Assembly (NCBI RefSeq): GCF_000687835.1
Contig: NZ_JHYB01000002.1
Location: forward strand, 372,001-436,000
DNA: 64,000 bases
From: Haploplasma modicum ATCC 29102
Lineage (GTDB): Bacteria > Bacillota_I > Bacilli_A > Acholeplasmatales > Acholeplasmataceae
Direction: 5' to 3'
The notes under the pieces were generated by a model, which saw nothing but the letters and a program-made list of their open reading frames with translations, was not told the origin of the DNA and did no database searches. Both the position numbers and the translations under genes were made by a program. Of the stretch, positions 1 to 64,000 are shown one piece after another (position 1 is the stretch's first letter; each line of letters opens with the position of its first letter).

Positions 1-32
1 GCTTAGTGCATATAACGAATAGTTTTATTATG

Positions 33-62
33 AAAAAGATAACTTTTTGAGTTATCTTTTTT
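33..62 (-). terminator. Intrinsic terminator of the ABC exporter operon, possibly bidirectional
   Basis: AAAAAGATAAC pairs with GTTATCTTTTT around a short loop, and the stop codon of the minus-strand permease lies at its edge. T-runs occur on both sides, so it could also end a plus-strand gene lying to the left of the window. Confidence 0.75.
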
Positions 63-930
63 ATTTAACCATCTTCTTATTTAAATTAAAATATGATAAT
101 ACTAATAAAATCATTGATAATATAATACAAAATATAATAATTAAAGTCATACTTACTTCAAAGCCGAGAATTCCGATATTTTCAGTTCCATACGGTTTAT
201 GAAGTGCAGATACAAACTCTGGGGCTAGTTTACTATAAGGATCAGATAAAATTACTTGTTTTAATAAAATCGTCATATGCGTAAATGGTACTAGTGATGA
301 GACTTTTGAAACACCACTACCTAAAATAAATAAAGGCATATATATTCCACTAATAAAACCAACAACTGTACCTAATATACCTGCAATTGTACCAAAAGCA
401 TTTTGGCTTTTTACTAGAGTTACAATAAAAATCATAATAGAACTTGATATAAAAGTAAATAAAATAAGTAGTAAGCTTGTATTTAAAATAGTTTTAAAAC
501 TATAAAGATATTTTGTTGTTATAAAGACATAAAGAATCGTTAAAAACCACATTATAAGCGTTAAAACGGCTGTTACTATAATGCTGGATATAAAATAAGC
601 TAAAATAACTTTATATCTCTTAACTGGACTAACCATGAAGCCATCTAACTTTCTTGTTTCAATATCATTTACGATAACACCATTAACTCCCAGTGAAAGC
701 GATAAAGTATTTATAACTAAGACCCCACCCATGATAATACTAATACCTAAATAGTTTTTTAAATTACTAGATAATCTGTCAAATTCACTTCCTGAAACAT
801 ATTGTTTACCAATGAATAAAAAATATAGTGCAAGTAAAATTATAACTGATAAAAATGAAAAGAAAACAGAGACTTTATCTCGCAAAAATACTTTAATATT
901 TCTTTTAGTTAAATTGATTAATTCATTCAT
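61..930 (-). CDS. ABC-2 type transporter permease
   Basis: Membrane subunit (289 aa) of an ABC exporter. It has an N-terminal hydrophobic segment (about residues 20-42), an extracytoplasmic loop, then five more hydrophobic stretches, which is the six-helix layout of ABC-2/DrrB-type permeases. A GTG lies three codons further upstream, but the ATG at 930 is preceded by AGGTGAG at good spacing and starts MNELINL, so I use it. It overlaps the end of the ATPase gene by 8 bases, so the two are translationally coupled. The substrate (drug, lipid or polysaccharide) cannot be told from sequence. Confidence 0.85.
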   Translation of the reverse strand: MNELINLTKRNIKVFLRDKVSVFFSFLSVIILLALYFLFIGKQYVSGSEFDRLSSNLKNYLGISIIMGGVLVINTLSLSLGVNGVIVNDIETRKLDGFMVSPVKRYKVILAYFISSIIVTAVLTLIMWFLTILYVFITTKYLYSFKTILNTSLLLILFTFISSSIMIFIVTLVKSQNAFGTIAGILGTVVGFISGIYMPLFILGSGVSKVSSLVPFTHMTILLKQVILSDPYSKLAPEFVSALHKPYGTENIGILGFEVSMTLIIIFCIILSMILLVLSYFNLNKKMVK

Positions 931-1825
931 TTTTCTCACCTATCACATTAATAAAGACATCATCCATACTACCTTTAATAACTTCAAATTGTTTGATGTT
1001 ATTTTTTATATTATCTAATAAATTAATGGTATTACCAACATCTCTTACTTTAATAATGTATTCATCTGAAATCTTTTTATAACTTATCTTATTTTCATTA
1101 AAATATTTAACTAATAATTCTTTATCCTTAGGTACTACTTTAAGTCTATCATATGAATATGTACTTTTTAAAGCTGATGGTGAGCCACTAGCAACAATCT
1201 TACCCTTATCAATAATTACAACATAATCACTGTTAGATGCTTCTTCCATATAATGAGTTGTTAAAAAAATAGTTATCCCCTTGTTTACTCTTAAATCTTC
1301 TATTACTTTCCAAACTAGTAATCTAGTTTCAGGATCTAGTCCTGTTGTTGGTTCATCTAGTAATAAAATTAAAGGATTTGAAAATAGTGCTCTTGCAATC
1401 TCTGTTCTTCTTTTTTGGCCACCGGATAGTGATTTAAACCTTCTATTTTCAAACTCACTTAACTTTAAATAATCTTTAAGTTCATTATATCTATTAATAG
1501 TTTCAGTTTTCGTTAATCCATATAAACTACCACGATATAGTAAGTTTTCTTTAACTGTTAACAAATCATCTAAAATATTATTTTGAAAAACAACGCCTAT
1601 TTTATTTCTAAATAGATTATCATCTTCTAAATTATCTAATATGACTTTCCCTGAGTCTTTTTTTAGTAGGGTTGCTATTATATTAATAGTTGTTGACTTA
1701 CCCGCACCATTTGGACCAAGAAAAGAAAATAATGATCCCCTTCTCACCGAAAATGAAATATCATCAACTGCCCTTACTTCACCATAGCTCTTTACTAAGT
1801 TTTCTATTACTAGTATATTATCCAT
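923..1825 (-). CDS. ABC transporter ATP-binding protein, DrrA/CcmA type
   Basis: Cytoplasmic ATPase (300 aa) partnering the ABC-2 permease downstream. Walker A is GPNGAGKST (about residue 40), the signature is LSGGQKRR, Walker B is LLLLDEPTTGLDP and the H-loop is TTHY. After the nucleotide domain a C-terminal extension of about 80 residues is typical of DrrA-like exporters. The ATG at 1825 follows GTGAGGGATAAG. A GTG four codons upstream is less likely because it overlaps that Shine-Dalgarno. The gene ends in TGA inside the permease start region, direct evidence that TGA is a stop here. Confidence 0.9.
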   Translation of the reverse strand: MDNILVIENLVKSYGEVRAVDDISFSVRRGSLFSFLGPNGAGKSTTINIIATLLKKDSGKVILDNLEDDNLFRNKIGVVFQNNILDDLLTVKENLLYRGSLYGLTKTETINRYNELKDYLKLSEFENRRFKSLSGGQKRRTEIARALFSNPLILLLDEPTTGLDPETRLLVWKVIEDLRVNKGITIFLTTHYMEEASNSDYVVIIDKGKIVASGSPSALKSTYSYDRLKVVPKDKELLVKYFNENKISYKKISDEYIIKVRDVGNTINLLDNIKNNIKQFEVIKGSMDDVFINVIGEKNE

Positions 1826-1851
1826 CTTATCCCTCACTTTTTAATAATTTC

Positions 1852-1860
1852 ATTATATCA
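1852..1860 (-). promoter_or_regulatory. Extended -10 promoter of the ABC exporter operon
   Basis: TGATATAAT on the minus strand lies 27 bases upstream of the ATPase start codon and just after the gmk terminator. No convincing -35 is present, as expected for an extended -10 promoter. Confidence 0.5.
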
Positions 1861-1885
1861 AAAAAAAGAAATTTTTATTTCTTTT
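1858..1885 (-). terminator. Terminator after the guanylate-kinase-like gene
   Basis: On the minus strand AAAAGAAAT and ATTTCTTTT form a short hairpin followed by a run of T. The stop codon lies inside the stem. Confidence 0.5.
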
Positions 1886-2417
1886 CTAAAAATTTCTGGT
1901 ATTTTTTATATATTTTTTTAGCAAGGCTATCAAGACTACAAAAATGATTATTGCTTATAACTAAATCAATTCTATTAATATTTTCTGTTTTGAAAACTAA
2001 TTTATCGCTTTCTATTCGCATATTAACATCAATTACATCATCGCCTCTTTTTAACATTCTAGATTTTCTAACACTTTCTAGGCTTTTAACATAAACTATA
2101 TATGTTTTTTCGCTATAAGCTTTAATTAAAGAATTAGCTCCATTTGGTTCAACAATTACGATTGAATTTGTTTTTACATCATCTTTGTTTATTCCATAAT
2201 AGTTATTATTATAGATTGCATGTTCAACAAACTTACCTTCTTTAATAAGATTTAAAAAGCTCTTTTTATCTATAAAATGATAGTCAATATGATTAACTTC
2301 ATTTGGTCTTTTTACCCTAGTTGTTGTTGTTATACACTTATCTATCTTAAATTTATTGGTTAAAATTTTCGCAATTTCCGTCTTACCACTAGCACTAGCA
2401 CCAATAACTACTATCAT
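1875..2417 (-). CDS. Guanylate kinase-like protein, short and divergent
   Basis: P-loop kinase (180 aa; bacterial Gmk is usually about 200). It shows a P-loop GASASGKT (residues 6-13), the GMP-binding stretch TTTTRVKRPNEVNHIDYHF, a YYGI motif and RMLKRGDD. These match the order of motifs in guanylate kinases (GMP + ATP to GDP + ADP). Two points are unusual: the P-loop lacks the usual PSGVGK form, and the segment normally reading about LEIDVQG is IVEPNGA, losing the aspartate of that position. It may be the genuine guanylate kinase or a diverged paralogue. It lies 46 bases after dnaB with its own GTGAGG ribosome site, probably in the same transcript. Confidence 0.7.
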   Translation of the reverse strand: MIVVIGASASGKTEIAKILTNKFKIDKCITTTTRVKRPNEVNHIDYHFIDKKSFLNLIKEGKFVEHAIYNNNYYGINKDDVKTNSIVIVEPNGANSLIKAYSEKTYIVYVKSLESVRKSRMLKRGDDVIDVNMRIESDKLVFKTENINRIDLVISNNHFCSLDSLAKKIYKKYQKFLEKK

Positions 2418-2463
2418 ATTTTACCTCACTTTTTATCCTTTTATTTAAAGAAGAGAGTAAAAA

Positions 2464-3804
2464 TTACTCTCCACTTGGTTCAAAATGTTCTTTAACAATA
2501 AATCTTGAAAATGATGGTTCAAATTTATAATGAAGTGTTATTCCTGATTGACCTTGACGGTTTTTGGCAACACTTAATTCCACATCTCCAGTTTTTTTAC
2601 TCTCATCATGAACATAATAATCTTCACGATATAAGAATAGTACAATATCGGCATCCTGCTCAATACTTCCTGATTCCCTTAAATCAGCTAGTACTGGTTT
2701 TTTATCATCACGTGTTTCAACTGAACGTGATAGCTGAGATAAGGCAATAACTGGAACTTTAAGTTCTCTTGCCATTTGTTTTAATCCTCTTGATATTTCA
2801 GCAACTTGTTCTTGACGATTACTTTGACCTCTCGCTGGTTTAATTAATTGTAGATAGTCAATAATTACAATTTCTAAATTATCTTCTTGTTTTAATTTTC
2901 GACACTTTGCTCTAACATCACTAATTGTTACAGCAGCTGAGTCATCAAAGAAAATATTTAAATTCTTAAGAATTTGTTCACTTGATGTTAAACTTGCCCA
3001 GTCATTACTATCTAAGAAACCAGATTTTAATTTATTCCCTGGAACATCAGCTTGATTAGCAATCATTCTACTTGCAAGTTGATCATTACTCATTTCTAAA
3101 CTGAATATTGCAACCCCAGCTTTTCCACTTTTATTTTTCTTAGCAACATTTAAAGCAATATTTAAGGCAAAGGCACTTTTACCCATTGAAGGTCTCGCAG
3201 CAAGAATTATTAATTCTTCTGGTTGAAGCCCATTAGTTATTTTATCTAGATTAGAAAATCCGGTTTTAAGTCCTGAAACTTCACCTTTATTCTTACTTCT
3301 TGTTTCCAATATTTCTCTAACTTCAGTAACAATTTGCCCTAGTTTAGAAAACTCACTAGTTTTTCTTTTTTGGCTAATTTTAAAAACTGCTGCTTCTGAT
3401 TCATCAATATAGTCTTTAGCACTAATATCATCTTGATAACCTTTTTTTGTTATCTCACTTGAAACTTCAATCATTTCACGTTTTAGTGATGCATCTAACA
3501 CTAAGTTAATATGACTATCTAAATTACTTGTTGTATATAAATGTTCACTAACTTCCATAATATATTCAATCCCACCAGCCTTACCGGTAGTTTTCGCTTG
3601 TTCGAGTCTAGAAAAAACACTAGCATAATCGATTGATTGATTATCATTATATAAATCAAGCATTGCAGTATAAATAAAACGATGTCTTGAATCAAAGAAG
3701 TCTGTTACAAGTAACTTATCATTTACTTCATTCATTATTTTATTATCTAAGAAAACTGAAGCTAAAACAGCTTGTTCAGCTTTTAAGTAATTTGGTAAAC
3801 TCAT
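2464..3804 (-). CDS. dnaB: Replicative DNA helicase
   Basis: Hexameric fork helicase (446 aa, normal length; called DnaC in Bacillus). The N-terminal DnaB domain (to about residue 105) is followed by a RecA-type domain with Walker A ARPSMGKSA (about residue 205), Walker B IVIIDYLQL and the late motif SGSIEQDADIV. The start codon lies one base after the stop of the gdpP-rplI gene, with a purine-rich CAGGGATAAG in front. The order rpsF-ssb-rpsR-gdpP-rplI-dnaB/C is the conserved Bacillus arrangement, which confirms the identity. Confidence 0.97.
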   Translation of the reverse strand: MSLPNYLKAEQAVLASVFLDNKIMNEVNDKLLVTDFFDSRHRFIYTAMLDLYNDNQSIDYASVFSRLEQAKTTGKAGGIEYIMEVSEHLYTTSNLDSHINLVLDASLKREMIEVSSEITKKGYQDDISAKDYIDESEAAVFKISQKRKTSEFSKLGQIVTEVREILETRSKNKGEVSGLKTGFSNLDKITNGLQPEELIILAARPSMGKSAFALNIALNVAKKNKSGKAGVAIFSLEMSNDQLASRMIANQADVPGNKLKSGFLDSNDWASLTSSEQILKNLNIFFDDSAAVTISDVRAKCRKLKQEDNLEIVIIDYLQLIKPARGQSNRQEQVAEISRGLKQMARELKVPVIALSQLSRSVETRDDKKPVLADLRESGSIEQDADIVLFLYREDYYVHDESKKTGDVELSVAKNRQGQSGITLHYKFEPSFSRFIVKEHFEPSGE

Positions 3805-3805
3805 C

Positions 3806-6250
3806 TTATCCCTGCTTTTCTATTACATTTATTTCGATTTTTGCTTTTACATCCTTATGTAGTGAAATAATTGCTTCATATGTCCCTATACTGTTAATTT
3901 CACTTTCTAGTTCAATTTTTTTACGATCTAAAACAATTCCATTTTGTTTATCAAATTCTTCAGCAATATGTTTAGTTGTAACACTACCAAACATTTTACC
4001 TGAATTACCTAAATCAATTTCAATTGTAACACTCTTACTTTCAATTTCACCTTTTAGTTTCTTCATTAATTCTAAATGGTTTGCTTCTTTTTTTAAGATT
4101 TCTGCTTTTCTGTCATTTAAAGCTTTAACATTTTCAGCACTTGCAACAATTGCTTTTCCTTCTTTAACTAAGAAGTTTGCATAACCTAGTGCTACTTTTA
4201 TAATATCGTCTTTATTTCCTCTACCTTTAACATCTTCTAATAAAATTACTTCCATTTCTTCACCCTCTGTTCCATATTCCATAAATAAGTATTCTTTTAT
4301 ATTATTTATTACTTCATCAACTGTTTTATTTTTAATTTGGGCTGCTGCACTATTTAAGTGACCGCCACCACCAATATGTTCCATTACAAGTTGCACGTTT
4401 ACATCATTTAAACTTCTTGCACTAACTGCTATTACATCTTCAACTGGGGCAACCGTAAATGCTGCATCAATCCCATCAATCAGTAGTGCTTCATCTGACG
4501 CTTGTGCTAATAATATTCTATCAATTTGTTCATCACTTGAACTAAGTAACATAAATCTATCTAAATATAAATTGCCATTAGACAATAGTTTATTAATACT
4601 TAGTGTTCTGTTTAAATCTTTTCTAAGCCAAGATTTAACTAAATTTGGATCTGCTCCTAATTCCCTAAGCTTAAATGCTACTTCAAAGGTTCGTGTATTT
4701 GTTCTAACAGTAAAACTATTTGTATCTAAAACTAGACCACCATACATTATGTTTGCCTCAAGTTGAGTAATTTCATTTTTCTTATCGTTATAAAAATCAA
4801 TCATTTCCATTAATATTTCGATAGTTGAAGATGACGATGGTTCAACAATTGAAAATACTGTATCAAATCCTTCATCACCAACTCGGTGATGATCAATTAC
4901 AATTGTTTTTTTAGATTTTGCTAAAAGTCCTTTATTCATAATTATTTTAGGTGTCTGAGTATCTACTACAATAAGTAATGATTCATCATTCATTAAATTT
5001 ATTGCAGCTTCACTACTTACAACATTTTCATAAAGTTGATTATCACTACTATAAAGATTAAGTATCTTTGTAGATGTGTCATCCATCTTGTCTAAATCAA
5101 TTACTTTATATACTTGTTTATTATCTAGTTTTGCCATACGATAAACTGCAATTGTTGAACCTAGTGAATCTAGATCTCCTAAATTATGACCAACTACAAA
5201 GACGTTTGGTGCTTTTTTAATATACTCTCTTAAAGTTTCTGTATTTATTCTGGCATTAACACGACTAGATTTTGCAACACTATCACTTTTTGCCCCAAAG
5301 AATTCAATTTTTTTATTTTCGATATTAACAACTGCTTGATCTCCACCACGTTTTTCAGCAAGTTCAATTGCACTTTGAGCACGGTTACCCACTTCTTTTA
5401 ATGAGCCATCCCATGAAGCAACCCCAATTGATAATGTTACTCTAATATTATGGTTTTTAGAAATCATTCTAACTTTATCTAAAATATCAAATTTGTTAAT
5501 AATCATACTTTCAATATTTTTTCTATCTGTTATAAACATTAGGCTATCTTCAGAAAGTGGTTTTAAATAACAATCAAATTTATCTAACCAATCGTTAATT
5601 GAAGAAAGGTATGACCCTTTTAAACTTGATTGTTCAGAAATCTCTAAACTAGATAGTGACTCTTCTAAGTTATCTAAATAAATAATTCCAATTGCTTGAA
5701 TACTTTCATTATATTTTAATTTTATTTGTTCTCGCTCTGTCACATTAAACAAATAAGCATAACGATACTCTGGTTCATTAATAACATCATAACTCTCTTC
5801 ACCAATAGTTATAATACCTGTTTTTTGGTTATCTGATATGATATCATAAAATTCTTTTGAAATATTAAAAATGTTTTCATCAATGATTCTATTTTGTAAA
5901 AATATTTTACTTGAATGTTTATTACTCCACTTAATATCAAAGTTATCATCATAAATAACAATCCCAATTGGCAAAATATTTACAACCTCATCACCAATTT
6001 CACTAATATTCATCGATAAATTTGCCCAAACATCAAGCCTATCTCTTAATTTTTGATTTTCTTTACTTCGAGAATTAGTTAAATAAGCAAATACTGTAAC
6101 AACAAACAACAAGCCTGTTAGATTGATAACTAAATAACTTATAAGAGATTTAGTATTACTCTTTAAAAATGTTAGAATTGGACTATAAAAGATAAAAATT
6201 CCAACACCAAACAAGAGAAATGTAATTATTAGTGGTAAATATTTCTTCAT
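3806..6250 (-). CDS. gdpP-rplI: Cyclic-di-AMP phosphodiesterase GdpP fused to ribosomal protein L9
   Basis: One 814-residue reading frame joins two normally separate neighbours. Residues 1-665 are a complete GdpP: two membrane helices (about 5-25 and 38-57), a PAS-like region, a degenerate GGDEF domain (RGGDQ at 301-305), a DHH domain with [10 protein letters not shown] (355-364), DTQTP (430) and DHHR (453-456), and a DHHA1 domain with GGGGH. GdpP hydrolyses c-di-AMP at the membrane. Residues 666-814 are a full-length 149-residue bL9 beginning [18 protein letters not shown]. The junction EYGTEGEEM has no stop. The ATG of the L9 part (position 4255) keeps its own Shine-Dalgarno GAGGGTG seven bases upstream. 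I infer that free L9 is made by internal initiation and that a fusion protein may also exist. A single-base sequencing error is unlikely to be the cause, because both parts are intact and in frame. Confidence 0.93.
4253..4267 (-). promoter_or_regulatory. Internal ribosome binding site and start codon for L9 inside gdpP-rplI
   Basis: On the minus strand GAGGGTG (4267-4261) is followed after five bases by ATG at 4255-4253, in frame with the long gene. Translation from here gives 149 residues, the normal length of bL9. This is the sort of site expected if L9 had simply lost the stop codon of the gene in front of it. Confidence 0.6.
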
Positions 6251-6316
6251 ATTATCAAACCTTTCAGTAAATCTTTCTTATATTTTATCATATTTTTATC
6301 TTTAATAGTAGATATT

Positions 6317-6346
6317 AAAAAAGAAAACACCTTTATAAAAGGTGTT
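6317..6346 (-). terminator. Terminator of the rpsF-ssb-rpsR operon
   Basis: AACACCTTTTA pairs with AAAGGTGTT and is followed by a T-rich tail on the minus strand, eight bases past the rpsR stop. It separates the ribosomal protein operon from gdpP-rplI. Confidence 0.85.
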
Positions 6347-6354
6347 ATAATTTA

Positions 6355-6591
6355 TTATTCATTAACAAATGGTAATAAAGCCATATGTCTAGCACGTTTG
6401 ATTGCTACTGCTAGTTGTCTTTGCCATTTTGCACTTGTTCCTGTAACTCTTCTTGGTAAAATTTTGCCTCTTTCATTAATAAATCTTCTTAATAATTCAG
6501 CATCTTTAAAATCGATATGAGTTACTTTGTTTTGTGTAAAATAACATACTTTACGGCGTCTTTTAAAACCGCCTTGACGTTTTTGTTGCAT
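6355..6591 (-). CDS. rpsR: 30S ribosomal protein S18
   Basis: bS18 (78 aa, normal length), which binds S6 on the 30S platform. The family signature is clear: [24 protein letters not shown] followed closely by basic residues and ARHMALLPF near the end (only parts quoted). It is the last gene of rpsF-ssb-rpsR, 15 bases after ssb, with AGGAGG in front of the ATG. Confidence 0.98.
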
Positions 6592-6606
6592 ATTTTTTTC
6601 CTCCTA

Positions 6607-7002
6607 TTAGAATGGTAAATCGTTATCTGTGATTATTGAACCACTTAAATTACTGAACTCATCATTATTATCATTACTCTTTTGTGTTTTTGATTCTAAA
6701 AATTGAATAGAATCTGCAACTACATCAGTAGTATAACGAGTTCCTTGGTCTGTTTCGTATGAACCAGTTTGAATTCTCCCTTGAAGACCAATTTGTGAAC
6801 CTTGTTTCATAAATCTAGCTAAGTTTTCAGCTTGATTTCTCCACGCAATACAATTAATAAAATCTGCTTGTCTTTCTCCACTTTGATCAGCAAATGATCT
6901 ATTTACTGCCAAAGTAAATCTAACATAAGAAATATTAGATTGTGTTTTCATAAGTTCTGGATCTTTAGTTAGTCTTCCTACTAACACTACGTTATTTATC
7001 AT
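6607..7002 (-). CDS. ssb: Single-stranded DNA-binding protein
   Basis: SSB (131 aa). The OB fold occupies about residues 1-105, starting [17 protein letters not shown] with the typical [17 protein letters not shown] segment. A short low-complexity linker leads to the acidic tip TDNDLPF, which recruits replication and repair proteins. It sits between rpsF (2 bases away) and rpsR, as in Bacillus. Confidence 0.97.
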
Positions 7003-7004
7003 AG

Positions 7005-7295
7005 TTATTCTCCTGCTTTAACTACAATAAAACGCATTACTTGTTCATTGATTCTTACAACACGGTTAAATTCGTCGATTGCTTCATTTGTAGCTTCAAC
7101 TGATAACCATACGTAGTAACCTTTTTTGTTATGATCAATTTCATAAGCAAGGTCTTTTAAACCAATTTGTTTTAATTCAACTACATTACTATCATGTGAT
7201 GTAAATACGTTGTTGAATCTATCAATAATTTGTTTAATAACTTCACCTTCAACATTTGGGCGAATAATATACATTACTTCATATTGTTTTTTCAT
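7005..7295 (-). CDS. rpsF: 30S ribosomal protein S6
   Basis: bS6 (96 aa, normal length), partner of S18. It starts [18 protein letters not shown] and contains [20 protein letters not shown] (split quotation), the standard S6 core. AAAGGAGGAAG precedes the ATG. First gene of the operon, with a clear promoter and a short structured leader upstream. Confidence 0.97.
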
Positions 7296-7354
7296 TTTTT
7301 CTTCCTCCTTTTGGTCTATTGGTCTTTTCAGACAAGGACATAAGTTATATGCCG
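7296..7354 (-). promoter_or_regulatory. Possible S6:S18 autoregulatory leader of rpsF
   Basis: The transcript leader, from about 7354, can form two small hairpins: GGCATA with TATGTCC (one bulge), and GTCT-GAAA-AGAC at 7322-7333. Bacterial rpsF leaders often bind the S6:S18 complex, but I could not match the conserved core of that motif with confidence. Confidence 0.3.
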
Positions 7355-7360
7355 TTATTT

Positions 7361-7389
7361 ATTATATCACAACAATATTAAATATACAA
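7361..7389 (-). promoter_or_regulatory. Promoter of rpsF-ssb-rpsR
   Basis: TTGTAT (7384-7389), a 17-base spacer and TATAAT (7361-7366) preceded by TGA, an extended -10. Confidence 0.7.
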
Positions 7390-7432
7390 ATTTTATTGCT
7401 AAATTAGATATATAAATTTTAAATCAAGTTTA

Positions 7433-7456
7433 TGTTATAATATTAAAAGTGAGGTG
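7433..7456 (+). promoter_or_regulatory. Extended -10 promoter and ribosome site of cutC
   Basis: TGTTATAAT at 7433-7441 (extended -10; the -35 is poor), then GAGGTG at 7451-7456, eight bases before the cutC ATG. The start site would lie only a few bases before the Shine-Dalgarno, giving a very short leader. Confidence 0.55.
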
Positions 7457-7464
7457 TATTATAT

Positions 7465-8154
7465 ATGAAACTTGAAATTATAGCAACAACACTTAAAGAA
7501 GCAAAGGATATTGAGCTAGCTGGTGCAGATAGAATTGAACTTGTAACAGGAATCAAAGAAGGTGGGCTTACTCCTTCTATTGGTCTAATCAAACAAGTTA
7601 CTGAGACTGTTAAAATTCCAGTTGTCGTGATGCTTAGACCACATTCAAAGTCATTTGTTTATGACTCTTATGATAAAAAAGTTATACTTGATGATTTAGA
7701 AGAAATTAAAAAAACAAAATCATATGGAATTGTTTTTGGTTGTCTTACTAAGGATGGTAATATTGATCATGATTTATTAAAAGAAGTCATTAAAAATAAA
7801 GGTCATCTAAAGATTACTTTTCACCGTGCAATTGATGTAGCAAAAGATACTATTAAAGCTTATAGTGAACTTAGAGATTATAAAATAGATACAATCCTAA
7901 CTTCTGGCGGATTTAGTAATGCCCTAGAGGGTAGAGATATAATTAATCAAATGGTTAAACTAAGATATTCTAATATTTTAGCAGGCTCTGGCTTAAGTCC
8001 CGATAATATTGAAGAATTTATTAGTAATTCTTTAGTAAGTGAAGTGCATATGGGTAGCGGTGTTAAGTTTAGAAAAGATAATTTAGCAGAAATTGATTTA
8101 GATTTAATTAAAAAGGTAAAGGACATATTAAATGAAAAAGGAAATAATATATAG
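7465..8154 (+). CDS. cutC: CutC family protein
   Basis: Cytoplasmic TIM-barrel protein of the CutC family (229 aa). Key segments are AGADRIELVTGIKEGGLTPS, VMLRPHSKSFVYD, TFHRAID and ILTSGG, all hallmarks of the family. CutC was named for copper homeostasis in E. coli, but a biochemical activity is not established, so the copper role should be read with care. It is one of only two plus-strand genes and overlaps the following HAD phosphatase by 23 bases, so they are co-translated. Confidence 0.9.
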   Translation: MKLEIIATTLKEAKDIELAGADRIELVTGIKEGGLTPSIGLIKQVTETVKIPVVVMLRPHSKSFVYDSYDKKVILDDLEEIKKTKSYGIVFGCLTKDGNIDHDLLKEVIKNKGHLKITFHRAIDVAKDTIKAYSELRDYKIDTILTSGGFSNALEGRDIINQMVKLRYSNILAGSGLSPDNIEEFISNSLVSEVHMGSGVKFRKDNLAEIDLDLIKKVKDILNEKGNNI

Positions 8155-8950
8155 TGATTTAGATGGGACATTACTTGCTCATCATGGAAACAAGAGTTTT
8201 TTGACAGATGAAAATATTGAGGCAGTTAATTCCTGGGTAAATAGAAACCATTTATTTGGAATTGCAACAGGAAGAAACATTACAAGTATCGAACCTATCT
8301 TAGAAAACTCAACCTTAAATTATAATCTTCCACTTGTCTTATCAAATGGTACTGTAATTTATGATTTTAAGAAAAAAGAAATTTTATATCAAGAAACTTT
8401 TAATAAAGATTCAATCTTAGAAGCCATAGACTTTGCCAAGAAAAACAAAGATATTGTTATGCTAGGTTTATTTACTCCTTATGTTGAATATCTTTTTGTC
8501 GAAGATTTAAATCAAGAAATGAGAAAAGTTGAATTTAAATCTACTTTAGTTCTTGAAGAAGATATTAAATTTGAAGAAATAACAAAAGTTCTATTTATCG
8601 TAGATCCAGTAAACAATGACTTAGTTGAAAATATGTGCAAAAACTTTAAAACAAGAAAAAATTTTGAAATTATTCCATCAGGTCCTAAGTATGTTGAATT
8701 AGTAAATGTAGGATCTAGTAAAAAAACAGCAATCGATAAAGCTTTAAAAATTTCCGGAATTAATAATTACAATTTATACACTATAGGTGATTATAACAAT
8801 GACTTGCATATGATTAAAGATGCAACAATTGGTTTTGCTCCTGCTAATGCGATTAATGCAGTTAAAGAGGTAGCTAAATATCAAGTTAGTCATCATAATG
8901 AACATGCAGTTAAAGAGATGATTGCAATACTTGACAATTACATAAAATAA
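8132..8950 (+). CDS. HAD superfamily phosphatase, Cof/YidA type
   Basis: Cytoplasmic HAD hydrolase with a C2-type cap (272 aa). Motif I is YSDLDGTLL (residues 7-15) with both aspartates, motif II is ATGRN, motif III lysine lies near SSKKTAIDKAL, and motif IV is GDYNNDLHM. Such enzymes dephosphorylate sugar phosphates or nucleotides; the substrate is not predictable. AAAGGAC precedes the start inside cutC. It is a paralogue of the HAD gene at 16139-16927, sharing DLDGT, TGRN, PYVE-like spacing and the same length. Confidence 0.88.
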   Translation: MKKEIIYSDLDGTLLAHHGNKSFLTDENIEAVNSWVNRNHLFGIATGRNITSIEPILENSTLNYNLPLVLSNGTVIYDFKKKEILYQETFNKDSILEAIDFAKKNKDIVMLGLFTPYVEYLFVEDLNQEMRKVEFKSTLVLEEDIKFEEITKVLFIVDPVNNDLVENMCKNFKTRKNFEIIPSGPKYVELVNVGSSKKTAIDKALKISGINNYNLYTIGDYNNDLHMIKDATIGFAPANAINAVKEVAKYQVSHHNEHAVKEMIAILDNYIK

Positions 8951-8973
8951 AGCAAGATTAAATCTTGCTTTTT
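8949..8973. terminator. Shared terminator between convergent operons
   Basis: AAGCAAGAT / ATCTTGCTT hairpin with a T-run on the plus strand directly after the HAD stop. The complementary side lies at the end of the minus-strand ABC gene, so it can serve both. Confidence 0.8.
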
Positions 8974-9643
8974 ATTTTATAGTATCCAATTTTCCATCAA
9001 CTATTGAATATACTTTATCACAATATTCAAGTAATCTCTCATCATGAGTAACAATAATAGTTGCTTTATTTTGACTCTTTGTAATATCTCTTAAAAGAGT
9101 TATTACTTCAATTGCTTTTTTTGAATCTAGACTTGCAGTTGGTTCATCTGCAAAAATTACTACCGGGTTATGATATAGCGCTTTTGCAATCGCTACTCTT
9201 TGTCTTTCACCACCCGATAATTCTTTGGGGTATTTATTTTTTAACTTAGTAATACTTAAATTATTTAATAAATCATCAATTAAGTTGTTATCAACTTTTT
9301 TCTTTTTTATTTTATTATGTAATATTAACTGTTCTTTAACCGTGAGGAAAGGAATAAGGTTTGATTGTTGCAGGATAAAACCTAGTTTATCAAATCTAAT
9401 TTTTGAATTATCTTTTAAATCTAAATTACTGAACTCTAATCCTTCAATTAAAACTTCTCCATTTGTAGGTTTTTGTAGACCGCCAAGTATTGTTAAAAAT
9501 GTTGATTTACCAGAACCACTTGGCCCGATTACTGCAACAAGTTCTCCTTTATTAACGCTAAAATTAGTTTGTTTTAAAGCATTAATTGTTTCACTACTTG
9601 TAATATAGTCTTTTTTTACATTAATCATTTCAATTGCTTTCAT
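8972..9643 (-). CDS. ABC transporter ATPase, LolD/MacB/HrtA type
   Basis: ATP-binding subunit (223 aa). Walker A GPSGSGKST, Q-loop QQSN, signature LSGGERQRVAIAKAL, Walker B VIFADEPTASLDS and the H-loop VTHD are all intact. Short ATPases with FADEPTASLD partner FtsX-type permeases in macrolide, lipoprotein and heme exporters. I take the ATG at 9643, preceded by GGAGAAG, over an in-frame TTG upstream; it starts one base after the permease stop (TAAGATG). Confidence 0.9.
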   Translation of the reverse strand: MKAIEMINVKKDYITSSETINALKQTNFSVNKGELVAVIGPSGSGKSTFLTILGGLQKPTNGEVLIEGLEFSNLDLKDNSKIRFDKLGFILQQSNLIPFLTVKEQLILHNKIKKKKVDNNLIDDLLNNLSITKLKNKYPKELSGGERQRVAIAKALYHNPVVIFADEPTASLDSKKAIEVITLLRDITKSQNKATIIVTHDERLLEYCDKVYSIVDGKLDTIK

Positions 9644-9644
9644 C

Positions 9645-10697
9645 TTATACTTCTCCAATCGCTTTTAAGGCATCAATCTTAACAACTGCATTTACACTAA
9701 AGAGTGATGACATTAAAGCAAATAAATAAAATACTAACGATATTACTCCGTAGAATAGAGGGTTTGCGGCAAAGGGAATTTTACCACCTAAAAAGACTCC
9801 TGATATAAAGGTTAGTATGAAACCAATGACTGTTCCGAAAATGGTTATAATTAGGGTTTGAGCAACAACTGATCTACTTATATAGCTATTTGCAATTCCT
9901 TGTGCTTTCATTACACCAAATATACTTGTTTTTTGAATTGTTAATACATATATAAATACTCCTAAAACAAATGATGCAATTAATATTAAAAATATTATCA
10001 TCATAGAGAAAGTTAAAACTTGTGCACTATACCCAGGTAGTGTTTGATAGTACTCACTATTTTTATATACTTTTAAGTTACTTCCTTCATTTATGACTGG
10101 CGTATCTTTAATAACAATCATATTATATATCTCTTTATTTACCCCATAGCGATAGTTATTCCAAGTATCAAGATTTAGATAAATAATTGGTGCTGTTTGA
10201 TATGTTGCTTTTTTTGCAAAGCCTTTAATTGTTAGTTTAATATCACTACCTGATAAGACTATTTCATCACCAATCTTATATCCTTCTTCTTCAAACTTAG
10301 TATCAACAATTACTTCATTGCCACTCATGATTTGAATATTTTCTTTTGGTAAGAAAAAATCAAAATCATCAATTCCAAATAAATAGACATCAAGTTTACT
10401 TTCTTTATTAGCTTTTGAGGCAACACCTGGAAATATTCCAAGTTTTGCTTTTTTTGTACTTGTAACTTCACTAAAATTATCGAAAGTTAAAATTGACATC
10501 ATTACATTATCATTTGAATCGTTATCTAGTAGTATATATTTTGCTTCTGTTTTATTCATTCCATTTGTATATGAACTAGCAAGACCATATGCAAGTGATG
10601 TTAAAAAATAGACTAAATATGATATTAAAACAACTAGAAAAATTATTAAACTAAATCTCTTTTTATTAAATAAAATTTCTTTTAATGCTAAAAACAT
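9645..10697 (-). CDS. FtsX-like ABC permease, HrtB-like
   Basis: Membrane subunit of the exporter (350 aa). One N-terminal helix (about residues 14-38) is followed by a 190-residue extracytoplasmic domain and three C-terminal helices, the MacB/FtsX layout. Length and N-terminal pattern (MFLALKEILFNKKRFSL, then a helix ending in LAYGL) resemble HrtB, the heme-efflux permease. That assignment rests on memory of the family, so the substrate stays open. Transcribed together with the ATPase from about 10.7 kb. Confidence 0.82.
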   Translation of the reverse strand: MFLALKEILFNKKRFSLIIFLVVLISYLVYFLTSLAYGLASSYTNGMNKTEAKYILLDNDSNDNVMMSILTFDNFSEVTSTKKAKLGIFPGVASKANKESKLDVYLFGIDDFDFFLPKENIQIMSGNEVIVDTKFEEEGYKIGDEIVLSGSDIKLTIKGFAKKATYQTAPIIYLNLDTWNNYRYGVNKEIYNMIVIKDTPVINEGSNLKVYKNSEYYQTLPGYSAQVLTFSMMIIFLILIASFVLGVFIYVLTIQKTSIFGVMKAQGIANSYISRSVVAQTLIITIFGTVIGFILTFISGVFLGGKIPFAANPLFYGVISLVFYLFALMSSLFSVNAVVKIDALKAIGEV

Positions 10698-10756
10698 TTA
10701 ATCACCTCTTTATAATATTATACCATTTTTATAAATATTATTATTAATATTTACAT

Positions 10757-10783
10757 AAAAAAAAGACATTTAGAAAATGTCTC
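10757..10783 (-). terminator. Terminator of the pyruvate dehydrogenase operon
   Basis: AGACATTT / AAATGTCT hairpin with a three-base loop followed by a run of eight or more T on the minus strand, just after lpdA. Confidence 0.9.
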
Positions 10784-10793
10784 TTTGTTAGTA

Positions 10794-12158
10794 TTATATA
10801 TGAATTGGTTTATCCATTGAAGCTTCCATAATTATCTCTGATAATGATGGGTGAGCATGAACTGTTTCAGAAATTTCATAATTTGTTGCTTCTAAGCGCA
10901 TTGCAACACCAAATTCACCAATCATATCAACAGCATTATATGCAAATATATGTGCTCCTAATATTTCGTCTAATTCACTACCCTTGATTAGTTTAATGAA
11001 TCCAACTGATTCACCATCTGCTAATGCTTTACCATTACCAGCTAGTGGGAATTTAGTTACTGTATATTTAACACCTTGTGCTTTAGCATCTCTTTCAGTT
11101 AAACCAATCATTGCAATTTCTGGATGTCCGTAAATTGCAGCTGGGATTTGGTTATAATTGATTTCTTTACTATCGCCTAAGATATTTTCAACTGCAACAA
11201 TACCTTCAGCTGATGCAACGTGTGCTAACATGTGTTCACCTGTTACGTCACCGATTGCATAAACACCTTTAACACTTGTTTCCATCTTACCGTTAACTTT
11301 AACACCTCTACCTTTCATTTCTAAACCAAGTTTAGTAAATGAAGAAGTATTTGGTCCAATACCAACAGCGATTAAGACTAAATCAGCATCAAGTTTTGTT
11401 TGTTTACCGTCTTTTTCATATGTAACATCTTTTGTTCCAATATTCTTAACAGCTGCTTTTGTTAAGATTTCAACTCCGTCTGATTTTAATACTTTTGTAT
11501 ATGCATCAATAACATCGTTGTCCATTGGAGTAATAATTGAATCTGCCATTTCAATAATTGTAACTTTACTTCCTAAATTATTGAAGATTGTAGCAAATTC
11601 AACCCCAATAACTCCCCCACCAACTACTACTAAGTGTTTTGGTGGTTTAGTTACTGTAAGTAATTCTCTACTTGTAACAGCAAATCCTTTTTCATAAGCT
11701 TCTTTAGCACCAGGGATTGGTGGAACGATTGCTGTTCCTCCTGTTGCTAAGATAATATTTTTAGTTTTTAATGTTTGATCATTAACTTTAATTTCATTTT
11801 TGCTTAAAACTTCACCATAGCCATTGTATACATCAACACCATTTTTCTTAAGTAACATTGCTACTCCTGATGTTAATTTTTTAACGATACCATTTTTACG
11901 GTCAATGATTTTTTCTAAATCAAAGTTTACTAAACTTGGATCTACTTCAATACCGTAGTTTTTAGCATTTTTGAATAAATCATATGTTTTAGCACTTTTT
12001 AAAATTGCTTTTGTTGGAATACATCCGTGATTTAAACAGATTCCTCCAAGTACTTCCTTTTCTATAACTGCTACTTTTTGTTTTAATTGTGCGGCTTTAA
12101 TTGCGGCTACATAGCCACCTGGACCTCCACCTAAAACAATAATATCATATTCTTTCAT
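10794..12158 (-). CDS. lpdA: Dihydrolipoyl dehydrogenase (E3)
   Basis: FAD-dependent E3 component of pyruvate dehydrogenase (454 aa), which reoxidises dihydrolipoyl groups with NAD+. The FAD site GGGPGGYVAA is at residues 10-19, the redox disulphide is GGICLNHGCIPTK (about 38-50), the NAD site is VVGGGVIGVEFA, and the C-terminal catalytic pair is in HAHPSLSE. The gene lies 12 bases after E2 and closes the operon. Unlike many Mollicutes E3 proteins it has no extra N-terminal lipoyl domain. Confidence 0.97.
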   Translation of the reverse strand: MKEYDIIVLGGGPGGYVAAIKAAQLKQKVAVIEKEVLGGICLNHGCIPTKAILKSAKTYDLFKNAKNYGIEVDPSLVNFDLEKIIDRKNGIVKKLTSGVAMLLKKNGVDVYNGYGEVLSKNEIKVNDQTLKTKNIILATGGTAIVPPIPGAKEAYEKGFAVTSRELLTVTKPPKHLVVVGGGVIGVEFATIFNNLGSKVTIIEMADSIITPMDNDVIDAYTKVLKSDGVEILTKAAVKNIGTKDVTYEKDGKQTKLDADLVLIAVGIGPNTSSFTKLGLEMKGRGVKVNGKMETSVKGVYAIGDVTGEHMLAHVASAEGIVAVENILGDSKEINYNQIPAAIYGHPEIAMIGLTERDAKAQGVKYTVTKFPLAGNGKALADGESVGFIKLIKGSELDEILGAHIFAYNAVDMIGEFGVAMRLEATNYEISETVHAHPSLSEIIMEASMDKPIHI

Positions 12159-12170
12159 TATATTTACCTC

Positions 12171-13760
12171 TTAACTTAATAACATTAATTCTGGATTTTC
12201 TAACAATTCTTTAACTCTAAATAAGAATCTACCAGCGTCTGCACCATCAATGATTCTATGGTCTACTGCGATTGATAATGGTAATACACTACCAATTTTG
12301 ATTTCATTACCAACAACAATTGGTTTCTTTGAAATCTTACCTACACCTAAAATACCAACTTCTGGATAGTTAATAACTGGTGTTCCGTATGAAATACCTA
12401 CTGAACCAAAGTTTGTAATTGTAAATGTACCATTTTTCATTTCTGCTAATTGTAATTTACGGTCGATTGCTTTATCTGCTAATTCTCTAATTTCTTTTGC
12501 AAGGGCAAATACACTTAATGTGTCAGCATCTTTTACGTTTGGAACCATTAAACCTGCTGGTGTATCTACAGCAAATCCTAAGTTAATGAAGTTTTTATAA
12601 ATAACTTCTAAATTATCATGATCGAAACTTGAATTAAAAATTGGGAATTCTTTTAAAGCAATAACAACTGCTTTTGAAATAAATGCCATAAATGTTAAGT
12701 TAATACCTTTAGCTTCTGCCATTGGTTTAGCTCTTTTTCTTAATTCAATTAAGTTATCAATTACAACTTCATCCATTAATACTGTTTCTGGAATAATTGT
12801 TTTTGATTGTGTCATAGCTTGTGAGATAGATTTTCTTACTGAAGAAATTTTTTCTACTCTTACATCGCCTTGACGTGAAACATTTGCACTTGGTACTTGA
12901 ACTTGAGTTTGAGCTTTTGGTTTTTCAACTTCTTTAGCACCTGCTTGATGTTTTTGAATATCTTCTTTCATTACACGTCCGTTTGGACCTGTTCCAACTA
13001 CTTCGTTGATATTTATGTTTAATTGTTTTGCTAGGTTTCTTGCAACTGGTGTAGCAAGAGCTTTTTTATTTGATGGTTGAGCTTTTGGAGCAACTGCTTC
13101 AAAACTTGAATCAATTAAATCTGATGAAACTTCAATTTCACCAATAACTGATGCACCTTTTTCTTCTTCAACTACTTCTTCAGCACCACCAATATAGTTT
13201 CCACTGCCATCATCTAATAAAACAACAGTTTCACCAACAAGAATCATTTCTCCTTCTTGTTTTCCTAATTTAACGATTGTACCTGTAACTGGTGATGGTA
13301 ATTCAGCATTTACTTTATCTGTTTCAACAATAACTAAAGTATCGCCTTCATTAACTTTATCACCTTGTTTAAATTTCCATTCTAAGATTTTACCTTCTTC
13401 AATACCGTCTCCGATATCAGCAAATTTAAAATCATATGTTGCTTTAACACCGCTTGTTGGTGCTTTTTTAGCTGCTGGTGCTTCTGCTTTTTTAGCTTCC
13501 GCTTTAACTTCTGGTGCTCCACCTTTACCATCATCAATAATTACAACAGTTTCACCAACAAGGATCATTTCTCCTTCTTGTTTACCAATTTTTGTAATTA
13601 TTCCATCTACTGGTGATGGTAATTCTGCATTTACTTTATCTGTTTCAACGATTACTAATGTATCGCCTTCTTTAACTTTGTCCCCTAATTTAAATTTCCA
13701 CTCTAAAATCTTGCCTTCTTCAATACCGTCTCCGATATCGGCAAATTTAAAATCATACAT
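12171..13760 (-). CDS. pdhC: Pyruvate dehydrogenase E2 with two lipoyl domains
   Basis: Dihydrolipoamide acetyltransferase (529 aa). Two lipoyl domains (about residues 1-82 and 112-193) each carry the lipoylation motif ETDKVNAELPSPV. They are almost the same sequence, differing at about ten positions. After Ala/Pro/Glu linkers comes an E1/E3-binding domain (ATPVARNLAKQLNI, about 235-270) and the acyltransferase core ending with the catalytic VDHRIIDGADAG. The ATG at 13760 follows GGAGGATATTGAAA; an in-frame TTG two codons earlier is too close to the Shine-Dalgarno. Confidence 0.96.
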   Translation of the reverse strand: MYDFKFADIGDGIEEGKILEWKFKLGDKVKEGDTLVIVETDKVNAELPSPVDGIITKIGKQEGEMILVGETVVIIDDGKGGAPEVKAEAKKAEAPAAKKAPTSGVKATYDFKFADIGDGIEEGKILEWKFKQGDKVNEGDTLVIVETDKVNAELPSPVTGTIVKLGKQEGEMILVGETVVLLDDGSGNYIGGAEEVVEEEKGASVIGEIEVSSDLIDSSFEAVAPKAQPSNKKALATPVARNLAKQLNININEVVGTGPNGRVMKEDIQKHQAGAKEVEKPKAQTQVQVPSANVSRQGDVRVEKISSVRKSISQAMTQSKTIIPETVLMDEVVIDNLIELRKRAKPMAEAKGINLTFMAFISKAVVIALKEFPIFNSSFDHDNLEVIYKNFINLGFAVDTPAGLMVPNVKDADTLSVFALAKEIRELADKAIDRKLQLAEMKNGTFTITNFGSVGISYGTPVINYPEVGILGVGKISKKPIVVGNEIKIGSVLPLSIAVDHRIIDGADAGRFLFRVKELLENPELMLLS

Positions 13761-13774
13761 TTTCAATATCCTCC

Positions 13775-14752
13775 TTAGTAAGCAACAATCTTTTTAATTT
13801 CAGCTACAATTTGATCTTTGTTAATCATATGGTGGTGTTCACCACGTGCTAATGGAATAACAATATCAAAACCTGTAAGTCTTGTTGCTGGTGCTTCTAA
13901 ATGTAAGAATGCTTTTTCGTTAACTTGTGCAATTAATTCTGCACCTGGTCCGTATGTTCTCATTGCTTCATGAACAACTAAGAATCTACCTGTTTTCTTA
14001 ACGCTTTCAACGATTGTTTCTGTATCGATTGGATTAATAGTTCTTAAGTCGATTACTTCAACACTAATTCCTTCTGCTTCAACTTCTTTAACTGCAGCTT
14101 GGATTTCACGTAATTGTGCTCCCCAACCTACAACTGTAATATCTGTACCTTCTTTTAATACTTTTGCTTTACCAATTTCAATTGTGTAGTGTTCTTCAGG
14201 AACTTCTTGTTTACCTGAACGGTAAATTCTCTTTGGTTCTAAGAAAATAACTGGGTCTTTACTTTCTAAAGCTGCTGCTAATAAACCTTTTGCATCATAT
14301 GGTGTTGAAGGCATAACAACTTTAATTCCTGGAATATGACCTAAATATGTTTCTAAACTTTCTGAGTGGTGTTCTAAACCTTTAATTCCCCCACCAACTG
14401 GAATTCTAATAACAACAGGGTTTGTATAGTTCCCTCTTGATTTATTTCTTGTTCTTGCTAATTGTGTAACGATTTGGTTGTATGCTGGGAAAACAAATCC
14501 GTCAAATTGAATTTCAACAATTGGTCTCATCCCATTCATTGCCATACCAATTGCAGTACCTACGATTGATGATTCAGCAATAGGAGCATCAAACACTCTA
14601 TCTTTACCATATTTCTTTTGTAGACCTTGAGTTGCTCTAAAAACTCCACCTTCAACCCCAACGTCTTCACCGTATACAACAACTTTGTCATTTCTTCCAA
14701 GTTGTTCATCAATTGCTAAGTTAATTGCTTGAATTAAATTTAATGTTGCCAT
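13775..14752 (-). CDS. pdhB: Pyruvate dehydrogenase E1 beta subunit
   Basis: Transketolase-like beta subunit (325 aa) that, with E1 alpha, decarboxylates pyruvate using thiamine diphosphate. It shows GEDVGVEGGVFRATQGL, PIAESSIVGTAIGMA, a potassium/TPP segment and a C-terminal GFD...PLARGEHHH. Starts two bases after the E1 alpha stop region and is followed by E2 after 14 bases. Confidence 0.97.
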   Translation of the reverse strand: MATLNLIQAINLAIDEQLGRNDKVVVYGEDVGVEGGVFRATQGLQKKYGKDRVFDAPIAESSIVGTAIGMAMNGMRPIVEIQFDGFVFPAYNQIVTQLARTRNKSRGNYTNPVVIRIPVGGGIKGLEHHSESLETYLGHIPGIKVVMPSTPYDAKGLLAAALESKDPVIFLEPKRIYRSGKQEVPEEHYTIEIGKAKVLKEGTDITVVGWGAQLREIQAAVKEVEAEGISVEVIDLRTINPIDTETIVESVKKTGRFLVVHEAMRTYGPGAELIAQVNEKAFLHLEAPATRLTGFDIVIPLARGEHHHMINKDQIVAEIKKIVAY

Positions 14753-14754
14753 TT

Positions 14755-15843
14755 TTATTTGCTCCCTTCAAGAAATTTTTTGTAGTATTCGTATTGTTCA
14801 ACTTGATTTGGTGTCATTTCATCATATGTATATTTAAATACTTCTTCTAATTCTAAAAGACCAGATTTTTCTGTTTCAGCAAATACTTCTTGAACATATT
14901 TGTTATTTTCTTCATCTAGAGCAGCATCTTCTTCTTCGCTCCATAATTTTTGACTAATTAAATATTTCTTTAATCTTTCGTTTGGATCTTTTAATTTCCA
15001 TTCTTCAACTTCTTTTTCATCACGGTATAATGAAGGATCATCACTTGTTGTATGAGCTCCAATACGGTATGTTATAGCTTCAATTAAAACTGGACCTGTT
15101 TTTAATGCATGTTCTCTAGCTTCTTTCATTGCTACATACATTGCAAGTGGGTCATTACCATCAACTTGAATTCCTTTAATACCTGCTGCGATTGCTTTTT
15201 GAGCAATAGTTTCAGCTTTTGTTGCTACACTTCTTGGAGTAGAAATTGCCCATTGGTTATTTTGTACTAAAACAACTAAAGGTGCTTCCATTGCTCCAGC
15301 AAAGTTTAATGCTTCGTTAAAGTCACCGTGTGATGTACCACCATCACCGATTGTTGCTAATGCAATTTCATTTTTTCCTTGTTTTTTACTTGCCATTGCA
15401 ATACCTGCTGCAATTGCAATTTGTGAACCAATAATAATGTTCACTGGTAATACGTTTGTTTCTCTTGGGAATTTACTTCCATTTTCGTTACCATACCAGT
15501 ATAAATAAATGTTACTTAGTGGAACACCACGATATAGCATTAAGTTTAACTCTCTAAATGCTGGTGATAACCAGTCTCCTTGTTGCATTGCTGCTGCAGC
15601 ACCAACTTGTGTTGCTTCTTGACCGATATTTGGCGCAAATGTTAACATTCTACCTTGTCTTTGGTATTGAACTGCTCTAAGGTTAGCTACTCTACCCAAT
15701 GTCATTGTTTTATACATTTTAAGTAGTGTTTCTTTGTCTAATTTTGGATCTAGTGTAGGGTTAATGATTTTCCCATCTTTATCTAAAATTTCTAACATTT
15801 CTTTCTTTAATGGATCGTATTTCTTTATTAATACATGATTCAT
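14755..15843 (-). CDS. pdhA: Pyruvate dehydrogenase E1 alpha subunit
   Basis: Thiamine diphosphate-binding alpha subunit (362 aa). The TPP motif is IGDGGTSHGDFNEALNFA, ending with VQNNQWAIS, and the phosphorylation-loop region IGAHTTSDDPSLYR is present. GGAGGAATAGAAAT precedes the ATG. First gene of pdhABC-lpdA. The operon supplies acetyl-CoA, and ATP through acetyl phosphate, in organisms of this group. Confidence 0.97.
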   Translation of the reverse strand: MNHVLIKKYDPLKKEMLEILDKDGKIINPTLDPKLDKETLLKMYKTMTLGRVANLRAVQYQRQGRMLTFAPNIGQEATQVGAAAAMQQGDWLSPAFRELNLMLYRGVPLSNIYLYWYGNENGSKFPRETNVLPVNIIIGSQIAIAAGIAMASKKQGKNEIALATIGDGGTSHGDFNEALNFAGAMEAPLVVLVQNNQWAISTPRSVATKAETIAQKAIAAGIKGIQVDGNDPLAMYVAMKEAREHALKTGPVLIEAITYRIGAHTTSDDPSLYRDEKEVEEWKLKDPNERLKKYLISQKLWSEEEDAALDEENNKYVQEVFAETEKSGLLELEEVFKYTYDEMTPNQVEQYEYYKKFLEGSK

Positions 15844-15877
15844 ATTTCTATTCCTCCAATCATATTTTCCATTGTCT

Positions 15878-15883
15878 ATTATA
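15878..15883 (-). promoter_or_regulatory. Likely -10 of the pdh operon; rest of the 295-base gap
   Basis: TATAAT on the minus strand, with only a weak TTTTAA 17 bases upstream. The rest of the gap up to 16060 is very AT-rich; I see no further gene, RNA motif or clear operator in it. Confidence 0.45.
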
Positions 15884-16059
15884 CTAATTAAAAGCCTTTA
15901 TTAAAAGTAAAGTGCTTAATTAAATCAATTATTTAAAATACTTTTAAAATATTCGTTTAAATGACACATTTAACCATATTTTAACCCGTTACTTAGTAAA
16001 TTATTTATTAACTTTATATTTAAATAGAGCTAACTTACATTAATTTTACAATATTTTAT

Positions 16060-16104
16060 CCCTTAAAACAAACAAAGTGCCCTGTAAAAAGACACTTTAT
16101 TTGT
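16060..16104 (-). terminator. Terminator of the M19/PIG-L/GNAT/HAD operon
   Basis: ACAAATAAAGTG pairs with CACTTTGTTTGT around a 13-base loop on the minus strand, followed by TTTT. Confidence 0.7.
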
Positions 16105-16138
16105 ATAAATAATAATTAAATATAATATCTTTTTATAC

Positions 16139-16927
16139 TTATTTTAAATTACTTAATATTTCAATTGTGTTAGCTACTGCATTATTATTACTAGCTTTTA
16201 CCTTATAATTTGCTAATTCTTTCAAAGAATCTAACCCATTTTCAGGGACAAATGATAAATCCGAATTTTTAAGCATTTCATAGTCATTTAAATAATCCCC
16301 AATAGCACTTAAATGATATTTTTCTATACTCATATAATTTATTGCTTTAATTATTCCAGTATATTTAGATACTCCTTTATTTACAATTTCAATATAGGTC
16401 ATACTAGACGGTACTAATTCTAATTTTTCAAATGAATCAAATTTTTTAATATCTTTTAAAATATCATGATACTTTGATTTATCAATAACAAAATTAATTT
16501 TAGAAATATCATCATAGTTTATTTCTTCTACTTTAATTTTTTCATGTTCTAATGCTATATCATTATTAGTTCCAACATAATATCTAGTTCTTGCTCCAAT
16601 TAAAAACATGGTAAGATTATGTTTATTTGCGTAATTGATTGCTTCAATTATTACTTCTTTATTTAACTTATCTTGATATACAACTAAATCATTTTTATGA
16701 TCATAGACTAACGCCCCATTTATTAAAACATAAGGCATATTTATCTTTAGGTTATTATCATTAAAATGTTTGTTGATACTTATTATGTTTCTTCCTGTTG
16801 CAATTCCAAAGTAATTGGACTCTGTCCATTTATTAATAGCATTTTGATCGTTTATATCTATGTATGCCCCAAATTCATTATATCTAAATAATGTTCCATC
16901 TAAATCACTGTATAATACTTTCTTCAC
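16139..16927 (-). CDS. HAD superfamily phosphatase, Cof type (paralogue)
   Basis: Cytoplasmic HAD hydrolase (262 aa) with motif I YSDLDGTLF, motif II ATGRN, the motif III lysine near KYTGIIKAI and motif IV GDYLNDYEM. It begins at GTG, supported by AAGGAG seven bases upstream; no ATG lies nearby. It closes an operon running from the M19 dipeptidase, so a sugar-phosphate or nucleotide-sugar substrate from amino-sugar use is possible. Paralogue of the HAD gene at 8132. Confidence 0.85.
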   Translation of the reverse strand: MKKVLYSDLDGTLFRYNEFGAYIDINDQNAINKWTESNYFGIATGRNIISINKHFNDNNLKINMPYVLINGALVYDHKNDLVVYQDKLNKEVIIEAINYANKHNLTMFLIGARTRYYVGTNNDIALEHEKIKVEEINYDDISKINFVIDKSKYHDILKDIKKFDSFEKLELVPSSMTYIEIVNKGVSKYTGIIKAINYMSIEKYHLSAIGDYLNDYEMLKNSDLSFVPENGLDSLKELANYKVKASNNNAVANTIEILSNLK

Positions 16928-16938
16928 ACTTACACTCC

Positions 16939-17877
16939 TTATAGTTCTTTATACATTATAGCAAATTTTTCTACTTCCTTAAATCCAGTCTTTAAATAAA
17001 TATATTTTGCCTTGTTATTCTCTCCGGTAAATAATGTCATATATTTTGCACCAATGTTTTTAAGTTCCATGACAAGTCTATTAAATAATACAGTACCAAG
17101 ACCATTACCTTCTATTTCTTTTTTAATGCCAATACCAGCAAAATAACCACGGCCATTACCGGTAATATCAAGTGGACCTGTCCAACCTAGTATTTCATTA
17201 TTTCTAACTATTACAAGCATTTTCAAGGGATCTTTTTTCTCTAAATTATTTAAAACAACTCTATGCCATGTTGGATTTCTTAAATCAGTAAATAATTCAG
17301 TAAACCCGAAATGTTTATTTTTATCATAAAATAAAACTTCTAACCCATTTTCTTTATTTCTTTGTTCGTTTGCTTTAATAGCTTCATTAACAATAAAATC
17401 ATCTAAATTTAAATAATAACCATTTTGATAATTTTTTTCATCTATATAACCATTCTTAAGTAAAAAATTATACCAACTACTATTTAACTGGACTGCTGGA
17501 ACACCAGGGTGCATATGAAAGTTAGTATTTGGAATATACCAAGGTAAGTTAATTGGATTAAAAAATATTTCTCTAATCTTTTTAACATTACTTTCTCTCA
17601 AAATATTTTCTAGTTCATTTAATAATAATGTGCCATATCCTTTTCTTCTAAAGTTTTTCTTGATTACTACGCAAGTAATATAGCCTAATTCATTGTTTTT
17701 AACACCATTTGCAAAGCCAATTAACTCTCCTTCTAAATATAGTGCAAGATTAATACTAGCTTCATTTTCAAAGATAAAGCTATCTATTTCTTTATAAATT
17801 GTATCTTTTATTTCATTATTATAAAAGTTAATAATTGCTTGATAATTTTCTTTGTTTACTTTTACTATATTTTTCAT
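16939..17877 (-). CDS. Tandem GNAT acetyltransferase
   Basis: Two GNAT folds in one chain (312 aa). The first has the acetyl-CoA loop RRKGYGTLL (about residue 78) and the second EGNGLGTVLF (about residue 262), each preceded by the usual beta-strand pair. Substrate unknown; amino groups of sugars, peptides or small molecules are possible. The gene starts three bases after the PIG-L stop without a good Shine-Dalgarno, so its translation is probably coupled to it. A pairing of deacetylase and acetyltransferase genes suggests both act on the same kind of amino sugar, but that is inference. Confidence 0.82.
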   Translation of the reverse strand: MKNIVKVNKENYQAIINFYNNEIKDTIYKEIDSFIFENEASINLALYLEGELIGFANGVKNNELGYITCVVIKKNFRRKGYGTLLLNELENILRESNVKKIREIFFNPINLPWYIPNTNFHMHPGVPAVQLNSSWYNFLLKNGYIDEKNYQNGYYLNLDDFIVNEAIKANEQRNKENGLEVLFYDKNKHFGFTELFTDLRNPTWHRVVLNNLEKKDPLKMLVIVRNNEILGWTGPLDITGNGRGYFAGIGIKKEIEGNGLGTVLFNRLVMELKNIGAKYMTLFTGENNKAKYIYLKTGFKEVEKFAIMYKEL

Positions 17878-17879
17878 TG

Positions 17880-18572
17880 TTATAGACTACTTACAATTCT
17901 TTTTTGATGTTCTAAAACTGCAAATGAACTTGCATGTGTAGTTCTTGCAAGTGCACCTCTTACATATGATAAATGAGTATAATAGTCATAATATTTAAAG
18001 GATTTACTATTTGTAATAAACCATTGTTTTTTCATTCCTTCACACCAAAGTTCATAAGCTTCACTGCTTGCAGGAATATACATATAAGGAATAAAGCTCT
18101 CACTATCTTCCCAATTTTCAGCAAAATATAGTGGTGAGAAGAATCTTTCACCTATTACTTTATCTCCCATATCAATACCAGCCAAAAACTGTGCATCTAA
18201 TGCTATTTTATGAGTTAGTTCATGATCTTTATGCATTGAGTTCTTCCAGTGTGTAAAAATCATTTTTGGGCGGTATTTTCTAATTAAATTAGCAACCTTT
18301 AGTCTTACTTCCTCATTATCTGGTAATTCACCATCCTTATAATCGAAGACTATTGCTTCACCATTTAATAAATTTGCAAAATCATGTGCTTCTTTAACTT
18401 TTTGGACTCTATATTCAGCAACACTTAAATGAGAGGGATTTCCTCTTTCTCCAGCTGTTAAAGCAACCGTAATTATTTTATCACCTTTTAGTGCTCTATC
18501 TGCTAACACTAAGCCGCTCGTTAATTCACAATCACCAATATGTGCTCCTATTGCCATATAAACATTAGACAT
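17880..18572 (-). CDS. PIG-L/LmbE family deacetylase-like protein
   Basis: Zinc-dependent deacetylase fold (230 aa) of the family that removes acetyl from GlcNAc-type amides. The first motif reads GAHIGDCE (residues 9-16) where the family usually has AHPDDE. His11 and Asp14 are kept as zinc ligands, but the aspartate that normally acts as general base is Gly13. The second motif HKDH is present. It may use another base, act on an unusual substrate, or be inactive. AAAGGAG precedes the ATG, which overlaps the end of the M19 gene by 8 bases. Confidence 0.8.
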   Translation of the reverse strand: MSNVYMAIGAHIGDCELTSGLVLADRALKGDKIITVALTAGERGNPSHLSVAEYRVQKVKEAHDFANLLNGEAIVFDYKDGELPDNEEVRLKVANLIRKYRPKMIFTHWKNSMHKDHELTHKIALDAQFLAGIDMGDKVIGERFFSPLYFAENWEDSESFIPYMYIPASSEAYELWCEGMKKQWFITNSKSFKYYDYYTHLSYVRGALARTTHASSFAVLEHQKRIVSSL

Positions 18573-19455
18573 TTTTATCTTCTCCTTTATATATATGTTT
18601 TTTAAAACGATTATAAATGTTGTAATAAGTTATTTTCTCTATTTCTTCTTTTTTAAAACCATGCTCAAACATTTTATCAATTAGTTTTTTTATGTCATTT
18701 ACCGACTTTACTTCTTCTATGTTTAATGTTTTTGAATAATCAAAATAATCCATAAAATCAAAGCCGAAACAAACATTATCAATTCCCATAATATTTATTG
18801 CATACTTTAAGTGTTCCATAAAATTATCTAGTGTTTGATTTTCTAAATCATTACTAATAAAATTACCCACTAAAGTTAAACCTAAGAGGCCATTAGCTTC
18901 TTTTAATTTTAAAAGTTGTTCATCTTTTAAGTTTCTTCTATGCTTACACAGTTCATAAATATTACTATGTGATACTAAAATATTTTGATTAGTATAATTT
19001 AATACATCATAAAAAGATTTTTCATTTAAATGTGAAAGATCAATAATCATATCTTTTTGAATCATATAATCTAATAATTCATAACCTTTAAGAGTAATGC
19101 CGCGGTTATTACTGCCTAATATGCCTGTTGCATAATCATTTTCTTCATTCCAAGTTAACATTGCATGTCTAACTCCGAGGTTATAGATAATGTCTAAATC
19201 ACTAACATTTTTTAAGTTTCTTAGACTCTCCAATCCTAAAATAACATCAAATTCACTAAAATCAATTAATTTAATTGTATTTTTTAAAGCATCAATCAAA
19301 TTAAATTCATCAGGTGAATAAAGGGTCCAAATCCCTCCATTAGCATTACTCTTCAACTGTTTGTAGTGATAATCCCTAAAACGATTTAAATCATTGTTTT
19401 TAGCTCTTTTATAGACATCATAAAGGATATCTGTATGTGCATCAAATATTTTCAT
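18565..19455 (-). CDS. Membrane-dipeptidase family (M19) metallopeptidase
   Basis: Renal-dipeptidase-type enzyme (296 aa) without a signal peptide, so probably cytoplasmic. The di-zinc site shows DAHTD (residues 5-9), a glutamate in LGLES, and histidines in DLSHLNE and VSHSN. M19 enzymes cleave dipeptides, often with a C-terminal D-residue, which would suit peptides from murein. First gene of the four-gene set M19, PIG-L, GNAT, HAD. Its promoter must lie within or before the hairpin at 19470-19510, or it is read through from the gene upstream. Confidence 0.87.
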   Translation of the reverse strand: MKIFDAHTDILYDVYKRAKNNDLNRFRDYHYKQLKSNANGGIWTLYSPDEFNLIDALKNTIKLIDFSEFDVILGLESLRNLKNVSDLDIIYNLGVRHAMLTWNEENDYATGILGSNNRGITLKGYELLDYMIQKDMIIDLSHLNEKSFYDVLNYTNQNILVSHSNIYELCKHRRNLKDEQLLKLKEANGLLGLTLVGNFISNDLENQTLDNFMEHLKYAINIMGIDNVCFGFDFMDYFDYSKTLNIEEVKSVNDIKKLIDKMFEHGFKKEEIEKITYYNIYNRFKKHIYKGEDKNV

Positions 19456-19469
19456 AATTTCTTCCTTAA

Positions 19470-19510
19470 TAAAAATAAGGACTATAAAGCTAAAGCTCTA
19501 TGTCCTTATT
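19470..19510 (-). terminator. Terminator of the large surface protein gene
   Basis: AATAAGGAC and GTCCTTATT form the outer stem, AGC/GCT the inner stem, with a T-run on the minus strand. Confidence 0.75.
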
Positions 19511-19534
19511 AGTTCTTAAAATAATTAGCTTATT

Positions 19535-21922
19535 TTATTTCTTTTTTAAGATTAAGATTGCTGCTCCTAAAGCTGCTCCTGATAATACTGTTGATAATAC
19601 GATTGTTAAGATTAGGTTTGTTGTTGATTTTGAGTTTAGTTTATTTTCTAGATCTTTAATCAAGTCTAATGCTTGTTGTAAGTTATCTTGTGTTGCTAAC
19701 TCTGTATCTTCTTCAACAACGATTGTAAACTTAATTACATCAGATTCATTATCTGATTCGTCAACACCTTTAACGCTAACTTCATATGTACCAGCTTTTG
19801 CTAAGTCTAATCCACCTTTGTTTGTGATGATTAATGAAACATTTGAGAAATTATCTGTTGCAATAACATTTCCTTTAATTAAATCATCAGCATTTGTGTA
19901 TTGACCTGCTTTAACTGTTAATGTATTATTTTTTGCAATTAATACTGGATTTGTTAAATCATCAATTTGTAATTTGTATGATGTTTCAATTTCAAATGTG
20001 TGTGTTTCTAATTTTTGTTCTTTAACATATGTTAATGTTTGACCATATACAGCTGCTTTTGCAATTCCGTTAATTGCAATACCTGAAGTACCTCTAATAA
20101 CGATTGCTGTTTGGTTTTCTGTAAGTTCTAATGTTTTATACCATTGATCACCAACTGCGTTTGTATTTCCTGCATCTTTTGTTGCAAGTGGATTTTCTTC
20201 GTTCATTAATTTGTTTGAACCACGGCTATATGCCATAACAATTTTTCCATCCTCAACCACTAACAATTCTGATGTCCAGTTCATTGATGCCCATTGTTTA
20301 ACTACATCTTCATAACCTTGTTTTGAATATAGGTGAATATCAACTGAGTTAGCATTTGCTTGTGCTACGTCAAATGATTGATATTCAAATTTTGTAGGTG
20401 TTCCATTAACATCAACTGTTAATTCTGGTTTTTGAGCTTCTTTAATTACGTGTACATATTCAAAGAATAATTTAATATCATAAACACCTGGTTTTGGATT
20501 GTACTGGTTAAATGATGAACCAGCATCAATCTTAATTGTGTTTGTTAAATCTACACCATAGCTATTATTTGCTGTAATATTCCCTAATAAATCAACTGGC
20601 ATATTTTCTGGTGCATAAACTGTTGTTTTTGGAACGTCAACAAATTTTGGAGGAATAACCCCAACTGCTAAATCGACTTCAACAATTGTAATATTTGCAG
20701 GATCATTTGGTGATGCTGCAAAGAATTCTAATACTAATGATTGACCGAATTCACTTGTATTTACTTTAGTAATTTCAGTTTCTGCTTCATATAATTTTGT
20801 TTCTGCATTATAATTTACTTTTACTGTTTCTAGTAATTCATCATTTTGTTTAACTCTAATTTCATAACCTGTTTTAACTGTTTCATTAATAATTGTTCCA
20901 TCTTCAGCAAACATATCTTGATATGTTACAGCGATATCTTTAATCAAATCAGCTGTTGTAAATGCTGATTCATATTCAATAATATAGTTAATACCTTTTG
21001 TTACTAAATCTTTATCCAAGTTTGTTAAAGTTGTACCGAATGTTGGTTTTGGTTCAACAAATGATAATTTCATAACTGGTTTTGTTTCTTGAGTCATGAA
21101 TTTTGGTAGTGACTCAATAAATGTTAATGTTTTTTTGTTTGTTCCATCACGATCAAGTGTACCATATGATACAACTGTATATCCTGCTTTGATTTCTGGG
21201 AAATCAACATTTGCTTCTGCGTCTAAAATGATTGAAGCTGGATGTGTATCATCTGTTTTCTTGAATAAGTGACTCCATGTAATATATTCGATTGGTTCTA
21301 GAACATATCCTTTTGGATTTTCTGCATCAATTAATAATCTAATGTGTGCTTTTAAAACATTTGCTGGAAGTTCTTCTAAAGCTTTATAACCTTCTGCTTC
21401 AGCATCTGTTGCTAAGCGCCAGTTTTGTCCAGCAGGAGTATTATCTCCATCATTAACGATCCAATATTGGTTAATTTGATCTTCAAATAATTCAAGTTCC
21501 CCTGCTTCATTGTAATATGTCCATATTCTATGACCAACAGTTGTAAGATCTGCTCTACCATTTGCTGTTGATAAGACAAAGCTTTCTTCAGTATCATTAA
21601 CAATGATTGATGCAAAAGCATTCCATGAAAGTGTAGCATTCATTTCTGCTGCACTAATGAGACCATTATTATCTTTATCTTCAAAATCTTTAGCGTATCT
21701 AACCGCTCCCCTTACTGAATGGTATCTATGACCTGCATAAGTAAATGACCAATTTGAAGTCCCTACTTTAGAACCACCTGTAAAATTACTATTTTCATCC
21801 ATACTTAAAATGTTGTCATATGGATATAATTCAATAAATTCACCTTCAGCCGCTTTTACGTTATTTGCAACTACGAAGAATGAACCTACCATAACAAATA
21901 ATGTTATTAGTATTTTTTTCAT
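19535..21922 (-). CDS. Large secreted membrane-anchored surface protein with EF-hand loop
   Basis: 795 residues, not assignable to a known enzyme family by eye. A signal peptide (MKKILITLFVMVGSFFVVA) leads to a long extracytoplasmic part. An EF-hand-like calcium loop DKDNNGLISAAE lies near residue 80. The second half holds two or more Ig-like segments (one around TVYAPENMPVDLLGNI, one around KNNTLTVKAGQYTNADDLI). A short coiled coil (LQQALDLIKDLENKL) precedes the C-terminal helix and the KKK tail. There is no LPXTG. The ATG at 21922 is set by AGGAGG. A near-perfect promoter with a cre-like site lies upstream. Probably an adhesin or glycan-binding protein of the harvesting system, by context only. 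Confidence 0.8.
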   Translation of the reverse strand: MKKILITLFVMVGSFFVVANNVKAAEGEFIELYPYDNILSMDENSNFTGGSKVGTSNWSFTYAGHRYHSVRGAVRYAKDFEDKDNNGLISAAEMNATLSWNAFASIIVNDTEESFVLSTANGRADLTTVGHRIWTYYNEAGELELFEDQINQYWIVNDGDNTPAGQNWRLATDAEAEGYKALEELPANVLKAHIRLLIDAENPKGYVLEPIEYITWSHLFKKTDDTHPASIILDAEANVDFPEIKAGYTVVSYGTLDRDGTNKKTLTFIESLPKFMTQETKPVMKLSFVEPKPTFGTTLTNLDKDLVTKGINYIIEYESAFTTADLIKDIAVTYQDMFAEDGTIINETVKTGYEIRVKQNDELLETVKVNYNAETKLYEAETEITKVNTSEFGQSLVLEFFAASPNDPANITIVEVDLAVGVIPPKFVDVPKTTVYAPENMPVDLLGNITANNSYGVDLTNTIKIDAGSSFNQYNPKPGVYDIKLFFEYVHVIKEAQKPELTVDVNGTPTKFEYQSFDVAQANANSVDIHLYSKQGYEDVVKQWASMNWTSELLVVEDGKIVMAYSRGSNKLMNEENPLATKDAGNTNAVGDQWYKTLELTENQTAIVIRGTSGIAINGIAKAAVYGQTLTYVKEQKLETHTFEIETSYKLQIDDLTNPVLIAKNNTLTVKAGQYTNADDLIKGNVIATDNFSNVSLIITNKGGLDLAKAGTYEVSVKGVDESDNESDVIKFTIVVEEDTELATQDNLQQALDLIKDLENKLNSKSTTNLILTIVLSTVLSGAALGAAILILKKK

Positions 21923-21959
21923 TTTGTTTCCTCCTATTTTATTTTTAATATTCATCTAT

Positions 21960-21988
21960 AGTATATATTTATATGAAAACGCTGTCAA
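21960..21988 (-). promoter_or_regulatory. Strong promoter with cre-like operator before the surface protein
   Basis: TTGACA (21983-21988), 17 bases, TATACT (21960-21965). TTGACAGCGTTTTCAT at 21973-21988 fits the degenerate cre pattern WTGNNARCGNWWWCAW at every position and covers the -35, so CcpA or a LacI-type repressor bound here would block RNA polymerase. Confidence 0.75.
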
Positions 21989-22058
21989 TGTAGTCCTTTT
22001 TTATTACACACCAAAGGCACATATTTACATCTTTTGAAATTTTCTTTCAGTGTATTTC

Positions 22059-22634
22059 TTATATTGTTGGTACTTCTATCATAACTTCGTTATAGTTACT
22101 AAAATTTAGAATCATTTCTAAATCATGTGAAAGACTAGTTAATTCAACATTAATAGTTTTAATTAAACCTTTTTCAACTACTACTTTAATACTTTCAACT
22201 TTATAATTTTCTAAATTAAGTTTAAAATATTTATTGAATTCTTCTAAGCTTTCTTCTTTAAGATTATATTCACCCTTATTTTCTGATTGGATAAACAGCT
22301 CATTTTTAAAACTTAAATAAAATGCAAAGGCATCATTTTTAGCAAGTGTTTCATCACTTTTTTTCCATGTTTCGCCTGCTTTTTCATATGTTGTTACTTT
22401 ATTTTCATTCTTAACAAAAATAAATGATTCATTTTCATCTTTAAATGATGATTTATTTCCATCAAACTTTAGTTCTACATTAGCTTCAACAGTTGAGTTC
22501 ATAATAACTTCTACACTTACTTCATAATTGTTTTTATCATTAAATGCTTTTTCAAAATTGAAATCCTTTTTACAACCTACTAGTGTTAAAGTAAGTAGTA
22601 ATACTACAAATGTAAATAATATTTTTTTACTCAT
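22059..22634 (-). CDS. Small lipoprotein of unknown function
   Basis: 191 residues with a lipoprotein signal, lipobox LVGC at about residues 18-21, so anchored outside the membrane. The mature part is charged and rich in beta-strand patterns; I recognise no family. The gene begins two bases after the phosphodiester glycosidase stop and is the last of the run GH20, esterase, glycosidase, lipoprotein. Confidence 0.8.
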   Translation of the reverse strand: MSKKILFTFVVLLLTLTLVGCKKDFNFEKAFNDKNNYEVSVEVIMNSTVEANVELKFDGNKSSFKDENESFIFVKNENKVTTYEKAGETWKKSDETLAKNDAFAFYLSFKNELFIQSENKGEYNLKEESLEEFNKYFKLNLENYKVESIKVVVEKGLIKTINVELTSLSHDLEMILNFSNYNEVMIEVPTI

Positions 22635-22636
22635 GT

Positions 22637-24193
22637 TTACTTACCTCCCATGTTGTTTTTAGCAAATTCTTTTAAGTATTCAAGCATTGATGATACTTCT
22701 TGATAATGATTTAACATAGTAATTTCTTCTGAGTAATTTGAAGCTTTCTTATCTATACTACTTTTAACTCTTACACTGATTTTATGTTCTCCTAAAGTAT
22801 AAAATCTTAGTGGAACTGATGTGTTTGAAGTTTGAATGATTTTATCATTAATCTTTATTTCATATGCCTTTGCATTTGGAACTTGATTGAAATGTAATAC
22901 TTTGTCTGAATCTAAATGAAGATTTGTAGGTGTACTAAATACATCTCTTACATCATTTTCTGGAACTGTTACACGACTAGTTTTTGAAAGTCCTTTAACT
23001 ATTAAAAATCCATTTGAAATTGATCTAATTCTTTTATCTGATAATTCATTTAGGACTTCAAAATTAGTACTGTTACCAACCATCAATGTTGATGATCCAC
23101 CACCATCTAGATTATATGCTTCAACTGCACCATGTTTTTTCATTAAGTGACCAAGTTGAGTTAAAGTAACACCGTATTTACCATCCATCTTATTTCTTCC
23201 ATCAACTACAATTGTAAATACTTCACCATTTGCTTTAACCCCAATTGCAGTTCTTGGATGTTGATTTTTATCTGGATTTAATACTACTTCACCATTACCA
23301 ACTAACTTCATATTAGGATTTAGTCCAACAGCATATCTTACATCATCAAAATTTTTAATTCTTGTTTGAAAAACAATTTTATCACCTGCACTAATTGCCT
23401 CTTTTATTTCTTTTGAAATAACAATAAAATCATTATCACCAACAGTTTTATCTAACTTAGTTTCAACAAGACCTTTTGCATATGTATAGTAATTAGCATT
23501 AGCATTAGCAGGTTTTTGATTGATTGCAGGTTTTAGATCTAATCCTTTAACATATGTTGTATTTAATGAGTCTAAAACTGCCTTGTCGTAATTATCAAAA
23601 ACAATACTTACTTCACTATCAGTTAAAACATCTTTATTTACATTTTTAACCGGTAGTCTTTTTTTAATTTCACCAAATTCGTTAATTACTAAAACTTCTA
23701 AACCGTCATGAACTACTTTTTCAAACGATAATGATCCGTCTGATTTTATAGCAACAGCAGCTGAATTATTACCACCCTTCCAAATTACTTCATAATCTCT
23801 AATATGTGGATTAATAGGATCTCCTGATGTATTAATATGGTAGAAATCACCATTAATCCCTCCGATTACTTCAACGTTTGGATTTTCTTTTTCAAATCTC
23901 TCCATCATACCATTAAGTCCCACCATGCCATAGCCATTAGTTTTATAACCATCAATACTTATAATGTCATAATTATTTTCTTCTAATTCAAAATTAAGAA
24001 CGTTATAGACCTGTGGGCTAGTTACTTCATTATGGACAATTTCACCACGATAATACTGGTGCTCCATTCCATACTTGTAATCTGTCTTTGACTCACTTGC
24101 ATTAAACCTAAATGATTCATTTGCACTTACATTAAATGTACTTGCAAATATGATTCCTAAAACAATCAATATTGAAGATAATATTTTTTTCAT
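22637..24193 (-). CDS. Secreted phosphodiester glycosidase (NAGPA domain)
   Basis: 518 residues with a signal peptide (about 1-24). The central domain carries GGINGDFY and NLDGGGSSTL, hallmarks of the NAGPA family. The human member removes GlcNAc from GlcNAc-1-phosphate diesters; bacterial members are thought to cut similar sugar phosphodiesters in surface polymers. A fibronectin-III-like segment follows (about 420-495). With no anchor helix it should be released or loosely bound. In this context it may uncap GlcNAc phosphodiesters on teichoic acid or capsule polymers (inference). Confidence 0.83.
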   Translation of the reverse strand: MKKILSSILIVLGIIFASTFNVSANESFRFNASESKTDYKYGMEHQYYRGEIVHNEVTSPQVYNVLNFELEENNYDIISIDGYKTNGYGMVGLNGMMERFEKENPNVEVIGGINGDFYHINTSGDPINPHIRDYEVIWKGGNNSAAVAIKSDGSLSFEKVVHDGLEVLVINEFGEIKKRLPVKNVNKDVLTDSEVSIVFDNYDKAVLDSLNTTYVKGLDLKPAINQKPANANANYYTYAKGLVETKLDKTVGDNDFIVISKEIKEAISAGDKIVFQTRIKNFDDVRYAVGLNPNMKLVGNGEVVLNPDKNQHPRTAIGVKANGEVFTIVVDGRNKMDGKYGVTLTQLGHLMKKHGAVEAYNLDGGGSSTLMVGNSTNFEVLNELSDKRIRSISNGFLIVKGLSKTSRVTVPENDVRDVFSTPTNLHLDSDKVLHFNQVPNAKAYEIKINDKIIQTSNTSVPLRFYTLGEHKISVRVKSSIDKKASNYSEEITMLNHYQEVSSMLEYLKEFAKNNMGGK

Positions 24194-24214
24194 TCTCGTC
24201 TCCCTCTAATTTTA

Positions 24215-24946
24215 TTAAAAAATTTTATCCATTAAATATCTTAAATTATAATCCCAGTAATCCCAATTATGGTTTCCCTCATTTGCAATAAACTCATGAT
24301 CTATCTTTTGTTCCTTCAAAAAGTTACTAAACTTTTTATTATCTTCGAAAAGGAAATCATCAAATCCACAAGTCATATATATTTTTATGTTGTTTGCGCT
24401 ATTTGCAAGTTTATTTAGTTTGTCTTTATCTTCTATTTCTTCTTTTGTGTTAAATGCTGCTCTTAATGCTTGTTGTTGGTTTAAACTCTTTAATTGGTCA
24501 AAAGCATTTTCAATATAAACAATACTAGAAAGTGATAAAACAGCAAAGTAGTTATCAGGATATGTAAATGCTGCTTTTAAAGCACCATATCCACCCATTG
24601 AAACTCCTGCTATCATTAAGTTTTCTTTATTAGTTTTAAGATTAAATATACTACTAATAATCTTTGGTATATCTTTTGTTAAATATTTGAAATAATTTGG
24701 ACCATTTTTCATATCCGTATAAAAACTATTATTAATTCCAGGCATTACAATAGCGATATTTTTTTCTAATGCCATTTTTTCAATTTTTGTATATCTAATA
24801 AAATCTTGATGTCCACCACTATATCCATGAAGTAAAATCATTGTTTTAATGCTTTCAATTTTATTATTTTCATATGGATAAATTACTGATAGTGGAACTT
24901 GAAAGTCTAGTGATTCACTATAAACTTGTAATTGTATTAAAGCCAT
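24215..24946 (-). CDS. Alpha/beta-hydrolase esterase (CE1/esterase D-like)
   Basis: Serine esterase (243 aa) without signal peptide. Nucleophile elbow GVSMGGYGAL (about residue 117), acid residue in GFDD and catalytic histidine in GNHNWDYWD, with the oxyanion segment LLHGYSGG. Relatives include tributyrin and acetyl-xylan esterases. Removal of O-acetyl groups from imported sugars would fit; O-acetylation is common on MurNAc. AGGAGATAATA precedes the ATG. Confidence 0.83.
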   Translation of the reverse strand: MALIQLQVYSESLDFQVPLSVIYPYENNKIESIKTMILLHGYSGGHQDFIRYTKIEKMALEKNIAIVMPGINNSFYTDMKNGPNYFKYLTKDIPKIISSIFNLKTNKENLMIAGVSMGGYGALKAAFTYPDNYFAVLSLSSIVYIENAFDQLKSLNQQQALRAAFNTKEEIEDKDKLNKLANSANNIKIYMTCGFDDFLFEDNKKFSNFLKEQKIDHEFIANEGNHNWDYWDYNLRYLMDKIF

Positions 24947-24955
24947 TATTATCTC

Positions 24956-26686
24956 CTAAAATGGTCTTGTTGTATATGCTAAATTAATAAATTTAAGTGA
25001 TAAACCTTCGTCATATACAGCTGTTTTGTCTAATAGACCATCAATTTTTGTTATTTTTTTATTGTTATATTCTTTTTCTAAATTAATCATTTCTTCTGCT
25101 CTAATTATTTGTGTTCCAAATCTTGATTGGATCACATCTAAACCATACATCTTGTTTAATTTATACCATCTATTTCTAAATGTATTATTAAGTTTATTTA
25201 AATAATGTATTTGTTTTTCGAAATATATACTTGCATTAATCTCTTCATTTTTAATATATGATTCAATCATTGCTTTTCTACCTAATATCTTATAGTAATT
25301 ACTTAATACAATGTTTAGTTCATTTTCATAAGCTACATCTTTTTCATATAATTTAATTAAGGTTTCTAATTCTTTAATATGTTTATCAAAATTATCTAAA
25401 TTATTATATGTATAGTTATTTAAATACATTGCATATTGTGGATCATCCCAAAGTAGTCCTACTTGATTCATAGTAGTCTCATTTAATTTTGTTTTATTTA
25501 ATAAAATATCATAATCAAGTGATGTAATATCATTAAAAGTTTTTTTGCAAAAATCATTTTTAGTATTAGCTTTAACAGATAATTCATAAACTCCAAGTAA
25601 GGTAGTTAAATGATCACCATATGCACCATCATCTCCCCACTGTGTTAGTATAAAGTCTTTTATTCCATTATTAATTGCTGCTTCTAAATGGACTAGTGCT
25701 GTTTTATCAGTTTTAACCTTATCATATGTAAATCTAGTCCAAATCCATGTTCCAGATGCAAATGTGATTTTTCTGTTAAGTTGTTTATGATTTTTTATCA
25801 TCTTGTCAACTATTTCATATTTTTCATTATAATAATCCCAGTATACTAAGGTTATACTTTTTGGAATCTTATTTAAAACTTCTTCATTAAAATTCATTTC
25901 TAAATCATAATATGAATTAGTTTTACTTTGTGTGCGGTAAAACATATCTGACCATACTAAAATATCACTAAAACCATGTTCTTTAGCAATCTTTTCTACT
26001 AAAACTAAATGATCTAAAAAGATATCTCTAGGATTTTTAAAGCCATATTGTTTAAAATAACTACCAAATCCAAGACCAAACGTCTCGTCTAATCCAATAT
26101 GGATTTTATCAGTTTCAAATACTTCTTTCATTAATTTAAACATTGAATCAATTAATTTATACGTATTTTCATTATTTGCTATTAAAATTTCTGACTGATC
26201 TTTATATGGTCTTGCTTTATTCCACCTTAAAAATTGTTCCATATGACCTAATGTTTGAATTGCAGGAATTAATTTAACTCCAAATATTTTTGAATATTCA
26301 ACAATTTCAAGCAATTCATCCTTAGTGTATTTGCCACGCAGATAGCCAAATACTGGATAATCAATTAACTCATAAACATCTTCCATATAGAGCCACATTT
26401 CATTTGCTCCCATTAATGCTTTTGTTCTAATTAAATATTTAATATAAGAAATATTAAATACTGCACCTCTTGATAAATCAATCATTGTTCCAAAGTTTTC
26501 AAAATTACTTGAAAATTTTAAATCATGACCATTTTTAAAATGTGATAAGTACATTAATCCTTCAGGAATTGTTCTATAATATAAAACATTATTTATTATT
26601 TTAGTTTCATCACTTTTTACAAAATCATTAACAATATTATTATATAAATTAGTGTGTTTACTTATTTCTTTAATTGCGTTTACCAT
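24956..26686 (-). CDS. GH20 family beta-N-acetylhexosaminidase, cytoplasmic
   Basis: 576 residues, no signal peptide. The TIM barrel shows MIDLSRGAVFNISY, MWLYMEDVYE, IPAIQTLGHMEQFLRW and the GH20 catalytic Asp-Glu pair in IHIGLDETFGLGFG. The pattern resembles the GH20C hexosaminidase of streptococci, an exo-enzyme removing terminal GlcNAc/GalNAc. The C-terminal 200 residues are helical. It heads the run leading to the lipoprotein, right after a terminator hairpin, so it probably depends on partial read-through or a promoter I cannot see. Confidence 0.87.
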   Translation of the reverse strand: MVNAIKEISKHTNLYNNIVNDFVKSDETKIINNVLYYRTIPEGLMYLSHFKNGHDLKFSSNFENFGTMIDLSRGAVFNISYIKYLIRTKALMGANEMWLYMEDVYELIDYPVFGYLRGKYTKDELLEIVEYSKIFGVKLIPAIQTLGHMEQFLRWNKARPYKDQSEILIANNENTYKLIDSMFKLMKEVFETDKIHIGLDETFGLGFGSYFKQYGFKNPRDIFLDHLVLVEKIAKEHGFSDILVWSDMFYRTQSKTNSYYDLEMNFNEEVLNKIPKSITLVYWDYYNEKYEIVDKMIKNHKQLNRKITFASGTWIWTRFTYDKVKTDKTALVHLEAAINNGIKDFILTQWGDDGAYGDHLTTLLGVYELSVKANTKNDFCKKTFNDITSLDYDILLNKTKLNETTMNQVGLLWDDPQYAMYLNNYTYNNLDNFDKHIKELETLIKLYEKDVAYENELNIVLSNYYKILGRKAMIESYIKNEEINASIYFEKQIHYLNKLNNTFRNRWYKLNKMYGLDVIQSRFGTQIIRAEEMINLEKEYNNKKITKIDGLLDKTAVYDEGLSLKFINLAYTTRPF

Positions 26687-26702
26687 TAAATTCTCCTTTT
26701 CA

Positions 26703-26748
26703 TTAAAGAAAATAGCAAGATAACCTTAAAAAAGGTAATCTCGCTATT
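26703..26748 (-). terminator. Hairpin terminator ending the 18.6-kb transporter/recycling operon
   Basis: AATAGCGAGATTACCTT pairs with AAGGTTATCTTGCTATT (two mismatches) on the minus strand, followed by TTCTTT, just after the small GNAT gene. Confidence 0.75.
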
Positions 26749-27226
26749 ATCGATTAATTAACCTTGAGTATAAATCTGGTTTAGTTTCAAATTTCATAAA
26801 ATTGACATATCTAGCATAAAAACCTGCTACTTTGTCATTAACTCCACCAATTACTGCATAACCATAACCCGCATTTTTTAGGGCATCAAGAGTTGTTAGT
26901 AATAAAACTTGACCAATATTTTTACCACGGTAATTTGGATCAACTCCTGTTGGTCCAAAATATCCTTTTGCAGTTGCATCATAACATGCAAAACCTACAA
27001 TATTTCCATTATCTGTTGCTACAAAACATGTTGGATTTTCCTTATAAACTCCAGCTTTAACTTCACTTGTCCAACCAATACTAAAATGTGTTTGTACAAA
27101 TTCAACTAATCTATCCGAATTTGGAGATAATACTCTTTTAATCTTAATATTATCGTCTTTTAATTTAACACCATTATCATTTAAAAAACTTTCTTTTTCA
27201 TATAAGTTAACAATTAAATCAGCCAT
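26747..27226 (-). CDS. GNAT family N-acetyltransferase
   Basis: Single GNAT domain (159 aa). Strand GNIVGFACYD is followed by GYFGPTGVDPNYRGKNIG with the acetyl-CoA loop YRGKNIGQVL. AGGAGAATAAA precedes the ATG and the gene begins nine bases after murQ. Position at the end of a MurNAc operon suggests acetylation of an amino sugar, perhaps glucosamine left by deacetylated murein, but no substrate can be read from sequence. Confidence 0.82.
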   Translation of the reverse strand: MADLIVNLYEKESFLNDNGVKLKDDNIKIKRVLSPNSDRLVEFVQTHFSIGWTSEVKAGVYKENPTCFVATDNGNIVGFACYDATAKGYFGPTGVDPNYRGKNIGQVLLLTTLDALKNAGYGYAVIGGVNDKVAGFYARYVNFMKFETKPDLYSRLINR

Positions 27227-27235
27227 TTTATTCTC

Positions 27236-28138
27236 CTATTTCACGCTTTTAAGTGCTTTTCTTATGTTACCGTTGCTCTTTGATAATAATTCTTTTATTT
27301 TTGCTTCTTCATCTATTCCTGAGATAATTGCAAAAATTGCAATTTTAACAGCTTTAAACTTATCTAGATATTTCTTAGCTTCTTCTTTATCTACACCAGT
27401 AACATCCATAATAATTCTTTGTCCTCTTGAAATTAATTTTTCGTTTGACATTCTAACGTCAACCATAAGGTTTTCGTAAACTTTACCAATTTTAATCATC
27501 GAACTTGTTGTTATCATATTCGCAATCATTTTTTGTGCAGTTCCTGATTTCATTCTAGTTGAACCTGTTAATGTTTCTGGTCCTGTAATTGCTTCAATTG
27601 GATATTTTGCAAGTTTAGCAATTGGTGAATTTGCACTTGTTGTAATACATGAGGTAACTGCACCAATACTATTTCCGTATTTAAGTGCACCTATTACATA
27701 TGGAGTTCTTCCACTTGCTGCAAGACCAATAACAATGTCATTTTCATTGAAGTTAATATTCTTTAAATCTTTAACAGCTTCTTCTTCACTATCTTCTACA
27801 TTTTCAGCTGCTGTTCTAAGTGCTGTATCTCCACCCGCTATGATCCCAACTACCATATCATCTGGTACACCAAATGTTGGTGGACATTCACTTGCATCTA
27901 AAACACCAAGTCTACCACTTGTTCCTGCACCAATGTAAACTAGTCTCCCACCTTTTTCAAATACTTTAGTTACCTCATCAACAACTAACTCGATTTGTCC
28001 TAGTGCTTCTTCAACAGCATATGCAACTTTTTTATCTTCGGAATTAATTAATCTGATCATCTCACTTGTTGATAATAAATCAATATTCTTAGTTAGATCA
28101 TTTCTTCCTTCTGTTGTTATTTTACTAATATCTACCAT
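27236..28138 (-). CDS. murQ: N-acetylmuramic acid 6-phosphate etherase
   Basis: MurQ (300 aa, normal length) splits MurNAc-6-phosphate into GlcNAc-6-phosphate and D-lactate. The SIS-fold signature stretches are all present: GAGTSGRLGVLDASECPPTF with the catalytic glutamate of DASE, ENVEDSEEEAV with the second acidic residues, GLAASGRTPYVIGAL and LTGSTRMKSGTAQKM. A C-terminal UBA-like helical part follows. It lies directly after the kinase that makes its substrate. This is the central enzyme of the locus, on which all MurNAc routes converge. Confidence 0.97.
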   Translation of the reverse strand: MVDISKITTEGRNDLTKNIDLLSTSEMIRLINSEDKKVAYAVEEALGQIELVVDEVTKVFEKGGRLVYIGAGTSGRLGVLDASECPPTFGVPDDMVVGIIAGGDTALRTAAENVEDSEEEAVKDLKNINFNENDIVIGLAASGRTPYVIGALKYGNSIGAVTSCITTSANSPIAKLAKYPIEAITGPETLTGSTRMKSGTAQKMIANMITTSSMIKIGKVYENLMVDVRMSNEKLISRGQRIIMDVTGVDKEEAKKYLDKFKAVKIAIFAIISGIDEEAKIKELLSKSNGNIRKALKSVK

Positions 28139-28151
28139 GGTATTTTACCGC

Positions 28152-29063
28152 TTAAAAATTAAGCTTCCTTTCTTTTTGAATAATTTTTTTAGCTAAATTA
28201 AATGCGCCAATTACTGGTTCATTATTATTTTCGCTAATATTAAATTTAATTTTATTGTTTTTTAGTACTTCTAAGAAATTTTCCTTAACATAAGGTGCAT
28301 TAAGCAAGAAACTTCCCTTTAGTTCAATTGTTACTTCATTTATTCCTAATTTTTTTAGTGCTAAAACTGCTTGTAGTCCTAAACTTTCTCCTTCAGTAGT
28401 TAAAAGTTTTATCGCAACTTCATTACCTTCTTTTGCTAAATTAGAAACAAATATTGCTTTGCTTGCAGCAACATCTTTGCTCTTTGAATAAATAAAGTCT
28501 TTCACTTCATCAATTTCTTTAATATTTAAAGCTTCAAACATTTCTTTAGTAAAGTTTGATACTTTTAAATTTGATTGAATATCATTGATCATATATCTAA
28601 AAGCTTCTAAAACTAAGTGATATGCTGAGCCTTCGTCCCCTAGTATATGACCAAATCCACCAATACTTACTATCTCTTCTTTGTTTTTTGCATAAACAAC
28701 ACTGCCTGTTCCACCAATTATAATCATAGTTGCATCTAAGTCATAACCAACAGAATTAAGTGCTAAATATCCGTCTGTTATTAGTTTTGTTGTTGTATTA
28801 AACATTTTGTTTAAATGTTTTTCAACCTCCAACCTTAAATTATTGTTAATTCTTCCAGCAATACCTAAAACAATATAACTAATTTCATGGTTTCCTTTTA
28901 CATTACTAATTGCATCCTCAATATTTTTGATTGTTTCTTCTTTACTAATACTAAAATTTGCAAATCCAGATACAAATCGTTTTATTTCATTACCATTGTA
29001 GTCCCATAAAACAGCAACGGTTTTTGTTCCCCCACCATCGACTCCGATTATATAACTACTCAT
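28152..29063 (-). CDS. murK: BadF-type N-acetylmuramic acid/GlcNAc kinase (MurK/NagK-like)
   Basis: Cytoplasmic sugar kinase of the BadF/BadG/BcrA fold (303 aa). The phosphate loop is GVDGGGTKT (residues 7-15), the second ATP motif is IIGGTGSV and GGFGHILGDEGSAY is family-typical. In Clostridium the MurK member phosphorylates MurNAc and GlcNAc at O6. Its position between nagZ and murQ makes MurNAc the likely main substrate. The start overlaps the nagZ stop. Confidence 0.85.
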   Translation of the reverse strand: MSSYIIGVDGGGTKTVAVLWDYNGNEIKRFVSGFANFSISKEETIKNIEDAISNVKGNHEISYIVLGIAGRINNNLRLEVEKHLNKMFNTTTKLITDGYLALNSVGYDLDATMIIIGGTGSVVYAKNKEEIVSIGGFGHILGDEGSAYHLVLEAFRYMINDIQSNLKVSNFTKEMFEALNIKEIDEVKDFIYSKSKDVAASKAIFVSNLAKEGNEVAIKLLTTEGESLGLQAVLALKKLGINEVTIELKGSFLLNAPYVKENFLEVLKNNKIKFNISENNNEPVIGAFNLAKKIIQKERKLNF

Positions 29064-30639
29064 AGATTACCGGTATAATACCTTTCGGTACTATATCCCC
29101 TTTTAAATACCTAACTAGAGCTTTAACTGAGTTAGGAGTATATTCATATAAACAAACATAATTTTTAATATTTTTTGTATAAAATAGATCATATGGATTT
29201 CTAAGTGATATTACGTGTAAATCATTATCAATTTTAGCTAATTCATCAATTAGTCTAATTTGATTTTTATTAGTATTACCATTATAAGTTGTAAAAATTA
29301 CTTGTTCATAATTTTTTGATTTATTAACCATTTCTAAGATTTGTTCATTAGTTGGATTAACATCAATAATATTAACATCTAAGTTTTCTAGTTCTTTAAA
29401 TCCTTTAATTAATCTGCTATCTCCATCTGTATCATCTGCAATTGTTAGTGCCATTGGTAACATTCCAATAAATAATGCTTTTTTATTTAGTTTAATTGGA
29501 TTACCTTTAACTAAAGTTACTGCATCTTCTACTACTTGATATGCGAAATTGCTGTGTTCTTTATTTACGACTAAGTGTTTAACATCTTCAAAATTTAGAT
29601 TTAGGTCATTTAAAACAAGTTCTTTTTTAGCTTCTAAAACACGCTTAACTCTTTCATCTAATTCTTCTACTGTTAATCTATTAGTTTTAACTGCCTCATA
29701 TAATGTTTCGTATGTTTCAAATCTAGGTTCATAAGGATGACAAACACAAACTAAGTTAATTCCTGCTTTAATTGCTAGGAAGCATGCTTCTTCTGTTGAG
29801 TATCGATCAACTACACCTTTCATTCCCATACCATCAGAGACAATTAATCCTTCAAAGCCCATATCTTTTCGAACTAAATCTGTCATAATTTCACTACATA
29901 ATGTTGCAGGTCTTTCATCATTTGTTAATTTAGGAAAATTAATATGGCTACTCATTATTGCTTTAATCCCTTTATTAATTGCATTTTTAAAAGGAATGAA
30001 TTCTAATTTTTCTAATTCTTCTAGTGAATGATTAATTACTGGAAGTCCTAAATGTGAGTCAACGTTTGTATCTCCATGTCCTGGAAAGTGTTTTGCGGTT
30101 GCAAATACATTTTCTTCTTGCATTCCTCTTGAAAATTCCCAGCTATAATCTGCAACAACCTCTGGCTTATCAGAATAACTTCTAACACCAATAACTGGGT
30201 TATGAGGGTTATTATTAACATCCATTACAGGTGCTAAGTTCATATTAACACCAAGCGTATGTAATTCTTTCCCCATCATTTTTCCTAATTTATAGGCATT
30301 ATTTGGGTTATTAGTTGCTGATGTAGTCATTGCTCCCGGAAAATATGTTGAGCCATTAAAAATTCTTGTTACCATTCCACCTTCTTGGTCGATACTTATA
30401 AATAGTGGAAAACCTAATTCTTTAAGTGCTAGTTTTTGTAAGTTTTTATTTAGGTTAAATAACTGTTCTGGACTTTTAATATTTCTAGCAAATAATATAA
30501 TATTCCCACAACGATATTCTTTAATTAACTTAATTACATCATCATTTACTTCAAGGCCATCAAAGCCAAACATTGTAAGCTGTCCAATTTTATCTTTAAT
30601 TGACATTTTAGTTAAATCATAATTAATCATATAATTCAT
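29056..30639 (-). CDS. nagZ: GH3 beta-N-acetylglucosaminidase
   Basis: NagZ-type enzyme (527 aa) without signal peptide, hence cytoplasmic, unlike the secreted Bacillus form. Substrate-loop and His/Asp dyad motif KHFPGHGDTNVDSHLGLP, nucleophile aspartate in IVSDGMGMKG, and ISIDQEGGMVTR. A C-terminal alpha/beta domain of about 170 residues makes it longer than E. coli NagZ and similar in layout to Bacillus NagZ. It removes non-reducing GlcNAc from GlcNAc-MurNAc or GlcNAc-anhydroMurNAc chains, the partner activity of NamZ next door. Confidence 0.94.
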   Translation of the reverse strand: MNYMINYDLTKMSIKDKIGQLTMFGFDGLEVNDDVIKLIKEYRCGNIILFARNIKSPEQLFNLNKNLQKLALKELGFPLFISIDQEGGMVTRIFNGSTYFPGAMTTSATNNPNNAYKLGKMMGKELHTLGVNMNLAPVMDVNNNPHNPVIGVRSYSDKPEVVADYSWEFSRGMQEENVFATAKHFPGHGDTNVDSHLGLPVINHSLEELEKLEFIPFKNAINKGIKAIMSSHINFPKLTNDERPATLCSEIMTDLVRKDMGFEGLIVSDGMGMKGVVDRYSTEEACFLAIKAGINLVCVCHPYEPRFETYETLYEAVKTNRLTVEELDERVKRVLEAKKELVLNDLNLNFEDVKHLVVNKEHSNFAYQVVEDAVTLVKGNPIKLNKKALFIGMLPMALTIADDTDGDSRLIKGFKELENLDVNIIDVNPTNEQILEMVNKSKNYEQVIFTTYNGNTNKNQIRLIDELAKIDNDLHVISLRNPYDLFYTKNIKNYVCLYEYTPNSVKALVRYLKGDIVPKGIIPVIYE

Positions 30640-31759
30640 ACTTCTCCTTTATTGCTTTAAATATTTTTTGATCTTTATTAAATTTTTCTTTAATTTCTAA
30701 AATATTTAAACTATCTTCTTTTATGAAATTATCTCCCACCAGTAAATTTATAAAGGGATGTCCGTTTGGGGTATATGGTTTTATAAAATCAAACTCTTCA
30801 TGATGCTTTCTAACAAGTTTTAATAAAATCATACTTAATATAACCGGTTCATAAGCCGCTTTATCTTTAATTAATAGTTCAATTCCCTTACATAAAACAT
30901 CTTTATGTTTAGAAAATGTTGGTGTAAAGTAAACTTCTCTAAAAGCTACTCCCTTAATGTCTAGTTTTCTAAGTTCTTCTATTATTAGTGTGTTTTTTAA
31001 CCATGGTGCTCCAATAAACGAAAATGGTTTAGTTGTTCCTCTTCCCTCTGAAAGATTAGTTCCTTCAAATATACATGTAGCTAAGTAATTATATACACTA
31101 TCTACAGTTGGAAGATTTGGTGATGGTAAAACATAGCTTAAGTCTAAATCATCAAACTCTTGATCTCTTCTCCATCCTTCCATCTTTACAACGTGAAGTT
31201 TAACACCAATTCCATATTCTTCATTGAACATTTTAGCTAATTCACCAATAGTTAATCCATGTCTTTGTAACATTGGATAATAACCAATAAATGAACGATA
31301 TTCAAGATCTAGCATATTACCTTCAATTTTCTTTCCACCTAATGGATTAGGTCTATCAAATACTACAAATTCTTTATTATTTTCCTTTGCAGCAATCATT
31401 GAATATGCCATTGTATATATATATGTGTAATATCTTGCTCCTACATCTTGAATATCAAAACATAAAACATCTATATCTTTTAACATCTCGCAAGTTGGCT
31501 TTTTTGTTGCACCATATAATGAAAATACTGTTAGTCCGGTCTTTTCATCAATATATGTGTCAAGTTTTTGACCAGCTTGAATGTCGCCTCTAATACCATG
31601 TTCAGGAGCGTAAAGTGCCCTTAAGTCTGTAACCTCGTTTAAGATATCAATACTACTTTTAAAGTTTTGATCAAGTCCAGTGTGATTTGTAATTAATCCC
31701 ACTTTCTTGTCTTTAAAAATATCTTTAAAATTTTTAACTAATTCAATCCCTAATTTCAT
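30623..31759 (-). CDS. namZ: Exo-beta-N-acetylmuramidase NamZ (YbbC, DUF1343)
   Basis: 378 residues from the ATG at 31759, which follows AAAGGAGCATAAAG; the frame stays open upstream without a better start. Family segments include GLITNHTG, LYAPEHGIRG, LFDIQDVGARYYTYIYTM-type sequence, FDRPNPLGG and SEGRGTTKPF. Bacillus NamZ removes terminal MurNAc from the non-reducing end of glycan strands. No signal peptide, so it acts inside the cell on imported glycan. With NagZ it can shorten an alternating GlcNAc-MurNAc chain sugar by sugar. Confidence 0.92.
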   Translation of the reverse strand: MKLGIELVKNFKDIFKDKKVGLITNHTGLDQNFKSSIDILNEVTDLRALYAPEHGIRGDIQAGQKLDTYIDEKTGLTVFSLYGATKKPTCEMLKDIDVLCFDIQDVGARYYTYIYTMAYSMIAAKENNKEFVVFDRPNPLGGKKIEGNMLDLEYRSFIGYYPMLQRHGLTIGELAKMFNEEYGIGVKLHVVKMEGWRRDQEFDDLDLSYVLPSPNLPTVDSVYNYLATCIFEGTNLSEGRGTTKPFSFIGAPWLKNTLIIEELRKLDIKGVAFREVYFTPTFSKHKDVLCKGIELLIKDKAAYEPVILSMILLKLVRKHHEEFDFIKPYTPNGHPFINLLVGDNFIKEDSLNILEIKEKFNKDQKIFKAIKEKYELYD

Positions 31760-32396
31760 CTTTATGCTCCTTTGATAGTAGTAAATAATTCGCTGGTTTT
31801 TCAGCAAGAATAACGACTGATAATAGTGGTAAGGAAATTCCACAAAAAACAAGTAACAACATTGTCAGTGATGACATCATTAATAATCCTGGTATTAAGA
31901 AGATAATAACCATTGCAATACTTCTAAAAATATATTTAATACTTAAGAAAAATGATATTTTAACTGTTTCTTCTACTGTAATATTTTCGATAGAAGTTAA
32001 AACAACTGGTACATATAAAGTACTTATGATTATTACAAATCCAACAATCAAAGTTGTAATAAAACCAAGATATGCGATTAATGTTGGTGCTTCTTTTATT
32101 GTATTTTGATAATAAATATTGCTTATGACAATTAATACAATTGTTGATAGTGCAATTAATGATAAGAATATTTTATTTAAGAAATTTTCCTTAAAATACT
32201 TAAAGTATGTTCTAATTAACTTTACTTCATCTTTATTTACATAGTCCTTCAAAAGCTTATATCCAGCTTGAAGTGAATGGACAAATGTAACTATTAATAA
32301 AGAGGTGGAAATGATTAAGAGGTTAATCATTATTATTTTTATTATCCAGTCTGAAGCTACGTTAATTATTTTTAATAATTTTTTCTCTTTTTTCAT
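31743..32396 (-). CDS. YesL-like (DUF624) membrane protein
   Basis: 217 residues with about five hydrophobic helices and the DUF624 pattern of an early LQAGYKLLKD segment. Proteins of this family are regularly found beside sugar ABC transporters in Firmicutes; their role is unknown. It lies between a permease pair and namZ and overlaps namZ by 17 bases. Confidence 0.78.
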   Translation of the reverse strand: MKKEKKLLKIINVASDWIIKIIMINLLIISTSLLIVTFVHSLQAGYKLLKDYVNKDEVKLIRTYFKYFKENFLNKIFLSLIALSTIVLIVISNIYYQNTIKEAPTLIAYLGFITTLIVGFVIIISTLYVPVVLTSIENITVEETVKISFFLSIKYIFRSIAMVIIFLIPGLLMMSSLTMLLLVFCGISLPLLSVVILAEKPANYLLLSKEHKDEIRD

Positions 32397-32414
32397 TTCC
32401 TTCTCCTTTATAAG

Positions 32415-33410
32415 TTATCCTACGATACCTGTTCTTTCAATTGATTCAACAAAATTCTTTTGAACAAATAAGTACATAACAAGTAATGGTAACATTGCAA
32501 GTAATGCTGCAACGTTTAATACAATTGTATGATATTCAACAATCTTAGAATAATCCGAACCCATTAATTGAACCATTTCAGGTTTTAATAATAAACCTCT
32601 AACGTTTTCTATAAAATTGGCTAAACCGGTACTTAGTAATGGCATATTAGATCCAACTTGTAACATGTTTGTATAATATGAATCGTTCCATTGCCATACA
32701 AATGCGAATAATCCAACTGTAATTATTGCCCCTTTAGCATTTGGTAACATAATGTTCCAAAATGTTCTAAATACTCCAGCACCATCGATCATTGCTGATT
32801 CTTCTAACTCTTTTGGTAATCCTTCAAAGAAACTTTTAAAGATGTAGATAAAGATACCAGATCTAATACCCATTCCAAAAAATGCTAAAACGTATAATGC
32901 TAGCTCATTACCTGTAAGCCCAATGTTTGTAAAGTAATTTCTTCTTGACATCATTAGGGCATTTGGTGGTATAACGATTGTAATAACTACAAACACAAAT
33001 AATATTTTATTCCATTTAAATTTTAATCTTGCAAATGCATATCCAGCAATCGCCGTAATAAAGATTTGAATTAACATTGTAATTAAACTAATTCTAAATG
33101 TATTAAATAAAGCTTTACCATAATCAAGAGCAATTGATGCTACCTTGAAGTTTAAGAGTGACCATTTTTCAGGTATATATATAACTGCAGGGTTATTAAC
33201 TTGACTTGGATCATGGAAGCCCCATATTGCTTGTTGAATTATTGGAAATAAAATGATAAATGATAATCCAATAATTAGGAAAGTTCTAAAAAATGAGACT
33301 AAAAATTTCTTTAGTTTATTTTTTCTTCGGATATTTTTATTAGAATCTTTCATATCTGCAACAAAGTTATTTTTTATATCTTTGATTTTTGAAATTAAAT
33401 TAGTTTGCAT
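32415..33410 (-). CDS. Carbohydrate ABC transporter permease (MalG type), pair B
   Basis: 331 residues, six helices after an N-terminal cytoplasmic stretch. The EAA coupling loop is EESAMIDGAGVFRTFWNIMLP. The ATG at 33410 has GGGGGGAATC upstream and overlaps the end of the partner permease; earlier codons have no ribosome site. Pair B has no adjacent solute-binding protein or ATPase, so it must share these with pair A or use distant ones. Confidence 0.92.
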   Translation of the reverse strand: MQTNLISKIKDIKNNFVADMKDSNKNIRRKNKLKKFLVSFFRTFLIIGLSFIILFPIIQQAIWGFHDPSQVNNPAVIYIPEKWSLLNFKVASIALDYGKALFNTFRISLITMLIQIFITAIAGYAFARLKFKWNKILFVFVVITIVIPPNALMMSRRNYFTNIGLTGNELALYVLAFFGMGIRSGIFIYIFKSFFEGLPKELEESAMIDGAGVFRTFWNIMLPNAKGAIITVGLFAFVWQWNDSYYTNMLQVGSNMPLLSTGLANFIENVRGLLLKPEMVQLMGSDYSKIVEYHTIVLNVAALLAMLPLLVMYLFVQKNFVESIERTGIVG

Positions 33411-34320
33411 AATGTGATTCCCCCCATTTAAGTACTTTAGCGAGCATTCCCACAATAAAGATAATAAATAATACTAATAATGTATATATCCATGACATAG
33501 CTGCTGATAATCCAATGTAATTTTGTCCCCTACCATTAATTGTTAACTGAATATAATTTGTTATTGATGACGATAAGAATGAGTCAACAAGTACATATAT
33601 TAATACTGTTAAAATATGTGGTGTTACGTTTGGGAAGGTAATTAACCAGAACATTTCATAAGCTGTTGCACCTTCAACTTTAGCTGCTTCATATAAATGT
33701 GAAGGAATTGATTGGATACTTGCTAAGAATAACAAGATTGGAATACCTGACAAAGTAACAATTGAAGTCATTTTATTTACTAATCCTACTAAAAGATTAA
33801 TTGATCCTTCACTTAAACCAGCATTCAATAAATAAAATTCAAGATTTATTAATGAAGTTTCAGCTTCTGCTCCTGGTAAGCTTAATCCGCTCATTGCTTC
33901 TAATACTGTTGCTGAGTTTAAAATAACTGGAATAAAGAAAATTGCACGAGCAATCGCTCTTCCTTTAAACTCTGTATTTAATATTGTTGCCATAATTAAA
34001 CTAAATATTGCAATAACTGGTAAATTAATTAAAACATCGGATAAAGTTGTAATCAATTCTACCTTAAAGAATGTATTGTTTAAAGTATGGGTATTAAATA
34101 TTTCTAAATAGTTATTAAATCCATTAGAAGTAACTAACATACCATTTTCAGTAATTTGAATATTACTGAAACTATAAATTAATGACTCAATTAATGGATA
34201 AAGGAAAAGAAGGACAAGACCAAATATCCATGGTAGTAGAAAAATTGCTGCCCAAAGTTTCTTTTGATTTTGATAAGTCATATTTTTACCAAATAATGGT
34301 TTCTTTTTTGCTACTTCCAT
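33400..34320 (-). CDS. Carbohydrate ABC transporter permease (MalF type), pair B
   Basis: 306 residues with six helices and the EAA loop YEAAKVEGATAYEMFWLITFPN. Forms the import channel with the downstream MalG-type subunit. An extracytoplasmic insertion between helices 1 and 2 and another near residues 150-175 are typical of sugar importers. Starts one base after the DUF5696-like gene. Confidence 0.92.
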   Translation of the reverse strand: MEVAKKKPLFGKNMTYQNQKKLWAAIFLLPWIFGLVLLFLYPLIESLIYSFSNIQITENGMLVTSNGFNNYLEIFNTHTLNNTFFKVELITTLSDVLINLPVIAIFSLIMATILNTEFKGRAIARAIFFIPVILNSATVLEAMSGLSLPGAEAETSLINLEFYLLNAGLSEGSINLLVGLVNKMTSIVTLSGIPILLFLASIQSIPSHLYEAAKVEGATAYEMFWLITFPNVTPHILTVLIYVLVDSFLSSSITNYIQLTINGRGQNYIGLSAAMSWIYTLLVLFIIFIVGMLAKVLKWGESHYAN

Positions 34321-34321
34321 C

Positions 34322-36958
34322 TTATATCACTCCTACAAAATAATCTAATCCATCAATTGTCTTACCGTTAATTGTTACTGGATATGGATTATAATTAAAT
34401 ACTATTTCTACACCATTACTAAAGACTGATTTATTTACGTTATTTGCTAATCTTTGATGATTAATTAATTTACCACTATGAATATTTGTTGCTAACATTT
34501 TTTGATAGTGAGTATTAATTGTTTCTTCCCAATCTTTATAATATGTTGATAAATAATCATTGTACTGAGTATTTAATAGTATTTCTGAACTTTCATAACT
34601 TAATGTATACTTCAAGTTTGAACCTGTTTCAAGTGCCTTCATAAATTGATAGTCTATACTTCTACTTGCAGTTAAGTTAATACTTTGAGTTGTATAATCA
34701 ATTAAGCCACTTAAAACTAATTGGATTAACGGTATTTCATAGTCAACAATAGTATAATTTGTTGTTTTTGTTGTTAAATCTGTGATGTAATCCATGTATT
34801 TAATTGCAAATCCTAATGGTTCACTTCCCATTAGTTTTTTATCGACATTTTCAAGCATTTGCTTTTGTAATAATAGTGCATCTTGTTTATAAATTACATC
34901 TTTTTTAGCATAACTACCTGCTAGTTCACTACCAATATACTCAAAACTTAAATTTTGTAATACATTTTTCTTATTGAATTTCTTATATAAAGTATCATAA
35001 TAACGTGGGTTCAATGTGTAGTCTGATCTTCCTTCATTTCTAACGTTAGTTGCTTGATTATAATCAATAATTGTTGCATTATCACCAGACAATCTTCTTG
35101 AAGTATATCTATATTGATCAAATGGTCTAGTATAATTTGGAACACCAGCTATTTTAGTTGTAACAAAAATGTCAATTCCTTTTTCGCCTAGTGTTTTTTC
35201 AAGTTTTGTAAACTCTTTTTTCCCGCCTAAAACTTTTTCAATTTTACTTTTATTAGCAATATTTTGTGATAACCCACCATTAATTGCACCATTATATAAA
35301 ATGTTTATATCATTAATATTTTTTTCAATAAAATCATTAACAATAATATTTGCTTGTTTAAATGTTGTTAGTGATTCTTGATTTGTATATGGAATACCTA
35401 AAGCAAATTTCTTACGATCAAATGCACCTAGTAACTCTAATGTTAGTTTTGGATTAGTTGTATTATCTTTAATCTCTAATCCATAATCTTCTATTAAATA
35501 TTTTTGATACATTGAAGCAATACCTGAATAGCTATTTGACGTGTTATCTAATAAGTAGTATTTTACTGTAAAATCAGTATTTACTATTTCATTTGTCGCT
35601 AAAATAACCGTATATGCTGAAATTGAACTACCAATTGTAATTGTTTCAATTTCTCTTAATGCAAATGATGCTCCAATTGTATTATATGGTGTTTGAGTTG
35701 AACTAACATTAGCATTAATATATGCCATTGCTTCACCTTCTGTAATAACTGCAGCAAAGCCAGTATCACCAGTTACTAAACCAAATAATGGGAAAATTAA
35801 GTTTTCTCTTTCCACCTTTTGGCTTGGTAATAATGCTAAATCTTGACCATAAATACGTCTTTTATAAGCATTAGTTTCTCCACCCTTACCATTATCAAAG
35901 TTAATTACTGCACCACTTCCATCAGGAACTACTAAATATCCGCGGTTTAAATTTGCTAGATCTCTATTTTCAGCACCAAACATTGGATATAATGATATTT
36001 CATTAATTTTATGGTTTGCTGATTCTTTAATTGAATCTTTAATAATTGATGTTTCAACACCATTGTCAGTTAACTTAACTTGAATTGCAACTTCAATAAA
36101 GAATTCAGTAAAGCTTGTAAAATATCCATTTTGTTGATTTTCTTCTTCTACTCTTTCAATTGAGTAATCACCTAAAACTTCAATTTTATTTTCTTCATCG
36201 ATTGGATAAAATATTTCATACAATGCTGATAATTCACTTGAAGACATATTTTCATATTTACTTTGAATAATTTGTCTCTTACTTTCATCATTAGTATCTT
36301 TAGTATAAATATTTTTAAAGATTAAATCTAACATTGACTCAGGATTTTCATCGAGTCTTCTAACAAGTTCTGCTAAAACAATATCATAAACTTCAGCTGA
36401 TAAAAATCTCGGAATACTTAAATAATTAAGTTCTAAGCTTTTCATTTTATATAAAACTTGGAAACCCGAATCAATATAGTTAATTGAAAATGTTTTTCTA
36501 CCATCTTGATCATAGTCAATTGTTGCCTCATGGTTAATACTTAGTTTGTAGTTGTTCATTGACTTAACTGTATTTAGTGAGCCTTGTCTTTCAAGATAAT
36601 TGATTGTCATAGTTGACTTTTGGCTATCGTTTGTTGGATCACTTGGATTTGATAACCATTTTTTTCCAGTTAATTTATTTTCTAAAACAAAATGTGAAGT
36701 TGTTTCATCTAAATATAAAATTAAATTTTGATTTTCAGCAACTTTTTTATTTGTATCGGTTAATACATCTGTATAAACTCTTTCACCATTGTTATTAATT
36801 TCCACTTTTTGAACATCAACAAAATTTTCTTCGTTAAATTCAATTAAATTTTCATTATTGACAGTAGCTTTTTTCATTGGAAATGAAAATATATATGCTG
36901 CAGTGATTATAAGTAGTGAAACAATAATGCTAATTATAGTAATTTTTTTCGCTGTCAT
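34322..36958 (-). CDS. DUF5696-like extracytoplasmic protein, possible glycosidase
   Basis: 878 residues with one N-terminal helix (about 7-27) and the rest outside the cell. A beta-rich N-terminal part contains FVLENKLTGKKWLSNPSDP, then a region with GRRIYG-like KRRIYGQD and FPLFGLVTGDTGFAAVI, then a TIM-barrel-like C-terminal half ending in a beta domain (VEIVFNYNPYPVTI). The overall pattern is that of DUF5696 proteins, which sit in sugar ABC operons of Paenibacillus and relatives. By layout it may be a glycoside hydrolase of unknown type. I could not identify a catalytic motif. Confidence 0.65.
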   Translation of the reverse strand: MTAKKITIISIIVSLLIITAAYIFSFPMKKATVNNENLIEFNEENFVDVQKVEINNNGERVYTDVLTDTNKKVAENQNLILYLDETTSHFVLENKLTGKKWLSNPSDPTNDSQKSTMTINYLERQGSLNTVKSMNNYKLSINHEATIDYDQDGRKTFSINYIDSGFQVLYKMKSLELNYLSIPRFLSAEVYDIVLAELVRRLDENPESMLDLIFKNIYTKDTNDESKRQIIQSKYENMSSSELSALYEIFYPIDEENKIEVLGDYSIERVEEENQQNGYFTSFTEFFIEVAIQVKLTDNGVETSIIKDSIKESANHKINEISLYPMFGAENRDLANLNRGYLVVPDGSGAVINFDNGKGGETNAYKRRIYGQDLALLPSQKVERENLIFPLFGLVTGDTGFAAVITEGEAMAYINANVSSTQTPYNTIGASFALREIETITIGSSISAYTVILATNEIVNTDFTVKYYLLDNTSNSYSGIASMYQKYLIEDYGLEIKDNTTNPKLTLELLGAFDRKKFALGIPYTNQESLTTFKQANIIVNDFIEKNINDINILYNGAINGGLSQNIANKSKIEKVLGGKKEFTKLEKTLGEKGIDIFVTTKIAGVPNYTRPFDQYRYTSRRLSGDNATIIDYNQATNVRNEGRSDYTLNPRYYDTLYKKFNKKNVLQNLSFEYIGSELAGSYAKKDVIYKQDALLLQKQMLENVDKKLMGSEPLGFAIKYMDYITDLTTKTTNYTIVDYEIPLIQLVLSGLIDYTTQSINLTASRSIDYQFMKALETGSNLKYTLSYESSEILLNTQYNDYLSTYYKDWEETINTHYQKMLATNIHSGKLINHQRLANNVNKSVFSNGVEIVFNYNPYPVTINGKTIDGLDYFVGVI

Positions 36959-36970
36959 CTTATTTTCCTC

Positions 36971-37609
36971 CTATAACCTTAAATTAATTTCTTGCCATAA
37001 TACTTTAATAAAATAGAATATTTCTTGTATTAAACTAAAGAATAATAAGGCAAAGAAAATCATTACTGCCATTGCAACGATTGTTAAAAATAATGATCCA
37101 ATTGTCTTTAATAATCCATATTCATGAATATTTAAAACACCCATAAATAAAATCCAACCAGTTGCAACATATGACATACCAATAATTAATTGGTAAATTG
37201 CCATTTCTTCGATTGTCAGTAAATTAGAAATTAAAACTGCAGGAATGCCAATTATTACAATTGGAAATAAAGCATATCCTGTTACCATTAAAATTTCTTT
37301 ATAGTTACCCTTACCTGACATAATTGTCGTTACTGACCAGTTAGCAACTGAAAATAAACCAACAATCATCACAACTGTTAAAATTTCTTTAATTGAGTTT
37401 AAATCAAGTGGGTTAACATCATTTATAATTGGTGATTCATAACTAAATTTAATTATTCTAAAAATAATAAATAGAAAAATGAATACTAATGCAACTGATA
37501 ATTTACCCTTTTTATTTCGTTTGAAATCTTCAAATCCATCAAAAGGATGAAGCATTACATATTTTGGAAATGCTATGTAATCATTGTAAATGTTTTTAAG
37601 TACTTTCAT
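36971..37609 (-). CDS. Yip1 family membrane protein
   Basis: 212 residues with about five helices and the Yip1 pattern: an N-terminal cytoplasmic HPFDGFEDFKR, then ISNLLTIEEM and the GWILFMGVLNIHEYG loop. Role unknown. Its start overlaps the stop of the NHL gene (TAATG), so both are made in step, which suggests that they act as a complex. Confidence 0.75.
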   Translation of the reverse strand: MKVLKNIYNDYIAFPKYVMLHPFDGFEDFKRNKKGKLSVALVFIFLFIIFRIIKFSYESPIINDVNPLDLNSIKEILTVVMIVGLFSVANWSVTTIMSGKGNYKEILMVTGYALFPIVIIGIPAVLISNLLTIEEMAIYQLIIGMSYVATGWILFMGVLNIHEYGLLKTIGSLFLTIVAMAVMIFFALLFFSLIQEIFYFIKVLWQEINLRL

Positions 37610-39123
37610 TATTTCACATTTCCCTTTCTTTTGAATTTATGTCTATTTTTAACAACTATTGGTGTTGCTACTAAAGCAACAATTCCAAAGACAATAAGAC
37701 CAAAATATTTTGATAGTATTTCATTTCGATAACTCTTAAATGCTTTTGAATAGTAATATGAGTCATGACCTAATCTAAAGTTTTTCATTGCTTCTTTATA
37801 TTTTTTTTGTCTAAGTAAACTCTTACCAATTCCACTATATGCAATTTCATAGTTAGTATTTAATTTTAATACTTCCGCCCATATTAATGAAGCTTCTTCA
37901 AAATTACCATTGCTATGTTGTTCAATTGCACTATTTACTAATGTACCAAATTCTGTTGGTGATAATACAATAACTTTATTACTTCTTTGATCACCATCTA
38001 GAATAAGTAAGTTATCACCTAAATAGTCTAATGCTACCGGTGTTTCTAACTTATCATTTTGTGTTGCAGTACCAACACTACTTTCACCGTTGATATATAA
38101 TAATTTTCCTTCTTGATCGTATGTAAATACTCTTGATCTTTTTTGATCTAATACAGTATAAATACCGTTTTTTGTATACGCAACATCAACTAAATTAGAT
38201 GGACCAACAATTTTTGTGTCATTATTCATTGTTGGAATAAAATTAAAATCCCCCATTGGTTCATGATAACCATTTCTCTTTAAAACGTCATCACCCTTTG
38301 GATTAATTAATTGAATCATTTTCTTATAGTTGTTTTTAGTTGGTTTTGCTGTTGCATAAATAAAACCTTTTTCATTAATATTAACATTTGTATAAGATGT
38401 TGTAAGTTCTAAAGCCAAATTCTTTTTTTGTTCTTCTGACATTAAACTTCTTCTTAAAATCTCAAATGGAGTTAATACAATTGTATTAGTCCCAACAAAA
38501 CGATTTAATTTACCTGATGCATCAAGTTCTAAAATCCCTTCGTGAGCTCCATCGATAACAACATAAATGCGTCCTGATCTATCAACTGTAATTTTACTTG
38601 GCTCAAAATTTAAGTCTTCGATGTAAGGTTCGCCTTCTTCGAAAATTATATTTACAATTTCAAAATTTTCATTTAATTTTAATACACGATTGTTTTTACT
38701 ATCTGCGATATATAAATATCCATCAGATACTGCAATTCCCTTTGGTGTATTTAACTTATTACTTAAAATCTTAGTTTTCTTTTCTAAATCTGTAATACTT
38801 ACTTCTAATTTATCTTTTCTTTCTAGAAAATCATCTGCATAAGGAAATTCAGATTTTGTAGTAACTAATTCATATTTATCATTAACAATTATTAATTTAT
38901 TTTCTAGTGAATCTATGATGTATACATTATTTTCATAAACTAATAAATCTTCTGGTCTACCAAGTGATACACCTAAAGTTCTACTGTCAAAGTATGTCTG
39001 AAATGTCATACCTGGAGTAGAACTAATTACCTCTCCGTAGAAAGAATAATTATAGTTCTTAGCTCCCATTAACATTGGTATTAATAAAAATAACGATAAA
39101 ATTAATACTATTCTTTTTTTCAT
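37609..39123 (-). CDS. Secreted NHL-repeat protein with TPR segment and C-terminal helix
   Basis: 504 residues. Signal peptide (1-20), then a beta-propeller of NHL-type repeats (LGRPEDLLVYENNVYIID, LNTPKGIAVSDGYLYIAD, FEPSKITVDRSGRIYVV and later units), then a short TPR-like helical part (EEASLIWAEVLKLN, IAYSGIGKSLLRQKKYKEA) and a C-terminal membrane helix (about 475-495) with a basic tail. Likely a scaffold outside the membrane for the transporter or hydrolases. The same neighbours (Yip1, DUF5696-like, permeases) occur together in Paenibacillus-type sugar loci, as I recall. Confidence 0.78.
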   Translation of the reverse strand: MKKRIVLILSLFLLIPMLMGAKNYNYSFYGEVISSTPGMTFQTYFDSRTLGVSLGRPEDLLVYENNVYIIDSLENKLIIVNDKYELVTTKSEFPYADDFLERKDKLEVSITDLEKKTKILSNKLNTPKGIAVSDGYLYIADSKNNRVLKLNENFEIVNIIFEEGEPYIEDLNFEPSKITVDRSGRIYVVIDGAHEGILELDASGKLNRFVGTNTIVLTPFEILRRSLMSEEQKKNLALELTTSYTNVNINEKGFIYATAKPTKNNYKKMIQLINPKGDDVLKRNGYHEPMGDFNFIPTMNNDTKIVGPSNLVDVAYTKNGIYTVLDQKRSRVFTYDQEGKLLYINGESSVGTATQNDKLETPVALDYLGDNLLILDGDQRSNKVIVLSPTEFGTLVNSAIEQHSNGNFEEASLIWAEVLKLNTNYEIAYSGIGKSLLRQKKYKEAMKNFRLGHDSYYYSKAFKSYRNEILSKYFGLIVFGIVALVATPIVVKNRHKFKRKGNVK

Positions 39124-39140
39124 ATATTTTACCCTCTTTC

Positions 39141-40040
39141 TTATTTCATACCTGAATGACTCATTGTTTCAACAATCTTAGATTGTGAAATTACGAAGAA
39201 TACGATTGGTACTATCATCATAATAAATGATACTGCTGCAATTGTACCACTTCTTTCAATTGAACCTTGAGCAATTTGTCTAAGAGCATATGAGAGTGGT
39301 TTTAACTCTTCATTGAAAATAAATGATCCACCATCTGTTGTCCATAATCTTTGGAATAATAAAATAATTAATGTTAACCATGCTGGTTTAACAAGTGGCA
39401 TAACGATTTGGAAGAAAATTCTATATTCGCTTGCACCATCAATTTTTGCAGATTCAATTAAATCCATTGGAATTTGTTCCATAAACTGCTTCATTAAGTA
39501 AAGCCCTAAACTACCTGCAATAGCTGGTAAAACAACAGCTGAATATGTATTAATCATCCCTAATGATGAAATAATAATATAGTTTGGAATTTGCGTTACT
39601 TGTGGAGCGAACATTAATGAGTAAACAACAAGTGCAAATAGCAATTTACTTCCAGGGAATTTATATTTTGAAAGTGGATATGCTGCCATTGAAGCTACTA
39701 ATACGTGTCCTGCAGTTCCTAAAAATGTAATTATTATTGTATTAAAGAAATATCTTGAAAATGGAATCCATGATCCTGATATTAAACTTGATAAATCTTT
39801 AAAGTTATCAAGTGTTGGGTTTTTAGGAAATAAAGTTGGTGGGAATAAGAATAACTCATCTAGTGGTTTAAATGCATTAGATACAGTCATAATTAACGGA
39901 TATGCTGAGAATGTTCCAAATATTAATAAAACAATGAATAATCCAGCACTTCCCCATTTAGAGCGGTTTAAGTTTTTTCTTCTCTTATACTTTCTACGAA
40001 ACTTAAATTCTTGATATTTTTCTTTGAAGTATTTAATCAT
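39141..40040 (-). CDS. Carbohydrate ABC transporter permease (MalG type), pair A
   Basis: 299 residues, six helices after a strongly basic N-terminus. EAA loop IESAKIDGASEYRIFFQIVMP. I prefer the ATG at 40040 (after AGGTGAG, one base past the stop of the partner) to a GTG three codons earlier, which also has a possible GGAG site. Forms the channel with the MalF-type subunit upstream. Confidence 0.92.
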   Translation of the reverse strand: MIKYFKEKYQEFKFRRKYKRRKNLNRSKWGSAGLFIVLLIFGTFSAYPLIMTVSNAFKPLDELFLFPPTLFPKNPTLDNFKDLSSLISGSWIPFSRYFFNTIIITFLGTAGHVLVASMAAYPLSKYKFPGSKLLFALVVYSLMFAPQVTQIPNYIIISSLGMINTYSAVVLPAIAGSLGLYLMKQFMEQIPMDLIESAKIDGASEYRIFFQIVMPLVKPAWLTLIILLFQRLWTTDGGSFIFNEELKPLSYALRQIAQGSIERSGTIAAVSFIMMIVPIVFFVISQSKIVETMSHSGMK

Positions 40041-40041
40041 T

Positions 40042-40971
40042 TTACTCACCTACTCTCCTTAAAACATTTCTTACAAGCATATTAGCCCCCATCATAATTA
40101 AGAATAAAATGGTTGCTATAGCGGAGGCATAACCTAAGTCAAATCTAATATTACCGTAGTCCATTAAGTGAGTTACGATAGTATGACCTTCATAACCCGT
40201 CGATGGGAACCCTAGTAACTGAATTGATACTTCAGCTATTGCCAAGCTCGTTGTAATTTGCATAACAGCACCAAACAATAGTTGTGGCTTCATTGTTGGT
40301 AGTGTAATAAACCATAATTCTTGCCATCTATTTTTAACACCATCAATTGATCCTGCTTCATATAATGAGCGATCAACGTTTTGTAGCCCTGCAATAAAGG
40401 CAAGGAAACTAACACCTAGACTTAACCATAATTGAACAATGATTAAAACCATCATCATATATTTTGGTTCTTGTAACCATCTAATTGGTCCATCAATAAA
40501 TCCCATATTCATTAAAAATGCATTAGCATATCCGTGAATATCTCCCGAGAAAATAACTAACCAAATTAAAAATGCATTACCTGATATTGATGGAACATAA
40601 AAGATAACAGTAAGAATTGATCTAACAAGTGGTTTTAATTCATTAATTAGCCATGCAAATACAAACGCTGCTAAATAACCAACCGGACCTGTTACAATCG
40701 CTAAAATGAAAGTATTTTTAAGAGAAATCATAAATACTTCATCATTTAAAAATAGTTTTATATAGTTATCAAAACCTATAAACTTTGGTGATTCAAGTAA
40801 GTTAAAATAAGTGAAACTTATTCCAATTGACATGAATACTGGTAAAACTGTAAAAATAAAGAACAATATAAAAAACGGAGCTAACAGAATATAGTTATGC
40901 TTATTTAGTTTAATGTCTTTAACTAGTTGATCCTTTTTTGATAAAGGTGGTCTACCTTGTTCTAATTCCAT
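40042..40971 (-). CDS. Carbohydrate ABC transporter permease (MalF type), pair A
   Basis: 309 residues, six helices, EAA loop YEAGSIDGVKNRWQELWFITLP. AGGAGGAGC precedes the ATG. It follows the large solute-binding protein by ten bases, so that protein is the probable receptor for pair A. Confidence 0.93.
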   Translation of the reverse strand: MELEQGRPPLSKKDQLVKDIKLNKHNYILLAPFFILFFIFTVLPVFMSIGISFTYFNLLESPKFIGFDNYIKLFLNDEVFMISLKNTFILAIVTGPVGYLAAFVFAWLINELKPLVRSILTVIFYVPSISGNAFLIWLVIFSGDIHGYANAFLMNMGFIDGPIRWLQEPKYMMMVLIIVQLWLSLGVSFLAFIAGLQNVDRSLYEAGSIDGVKNRWQELWFITLPTMKPQLLFGAVMQITTSLAIAEVSIQLLGFPSTGYEGHTIVTHLMDYGNIRFDLGYASAIATILFLIMMGANMLVRNVLRRVGE

Positions 40972-40981
40972 AAAGCTCCTC

Positions 40982-43893
40982 CTATCCTAAATTAAATTCT
41001 TCACGTTTTAGTCTAATTTCTTCATTTATAATTTGAACATAATCATAAATTACTTCTCTTGCATTAGCCTTTTCGTTGATTACTTTTCTAAATGCGTTAT
41101 CTAAGTGACGTCCTGTCATGTATGATCCTGGTACTTCTGGAATACCTCTCACCCATTCCCATTGTTCTTTTAACTTAGCTAATTCATCTTGTCTCCATGG
41201 TAAACTTTCAAATGCTTTGACATTAGCAGTTGGATAACGTGCAGCTGCACCTAAGATTCCTTCCATTTCACGGCCAAATCTTACTTGTGTTTCTTCACTT
41301 GTCCACCACTTCATATATTCCCATGCAGCAGCTTTTTTATCTGAATCATTAAGCATCATAACACCTGTGTTTGATGATACTGTTTCTCTTCTTATTTGTT
41401 TATTACCAAATTCATCAGTATACTCAGTTCCTGGTACTGGTAAGAAGCCCCATTTACCTCTAATTTCTGGAGCAAACACTGATAATGTATTATAGATGTT
41501 GTAATATGTAATTCCCATTGGCATTTGTCCACTTCTAAATCTATTAGTGAAGTTTGCTTCTACTGGGAATGAATAATCTGTATAGAATTCTGTCCATCTT
41601 TCAAATATTTCTGGACCAACTCCTTCATTAAATCCACTTTCACTATTGTTGTTAATGTAAAATTCGCCATCATTTTGGTAGAATAATGTTCCAAAAATTG
41701 GATTAACAGGTAAGTTAACTACTGCACCTTGTGTTCTTGGAACTGGTAAGTAATACTCTAAGTTATATGTTTGTAAATCAGGAATAATACTAATAACATC
41801 ATCCCATGTATTTGGAATTGGTAAATCTAATTCTTCAAAGATATCAGTACGGTAAAACATCATTAAGAATGTTTGTTGTTCTGGAAGTGCATAAATACCT
41901 TCATTAAATTCAAATGGTACAAAAGCACTTGACATAAAACGATCTGTAATTGTATTAAAATCATCAAATTTTGTCAAATCATAACTAGCTTTACGCATCG
42001 CATAGTTAACTGGTGTATTTGAATCAACCCCCATTGCGATATCTGGTCCTTTACCTGCAAGTGTTGCTGGTAAGAGTGATGCTCCACTAACTAATTTTAA
42101 ATCTACTTGTATTCCATATTCTGGTGTAAATTTCTCATCAATTAATTTTCTTAAAATATTTGCTTGATCCTTACCCACTGTTAACCAAACTTCAATTGTT
42201 TCACTACTGTCATTATTTGTTTTACCAATTGATGAATAGTCAGTAAAGAAGGTTGAGAAAAATGATGATATTTGGAATCCAAGATTTTTAAAAACACCAA
42301 CATTATTTTTAGGCATTTTAACTTTACCACTATGAACAACAAAATAGTCTATTTCAAGTGGTTGATCTGATAATAAAATAACTAAAGTTCCAAGTGATGA
42401 AATGTTGTTATTAAAATCAGATAATTTACGATGGATTCTACTTGGTCTTTTTAAGAAGTCTGCAAGTTGAACTAAAATTGTATCTAAAATACCTGTTTTT
42501 TCACTCTTTGATCCTGAAATATTAATTAAATCTTCTCTAATATTAGTTAAATTTTCATATTCTTTCTCAAATGTTGGTAACATTGTCGGAATATATTTTT
42601 CTAATTGATAATCTTTATTTGGATCTGGTTGTGAAGTTGTTCTTTTTAATATTTCACGATATATTTTACTTAACTCATTAATTGAACTTTCAATTTGAGC
42701 AATTTTAAATCCATAACTTCCAAGCGATGATTCAAGTGCTATTTCATAAACTTTACCTGCTTCAAAATAAAACTCGAATGCTTCTTTATCTGTACCTAAA
42801 CTTTGAATTCTAAATGAATTGTTATGTTTAAATGAATAATTTTCTAATTCTTTAAAAGGAATTTCTCCATTTATATAAATATTTCTCGAAGAAGTCATAC
42901 CAGATGCTAGATTTTGTCTAACTCGTAAACTTATATTATAAAGCCCTGTTTCTTCTACTTTAAAATTCCATACTATTTTATCACCAGAAATTCTCCAGTT
43001 TTGACCACCAATTGTATTTAATCTTATTTTATTGGATTTGTTTGGTGAAGTAGAAGCTCCTCTATCATTTAGCGGATAAATTGTAGGAGATGTTGTATAT
43101 TTTAAGTTTTCACCTTCAACAATTTCAATATTACCTTCTGCTTTTTTATATGAGTTTGCTTCATATTCTTTTTTCACTTCACTATAGTCTTTAGCTTCAT
43201 TGATTGATAAAAGTTCTAAAGATTCAATTACAATTGGTTCGGCATCAGAAGTTAATTCAATCTTGTTTTGTCCACTCTTAAAATAAAAAGCAAAATTTCC
43301 TGGAATATATCCAATTGAGTCCTTTAAAAAAGTACTTGACCAAATTGGTTTTTCAATTTGACTTGGTCTAATATCATTTCCATAAATATCTTGTTTTATC
43401 GTTGATTCACTTCCCCAGAATCTATGGATAGCCATATTATTAGCACTAGAGAATGGTATTTCATCATTTATGTAAATTGTTCTTTCAATATTTGTACCTT
43501 TTCCCTCTACAGGAAAGTAGTTTAATTTAATATTATAAAAACCAGCAACTGGAACATCTACCGTCCATTCTATATTACTAGTTTCTTCAGTTCTTACAAC
43601 ATTTGATTTTCCTTCAAAGTTCGAAAGTATTACAACATCATCAGATGAATTTGTAAAATTATCGCCACGAACTAAAATACTTTGATCTTTAGGATTAACC
43701 ATGTCGTATTTTTGTAGATAAGCATAATAATCAGCCACACTACTATTTTCAAGTTCAGAGTAATCAACATCACTGGTACTTGAAGTATTGTATTTCAAAA
43801 AATTCTTAGATGAATTGTCAGAGATCGTTTTTGTTATTGAATAAACAAAAAAATCACGATGACAAGATTCAATACAATTAGAAATTTTTTCAT
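40982..43893 (-). CDS. Large solute-binding protein with two N-terminal carbohydrate-binding-like domains; frame break in the signal sequence
   Basis: About 970 residues if read from the ATG at 43893, which has AGAGGA upstream and begins MKKFLIVLNLVIVIF, an ideal membrane/signal segment. That frame stops after 19 codons. The rest of the protein is in the -1 frame, joined at a run of seven T (43853-43847). One extra T gives MKKFLIVLNLVIVIFFVYS and full continuity. An in-frame start at 43954 exists but would need to lie in the intergenic hairpin, lacks a signal peptide and is unlikely. The mature protein has two related domains (about 65-230 and 255-410), each with W.V/F..aG.YNI.L and an R.IYIN.E.PF motif, then helices, then a type-I solute-binding domain (about 560-970). 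It is the receptor for pair A. The break may be a sequencing error, phase variation or programmed slippage. Confidence 0.75.
43847..43853 (-). other. Homopolymer T7 at which the signal sequence changes frame
   Basis: The codons GTG ATT TTT TTG contain T TTT TTG, a site that allows -1 slippage. In frame 0 the signal segment ends at TAA (after CAA) about 15 bases later. Moving back one base at the run continues into the main frame. Confidence 0.7.
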
Positions 43894-43915
43894 ATTTTGG
43901 TCCTCTCTTTTTAAT

Positions 43916-43949
43916 AATTCCCCCTCGACGAAATAATCGAGAAGGAATT
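43916..43949 (-). other. Intercistronic stem-loop between the two solute-binding protein genes
   Basis: AATTCC-TT-CTCGA pairs with TCGAG-GG-GGAATT around an eight-base loop. There is no T-run after it, so it is probably not a terminator. Stem-loops like this after a binding-protein gene often protect its mRNA and raise its level over the permeases. Confidence 0.65.
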
Positions 43950-43971
43950 ATCAATTGTTTTTATTATTTAG

Positions 43972-45336
43972 TTATTTTCCCAAATATTTGTCTAAAGCAT
44001 CTTGGTATATTGGTTTAATTGCTGCAAGTGCAGATCTTGGATCTCCAGATACACCATTTTCCCCTCTAATTGTTGATGCAATTGTTGGTCTCCAACTATT
44101 TGCACCATATGATGGTATTCCAAGATCATCTAATATTTCTAAATAAATACCTTCATAAATTTCTAAGAATGCATCTACATAAATGTCTTCACGTAATCTT
44201 GATTTTAACACAGCTTTAAATTCTCTTGTCCCCTCTGCGTTTGATCTCCATAATTGTAGTTCGTTCCATACTTGGAATGCTAATTCTTGTTTTGCTTTAT
44301 CTTCTTGGTTTGCTATGTTGTAAACTGCTTCACCTGAAATTGGTGTTACATATTTTCCTTTATAACTATCTGAAACTGGATAAGGTACATAACCTAAGTT
44401 GAAGTTTAATGTTCCCCATCTGTTTGGTGCATTTAAGAACCAAAATGCACCTGGATGCATTAATACTCTACCTGCTTGCCACTCTGGGCTACCTGCATCG
44501 TATGTTCCAGTTGGTTCAAAATATCCTTTTCCAACCCATTTAATAATTTCATTATATGCTTCAATAGCTGCTGCTGAATCAAATCCAACACGACCTGTTT
44601 CTAAGTTAACTAAATTACCACCATTTAACGGTACTAATGATTGTGCCCACATTGGATATGCACCACCAAGAACATATTCGCTATTTTCACCATCTTTACT
44701 TAAAACAGCTTGAGCTTTTTTTGACCACTCGTCAAATTTTGACCAAGTCCATTCTCCTCTTTTAAAGATTTCTGCTGGGTTTTCTAGCCCTTTTTCCTTT
44801 AGTAAGTTTTCATTAAAATATAAACCTAGCTGACCTGTTGGTTTTGCACTTGTGAATGAGTAGAATTGGCCTTTATATGTACCAATTTGTCTAACTGCTT
44901 CATCCAAGTTCTTACCATGTGTACTTACCCATTGGTCAACTGGTGCAATTGCAAACTCATTTGCTAATTGACTTGTCCAACTTGTTGTTGTCCAGTAAAT
45001 ATCAGCCATTGGTGCCTTGTTTTTATGTTGTTCAATAATTTTATCAACTCTTGCTGGACCCCAACCCGCATCTGTTGGGTAAGCGACATATTGTACTTTA
45101 ACGTTAAGACGTTTTTCAACATCTTTTTGTAAGGCTTGTCTTTCTTCTTGATTTTGTCCACTAAAAGATGGATCAAAAGGATCAACTTCGTTTAAAGCAC
45201 CATGCATAATCTTTATTGTTGTTGGTTTGTTTCCATCACCATTACCGCCGTCGTCTGGTTTTTTCTCTGGCTTTTTACAAGAAACTAAAACTAACGCCAA
45301 TAATAAAATAAAAATACTTGCGAATATTTTTTTCAT
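43972..45336 (-). CDS. Extracellular solute-binding lipoprotein of a sugar ABC transporter
   Basis: 454 residues, lipobox VLVSC (cysteine about residue 20), then a Gly/Asp-rich linker and a type-I sugar-binding domain starting TTIKIMHGALNEVD. Segments such as GQLGLYFNENLLKEKG and VLMHPGAFWFLN are usual for this family. First gene of an operon that appears to run to 26747. A second binding protein directly follows, so one permease pair may serve two ligands, or each pair has its own receptor. AGGAGG precedes the ATG. Confidence 0.93.
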   Translation of the reverse strand: MKKIFASIFILLLALVLVSCKKPEKKPDDGGNGDGNKPTTIKIMHGALNEVDPFDPSFSGQNQEERQALQKDVEKRLNVKVQYVAYPTDAGWGPARVDKIIEQHKNKAPMADIYWTTTSWTSQLANEFAIAPVDQWVSTHGKNLDEAVRQIGTYKGQFYSFTSAKPTGQLGLYFNENLLKEKGLENPAEIFKRGEWTWSKFDEWSKKAQAVLSKDGENSEYVLGGAYPMWAQSLVPLNGGNLVNLETGRVGFDSAAAIEAYNEIIKWVGKGYFEPTGTYDAGSPEWQAGRVLMHPGAFWFLNAPNRWGTLNFNLGYVPYPVSDSYKGKYVTPISGEAVYNIANQEDKAKQELAFQVWNELQLWRSNAEGTREFKAVLKSRLREDIYVDAFLEIYEGIYLEILDDLGIPSYGANSWRPTIASTIRGENGVSGDPRSALAAIKPIYQDALDKYLGK

Positions 45337-45368
45337 ATATTTAATTTCCTCCTATTTCTTCAATATTT

Positions 45369-45397
45369 ATTATATCATTGTAACGCTTACATTTGAA
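45369..45397 (-). promoter_or_regulatory. Promoter with cre-like operator for the transporter/recycling operon
   Basis: Extended -10 TGATATAAT (TATAAT at 45369-45374), 17-base spacer, TTCAAA at 45392-45397. TGTAAGCGTTACAA (45378-45391) fits the cre consensus TGWAARCGYTWNCW with one mismatch and fills the spacer. A bound regulator would block this promoter. Confidence 0.7.
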
Positions 45398-45469
45398 TGT
45401 TAATTCTATTTTTACAATATATATTCACTACTTTTCGATATTTTTTCAATAATACGAAAAAACTTTCAA

Positions 45470-48061
45470 TTATTTCCATGAACCTGGTAAAAATGTAGTG
45501 AAATCTCTTGATAATGTACCTGAAGTAGTTGTTACTTCAATTGTATATGAAACTGTCATTGAGTGAGTTGGATTTTTAATAATAATACCTGCATTATCTA
45601 AATATTCAGGGTCATTTGAAATTAATTTAATATCTAAAACATTATTAAAGTTTTGAAGTAAATCAAATTCATTTTTCGCAAACTCTTCAAATAATGGAAT
45701 AAATCCACCACGACGCATTGATTGCGGACACTCTTTACCACTAAAATCATTATGATATGCTAATTGACTAAATGGCATATTATATTTTGTCATTAATTCA
45801 GCTGAAATTTTTGCTGTTTTTTGCCATGTTTTCATAATGTTTCCATCTTCGTTAACAGACATTTCAATGCCTATTCCATTTCTATTTCCACCACCAAAGT
45901 ATGTTGATGACTCACCTGGTAGAATTTGCCCATCACCAGCATGATAACCTACTTCATCATATGGTAAATGTTGATAAACAAGTTCACTATCTACTGTCAT
46001 ATGCCATGAAGTATTTAAAACAACACCTTTGTCTGCATTGCTTGATAAGTAATTAGCATGTGATAATGCTCCTGCACCAGCTGCTGTATTTGCTGTTTCA
46101 TGAACAACTATCCAAACAATATTTTCATCATTGAATTTATATTCTTCTTTAATATTTGAGTTCTTCTTAGATCCTGGTCTAATACCTGGACTAACTGGTA
46201 AAAGTTTTGAAGTATTAATTTCGATATCTTCTATTAATAATCTTGATACACTATCATGATGTTTAGCATCATAATTAAATCCTGCCCCATAAACGATAAA
46301 CTCATTAAGTTTTGAAAAGCTTAATTGACGTTTTGTTATAAAGTCTAAAATATTTGCTTCATCTAGCGAGCCGTACGACTCAAATTTAATTTCTTCAAAG
46401 TACGCATCTTCTTCAACTAATGAAGCTTTAATAGTAAACTCACCCTCGCCTATAACTTTAACTAAACCATTTTGATCAACTGTTGCGATTAATTCATTTG
46501 AACTTTCAAATCTAACTGCTTTGTTTTCGTATGTATATGGAAACGGTGTAGCCTTAACAGTAAATTCATCATTAATTTCTAAATCATGTTTAATATTTGA
46601 AGTTTCAAGTTGAATTCCTGGATTTGTCATAATTTCTAGTGTTGTTTTATCATTTTTTGTTCTATCACCAGATGCTTGAGCTGTTAAGACAATAGTTCCT
46701 GATTTAAGTGGTGTTAAATAACTTGTTGTTGTTATTGAAATGTAATTAGGTTTAGATGTTATCCATCTGACAGAATCTGAGGCACTATATGGTAATGTTC
46801 TTACTTCATATCTGTGGTTTTGTCCTAATTCTATTAGTTCAATAGGATTTAATATCTCAACAAAAATTGGAACTTTAGGATTATAATTTTTTTCACTTAA
46901 AATATCTTTTGCATTTTCATAATTTTTTAAAAGTAATGTTTCATTAACATTTTCAAATTTATTTAAATCTAAATTTTTAACACCCCAATAATTAAATGTT
47001 AATTCAAACTTACTTCCCGTATTTAAAATAACCGCTTTTTCGTAGTTAGTTACTTCATTGAATCTCGCATACGCTGTATGTGATCCTTTATTATTTAAAG
47101 GTCCTAAATCAATTACTAAAGCGTTATTTACTTTGTCAATTTTATTTCTATAAAGTAAAATACTTGATTTTGCAGATAATTTAACTATGTTTGAAATATT
47201 TATTGCTTCACCTACATCATTAAATTGATTTTTATTTATATTTGTAACAGTTTCGTTCTTAAACTCTTTAATTGTAATTACTGTTGAATTAATATTTGTA
47301 AACTTATTTTCAACTATATTTAAATCTAGAGCATTATTTACTAATATAAAATCCTGATTAATATTATCCGCTATATTATTACTAAAATTGATTGAATCTA
47401 CATCATTAAAAATCAATTTTGAGTCGTTAATAAATTTAATACCTTCTAACGAAACACTTCCACCTTTAAATTCAAGTGTTCCCTCAAACGTAACATCCTC
47501 ATTTGAAAAGATTGAAAAATCGCCGTTAAAGGAACTATTAACAGAATATGAACCTGATAAAACATGAATAATTGCCTCACTATTAAATACTTCTTCAATT
47601 TCTTCTAGAGTAGAAAATAATGTAACACCAAAAACATATTCAATATCATCTAATAATATCTTATCCCCAGTTTTTGCATCAGCCTTAAGCATTGCCTGAT
47701 TTACTACTTTTATAGTAATACTATCAGTTATAGCAGGACGATCTTTAATTTTGACGGTTAGCTTTGTTTCACCAAGTGATAGAGCTTTAATAATACCATC
47801 TTGTGTGACGCTTAATACTTCCTCATTTTCAACTTCAAAATGAAATATCTCATCTTCTGTATTTTCATCTTTAGTAACTATAATTTGTTTAGAATCACCA
47901 AGTGCAATTAAATCTAAATTTGAAACTTTAATAGACTTCGTTAGTTCTTTTTCTGCCGGAATATTTGGATCTGGATTATCCGGATTTTTTTCTTTTGGTT
48001 TACATGAAACTAGTAAACCCGCACTTAATATAATTCCTAAGATTAATAAAAATTTTTTCAT
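45470..48061 (-). CDS. N-acetylmuramoyl-L-alanine amidase lipoprotein with Ig-like and beta-helix domains
   Basis: 863 residues. Lipobox LVSC anchors it outside the membrane. The order is: a Big_2-type Ig domain (about 40-125), a right-handed beta-helix-like region with repeated IxxNxF patterns (about 135-400), two further Big_2-like domains (about 400-560), then an Amidase_2/PGRP domain (about 630-800) with zinc ligands in VVHETAN, AYHNDFSG and the cysteine of ECPQS, as in T7 lysozyme. It cuts the bond between MurNAc and L-alanine. It stands alone with its own promoter. In a cell without a wall its substrate would be foreign murein. The beta-helix domain may bind glycan. Confidence 0.9.
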   Translation of the reverse strand: MKKFLLILGIILSAGLLVSCKPKEKNPDNPDPNIPAEKELTKSIKVSNLDLIALGDSKQIIVTKDENTEDEIFHFEVENEEVLSVTQDGIIKALSLGETKLTVKIKDRPAITDSITIKVVNQAMLKADAKTGDKILLDDIEYVFGVTLFSTLEEIEEVFNSEAIIHVLSGSYSVNSSFNGDFSIFSNEDVTFEGTLEFKGGSVSLEGIKFINDSKLIFNDVDSINFSNNIADNINQDFILVNNALDLNIVENKFTNINSTVITIKEFKNETVTNINKNQFNDVGEAINISNIVKLSAKSSILLYRNKIDKVNNALVIDLGPLNNKGSHTAYARFNEVTNYEKAVILNTGSKFELTFNYWGVKNLDLNKFENVNETLLLKNYENAKDILSEKNYNPKVPIFVEILNPIELIELGQNHRYEVRTLPYSASDSVRWITSKPNYISITTTSYLTPLKSGTIVLTAQASGDRTKNDKTTLEIMTNPGIQLETSNIKHDLEINDEFTVKATPFPYTYENKAVRFESSNELIATVDQNGLVKVIGEGEFTIKASLVEEDAYFEEIKFESYGSLDEANILDFITKRQLSFSKLNEFIVYGAGFNYDAKHHDSVSRLLIEDIEINTSKLLPVSPGIRPGSKKNSNIKEEYKFNDENIVWIVVHETANTAAGAGALSHANYLSSNADKGVVLNTSWHMTVDSELVYQHLPYDEVGYHAGDGQILPGESSTYFGGGNRNGIGIEMSVNEDGNIMKTWQKTAKISAELMTKYNMPFSQLAYHNDFSGKECPQSMRRGGFIPLFEEFAKNEFDLLQNFNNVLDIKLISNDPEYLDNAGIIIKNPTHSMTVSYTIEVTTTSGTLSRDFTTFLPGSWK

Positions 48062-48070
48062 ACACTACCT

Positions 48071-48112
48071 GTATACTCTATTTGCAATTATAGTATGTTT
48101 ATATGAGTATAC
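48071..48112 (-). promoter_or_regulatory. Amidase promoter flanked by an inverted repeat
   Basis: GTATACTC (48071-48078) and GAGTATAC (48105-48112) are exact inverted copies 26 bases apart, each with the palindrome GTATAC. The minus-strand -10 TATAAT (48087-48092) lies between them. Position suggests a looped or paired repressor site, perhaps for the RpiR-type regulator encoded at 55491. Confidence 0.5.
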
Positions 48113-48154
48113 ATCCTTTCATTTTTTTTACTATAATTTGATTTAACTATTCTT

Positions 48155-49168
48155 TTAACTATTATAAAATAGATTTAATATTCTTTTTCGTGATTCAAAA
48201 ATATTATTTTTATCTCTTGTTGGATGTACACCATTCGACAAGAGAACAAAACCTCTTTTTTCTTTCCGATCAATCCATAAGTTACATCCAGTAAATCCTG
48301 TATGCATAATAAGTTCATTGTTAGTTAGAACTTTTTCTGGATACAGATTATACCCATATGACCTTGCTAGCGTATTACCTTTTAAATCCTTGTTAATATA
48401 TTTTGTGTTAAAGATTAAGTTTTTCATACTATTTGTAAGCAATTTTTCATCTTCTAAAATACTTTTAATAAATAATGCTAAATCATAAGATGTAGAAAAA
48501 ACTCCAGCATGCCCAGATAAACCGTCTAATAATCTTGCCCTTTCATCATGAACTGTGCCAATTAAAAATTGATTGTTGCTACTATCAATTTCTGTTGGAG
48601 CAATATTACTTGAATCTGGTCTATATGAAGTATTAATCATTTTAATTTTATTAAAGATCTTTTCAGATGCAATTTCATCAATTTTTCTACCATATATTTT
48701 TTCAATTATAAAACCTAAAATCATAAAACCTGTATCAGAATAAGTAATACTACTTTTGGGTTCATAAGTTAACTCTTCTGCAAATATCTGTTTAATTAAC
48801 TTTTCTTTCGTATCTATCTTGCTTGCATTTTTAACAACAGGTCCAAGACCTGATGTATGGAACAAGAGATCTTGGATTGTTGTATTTTTGTGTTTATACT
48901 CTGCTAAAATATCACAAACTTTTGAGTTGAAATCAATTTTACCCTCGCTTATAGCTTGTAAAACTAAAGTTGTTGTTGAAACTACTTTACTGAGGGATGC
49001 AATATCATAAATTGTGTTATTTGTATTTGGTTTTTTCTCAGGCAAAAGACTAATTGAACCAACATTTGAACAATTAATATTTCCATCTTCTACTAAGCAA
49101 AAAGTTGCTCCAGGAAAATCATTATTTAAAACACCTTCGTTTAAAATTTCCTTAATTTTTTCAATCAT
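48155..49168 (-). CDS. Serine beta-lactamase-like hydrolase
   Basis: Class C beta-lactamase/DD-peptidase fold (337 aa). Motifs: SLSKVV (Ser-X-X-Lys, about residue 58), YSDTGF (Tyr-X-Asp in place of Tyr-X-Asn) and HTGFTG. No signal peptide, so probably cytoplasmic. A related gene (ybbE) lies in the Bacillus murQ-nagZ-namZ cluster, so the pairing is conserved though its role is unclear; it may trim murein peptides. Start and upstream stop share ATGA. Confidence 0.85.
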   Translation of the reverse strand: MIEKIKEILNEGVLNNDFPGATFCLVEDGNINCSNVGSISLLPEKKPNTNNTIYDIASLSKVVSTTTLVLQAISEGKIDFNSKVCDILAEYKHKNTTIQDLLFHTSGLGPVVKNASKIDTKEKLIKQIFAEELTYEPKSSITYSDTGFMILGFIIEKIYGRKIDEIASEKIFNKIKMINTSYRPDSSNIAPTEIDSSNNQFLIGTVHDERARLLDGLSGHAGVFSTSYDLALFIKSILEDEKLLTNSMKNLIFNTKYINKDLKGNTLARSYGYNLYPEKVLTNNELIMHTGFTGCNLWIDRKEKRGFVLLSNGVHPTRDKNNIFESRKRILNLFYNS

Positions 49169-52100
49169 TTTCTTTTTTTCTTAATAATAATAACTAATAC
49201 AACTCCACTTACTAATACTAATGAAACAGCAGTAATTACTATCGGTAATTTTAAGTCATTTGTTGGTTCAACAGGATCGACTGGATCTGGTCCTGGATTT
49301 TCTGGATCAGTTCCTGGATTTTCAACATCAAGAGTATAATCAACATCTGATTCCCAAGGGAAATCTACAGATTTTGTCCAGTAATATGAATTTAGGAATT
49401 CAAGAGATTTTTTTGTCCCTGTATCTGTTTTATCTAATGTATTATATGTAAAGAATGACATACCTAATAAATTTTCATATTTGCTTAAATATCTTAATTG
49501 TTCAATCATTTCATTTTCATAGCTCCATGACTTATCATTTAGTCTATAAAATCCTTGACCAATAACTAGACCTACACCATTTTTCTCAGTTAAATCATAC
49601 CACCAGTCAACTAAGTCAGCAAATGGAGCAATTGGTGAACCGTTTGCTCTAAAGTTATCAAATTGCCAGTAAAGTTGTGGTGTAACATAATCAAGCCAAC
49701 CTTCTTCTACCCACTTTTTAGAATCAGCAAATTGAGTATCATAACTTTGCATACCGTTGGTTGCTGAACCTGTTCCGTCTGTTCCCTTGTTTCTCCATAT
49801 ACCAAATGGTGAAATACCATACTTGATTTTCTTATTTAGATCGATATTTGCTTTTCTAACAATTTTAGAAACATTTTCAACAACTATATTAACATTTCTT
49901 CTTCTCCAGTTATCTAGAGATTCACCAGCTAATTTATTAGCATCATAAGTTTTCTTATCATTAGCGGCTGGAGTCCCTGCATAACTATAGAAGTAATCAT
50001 CAAAGTGAATTCCATCAATATTATAGTTTTCAACAAGTTCTGTAATAACATTTCCTAAATATTCTTGGACTCTTGGTTCACCAGGATTTAATATTAGAGC
50101 GCCGTTAGTATCTGCAAGTAATAGTTCTGGATTTTGTTTTGCAAAATTATCATCATGTAATGTGCTTATTTGATCTGCAATTGAACCTGTTCCTGTCGCA
50201 ACTCTATACGGATTTAACCATGCATGTAATTCAATTCCTCTTTTATGTGCTTCTTCAATAGCATATGCTAAAACGTCGAAGCCAGGATCTAATCCTTCAG
50301 TTCCTGTTACATATCTTGAATATGGTGCAAATTCTGAATAATAAAATGCATCATTCATTGGTCTTACTTGGAAGAATATGACATTAAACTTATTTTTCTT
50401 GATTTTATCAAATTTTAAACTAATTAATTCTTTGTATTTTTCAACTGTATCCATTTTAGGTAAATCGATATTACTTACTGTTGAAAACCAAATTGCTCTA
50501 ACTTGCTTATCTTTTTCTGTATAGGTAGTTGGTAAGCTAATAATGCTTCCATCTGCTTTCTTGATCTCTTTACCGTCTCTTATTACACGGTCAACATTTA
50601 AATTTATATCAACTTTAATTGTAAATGTCTTCATAATTTCTTCTGAGACTTTACCATTTGGAGCTTTAGCATAATATGTTATACCATTTAGACCATTTTG
50701 ATCAAAAACTATTTCATTTGTATATTTTTTATATGTCCCAACATAATTATTTAAATAATATAATCTATAATATATTTCAACTCCATCTATCATTTCTGCG
50801 AATGTAACTACAACTTTATTTTTATAGTTATCACCTTCTTTAGTTCCTGTAATTGAAATACTTGGTTCTTGTGGTGTTGAATTATCGACATAAATTGTTT
50901 TTGAAGCTATTTCCTTCTTAGCATCTATATTTCTAGCTTCAATTAAATACTTACCGTCTTCTTCTAGTTTAAATCCTGATTTATATGTAATCCAAGCTCC
51001 TGAATTAATACGGTATTCCATTTTTGGAGCTTTTGAAATTAATTCTATTCTTGCATCTGTAAAATATGGATCATTTACATTACTTGAACTAACTACTACA
51101 ATATTTGGCTTTTCAAAGACTTCATCTATAATTGTAAAATCTATTTCTGCAACTTTAGATGGTGTTACTCCATCTAGAGTTCTAGCATATACTATGTGTC
51201 TTGATTTTTTAGTTAATGTAATTGGTCCTTCATATTTAATAAATTCTGCAACACTACCAAGTCCACTCATAATATAATACTCAATATTTTCCGTCTTATT
51301 TGCATTAATTGTTAGTTTAACTTCACCTAAATATTTCCCATCTAGTTCCTTACCTTCAAGAGTGAAAGTTGGTTTATCATTATTAACACGACTTATACTA
51401 ATTGATAACTGTTTAACCTCACTTGAATGAAGGTCACTTGTTTCTGATTTATAGTAAAAATCTTCTGTGCCATGATGACTTAAAGTAACCGGTCCAGTAT
51501 AATCTTTCCATGAATCACTTCCTATTTTATACTTGATAGGACTTGTACTTGAAAGTGTAATAATAACATCTTCAGTATAATATGATCCAACCTTATTACC
51601 TTCAATTGAATGACTTGGTGCCTCTAATGTTAGATTAGAATAATTTGTTGGAACTTTACTTGTCCAATAATTATCTCTAATATAGTTCAATCTGCTATCT
51701 CCTGAAATATTTTTTAAAGAATAAAAAATTGAACCCTTAATTTCTTCAAATTGTGAATTGTAAAGTATTTGATTTGCACGTTCTCTTACAGGCCAATTAG
51801 CATCTGAAACAGAATGACCAATAAATAGATCTACTCCTGTTCCTTTAACTAAATCTACCCACCATTTTACAACATCGGCATATGATGCTGTTGCGTGGGA
51901 AAATTGCCAGTAAACTTGTGGCGCAATATAGTCAAGCCAACCTTCTTCCACCCATTTTTTTGTATCAATAAAATGTGATAAATAATGTTGTTGACCACTT
52001 GTGTTAGATCCATCTGGATAGCTTGATTTATTTTTATAGATTCCTGATGGAGAAATTCCAAATTTTACTCTTTTATTATTTGTTTCATTAAAATCTTTAA

Positions 52101-52923
52101 TATCATAATGAAGTCCTTCAATTAATTTACTAATACTATCTCTTCTAAAATCACCAATTGTACTAAAACCTGAACCATATTTTTTATATGTGTGATTATC
52201 ATCAGCAGTACCTTCAAAATAAAAATAATCATCAAACTGAATTCCATCAATTGTTGGATATTTTTCCATTAATTCGGAAATTACATTTCTAATATAAGTT
52301 CTTACTTCAGGTTCACCTGGATTTAAAATATGTGCTGAGCCACTTTTTATAACTAAATCTTGTCTTTGTCTTGCAAAATTATCCGGATGTAGATTATTTA
52401 ATTGATCCATTGTAAATCCTGCATCACTACTTACACGATAAGGATTTAACCATGCATGAAATTCCATTCCTCGCGCATGAGTTTCTTCAATTAAAAACTT
52501 AACAACATCCCAACCTGGATCGCCACCTTCACTACCTGTTAAATATTTTGAGTAAGCCGCATATTCTGATTCATAAAACGTATCATTCATACCTCTGACT
52601 TGAAACATAATAGCATTTAAGTTATATGATTGAGCTAAATCAAGTTTTTCACGATATGCTTGTTTATATTGTGCTTCGCTCGTATGAAGTGGCATATCTA
52701 TATTCCAAACTGTTGCAATCCAAGCACCACGGAACTCTTTATTTTTTTGTTCATACACCTTTGGTACCATTACAGGTGTGTTATTTCCATCTTTATAAGT
52801 AACAGTTGTTGATCCATTTTTCAAAGGTTCAAGATTCGAGCTTGCTTTAAGATTTTGGACCGTTAGTATTGTAAGAGCAGAAACTAATATAATACCTACA
52901 AAAATTTTAATATATTTATTCAT
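49165..52923 (-). CDS. Membrane-anchored protein with two GHL10 (DigH/YngK-type) glycosidase domains
   Basis: 1252 residues. Signal peptide (about 1-27), GHL10 domain 1 (about 62-425: FRGAWIATVWNIDMP, FQVRGMNDTFYESEY, HAWLNPYR, GIQFDDYFYF), four Ig-like/CHB_HEX_C-type repeats of about 95 residues (425-810), GHL10 domain 2 (about 830-1195: FQVRPMNDAFYYSEF, HAWLNPYR, GIHFDDYFYS), a Pro/Asp/Gly linker, a C-terminal helix and KKKRK. E. coli DigH of this family cuts murein glycan strands stripped of peptides. Here it is tethered outside, matching the amidase that strips peptides. No LPXTG. Confidence 0.9.
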   Translation of the reverse strand: MNKYIKIFVGIILVSALTILTVQNLKASSNLEPLKNGSTTVTYKDGNNTPVMVPKVYEQKNKEFRGAWIATVWNIDMPLHTSEAQYKQAYREKLDLAQSYNLNAIMFQVRGMNDTFYESEYAAYSKYLTGSEGGDPGWDVVKFLIEETHARGMEFHAWLNPYRVSSDAGFTMDQLNNLHPDNFARQRQDLVIKSGSAHILNPGEPEVRTYIRNVISELMEKYPTIDGIQFDDYFYFEGTADDNHTYKKYGSGFSTIGDFRRDSISKLIEGLHYDIKDFNETNNKRVKFGISPSGIYKNKSSYPDGSNTSGQQHYLSHFIDTKKWVEEGWLDYIAPQVYWQFSHATASYADVVKWWVDLVKGTGVDLFIGHSVSDANWPVRERANQILYNSQFEEIKGSIFYSLKNISGDSRLNYIRDNYWTSKVPTNYSNLTLEAPSHSIEGNKVGSYYTEDVIITLSSTSPIKYKIGSDSWKDYTGPVTLSHHGTEDFYYKSETSDLHSSEVKQLSISISRVNNDKPTFTLEGKELDGKYLGEVKLTINANKTENIEYYIMSGLGSVAEFIKYEGPITLTKKSRHIVYARTLDGVTPSKVAEIDFTIIDEVFEKPNIVVVSSSNVNDPYFTDARIELISKAPKMEYRINSGAWITYKSGFKLEEDGKYLIEARNIDAKKEIASKTIYVDNSTPQEPSISITGTKEGDNYKNKVVVTFAEMIDGVEIYYRLYYLNNYVGTYKKYTNEIVFDQNGLNGITYYAKAPNGKVSEEIMKTFTIKVDINLNVDRVIRDGKEIKKADGSIISLPTTYTEKDKQVRAIWFSTVSNIDLPKMDTVEKYKELISLKFDKIKKNKFNVIFFQVRPMNDAFYYSEFAPYSRYVTGTEGLDPGFDVLAYAIEEAHKRGIELHAWLNPYRVATGTGSIADQISTLHDDNFAKQNPELLLADTNGALILNPGEPRVQEYLGNVITELVENYNIDGIHFDDYFYSYAGTPAANDKKTYDANKLAGESLDNWRRRNVNIVVENVSKIVRKANIDLNKKIKYGISPFGIWRNKGTDGTGSATNGMQSYDTQFADSKKWVEEGWLDYVTPQLYWQFDNFRANGSPIAPFADLVDWWYDLTEKNGVGLVIGQGFYRLNDKSWSYENEMIEQLRYLSKYENLLGMSFFTYNTLDKTDTGTKKSLEFLNSYYWTKSVDFPWESDVDYTLDVENPGTDPENPGPDPVDPVEPTNDLKLPIVITAVSLVLVSGVVLVIIIKKKRK

Positions 52924-54136
52924 TTTTACCTCCTAATAGTTTCTTAACTTCTAAAACTCCTGGATAAGAAACTTCTTCTTTATTTTTAAAATTATGATAA
53001 GTGAAAAATACTTCTCCACTAACATTTGGTAAATTATTTACATATTTTATTTGATTTACTACTTCGAGTGGATTTTCATATTCTCCTTCACGACCCTGGC
53101 GATAAATTCCAAGTCCAATATATAGCTTAACATTTGTTCCTTCTACTAAATTATTCCACCACTTTGCAAGGTCTGCAAATGGTGCAACTGGATGTCCAAA
53201 TTCCCAGTATAATTGTGGGACTATATAATCAATATACTCATTTTTAACCCAATCATATGAATCAGCATATTGATTATCATAACTTTGACTTGTAGAAGCT
53301 GCTGAGTTTGATCCTCTTAGATCATTTTTAACACTTCTCCATATTCCAAAAGGCGATAGACCAAATTTTATTTTATTATTTTTGTTTTTAATTTCAACAT
53401 TTAATCTTTTAATAACATCAGTGATATGGAATCTTCTATATTCTTCTAATGATTGACTTTTATTCTCTCTTAATTCAAAGTCACCTAAATCATTGTCATC
53501 TTCACTAAGTGGGGCATATGGATAGAAATAATCATCCCAGTGAATACCAGAAACATCATATTTTTCTACAATTTCCAACATCGAATCAATAATAAACTTT
53601 TTAACTTCTTCTTTTACCGGATTTAAAATAAACTGGTTTTTGCTATCTCTAATTACTAAATCTGGTCTTTTTTTAGCAAAGTTCTTATCACTTAGAGATT
53701 CAATAAATGATTTTTTATCAAGTTCATTATTTAATGATACTCGGTACGGATTACACCATGCATGAATCTCAATCTTTAATTCTTTACCCTTTTTCACTAC
53801 ATACTCTAATACATCGAATAATGGTTCTTTATCTTCTTCCCCCATTATAAATTTACTATATGGATTTAACTCAGATTGATAAAAAGCATCATTTAATGGT
53901 CTTACTTGAAAAAATATTGCATTAATATTAAATTCTTTAGCTACATCAAACATTTCATCTAATTTATTTTTATATGTTAATTCATTTTCCATAATTGGTA
54001 AATCAATATTAACAACGGTAGATACCCAAAATGCTCTCATTTCTTTTTCTTGATATTTTTCTGGAATTACTATTTGCTCATTTGTTTCATAATAACAAAT
54101 TGGCTTTTCCTTTTCTTTATAATAAAATAATTTCAT
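52916..54136 (-). CDS. Cytoplasmic GHL10 (DigH/YngK-type) glycosidase
   Basis: 406 residues with a single GHL10 domain and no signal peptide. Same motif set as the two domains next door: MRAFWVSTVVNIDLP, FQVRPLNDAFYQSEL, HAWCNPYR, GIHWDDYFYPY, and GLSPFGIW. The ATG at 54136 follows AAGGTGAGTGAA; a GTG three codons upstream overlaps that site. Closest in pattern to domain 2 of the large protein, so one probably arose from the other. It may cut imported oligosaccharides before NagZ and NamZ act. Confidence 0.88.
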   Translation of the reverse strand: MKLFYYKEKEKPICYYETNEQIVIPEKYQEKEMRAFWVSTVVNIDLPIMENELTYKNKLDEMFDVAKEFNINAIFFQVRPLNDAFYQSELNPYSKFIMGEEDKEPLFDVLEYVVKKGKELKIEIHAWCNPYRVSLNNELDKKSFIESLSDKNFAKKRPDLVIRDSKNQFILNPVKEEVKKFIIDSMLEIVEKYDVSGIHWDDYFYPYAPLSEDDNDLGDFELRENKSQSLEEYRRFHITDVIKRLNVEIKNKNNKIKFGLSPFGIWRSVKNDLRGSNSAASTSQSYDNQYADSYDWVKNEYIDYIVPQLYWEFGHPVAPFADLAKWWNNLVEGTNVKLYIGLGIYRQGREGEYENPLEVVNQIKYVNNLPNVSGEVFFTYHNFKNKEEVSYPGVLEVKKLLGGKNE

Positions 54137-54191
54137 TTCACTCACCTTAACATTCTATCTTTTAAATATAATGTTTTCCCTTCATATTAAT

Positions 54192-55337
54192 CTATTCTTC
54201 AAAATAATAATTTACTTGACCTAAAATCGCTCTTTTTTTAGCACCTGTCGATGAAATATCATTGCCAGGCAAAAAGTTTAGAGTCTCATTGCCTAAAACG
54301 ATAAATGCAATCGCTTCTTTAAAGTCGCTACTTAAACCATATTTTTCAATTTTTGAAATCTCTGTCTTTACTAATCCCTCTTTAATCTTAGAAATAATAA
54401 ATTCATTGTGGACTCCACCCCCTGAAAAGACTATTTCATCAATTAAACCAAATTCATTTTCTAACTTTTTATATTCATTAATAATTGAGTCTATAGTAAT
54501 TAAACTAAGAGTGGTAATTATATCTTCCTTGCTGCTCTTAACATATTTATCAATTAATTTTTGAGTGTAATTATCACCAAAAATTTCTCTTCCTGTTGTT
54601 TTAGGATAAGGTTTATTAAAGTAATCGAGACTCATCACCTCATCATACATTGCTTGAATGATCTTACCCTTTTTAGCTACACTTCCACAGCAATCATAAT
54701 CTTTGTTAAAAAGTACTTTCATTGCATAATTAATCATCATGTTGGCTGGTCCTGTATCAAATGAGATTGAATTCCCTTTTACAAGTAATGTTAAATTTGA
54801 AATCCCACCTAAATTATGTAATGATATATTTTTGTTGTACTTACTAAAAAATAGTTTATCAAAGTATGAAACTAGTGGTGCACCATTACCATAAGCTGCA
54901 ATGTCTGCGGCTCTAAAATTTGAAACTACTGTTGTTTTTAATCTTTCTGCTAAAACAGAGCCTTCACCAATTTGTAATGTTGATTTGACAAAGTCTTTTG
55001 TAGCATCTGCCTGGTGCCAAATGGTTTGACCATGACTTGCAACAAAATCTATCTCACTTAAATTTATTTTATTTTTTTCTAAAACTTCTAAAACCTTTTC
55101 TGCAAAAAAATCACCTAATTCAAAATTTAGGCTAGTAATTTTTTGTACATTTGATGTCTTTATATCAATAACTTCTTTAATTTTAAGCAAGAGTTCTGGC
55201 TTGAAATCTAATGTCTCACATGCAACTAAATCAATTTCAGTGGTTATACTAGTTCCTTTTATTTTTGCTACTACAATATCTATGCCATCTAGTGATGTAC
55301 CACTCATAATACCAATTGCTAATTTCATTGTTATCAT
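54192..55337 (-). CDS. anmK: Anhydro-N-acetylmuramic acid kinase
   Basis: AnmK (381 aa, normal length) opens and phosphorylates 1,6-anhydroMurNAc to give MurNAc-6-phosphate, the MurQ substrate. Motifs: IMSGTSLDGIDIV (ATP loop), ASHGQTIWHQ, RAADIAAYGNGAPLV, FDTGPANMMINY and VFSGGGVHN. Start is either 55337 or the ATG three codons on (55328), since AAAGGA sits close to the first and far from the second. AnhydroMurNAc is produced by lytic transglycosylases, so the presence of this gene implies feeding on turnover products of other bacteria. First gene of the GHL10 operon. Confidence 0.95.
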   Translation of the reverse strand: MITMKLAIGIMSGTSLDGIDIVVAKIKGTSITTEIDLVACETLDFKPELLLKIKEVIDIKTSNVQKITSLNFELGDFFAEKVLEVLEKNKINLSEIDFVASHGQTIWHQADATKDFVKSTLQIGEGSVLAERLKTTVVSNFRAADIAAYGNGAPLVSYFDKLFFSKYNKNISLHNLGGISNLTLLVKGNSISFDTGPANMMINYAMKVLFNKDYDCCGSVAKKGKIIQAMYDEVMSLDYFNKPYPKTTGREIFGDNYTQKLIDKYVKSSKEDIITTLSLITIDSIINEYKKLENEFGLIDEIVFSGGGVHNEFIISKIKEGLVKTEISKIEKYGLSSDFKEAIAFIVLGNETLNFLPGNDISSTGAKKRAILGQVNYYFEE

Positions 55338-55358
55338 TCATCCTTTGTATCATTATAA

Positions 55359-55402
55359 ATGATAACGCTTTTATATTTTAACACTTTCCTTACTTTTGTC
55401 AA
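55359..55402 (-). promoter_or_regulatory. Promoter with cre-like operator for anmK-GHL10 operon
   Basis: TTGACA (55397-55402), 16 bases, TAAAAT (55375-55380) preceded by TGT. ATAAAAGCGTTATCAT at 55359-55374 begins directly after the -10 and fits the cre pattern with one mismatch. A regulator bound here would cover the start site. Confidence 0.7.
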
Positions 55403-55445
55403 TTTTTTCATATATTGTTTTTTTTTTTCTATTATTTACAAAAAT

Positions 55446-55486
55446 AAAAAAACTATCAAGGATTATTAATTTTCCAATGATAGTTT
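55446..55486 (-). terminator. Terminator of the RpiR-type regulator gene
   Basis: AAACTATCA pairs with TGATAGTTT, an inner GGA/TCC adds to the stem, and a T-run follows on the minus strand. Confidence 0.8.
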
Positions 55487-55490
55487 TCTT

Positions 55491-56345
55491 CTATTTAGTC
55501 TTGAATTTTTTAAATATTTTATAAGTTTTTTCTAATTTACTAATAGAACGTTCGATATTATAATACGCACAATGTGAGTATAGTGCATCTATAACTGCCA
55601 TCTGAGATGTTCTTGAAGTCATCGCTGCACTTCTAAAATCTCCTTCTAAGGCTGATGTGTATAATACAACCGTTGATAAATCACCAAGTGTTGTCTTACC
55701 TGCACTAACAATACTGATTATTTTTACATTGTTTTCTCTAGCTTGTAGTGCAGCCTCTATTACTTCAGGGGTATCACCACTATTTGAAATCAAAATAACA
55801 ATATCTCTTTCATCTAAAAATGCCGCATCAATTGAGTGTTCGTGTAAATCTTGCTGTGCAGTACACATTTTATCAATTCTTCTTAATTTCATCTCAAAAT
55901 CTTTACACACCAAATATGATGATCCTTTTGCAAATAAAAAGATTTTACGTGAATTCATAATCATTTCAGCTGCTTTTTGGACTTTCTTTTCTGAGTAAAG
56001 TCTTAAAGTATCTTCTAGTGCTCTAATATCATTTTCAATTGCTGATCTACCGATATTCTCACTTTTATCTTTAACTAAAATAACATCCTTATATTCAGCA
56101 TTAGACGGAATTACAATTTCCGTGTTTGCTAAAATAAAATCTATCTTAAATTCTTTAAAACCTTCATACCCTAATTTTTTACACATCCTAACAACTGTCG
56201 CTGGAGATGTAAAAGCATTTTTAGCAATACTTTCAACTGATAAATCTTTAAGTGCAGTTCGGTTTTTTACAAGGTAGTCTAAAACAGTTTTTTCTGATAC
56301 ACTTAAATTATCTCTTGCTTTAATCATGTTAATCATTATGCTCAA
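55491..56345 (-). CDS. RpiR family transcriptional regulator, MurR-like
   Basis: 284 residues: an RpiR-type HTH (about 1-80, with SVESIAKNAFTSPATVVRMCKKLGYEGFKEF in two parts) and a SIS sugar-phosphate-binding domain (about 125-260, SNSGDTPEVIEAA). E. coli MurR of this family senses MurNAc-6-phosphate, which would suit this locus. A TTG start at 56345 is chosen since GAGGTG lies seven bases in front; the first ATG, at 56336, is too far from it. It stands in its own unit between the anmK operon and the membrane protein genes. Confidence 0.85.
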   Translation of the reverse strand: MSIMINMIKARDNLSVSEKTVLDYLVKNRTALKDLSVESIAKNAFTSPATVVRMCKKLGYEGFKEFKIDFILANTEIVIPSNAEYKDVILVKDKSENIGRSAIENDIRALEDTLRLYSEKKVQKAAEMIMNSRKIFLFAKGSSYLVCKDFEMKLRRIDKMCTAQQDLHEHSIDAAFLDERDIVILISNSGDTPEVIEAALQARENNVKIISIVSAGKTTLGDLSTVVLYTSALEGDFRSAAMTSRTSQMAVIDALYSHCAYYNIERSISKLEKTYKIFKKFKTK

Positions 56346-56379
56346 CGAAAATCACCTCTTTCCGTGTTTTTTCATATAC

Positions 56380-56408
56380 ACTATATCATTTTTTCAGTTT
56401 TTTGTAAA
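56380..56408 (-). promoter_or_regulatory. Promoter of the RpiR-type regulator
   Basis: TTTACA (56403-56408), 17 bases, TATAGT (56380-56385) with TGA in front, an extended -10. Confidence 0.65.
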
Positions 56409-56419
56409 TATATGAACAT

Positions 56420-57325
56420 TTAATTAGCTTTTTTCACTCTTCTTCTAATAAATTTTATAGTTGTAGGTAAAAAATAAAATATATATGTTACAAATAAAGC
56501 AATAAACGAGTAGATTATCATTGTTTTGTTAATATTTTTATGATAAGTCTTAAAAACACTTTTATCAATTATATGTATATTCTCGTTATTAGAATAATCT
56601 ACTTTTGCATATAGATCTGAAAATTTACCACTGAAATTATATTCATTATCATTACTGTTTATTGTTAGAATATTTGTAAGTTTTGTTTTATCATCACTAT
56701 CAGAATTTTTTGTATGGTCCTCAATTAATAATTCAACTTTTTCAATCTTATTTGATGTATCAATCTTTGGTTTCATATCATCTGCTGTTTTTTTCTTTAG
56801 ATATTCAAAACTATTATTATCTTTACCAATTCTAATTAAACTTACTGGTCTTCTTTCCGTTCTGTCTAGATGGTAATAATTTGTTGTCGCAAATTCTCCA
56901 CCCTCCATAAAAATATTAATTCTAATGATTACTTTCTTAATATTATTGTTAAATTCTTCTTTGTTTCTAACGATATTATCATAGTCAATTTTTTTTGTTA
57001 AATCACTTGGATTTCTATCATCAAAGTAAAAAATCAAAAGTTCTTGTTCATCTTTTTCGGCATGATATATTGAAAATTCAAAAGGATATGTGTTATCTTT
57101 TGAAACTAGATTATAAATTGGTTCAATTTGATACTTATCATATAATTCAGAGGTAAAATAAAGCTCCATATATTTTTCTTTAGTATAATTTGTTAAAATG
57201 TTATCTATATTTTCTTTATAGTATTTTGAATAATTTTTTATTAATGATACACGATAAACCATAAATCCAATCAATAGTACAAAGAATGAATAGATTGTTA
57301 CATTTAGTATTTTTTTTATTTTCAT
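56420..57325 (-). CDS. Unknown membrane protein with two terminal helices
   Basis: 301 residues. One helix near the N-terminus (about 9-27), a charged extracytoplasmic domain of about 235 residues rich in Asn, Asp and Lys, and a second helix near the end (about 270-290) with a basic tail. I recognise no family. The layout (sensor-like loop between two helices) would fit a signal or assembly protein, but nothing more can be said. Confidence 0.7.
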   Translation of the reverse strand: MKIKKILNVTIYSFFVLLIGFMVYRVSLIKNYSKYYKENIDNILTNYTKEKYMELYFTSELYDKYQIEPIYNLVSKDNTYPFEFSIYHAEKDEQELLIFYFDDRNPSDLTKKIDYDNIVRNKEEFNNNIKKVIIRINIFMEGGEFATTNYYHLDRTERRPVSLIRIGKDNNSFEYLKKKTADDMKPKIDTSNKIEKVELLIEDHTKNSDSDDKTKLTNILTINSNDNEYNFSGKFSDLYAKVDYSNNENIHIIDKSVFKTYHKNINKTMIIYSFIALFVTYIFYFLPTTIKFIRRRVKKAN

Positions 57326-57462
57326 ATTGATATCTACTCAAAGTATTCCTTTCATATTTTTAACTACTATGAAAATGTTATCATACTTTTAGATTAAATT
57401 GACATATTAAATAAATTATTATTGTTTTTAGATTAATTATGTCAAATTAATAAATGATTTAA

Positions 57463-57493
57463 TAAAAAAAGATAGGATAATTAACCCTATCTT
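57463..57493 (-). terminator. Terminator of the small membrane protein gene
   Basis: AAGATAGG pairs with CCTATCTT around a nine-base loop, followed by TTTTT on the minus strand. The rest of the gap to 57326 is AT-rich, with no gene seen. Confidence 0.85.
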
Positions 57494-57500
57494 AACATTA

Positions 57501-57716
57501 TTAAACTCTGCTTTTTCTTCTATTTAAATAGATAAGCAATATAATTAAATCAAATACTAACAAGACTCCACCAAATATCAGTATTGATAATCCAATAATA
57601 TATATCAAAACGAAGCCAACTACTTGATCAGTTTGAAAGGATTCATAGAACAAAAATCCACCATATGCGACTCCAATTAAACCTAAAATTAAAAGAATAA
57701 CCATTAATACTTTCAT
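57501..57716 (-). CDS. Small two-helix membrane protein
   Basis: 71 residues, two hydrophobic helices (about 3-25 and 34-62) and a short basic C-terminus (NRRKSRV). AAGGGGAG lies at good distance before the ATG, and a TGATAAAAT extended -10 lies just upstream, so the gene is likely real in spite of its size. No known family. Confidence 0.65.
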   Translation of the reverse strand: MKVLMVILLILGLIGVAYGGFLFYESFQTDQVVGFVLIYIIGLSILIFGGVLLVFDLIILLIYLNRRKSRV

Positions 57717-57781
57717 TTTTATCTCCCCTTTTTTTCATTTTATCAAAAATGGTAAGTTAAAGATATTAAAATGCTTAAGGC

Positions 57782-58639
57782 CTATTTATGTAATAATAGT
57801 ACTATTTCTCTAAGAGATTTAACTGCAACAGCAGTTGATGCACCTGATGGATCTAAATTAGGTGCTAGTTCAACAATATCCATTCCTACAATATTATTTA
57901 GTTTTTCAAATAAATCAAATGCGTTAAGTAAATCCTTATATTGCATTCCACCTGGTTCAGGAGTTCCTGTTCCTGGAAATACTCCTGGATCTAAGACATC
58001 TAAGTCAATTGTAATATAGACTGGCTTATCTTTTAGTTTTTCAACTACTGTATCTAGGCCATAAAAATCAAACTTTCTTTGGTGAATATGTTCTTTAGCC
58101 CAAATAAATTCTAATTTATCGCCACTTCTAATGCCAAACTGGAAAATCTTTCCATCGCCTAAAAATTTATGAGCATGATACATAAAAGTTGCATGGCTAA
58201 GTTCTCGTCCAAAAAACTCTTCTCTAAGATCAGTATGAGCATCAAGATGAATAACATGTAAATCCTCATATTTTTCACTAAAAGCTTTTAATACTGGATA
58301 AGTTACTAAATGTTCACCACCAATCATTACTGGCTTTTTATTATCTTCTAATATTTTTTTTGTTGTGTTATAAACGATATCTAGAGCATCTTCTACTGCA
58401 CCAATTGGTAAGTCAAGATCGCCAATATCTGATGTTTTATAGTCTTTTAAATCCATATTTCGGTATGGTGAATACCATTCTAAACCTATTGAATCTATTC
58501 TTATGTGATTTCCTGCAAATCTAGTTCCTGGTCTAAATGATGTTGTTGCATCCATTGGTACAGAAAAGATTACTACATCACTTTCTTCATACTCAGAATT
58601 ACATGATTGAAAAGATAAATCGACTTTCTTAAAACTCAT
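57782..58639 (-). CDS. speB: Agmatinase (ureohydrolase family)
   Basis: 285 residues, manganese-dependent ureohydrolase. Metal ligands lie in GGEHLVTYP, HLDAHTDLRE and ITIDLDVLDPG. Agmatinase hydrolyses agmatine to putrescine and urea; arginase and formiminoglutamase share the fold, but the neighbour speA and the length favour agmatinase. AAGGAGG precedes the ATG, one base after the speA stop. No speE or speD lies nearby. Confidence 0.9.
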   Translation of the reverse strand: MSFKKVDLSFQSCNSEYEESDVVIFSVPMDATTSFRPGTRFAGNHIRIDSIGLEWYSPYRNMDLKDYKTSDIGDLDLPIGAVEDALDIVYNTTKKILEDNKKPVMIGGEHLVTYPVLKAFSEKYEDLHVIHLDAHTDLREEFFGRELSHATFMYHAHKFLGDGKIFQFGIRSGDKLEFIWAKEHIHQRKFDFYGLDTVVEKLKDKPVYITIDLDVLDPGVFPGTGTPEPGGMQYKDLLNAFDLFEKLNNIVGMDIVELAPNLDPSGASTAVAVKSLREIVLLLHK

Positions 58640-58640
58640 T

Positions 58641-60110
58641 TTAATCCTCCTTATTGTATGTCTTATCTTGGTCTATTACTCTAATATAACCATTTTTTGT
58701 ATCTGATAAAATTGTTGAACCTTGATCTAAGTAAAAATTTAAGTCATCTAAAATATCTTCATTAATTATTTCTCCGGGAATTAATAAAGGAATTCCTGGA
58801 GGATAAACCATTATACTTTCAGCTGATACTTCATTTAAGCTATCTTCAATTTTAACAAACTTTTTATAAGCATGATATGCTTCACGTGGACGGTCAAACA
58901 CTTCAGGATAAGTAAATCTAATTTTTTGTCTAATTTCAGTTTTTTTCTTATGTTTTTTCAAATTTTTTAAACCTAAAATAAAGTTTTCTAAATCTTCTTT
59001 AGTAGTTGCAATTGATAAAACTGCAAGAACTAAATTAGTTTCTGCAAGTTCAACTTGAACATTTGATTCCTTCGATAAAATATTATAAGCATCAAATCCG
59101 GTAATTCCTAAGTCTGATACTTTAACCATTATTTTAGTTGGATCATAACCATAACCTTTATGATTGTAAATATAATCTTCAGTAATAGCTTTAAATCCTC
59201 TAATCTTATTAATCTCATCTCTTGCCCAACTTGTAAGTTTAATTAAATCATCTAGTTTTTCTCTCCCATTTAGGGCCATATAACTTCTTGCTGTATCGAG
59301 TGATGCCATAAAGATACTAGATGGTGAAGTTGTTTGTAAGATATTTAAGGTCGATCTTACACGATTATTGCTTACTAAATCACCTTTTGTTAATAAAATA
59401 GATGTTTGGGTTAAAGACCCTAATGTCTTATGTACACTAACAGCAGACATGTCTGCCCCTGCTTCCATTGCACTTAGCGGTAAATCCTCATGGAAACCAA
59501 AATGGGCTCCATGTGCCTCATCAACTAAAACCATCATATCGTATTCATGAGCAAGTTTAACAATTTCTTTCAAATTTGATACTACCCCAAAATAAGTTGG
59601 GTTAATCACAAAGACTGCTTTTGCATCTGGATTTTCCAAAATTGTTTCTCTTAACTCTGATAATATTATTCCATTAGCAATTCCTAATTCACTATCCATA
59701 TGTGGCTTAATAAACACAGGCATAGCTCCTGATAAAATAAGTCCATTTATTGCTGATTTATGAACATTTCTTGGAATAATTATTTTTTCGTTGGCACGCA
59801 CTGCGCTCATAATCATCGCTATAATCCCTTGTGAAGTTCCATTAACTAAGAAGTAAGCATTATCTGCATTAAAAGCATCTGCAGCTAATTCTAGCGCTTC
59901 TTTAATAACTCCATTAGGTTTTGCAAGATTATCTAATCCTCTTGGTGCATTAGCATCAATTAAAAAGACATTTTCGCCAACAAACTCTCTAAACTCATTA
60001 TTGATATGACCTAGTTTATGTCCTGGTACATCAAGTTGAGTTTGATTTGATAAACCATATTCTTTAATTTTCTTGAAGTATGGTGTTTTAGATTGATCTA
60101 GTTTGTACAT
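58641..60110 (-). CDS. speA: Arginine/lysine/ornithine decarboxylase, probably arginine decarboxylase
   Basis: PLP enzyme of the Orn/Lys/Arg decarboxylase family (489 aa, the short Bacillus SpeA form). The PLP lysine lies in SVHKTLGSLTQTS, and AHGAHFGFH and VNGTSQGIIAMI are family segments. With speB next to it the likely reaction is arginine to agmatine, then putrescine. The pair is expressed from a promoter that is overlapped by a long palindrome. Confidence 0.88.
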   Translation of the reverse strand: MYKLDQSKTPYFKKIKEYGLSNQTQLDVPGHKLGHINNEFREFVGENVFLIDANAPRGLDNLAKPNGVIKEALELAADAFNADNAYFLVNGTSQGIIAMIMSAVRANEKIIIPRNVHKSAINGLILSGAMPVFIKPHMDSELGIANGIILSELRETILENPDAKAVFVINPTYFGVVSNLKEIVKLAHEYDMMVLVDEAHGAHFGFHEDLPLSAMEAGADMSAVSVHKTLGSLTQTSILLTKGDLVSNNRVRSTLNILQTTSPSSIFMASLDTARSYMALNGREKLDDLIKLTSWARDEINKIRGFKAITEDYIYNHKGYGYDPTKIMVKVSDLGITGFDAYNILSKESNVQVELAETNLVLAVLSIATTKEDLENFILGLKNLKKHKKKTEIRQKIRFTYPEVFDRPREAYHAYKKFVKIEDSLNEVSAESIMVYPPGIPLLIPGEIINEDILDDLNFYLDQGSTILSDTKNGYIRVIDQDKTYNKED

Positions 60111-60165
60111 TATTCATCCCTTTTCTTTAGTACGCAAATATATTTATTTGTCTTATACTTCTTGT

Positions 60166-60217
60166 ATTTTAACACTAATCAATTTATATTTACAATATAA
60201 TAATTTATTATTGTAAA
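60166..60217 (-). promoter_or_regulatory. speAB promoter overlapped by a palindromic operator
   Basis: TTGTAA (60190-60195), 18 bases, TAAAAT (60166-60171, preceded by TGT). A near-perfect palindrome at 60189-60217, with arms TTTACAAT and ATTGTAAA and matching AT-rich inner parts, covers the -35. Confidence 0.55.
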
Positions 60218-60254
60218 AGGAATAAAATAATTACTTTAATTCCTCATTTTAAGT

Positions 60255-60283
60255 AAAAAAAAGACTTATCATTTGATAAGTCT
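60255..60283 (-). terminator. Terminator of the tRNA-Ser/tRNA-Glu unit
   Basis: AGACTTATC / GATAAGTCT with a four-base loop and a long T-run on the minus strand, 15 bases after the tRNA-Glu CCA end. Confidence 0.9.
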
Positions 60284-60297
60284 ATTTACTCATAAAT

Positions 60298-60373
60298 TGG
60301 TGACCCGTACGGGATTCGAACCCGTGAGTGCATGCGTGAAAGGCATGTGAGTTAACCGTTTCTCCAACGGGCC
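60298..60373 (-). tRNA. tRNA-Glu (anticodon TTC)
   Basis: Reads GGCCCGT ... ACGGGTC-A-CCA on the minus strand. The anticodon stem CATGC/GCATG encloses CTTTCAC, giving anticodon TTC. The T-arm GGGTTCGAATCCC is standard. CCA is encoded. Confidence 0.96.
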
Positions 60374-60375
60374 AA

Positions 60376-60466
60376 TGGCGGAGCAGGAGGGATTTGAACC
60401 CTCGCGCCGATTTCTCGACCTATACCCTTAGCAGGGGCACCTCTTCAGCCTCTTGAGTACTGCTCC
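60376..60466 (-). tRNA. tRNA-Ser (anticodon GCT)
   Basis: Acceptor GGAGCAG/CTGCTCC, anticodon loop CTGCTAA with anticodon GCT, a long variable arm as expected for serine, T-arm GGGTTCAAATCCC, discriminator G and an encoded CCA. Only two bases separate it from tRNA-Glu, so the two are cut from one precursor. Confidence 0.95.
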
Positions 60467-60493
60467 ATTAATAAGCGTTTAACACGCTTATAT

Positions 60494-60522
60494 ATATTAA
60501 CTTATTTTTTTATTAAAGTCAA
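60494..60522 (-). promoter_or_regulatory. Possible promoter of the tRNA unit
   Basis: TTGACT (60517-60522), 17 bases, TAATAT (60494-60499). A small hairpin (AAGCG/CGCTT) follows in the leader just before tRNA-Ser. Confidence 0.45.
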
Positions 60523-60529
60523 TCATTTT

Positions 60530-62692
60530 TTAAAATTTTACCATGGATAAACCAACTTTTCCACGTTCTTTATCAATATTTAAGACATATACTTTAACAA
60601 TGTCGCCAACACTTACTATATCACTTGGATGTTTAACAAAACCTTTTTTAAGTTTACTAATATGAACTAGTCCATCTTCCTTTAAACCAACATCAACAAA
60701 TGCTCCAAAATCAACTACGTTTCTAACTGTTCCTTCTAACTCCATACCCTCTTTTAAGTCTTCAATATTTAAAACATCTGATTTTAAGATTGGTTGATCA
60801 AATTTATCTCTTGGATCTCTTTGTGGAGCAACAAAAGCATCAAGAATATCTTCTAGTGTATAAATATCAATACCTAATTCTTTTCTAAGTGCTTCTTTAT
60901 CAATGCTTGCTACAATTTCTTTTACTAATTCTTTGCCAAACATTGAACCGTCAATTTTATACTTCTTCATAATTTCTCTTGCTTTATCATAACTCTCAGG
61001 GTGAACAGCTGTATGGTCTAAGTATTCATTACTATCTGGAATTCTTAAAAAACCTGCTGCCTGTTCAAATGTTTTAGCACCAAATGATGGTACTTTTAAA
61101 ATTTGATCACGATTTTTAAACGGACCATTTTTTTCACGGTATTTAACAATCTTTTCCGCATTAGCTTTTGTAAGTCCTGATACATACATTAGCAATGCTT
61201 TACTTGCTGTATTAACGTTAACCCCTACTTGGTTAACTGCTTGAGTTACTACAAAGTTTAAAGATTCATTAAGTCTTTTTGGTTGAACGTCATGTTGATA
61301 TTGACCAACACCAATTGATTTAGGATCTATTTTAACTAATTCTGATAATGGGTCTTGTAATCTTCTTGCAATACTTGCTGCACTACGTTCTTCAACTGAA
61401 AGATCTGGGAATTCTTCTCTAGCTAGATCACTTGCTGAATAAACTGATGCTCCTGCTTCATTAACAATTACATATTTAACATCTAATTTTTCTTCTTTAA
61501 TTAAGTCAGCAATAAACTTTTCAGTTTCTCTACTTGCAGTACCATTACCGATTGCAATAATATTTACTTTATATTTATTAATAAATCTTAAGATATCAGC
61601 TTTTGATTTATTTATTTGTTCCATGCTTACAGTCCCACCAAGATGTTTTTCATGAGGATAAATAACGCCTCTATCTAGTGGCATACCATTTGCATCGACA
61701 ACAGTTAATTTACATCCAGTTCTAAATGCAGGGTCAACACCAAGTACTGTCAGTCCCTTCATTGGTGGTTGTAATAATAATTTTTGTAAGTTTAATGCAA
61801 AAATATTGATTGCTTGTTCTTCAGCCTTCTCACTTAACTCTGCTCTAACTTCTCTTTCAATACTTGGGAAAATTAAACGTTTATAGCCATCAGCAATTGC
61901 TTCTTTTACATAAACTGCTTCACTTGTATTTGCTTTAATTACTTTTCCTTCTAAATAATGAATTAATCTTTGATCATTAACTGTAATTTTTACGTTTAAG
62001 ATTTTTTCTTTCTCACCACGATTAACAGCAAGTGTTCTATGGGGTACAATTTTATTAATTGGTTCGTTATAATCATAATAGATCCCATATGTTTTAAATT
62101 CATCTATAGCATTTTTCTTTAGACTTGTTACAATACTACCTTCAGATACTAATAAGAATCTTAAAACTTTACGGTACTCGGCATTATCACTTACTATTTC
62201 TGCAATAATATCTTTCGCACCACTAATTGCATCTTCAACGGTTAAAACCTCTTCATTAAGATATTTTATAGCTTCTTTTTCTACATCACCATTATTAAAG
62301 TTAAGTAACCACTTAGCAAAAGGTTCTAAGCCTTTTTTAATAGCTTCTGTTGCTCTTGTCTTTTTCTTTTCTTTATATGGACGATATAAATCTTCAACTT
62401 CAACTAATTTTGTAGATTTTAAGATTTCTTGTCTTAATTCTTCGGTTAACATACCACGTTCATCAATTAATCTAATAACATCTTCTTTTCTTTCAAGTAA
62501 GTTTTTAGCATAGCTCCATGATTGATATATTTCATTAATTTGTTCTTCATCTAGGCCACCGGTAACTTCTTTACGGTATCTAGCAATAAAGGGAATGGTG
62601 TTACCTTCATCAAGTAATCCAAGTGTTGCAATGATTTTTGAATCTGGAACATTAACTTTTGCTTTTATTTCTAATAAAATTTGATCATTCAT
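60530..62692 (-). CDS. tex: Tex family RNA-binding transcription accessory protein
   Basis: 720 residues, full length. Tex N-terminal helical part, a YqgF-like RNase H fold (LTVLGVDPAFRTGCKL), helix-hairpin-helix repeats (VGVNVNTASKALLMYVSG and VPSFGAKTFEQAAGFLRI), and a C-terminal S1 domain (EGTVRNVVDFGAFVDVG, about 645-718). It binds nucleic acid in the cytoplasm and affects transcription and RNA turnover. A strong GGAGG lies upstream. Its 3' end is close to the tRNA promoter; I see no clear terminator. Confidence 0.96.
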   Translation of the reverse strand: MNDQILLEIKAKVNVPDSKIIATLGLLDEGNTIPFIARYRKEVTGGLDEEQINEIYQSWSYAKNLLERKEDVIRLIDERGMLTEELRQEILKSTKLVEVEDLYRPYKEKKKTRATEAIKKGLEPFAKWLLNFNNGDVEKEAIKYLNEEVLTVEDAISGAKDIIAEIVSDNAEYRKVLRFLLVSEGSIVTSLKKNAIDEFKTYGIYYDYNEPINKIVPHRTLAVNRGEKEKILNVKITVNDQRLIHYLEGKVIKANTSEAVYVKEAIADGYKRLIFPSIEREVRAELSEKAEEQAINIFALNLQKLLLQPPMKGLTVLGVDPAFRTGCKLTVVDANGMPLDRGVIYPHEKHLGGTVSMEQINKSKADILRFINKYKVNIIAIGNGTASRETEKFIADLIKEEKLDVKYVIVNEAGASVYSASDLAREEFPDLSVEERSAASIARRLQDPLSELVKIDPKSIGVGQYQHDVQPKRLNESLNFVVTQAVNQVGVNVNTASKALLMYVSGLTKANAEKIVKYREKNGPFKNRDQILKVPSFGAKTFEQAAGFLRIPDSNEYLDHTAVHPESYDKAREIMKKYKIDGSMFGKELVKEIVASIDKEALRKELGIDIYTLEDILDAFVAPQRDPRDKFDQPILKSDVLNIEDLKEGMELEGTVRNVVDFGAFVDVGLKEDGLVHISKLKKGFVKHPSDIVSVGDIVKVYVLNIDKERGKVGLSMVKF

Positions 62693-62711
62693 CTATTTTT
62701 ATCCTCCTTTT

Positions 62712-62738
62712 TAAACATAAAAGGGCAAAAGCCCTTTA
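62712..62738 (-). terminator. Terminator between the unknown membrane protein and tex
   Basis: AAAGGGC-TTTT-GCCCTTT followed by TATGTTT on the minus strand. Confidence 0.75.
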
Positions 62739-63386
62739 TTAATTTTCTAATTTTTTTAAATTTTCTAAGTCCGTAACCATTTTATCATTTGTCTGAATAA
62801 CAAATGGATTTCTTGTAGCATCTAATTCTTCTTTATTAAACTTAATTAAAAATGATTGATATTTTTTTTCTTTGTTTTGAGTTAAGTCTAAAATATTTGC
62901 AATATCACGTTCTCTTAAATGCTTATTGTTTCTTAATGTGTTGTTAAAAGTAACTGCACCTTCTTCAGTACTATCGCTATCTAAATCAACAATAAATAAT
63001 GGTTTATCAAGTTCTATTTCATTTATTAGTTTTATTAACTCTTTATCTAATTTCTTTTCTAAACTACTATAATAAAAATAGAAATATATTTCATCATTAT
63101 CATTTAAATCCATTACAATACTTCTTATTTCTTCATCAGAAATATCAACATAGTCTGAATTTTCACTAACAATTGTTGAAAAATCACCTACAGTAATGTA
63201 ATGTTTATCTTCAAAAATTTCTTTCACTTCTTTTTTTCTATTAATAACTTCAACAATAATAAAAGTTGTTAAAACTACTAACGCAGCAATTACTACCAAT
63301 GCTGATATTTTGATTATGCTAGCTAAAACTGGGTTTATATCGTCACCACTTCTTTTTTTTGGTGCTTTAGCATTTATATCTGCCAT
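62739..63386 (-). CDS. Unknown single-helix membrane protein downstream of acpS
   Basis: 215 residues from the ATG at 63386 (AAGGATG upstream; a GTG three codons earlier overlaps it). A basic cytoplasmic N-terminus (KAPKKRSGDD) leads to one helix (about 29-50) and an acidic extracytoplasmic domain of about 160 residues. That domain has strands such as DEIYFYFYYSS and KPLFIVDLDSDS, loosely like a thioredoxin fold, but no CXXC. No family recognised. Confidence 0.75.
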   Translation of the reverse strand: MADINAKAPKKRSGDDINPVLASIIKISALVVIAALVVLTTFIIVEVINRKKEVKEIFEDKHYITVGDFSTIVSENSDYVDISDEEIRSIVMDLNDNDEIYFYFYYSSLEKKLDKELIKLINEIELDKPLFIVDLDSDSTEEGAVTFNNTLRNNKHLRERDIANILDLTQNKEKKYQSFLIKFNKEELDATRNPFVIQTNDKMVTDLENLKKLEN

Positions 63387-63459
63387 TAAAATCACATCCT
63401 TACATTATTAGATTATACAAAATTATTACGAATATTTCAAGTTTAAATGGGATTTTAAC

Positions 63460-63819
63460 TTATTTTACCTTTTCTATCACAACATAAGCCAAAGCATATT
63501 CATTAGTATGAGTCATTGATAAATGAATCTCACTTGAATCTTCAATTAAATTTGTTGTTGCATAAGTAAATCCGTCTTTTTCATTTAAGACAGATATGTC
63601 ATAATAACTAATGTTTTTATTATATTTTCTAAGTGCTTTAAAAACAGCTTCTTTTGCTGCAAATCTTCCTGCAACAAACATTGCTTGACCTTCAACACTT
63701 GGAATATTGTCATACAATTTTAATTCTTGCTCATTTAAAATTAGTTCCTTATAGTGGTCTAACCCACCTGAAAAAATATCTTTTAATTGAACTAAGTCAA
63801 TACCTATACCTATAATCAT
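63460..63819 (-). CDS. acpS: Holo-[acyl-carrier-protein] synthase
   Basis: AcpS (119 aa, normal length) transfers phosphopantetheine from CoA to acyl carrier protein in the cytoplasm. Magnesium ligands lie in GIGIDLVQ and RFAAKEAVFKAL. AAAAGGAG precedes the ATG, which overlaps the TGA of whiA. A complete fatty acid synthesis pathway is expected in this organism, in contrast to most true mycoplasmas. Confidence 0.95.
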   Translation of the reverse strand: MIIGIGIDLVQLKDIFSGGLDHYKELILNEQELKLYDNIPSVEGQAMFVAGRFAAKEAVFKALRKYNKNISYYDISVLNEKDGFTYATTNLIEDSSEIHLSMTHTNEYALAYVVIEKVK

Positions 63820-64000
63820 TTTTGTTCTCCTTTTGCTGAAATACTCTCTGCTAAAGCCTTTATTTTATTAAATCTATGATTTAATCCTGAACGGCTTATT
63901 TCTTCATTGTATTCTTCCTTATACAATTTTACCAAATCTGTTAAGGAAATATCAACATATTTTTCTCTTAAATCCATTACTTTTAGTAATTTACTATCAA
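63816..64000 (-). CDS. whiA: WhiA, C-terminal part (cut by window edge)
   Basis: The last 60 or so codons of a gene continuing past 64000. The translation ends in DLREKYVDISLTDLVKLY, then EEISRSGLNHRFNKIKALAE, which is the C-terminal helix-turn-helix of WhiA, a DNA-binding protein linked to cell division in Gram-positive bacteria. It ends in TGA overlapping the acpS start (ATGA). This is partial, so only the C-terminus can be judged. Confidence 0.85.
   Translation of the reverse strand, partial: DSKLLKVMDLREKYVDISLTDLVKLYKEEYNEEISRSGLNHRFNKIKALAESISAKGEQK

Follow-up and report, generated by a model that had tools for sequence, protein, structure and literature searches.

The neighbourhood of gdpP and rplI, the genes of the c-di-AMP phosphodiesterase GdpP and of ribosomal protein L9, is widespread in Firmicutes, and to our knowledge there is no accepted reason for it. 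Unfused gdpP has been described as co-transcribed with the L9 gene and with more downstream genes (PMC3711813, PMC5575661). The in-frame joining of a metabolic enzyme to a ribosomal protein has been described for IspH and ribosomal protein S1, whose “Rosetta stone” fusions (IspH-RPS1) occur in many bacteria; the words “internal” and “Shine-Dalgarno” are absent from the text of that report (PMC4746011). Genes within genes that possess internal in-frame starts are represented by the long and short Rpn proteins and by Cas10d/Cas11d (PMC10327210).

The locus investigated here is located in a window of 64,000 nucleotides from Haploplasma modicum ATCC 29102. It shares its gene order with the gdpP-rplI-dnaB/dnaC operon that Bacillus, Streptococcus and others possess in unfused form; however, in the unfused operon gdpP has its own stop codon and L9 lies mostly in another frame, whereas neither is the case at the fusion locus. 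The following elements have been identified:

3806-6250, minus strand: gdpP-rplI fusion ORF of 814 codons, with a TAA stop at 3808-3806
4256-6250, minus strand: GdpP part, residues 1-665 (Pfam)
within the GdpP part, residues 5-22 and 34-92: N-terminal helices of the structure model, whose confidence is low there
within the GdpP part: PAS (residues 83-170), GGDEF-like (190-314), DHH (349-505) and DHHA1 (573-655) domains (Pfam)
4256-4276, minus strand: short linker, residues 659-665, containing the Shine-Dalgarno (SD) sequence of L9 (delimited by the model and by synonymous constraint)
4261-4267, minus strand: SD-like GAGGGTG of L9, ending five bases 5' of the L9 ATG
3809-4255, minus strand: L9 part, residues 666-814, with an internal ATG at 4255-4253 (PF01281, PF03948)
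2464-3804, minus strand: replicative helicase gene dnaB, unfused, with its ATG one base past the fusion stop
6326-6346, minus strand: terminator-like hairpin between rpsF-ssb-rpsR and the fusion gene
6355-7295, minus strand: upstream ORFs rpsF, ssb and rpsR (S6, SSB, S18), named from sequence without a family scan

Reading of the 814-codon ORF reveals no internal stop between the GdpP and L9 parts. All six domains, PAS_GdpP, GGDEF_GdpP, DHH, DHHA1, Ribosomal_L9_N (666-711) and Ribosomal_L9_C (729-810), score over the Pfam cut-offs, and the catalytic DHH/DHHA1 residues (H355, D359, D361, D430, D453-H455, D509 and the GGGH motif G628-H631) are invariant in the fused relatives. Hydrolysis of c-di-AMP is predicted; the same genome also encodes one diadenylate cyclase domain. 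The L9 part is a full-length bL9 with complete N and C domains (TIGR00158, 112 bits at a cut-off of 58.6); it is the sole L9 detected in the Haploplasma modicum genome, and its placement in the ribosome is predicted. The whole protein belongs to the NCBIfam equivalog NF011110 (865.8 bits at a cut-off of 707, residues 31-813, spanning both halves). The earlier note had described GdpP and L9 as sharing one frame, with both parts full length and intact in their motifs and with a good SD before the L9 start, and the present analysis bears this description out. In the AlphaFold model of the fusion each half is well folded (mean pLDDT 82), but at a pTM of 0.37 the model is not informative on how GdpP and L9 are placed relative to each other; the final GdpP helix extends to residue 660 and the first L9 strand begins at 665, leaving a linker of about four residues. 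An internal promoter for L9 is not indicated, promoter-like sites being rarer than in shuffled sequences. Elsewhere in the window, positions 61-2417 hold an ABC transporter permease (61-939), its adjoining ATPase (923-1837) and a guanylate kinase-like ORF (1875-2417), all named on the basis of sequence.

A survey of relatives, as proposed in the earlier note, recovered the same in-frame fusion at 221 loci, including isolates, complete genomes and independent MAGs, and showed the internal SD to be conserved in relatives; Acholeplasma laidlawii, Onion yellows phytoplasma and Ca. Phytoplasma mali are among the complete genomes and isolates. The deletion of a stop codon by a sequencing or assembly error, which might be suspected in a 10-contig assembly such as this one, is refuted by this recurrence and by the existence of an NCBIfam family for the fusion, and its probability is negligible. 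In the Acholeplasmatales, all L9 copies among the matches listed with uncut upstream sequence are fused, with the exception of two free copies (genomes G038 and G339); the named fused members include A. laidlawii, A. oculi, A. granularum, Paracholeplasma, Peloplasma, Anaeroplasma and many phytoplasmas. Beyond this order the fusion is present in at least five more families of the class (f9, f16, f19, f23, f24), and the families f7, f10-f12, f15, f17 and f20-f22 of the class are unfused. No independent fusion was found in further families within a sample of the phylum. Nearly all fused genomes have no L9 besides the fused one.

Some candidate frames have been set aside. The long frame of G077 is unfused, its GdpP frame of 669 codons stopping ahead of L9; for the long frames of G385 and G405 a stop is reported inside the match; and the short frames of G006, G023, G311 and G313 are truncated at the ends of contigs. 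One phytoplasma contig (G306) contains two equally scoring L9 matches, C1:328029-328460 (plus strand) and C1:454127-454558 (minus strand), both in 874-codon frames, which stem either from duplication of a segment or from the assembly.

The fused/split label is explained by one change and no reversal on a 161-row GdpP tree constructed with fasttree, although the low support (49) of the branch parting fused from split rows means that the number of fusion origins is not firm. In the unfused relatives, L9 is out of the gdpP frame in 31 of 37 cases. The loss of one stop codon, by which the fusion had been explained in the earlier note, is therefore a sufficient step only with an ancestor of the in-frame type, and is insufficient as a general account.

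The start of L9 within the fused frame bears several signals of translation initiation. In the 221 fused loci the first L9 codon is ATG in 196, GTG in 24 and TTG in one, with no other codon found; since GTG makes up only about 15% of the Val codons in the fused genes, a merely coded valine would not yield GTG alone. In Haploplasma modicum, the SD duplex energy at the L9 start is -10.9, compared to values from 0.8 to -5.6 at the 13 other in-frame gdpP ATGs. Across the fused genes, the median pairing with the 16S tail is -10.85 kcal/mol at the L9 start and -1.8 at 2934 other in-frame gdpP ATGs, an energy of -8 being attained by 93.5% of the L9 starts and by 1.9% of the internal gdpP ATGs. Pairing is also stronger at the real junctions than in synonymous recodings of the peptide that they encode (p 3e-13, with relatedness ignored). 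In 82 independent close pairs, the codon is kept at identical amino acids in 74% of the cases (0.74) in the linker versus 56% (0.56) upstream, with maxima at codons -5, -4 and -2 (0.85, 0.79 and 0.85, respectively; background 0.56). The internal SD is weak in some phytoplasmas (L178, L179, L242, L252; -3.8 to -5.2), in which the dnaB SDs are weaker still; these phytoplasmas may depend less on SD pairing. A conserved start codon with its SD inside an ORF is the sequence signature of a gene within a gene, and on this ground both products are predicted.

These signals bear on the explanation that the full-length fusion is the sole product, serving as ribosomal L9 on membrane-tethered ribosomes or releasing L9 through a protease. 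Such an arrangement would agree with the continuous ORF and with the absence of a separate L9 gene from nearly all fused genomes. It would not account, however, for the internal SD and start codon, the synonymous constraint, or the replacement of ATG by GTG and TTG, and a stoichiometric supply of L9 solely via a membrane enzyme would presumably be costly; we consider it very unlikely.

The signal for the fusion itself is the conservation of its frame. The relative frame of gdpP and L9 is unchanged in 221 of 221 fused loci. The junction between L9 and dnaB in the same loci was used as the control: its relative frame takes all three values (82/60/75), and in the fused rows of the tree (51/29/41) it has undergone at least 37 changes compared to none for gdpP/L9, a control which is imperfect in that its spacer is longer than the tight gdpP/L9 junction and that the SD also constrains the gdpP/L9 linker. 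If the stop codon was lost neutrally, nothing but free L9 and GdpP would matter, and read-through would be tolerated noise. A strong and conserved internal start, the separation of L9 and GdpP in relatives, and the small number of linker codons that could turn into a stop are all compatible with this explanation. Nevertheless, it is at odds with a frame held at every fused locus while the neighbouring junction shifts repeatedly, and with the same gdpP/L9 junction not being frame-locked in the unfused relatives, most of which are out of frame; we regard neutral loss as unlikely.

The variation of the L9/dnaB frame between relatives leaves an L9-DnaB read-through product unsupported. A GdpP-L9-DnaB triple fusion was likewise rejected, since the “open frames” of 1250-1300 amino acids result from reading through the L9 stop and all L9s stop before dnaB. 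In many Acholeplasmataceae (e.g. L003-L009, L012, L016) L9 ends with GAAAAGTAGG and is followed in frame by dnaB, without a further stop; the TAGG at the L9 end may double as part of the dnaB SD.

A duplication of L9 provides a natural experiment. The genomes G038 and G339, of one genus, encode a fused L9 followed by a free L9 in tandem (L056 and L162; L056:4154-5093). On the L9 tree the fused and free copies from the two genomes fall into a single group, which indicates a duplication inside that lineage; it constitutes one event, in two genomes with multi-contig assemblies. The SD energy is -8.3 for the free L9 but -1.3/-1.9 for the fused L9, which has thus lost its SD while remaining open and in frame with 146-149 residues. 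Between the two genomes, dN/dS is 0.115 for the fused L9, 0.135 for the free L9 and 0.148 for the GdpP part; judged by these ratios, the fused L9 is under purifying selection despite the loss of its SD. Of 20 residues kept in 90% or more of a set of 254 other L9s, the fused copy has lost seven, including K2 and G24 of the N-domain, and the free copy three. A third candidate for a duplicated L9, G341, was rejected, as the second match there consists of an L9 tail located on a different contig, and the SD of its fused copy is normal.

Such a split of SD and conserved residues would be expected had a single frame met two needs which were then separated. After the duplication, free L9 would be produced from one copy and GdpP-bound L9 from the other. 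Loss of the SD where a free L9 exists is what would be expected if the SD makes free L9, and argues against the fusion as sole product. Purifying selection on an SD-less fused L9 that coexists with a free copy speaks against neutral loss; together with the constancy of the gdpP/L9 frame beside a drifting L9/dnaB frame, it leaves unsupported the alternative offered in the earlier note, that the stop codon was simply dispensable.

The explanation that we consider probable is that one frame gives two selected products, the GdpP-L9 fusion and an internally initiated free L9. Initiation at 6250 would yield the membrane-anchored c-di-AMP phosphodiesterase GdpP with L9 at its C-terminus, and initiation at the conserved internal SD and ATG (4255) would yield free L9 for the ribosome. 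Selection for free L9 would follow from the lack of a second L9 in the genome, and selection for the fusion would be reflected in a gdpP/L9 frame that is kept without exception; both proteins would be expected to accumulate. Most likely the fused L9 has a role of its own, either in placing GdpP at ribosomes or in providing GdpP with a regulatory or assembly domain. The second role is slightly preferred, because in the lineage with the duplication the fused copy has lost conserved N-domain residues; as the N-domain is the rRNA-binding one, this loss is also mild evidence against simple tethering to the ribosome, an idea raised in the earlier note, in that lineage. It may further be proposed, tentatively and with considerable doubt, that the fused L9 puts GdpP at the ribosome, or lets it sense the ribosome or its assembly, so that the breakdown of c-di-AMP is coupled to translation throughout the clade while internal initiation supplies ordinary L9. 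Were the fusion to dock at all, the linker of about four residues would place the phosphodiesterase directly beside the L9 site.

A large clade of wall-less bacteria has thus joined GdpP and L9 and, within the sample, never separated them. A connection of c-di-AMP turnover with the ribosome can therefore be tested directly in Acholeplasma laidlawii, which is cultivable, and the clade offers an unusually clear case of a single frame with two apparently selected products. The fusion also alters the counting and annotation of L9 in phytoplasmas and related genomes.

Among the known systems, NF011110 / PRK14538, a “putative bifunctional signaling protein/50S ribosomal protein L9”, is identical to the protein described here in domain order and full length. 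The NF011110 record, as displayed, names the fusion only and, unlike the present analysis, contains no internal start, selection or mechanism; the collection of literature that was searched yielded no paper discussing the GdpP-L9 fusion. IspH-RPS1 and GdpP-L9 are both in-frame fusions of an enzyme with a ribosomal protein, although the proteins differ. Rpn and Cas10d/Cas11d likewise combine a full-length protein with a separately translated C-terminal product in one frame; in contrast to them, the short product of GdpP-L9 would be a ribosomal protein, and both of its products are predicted from sequence. The fusion itself was known beforehand, as were enzyme-ribosomal protein fusions and internal in-frame starts as kinds. 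As far as could be found, what is new is the evidence that the fusion is selected, that an internal start is conserved alongside it, and that the two roles have been separated in one lineage.
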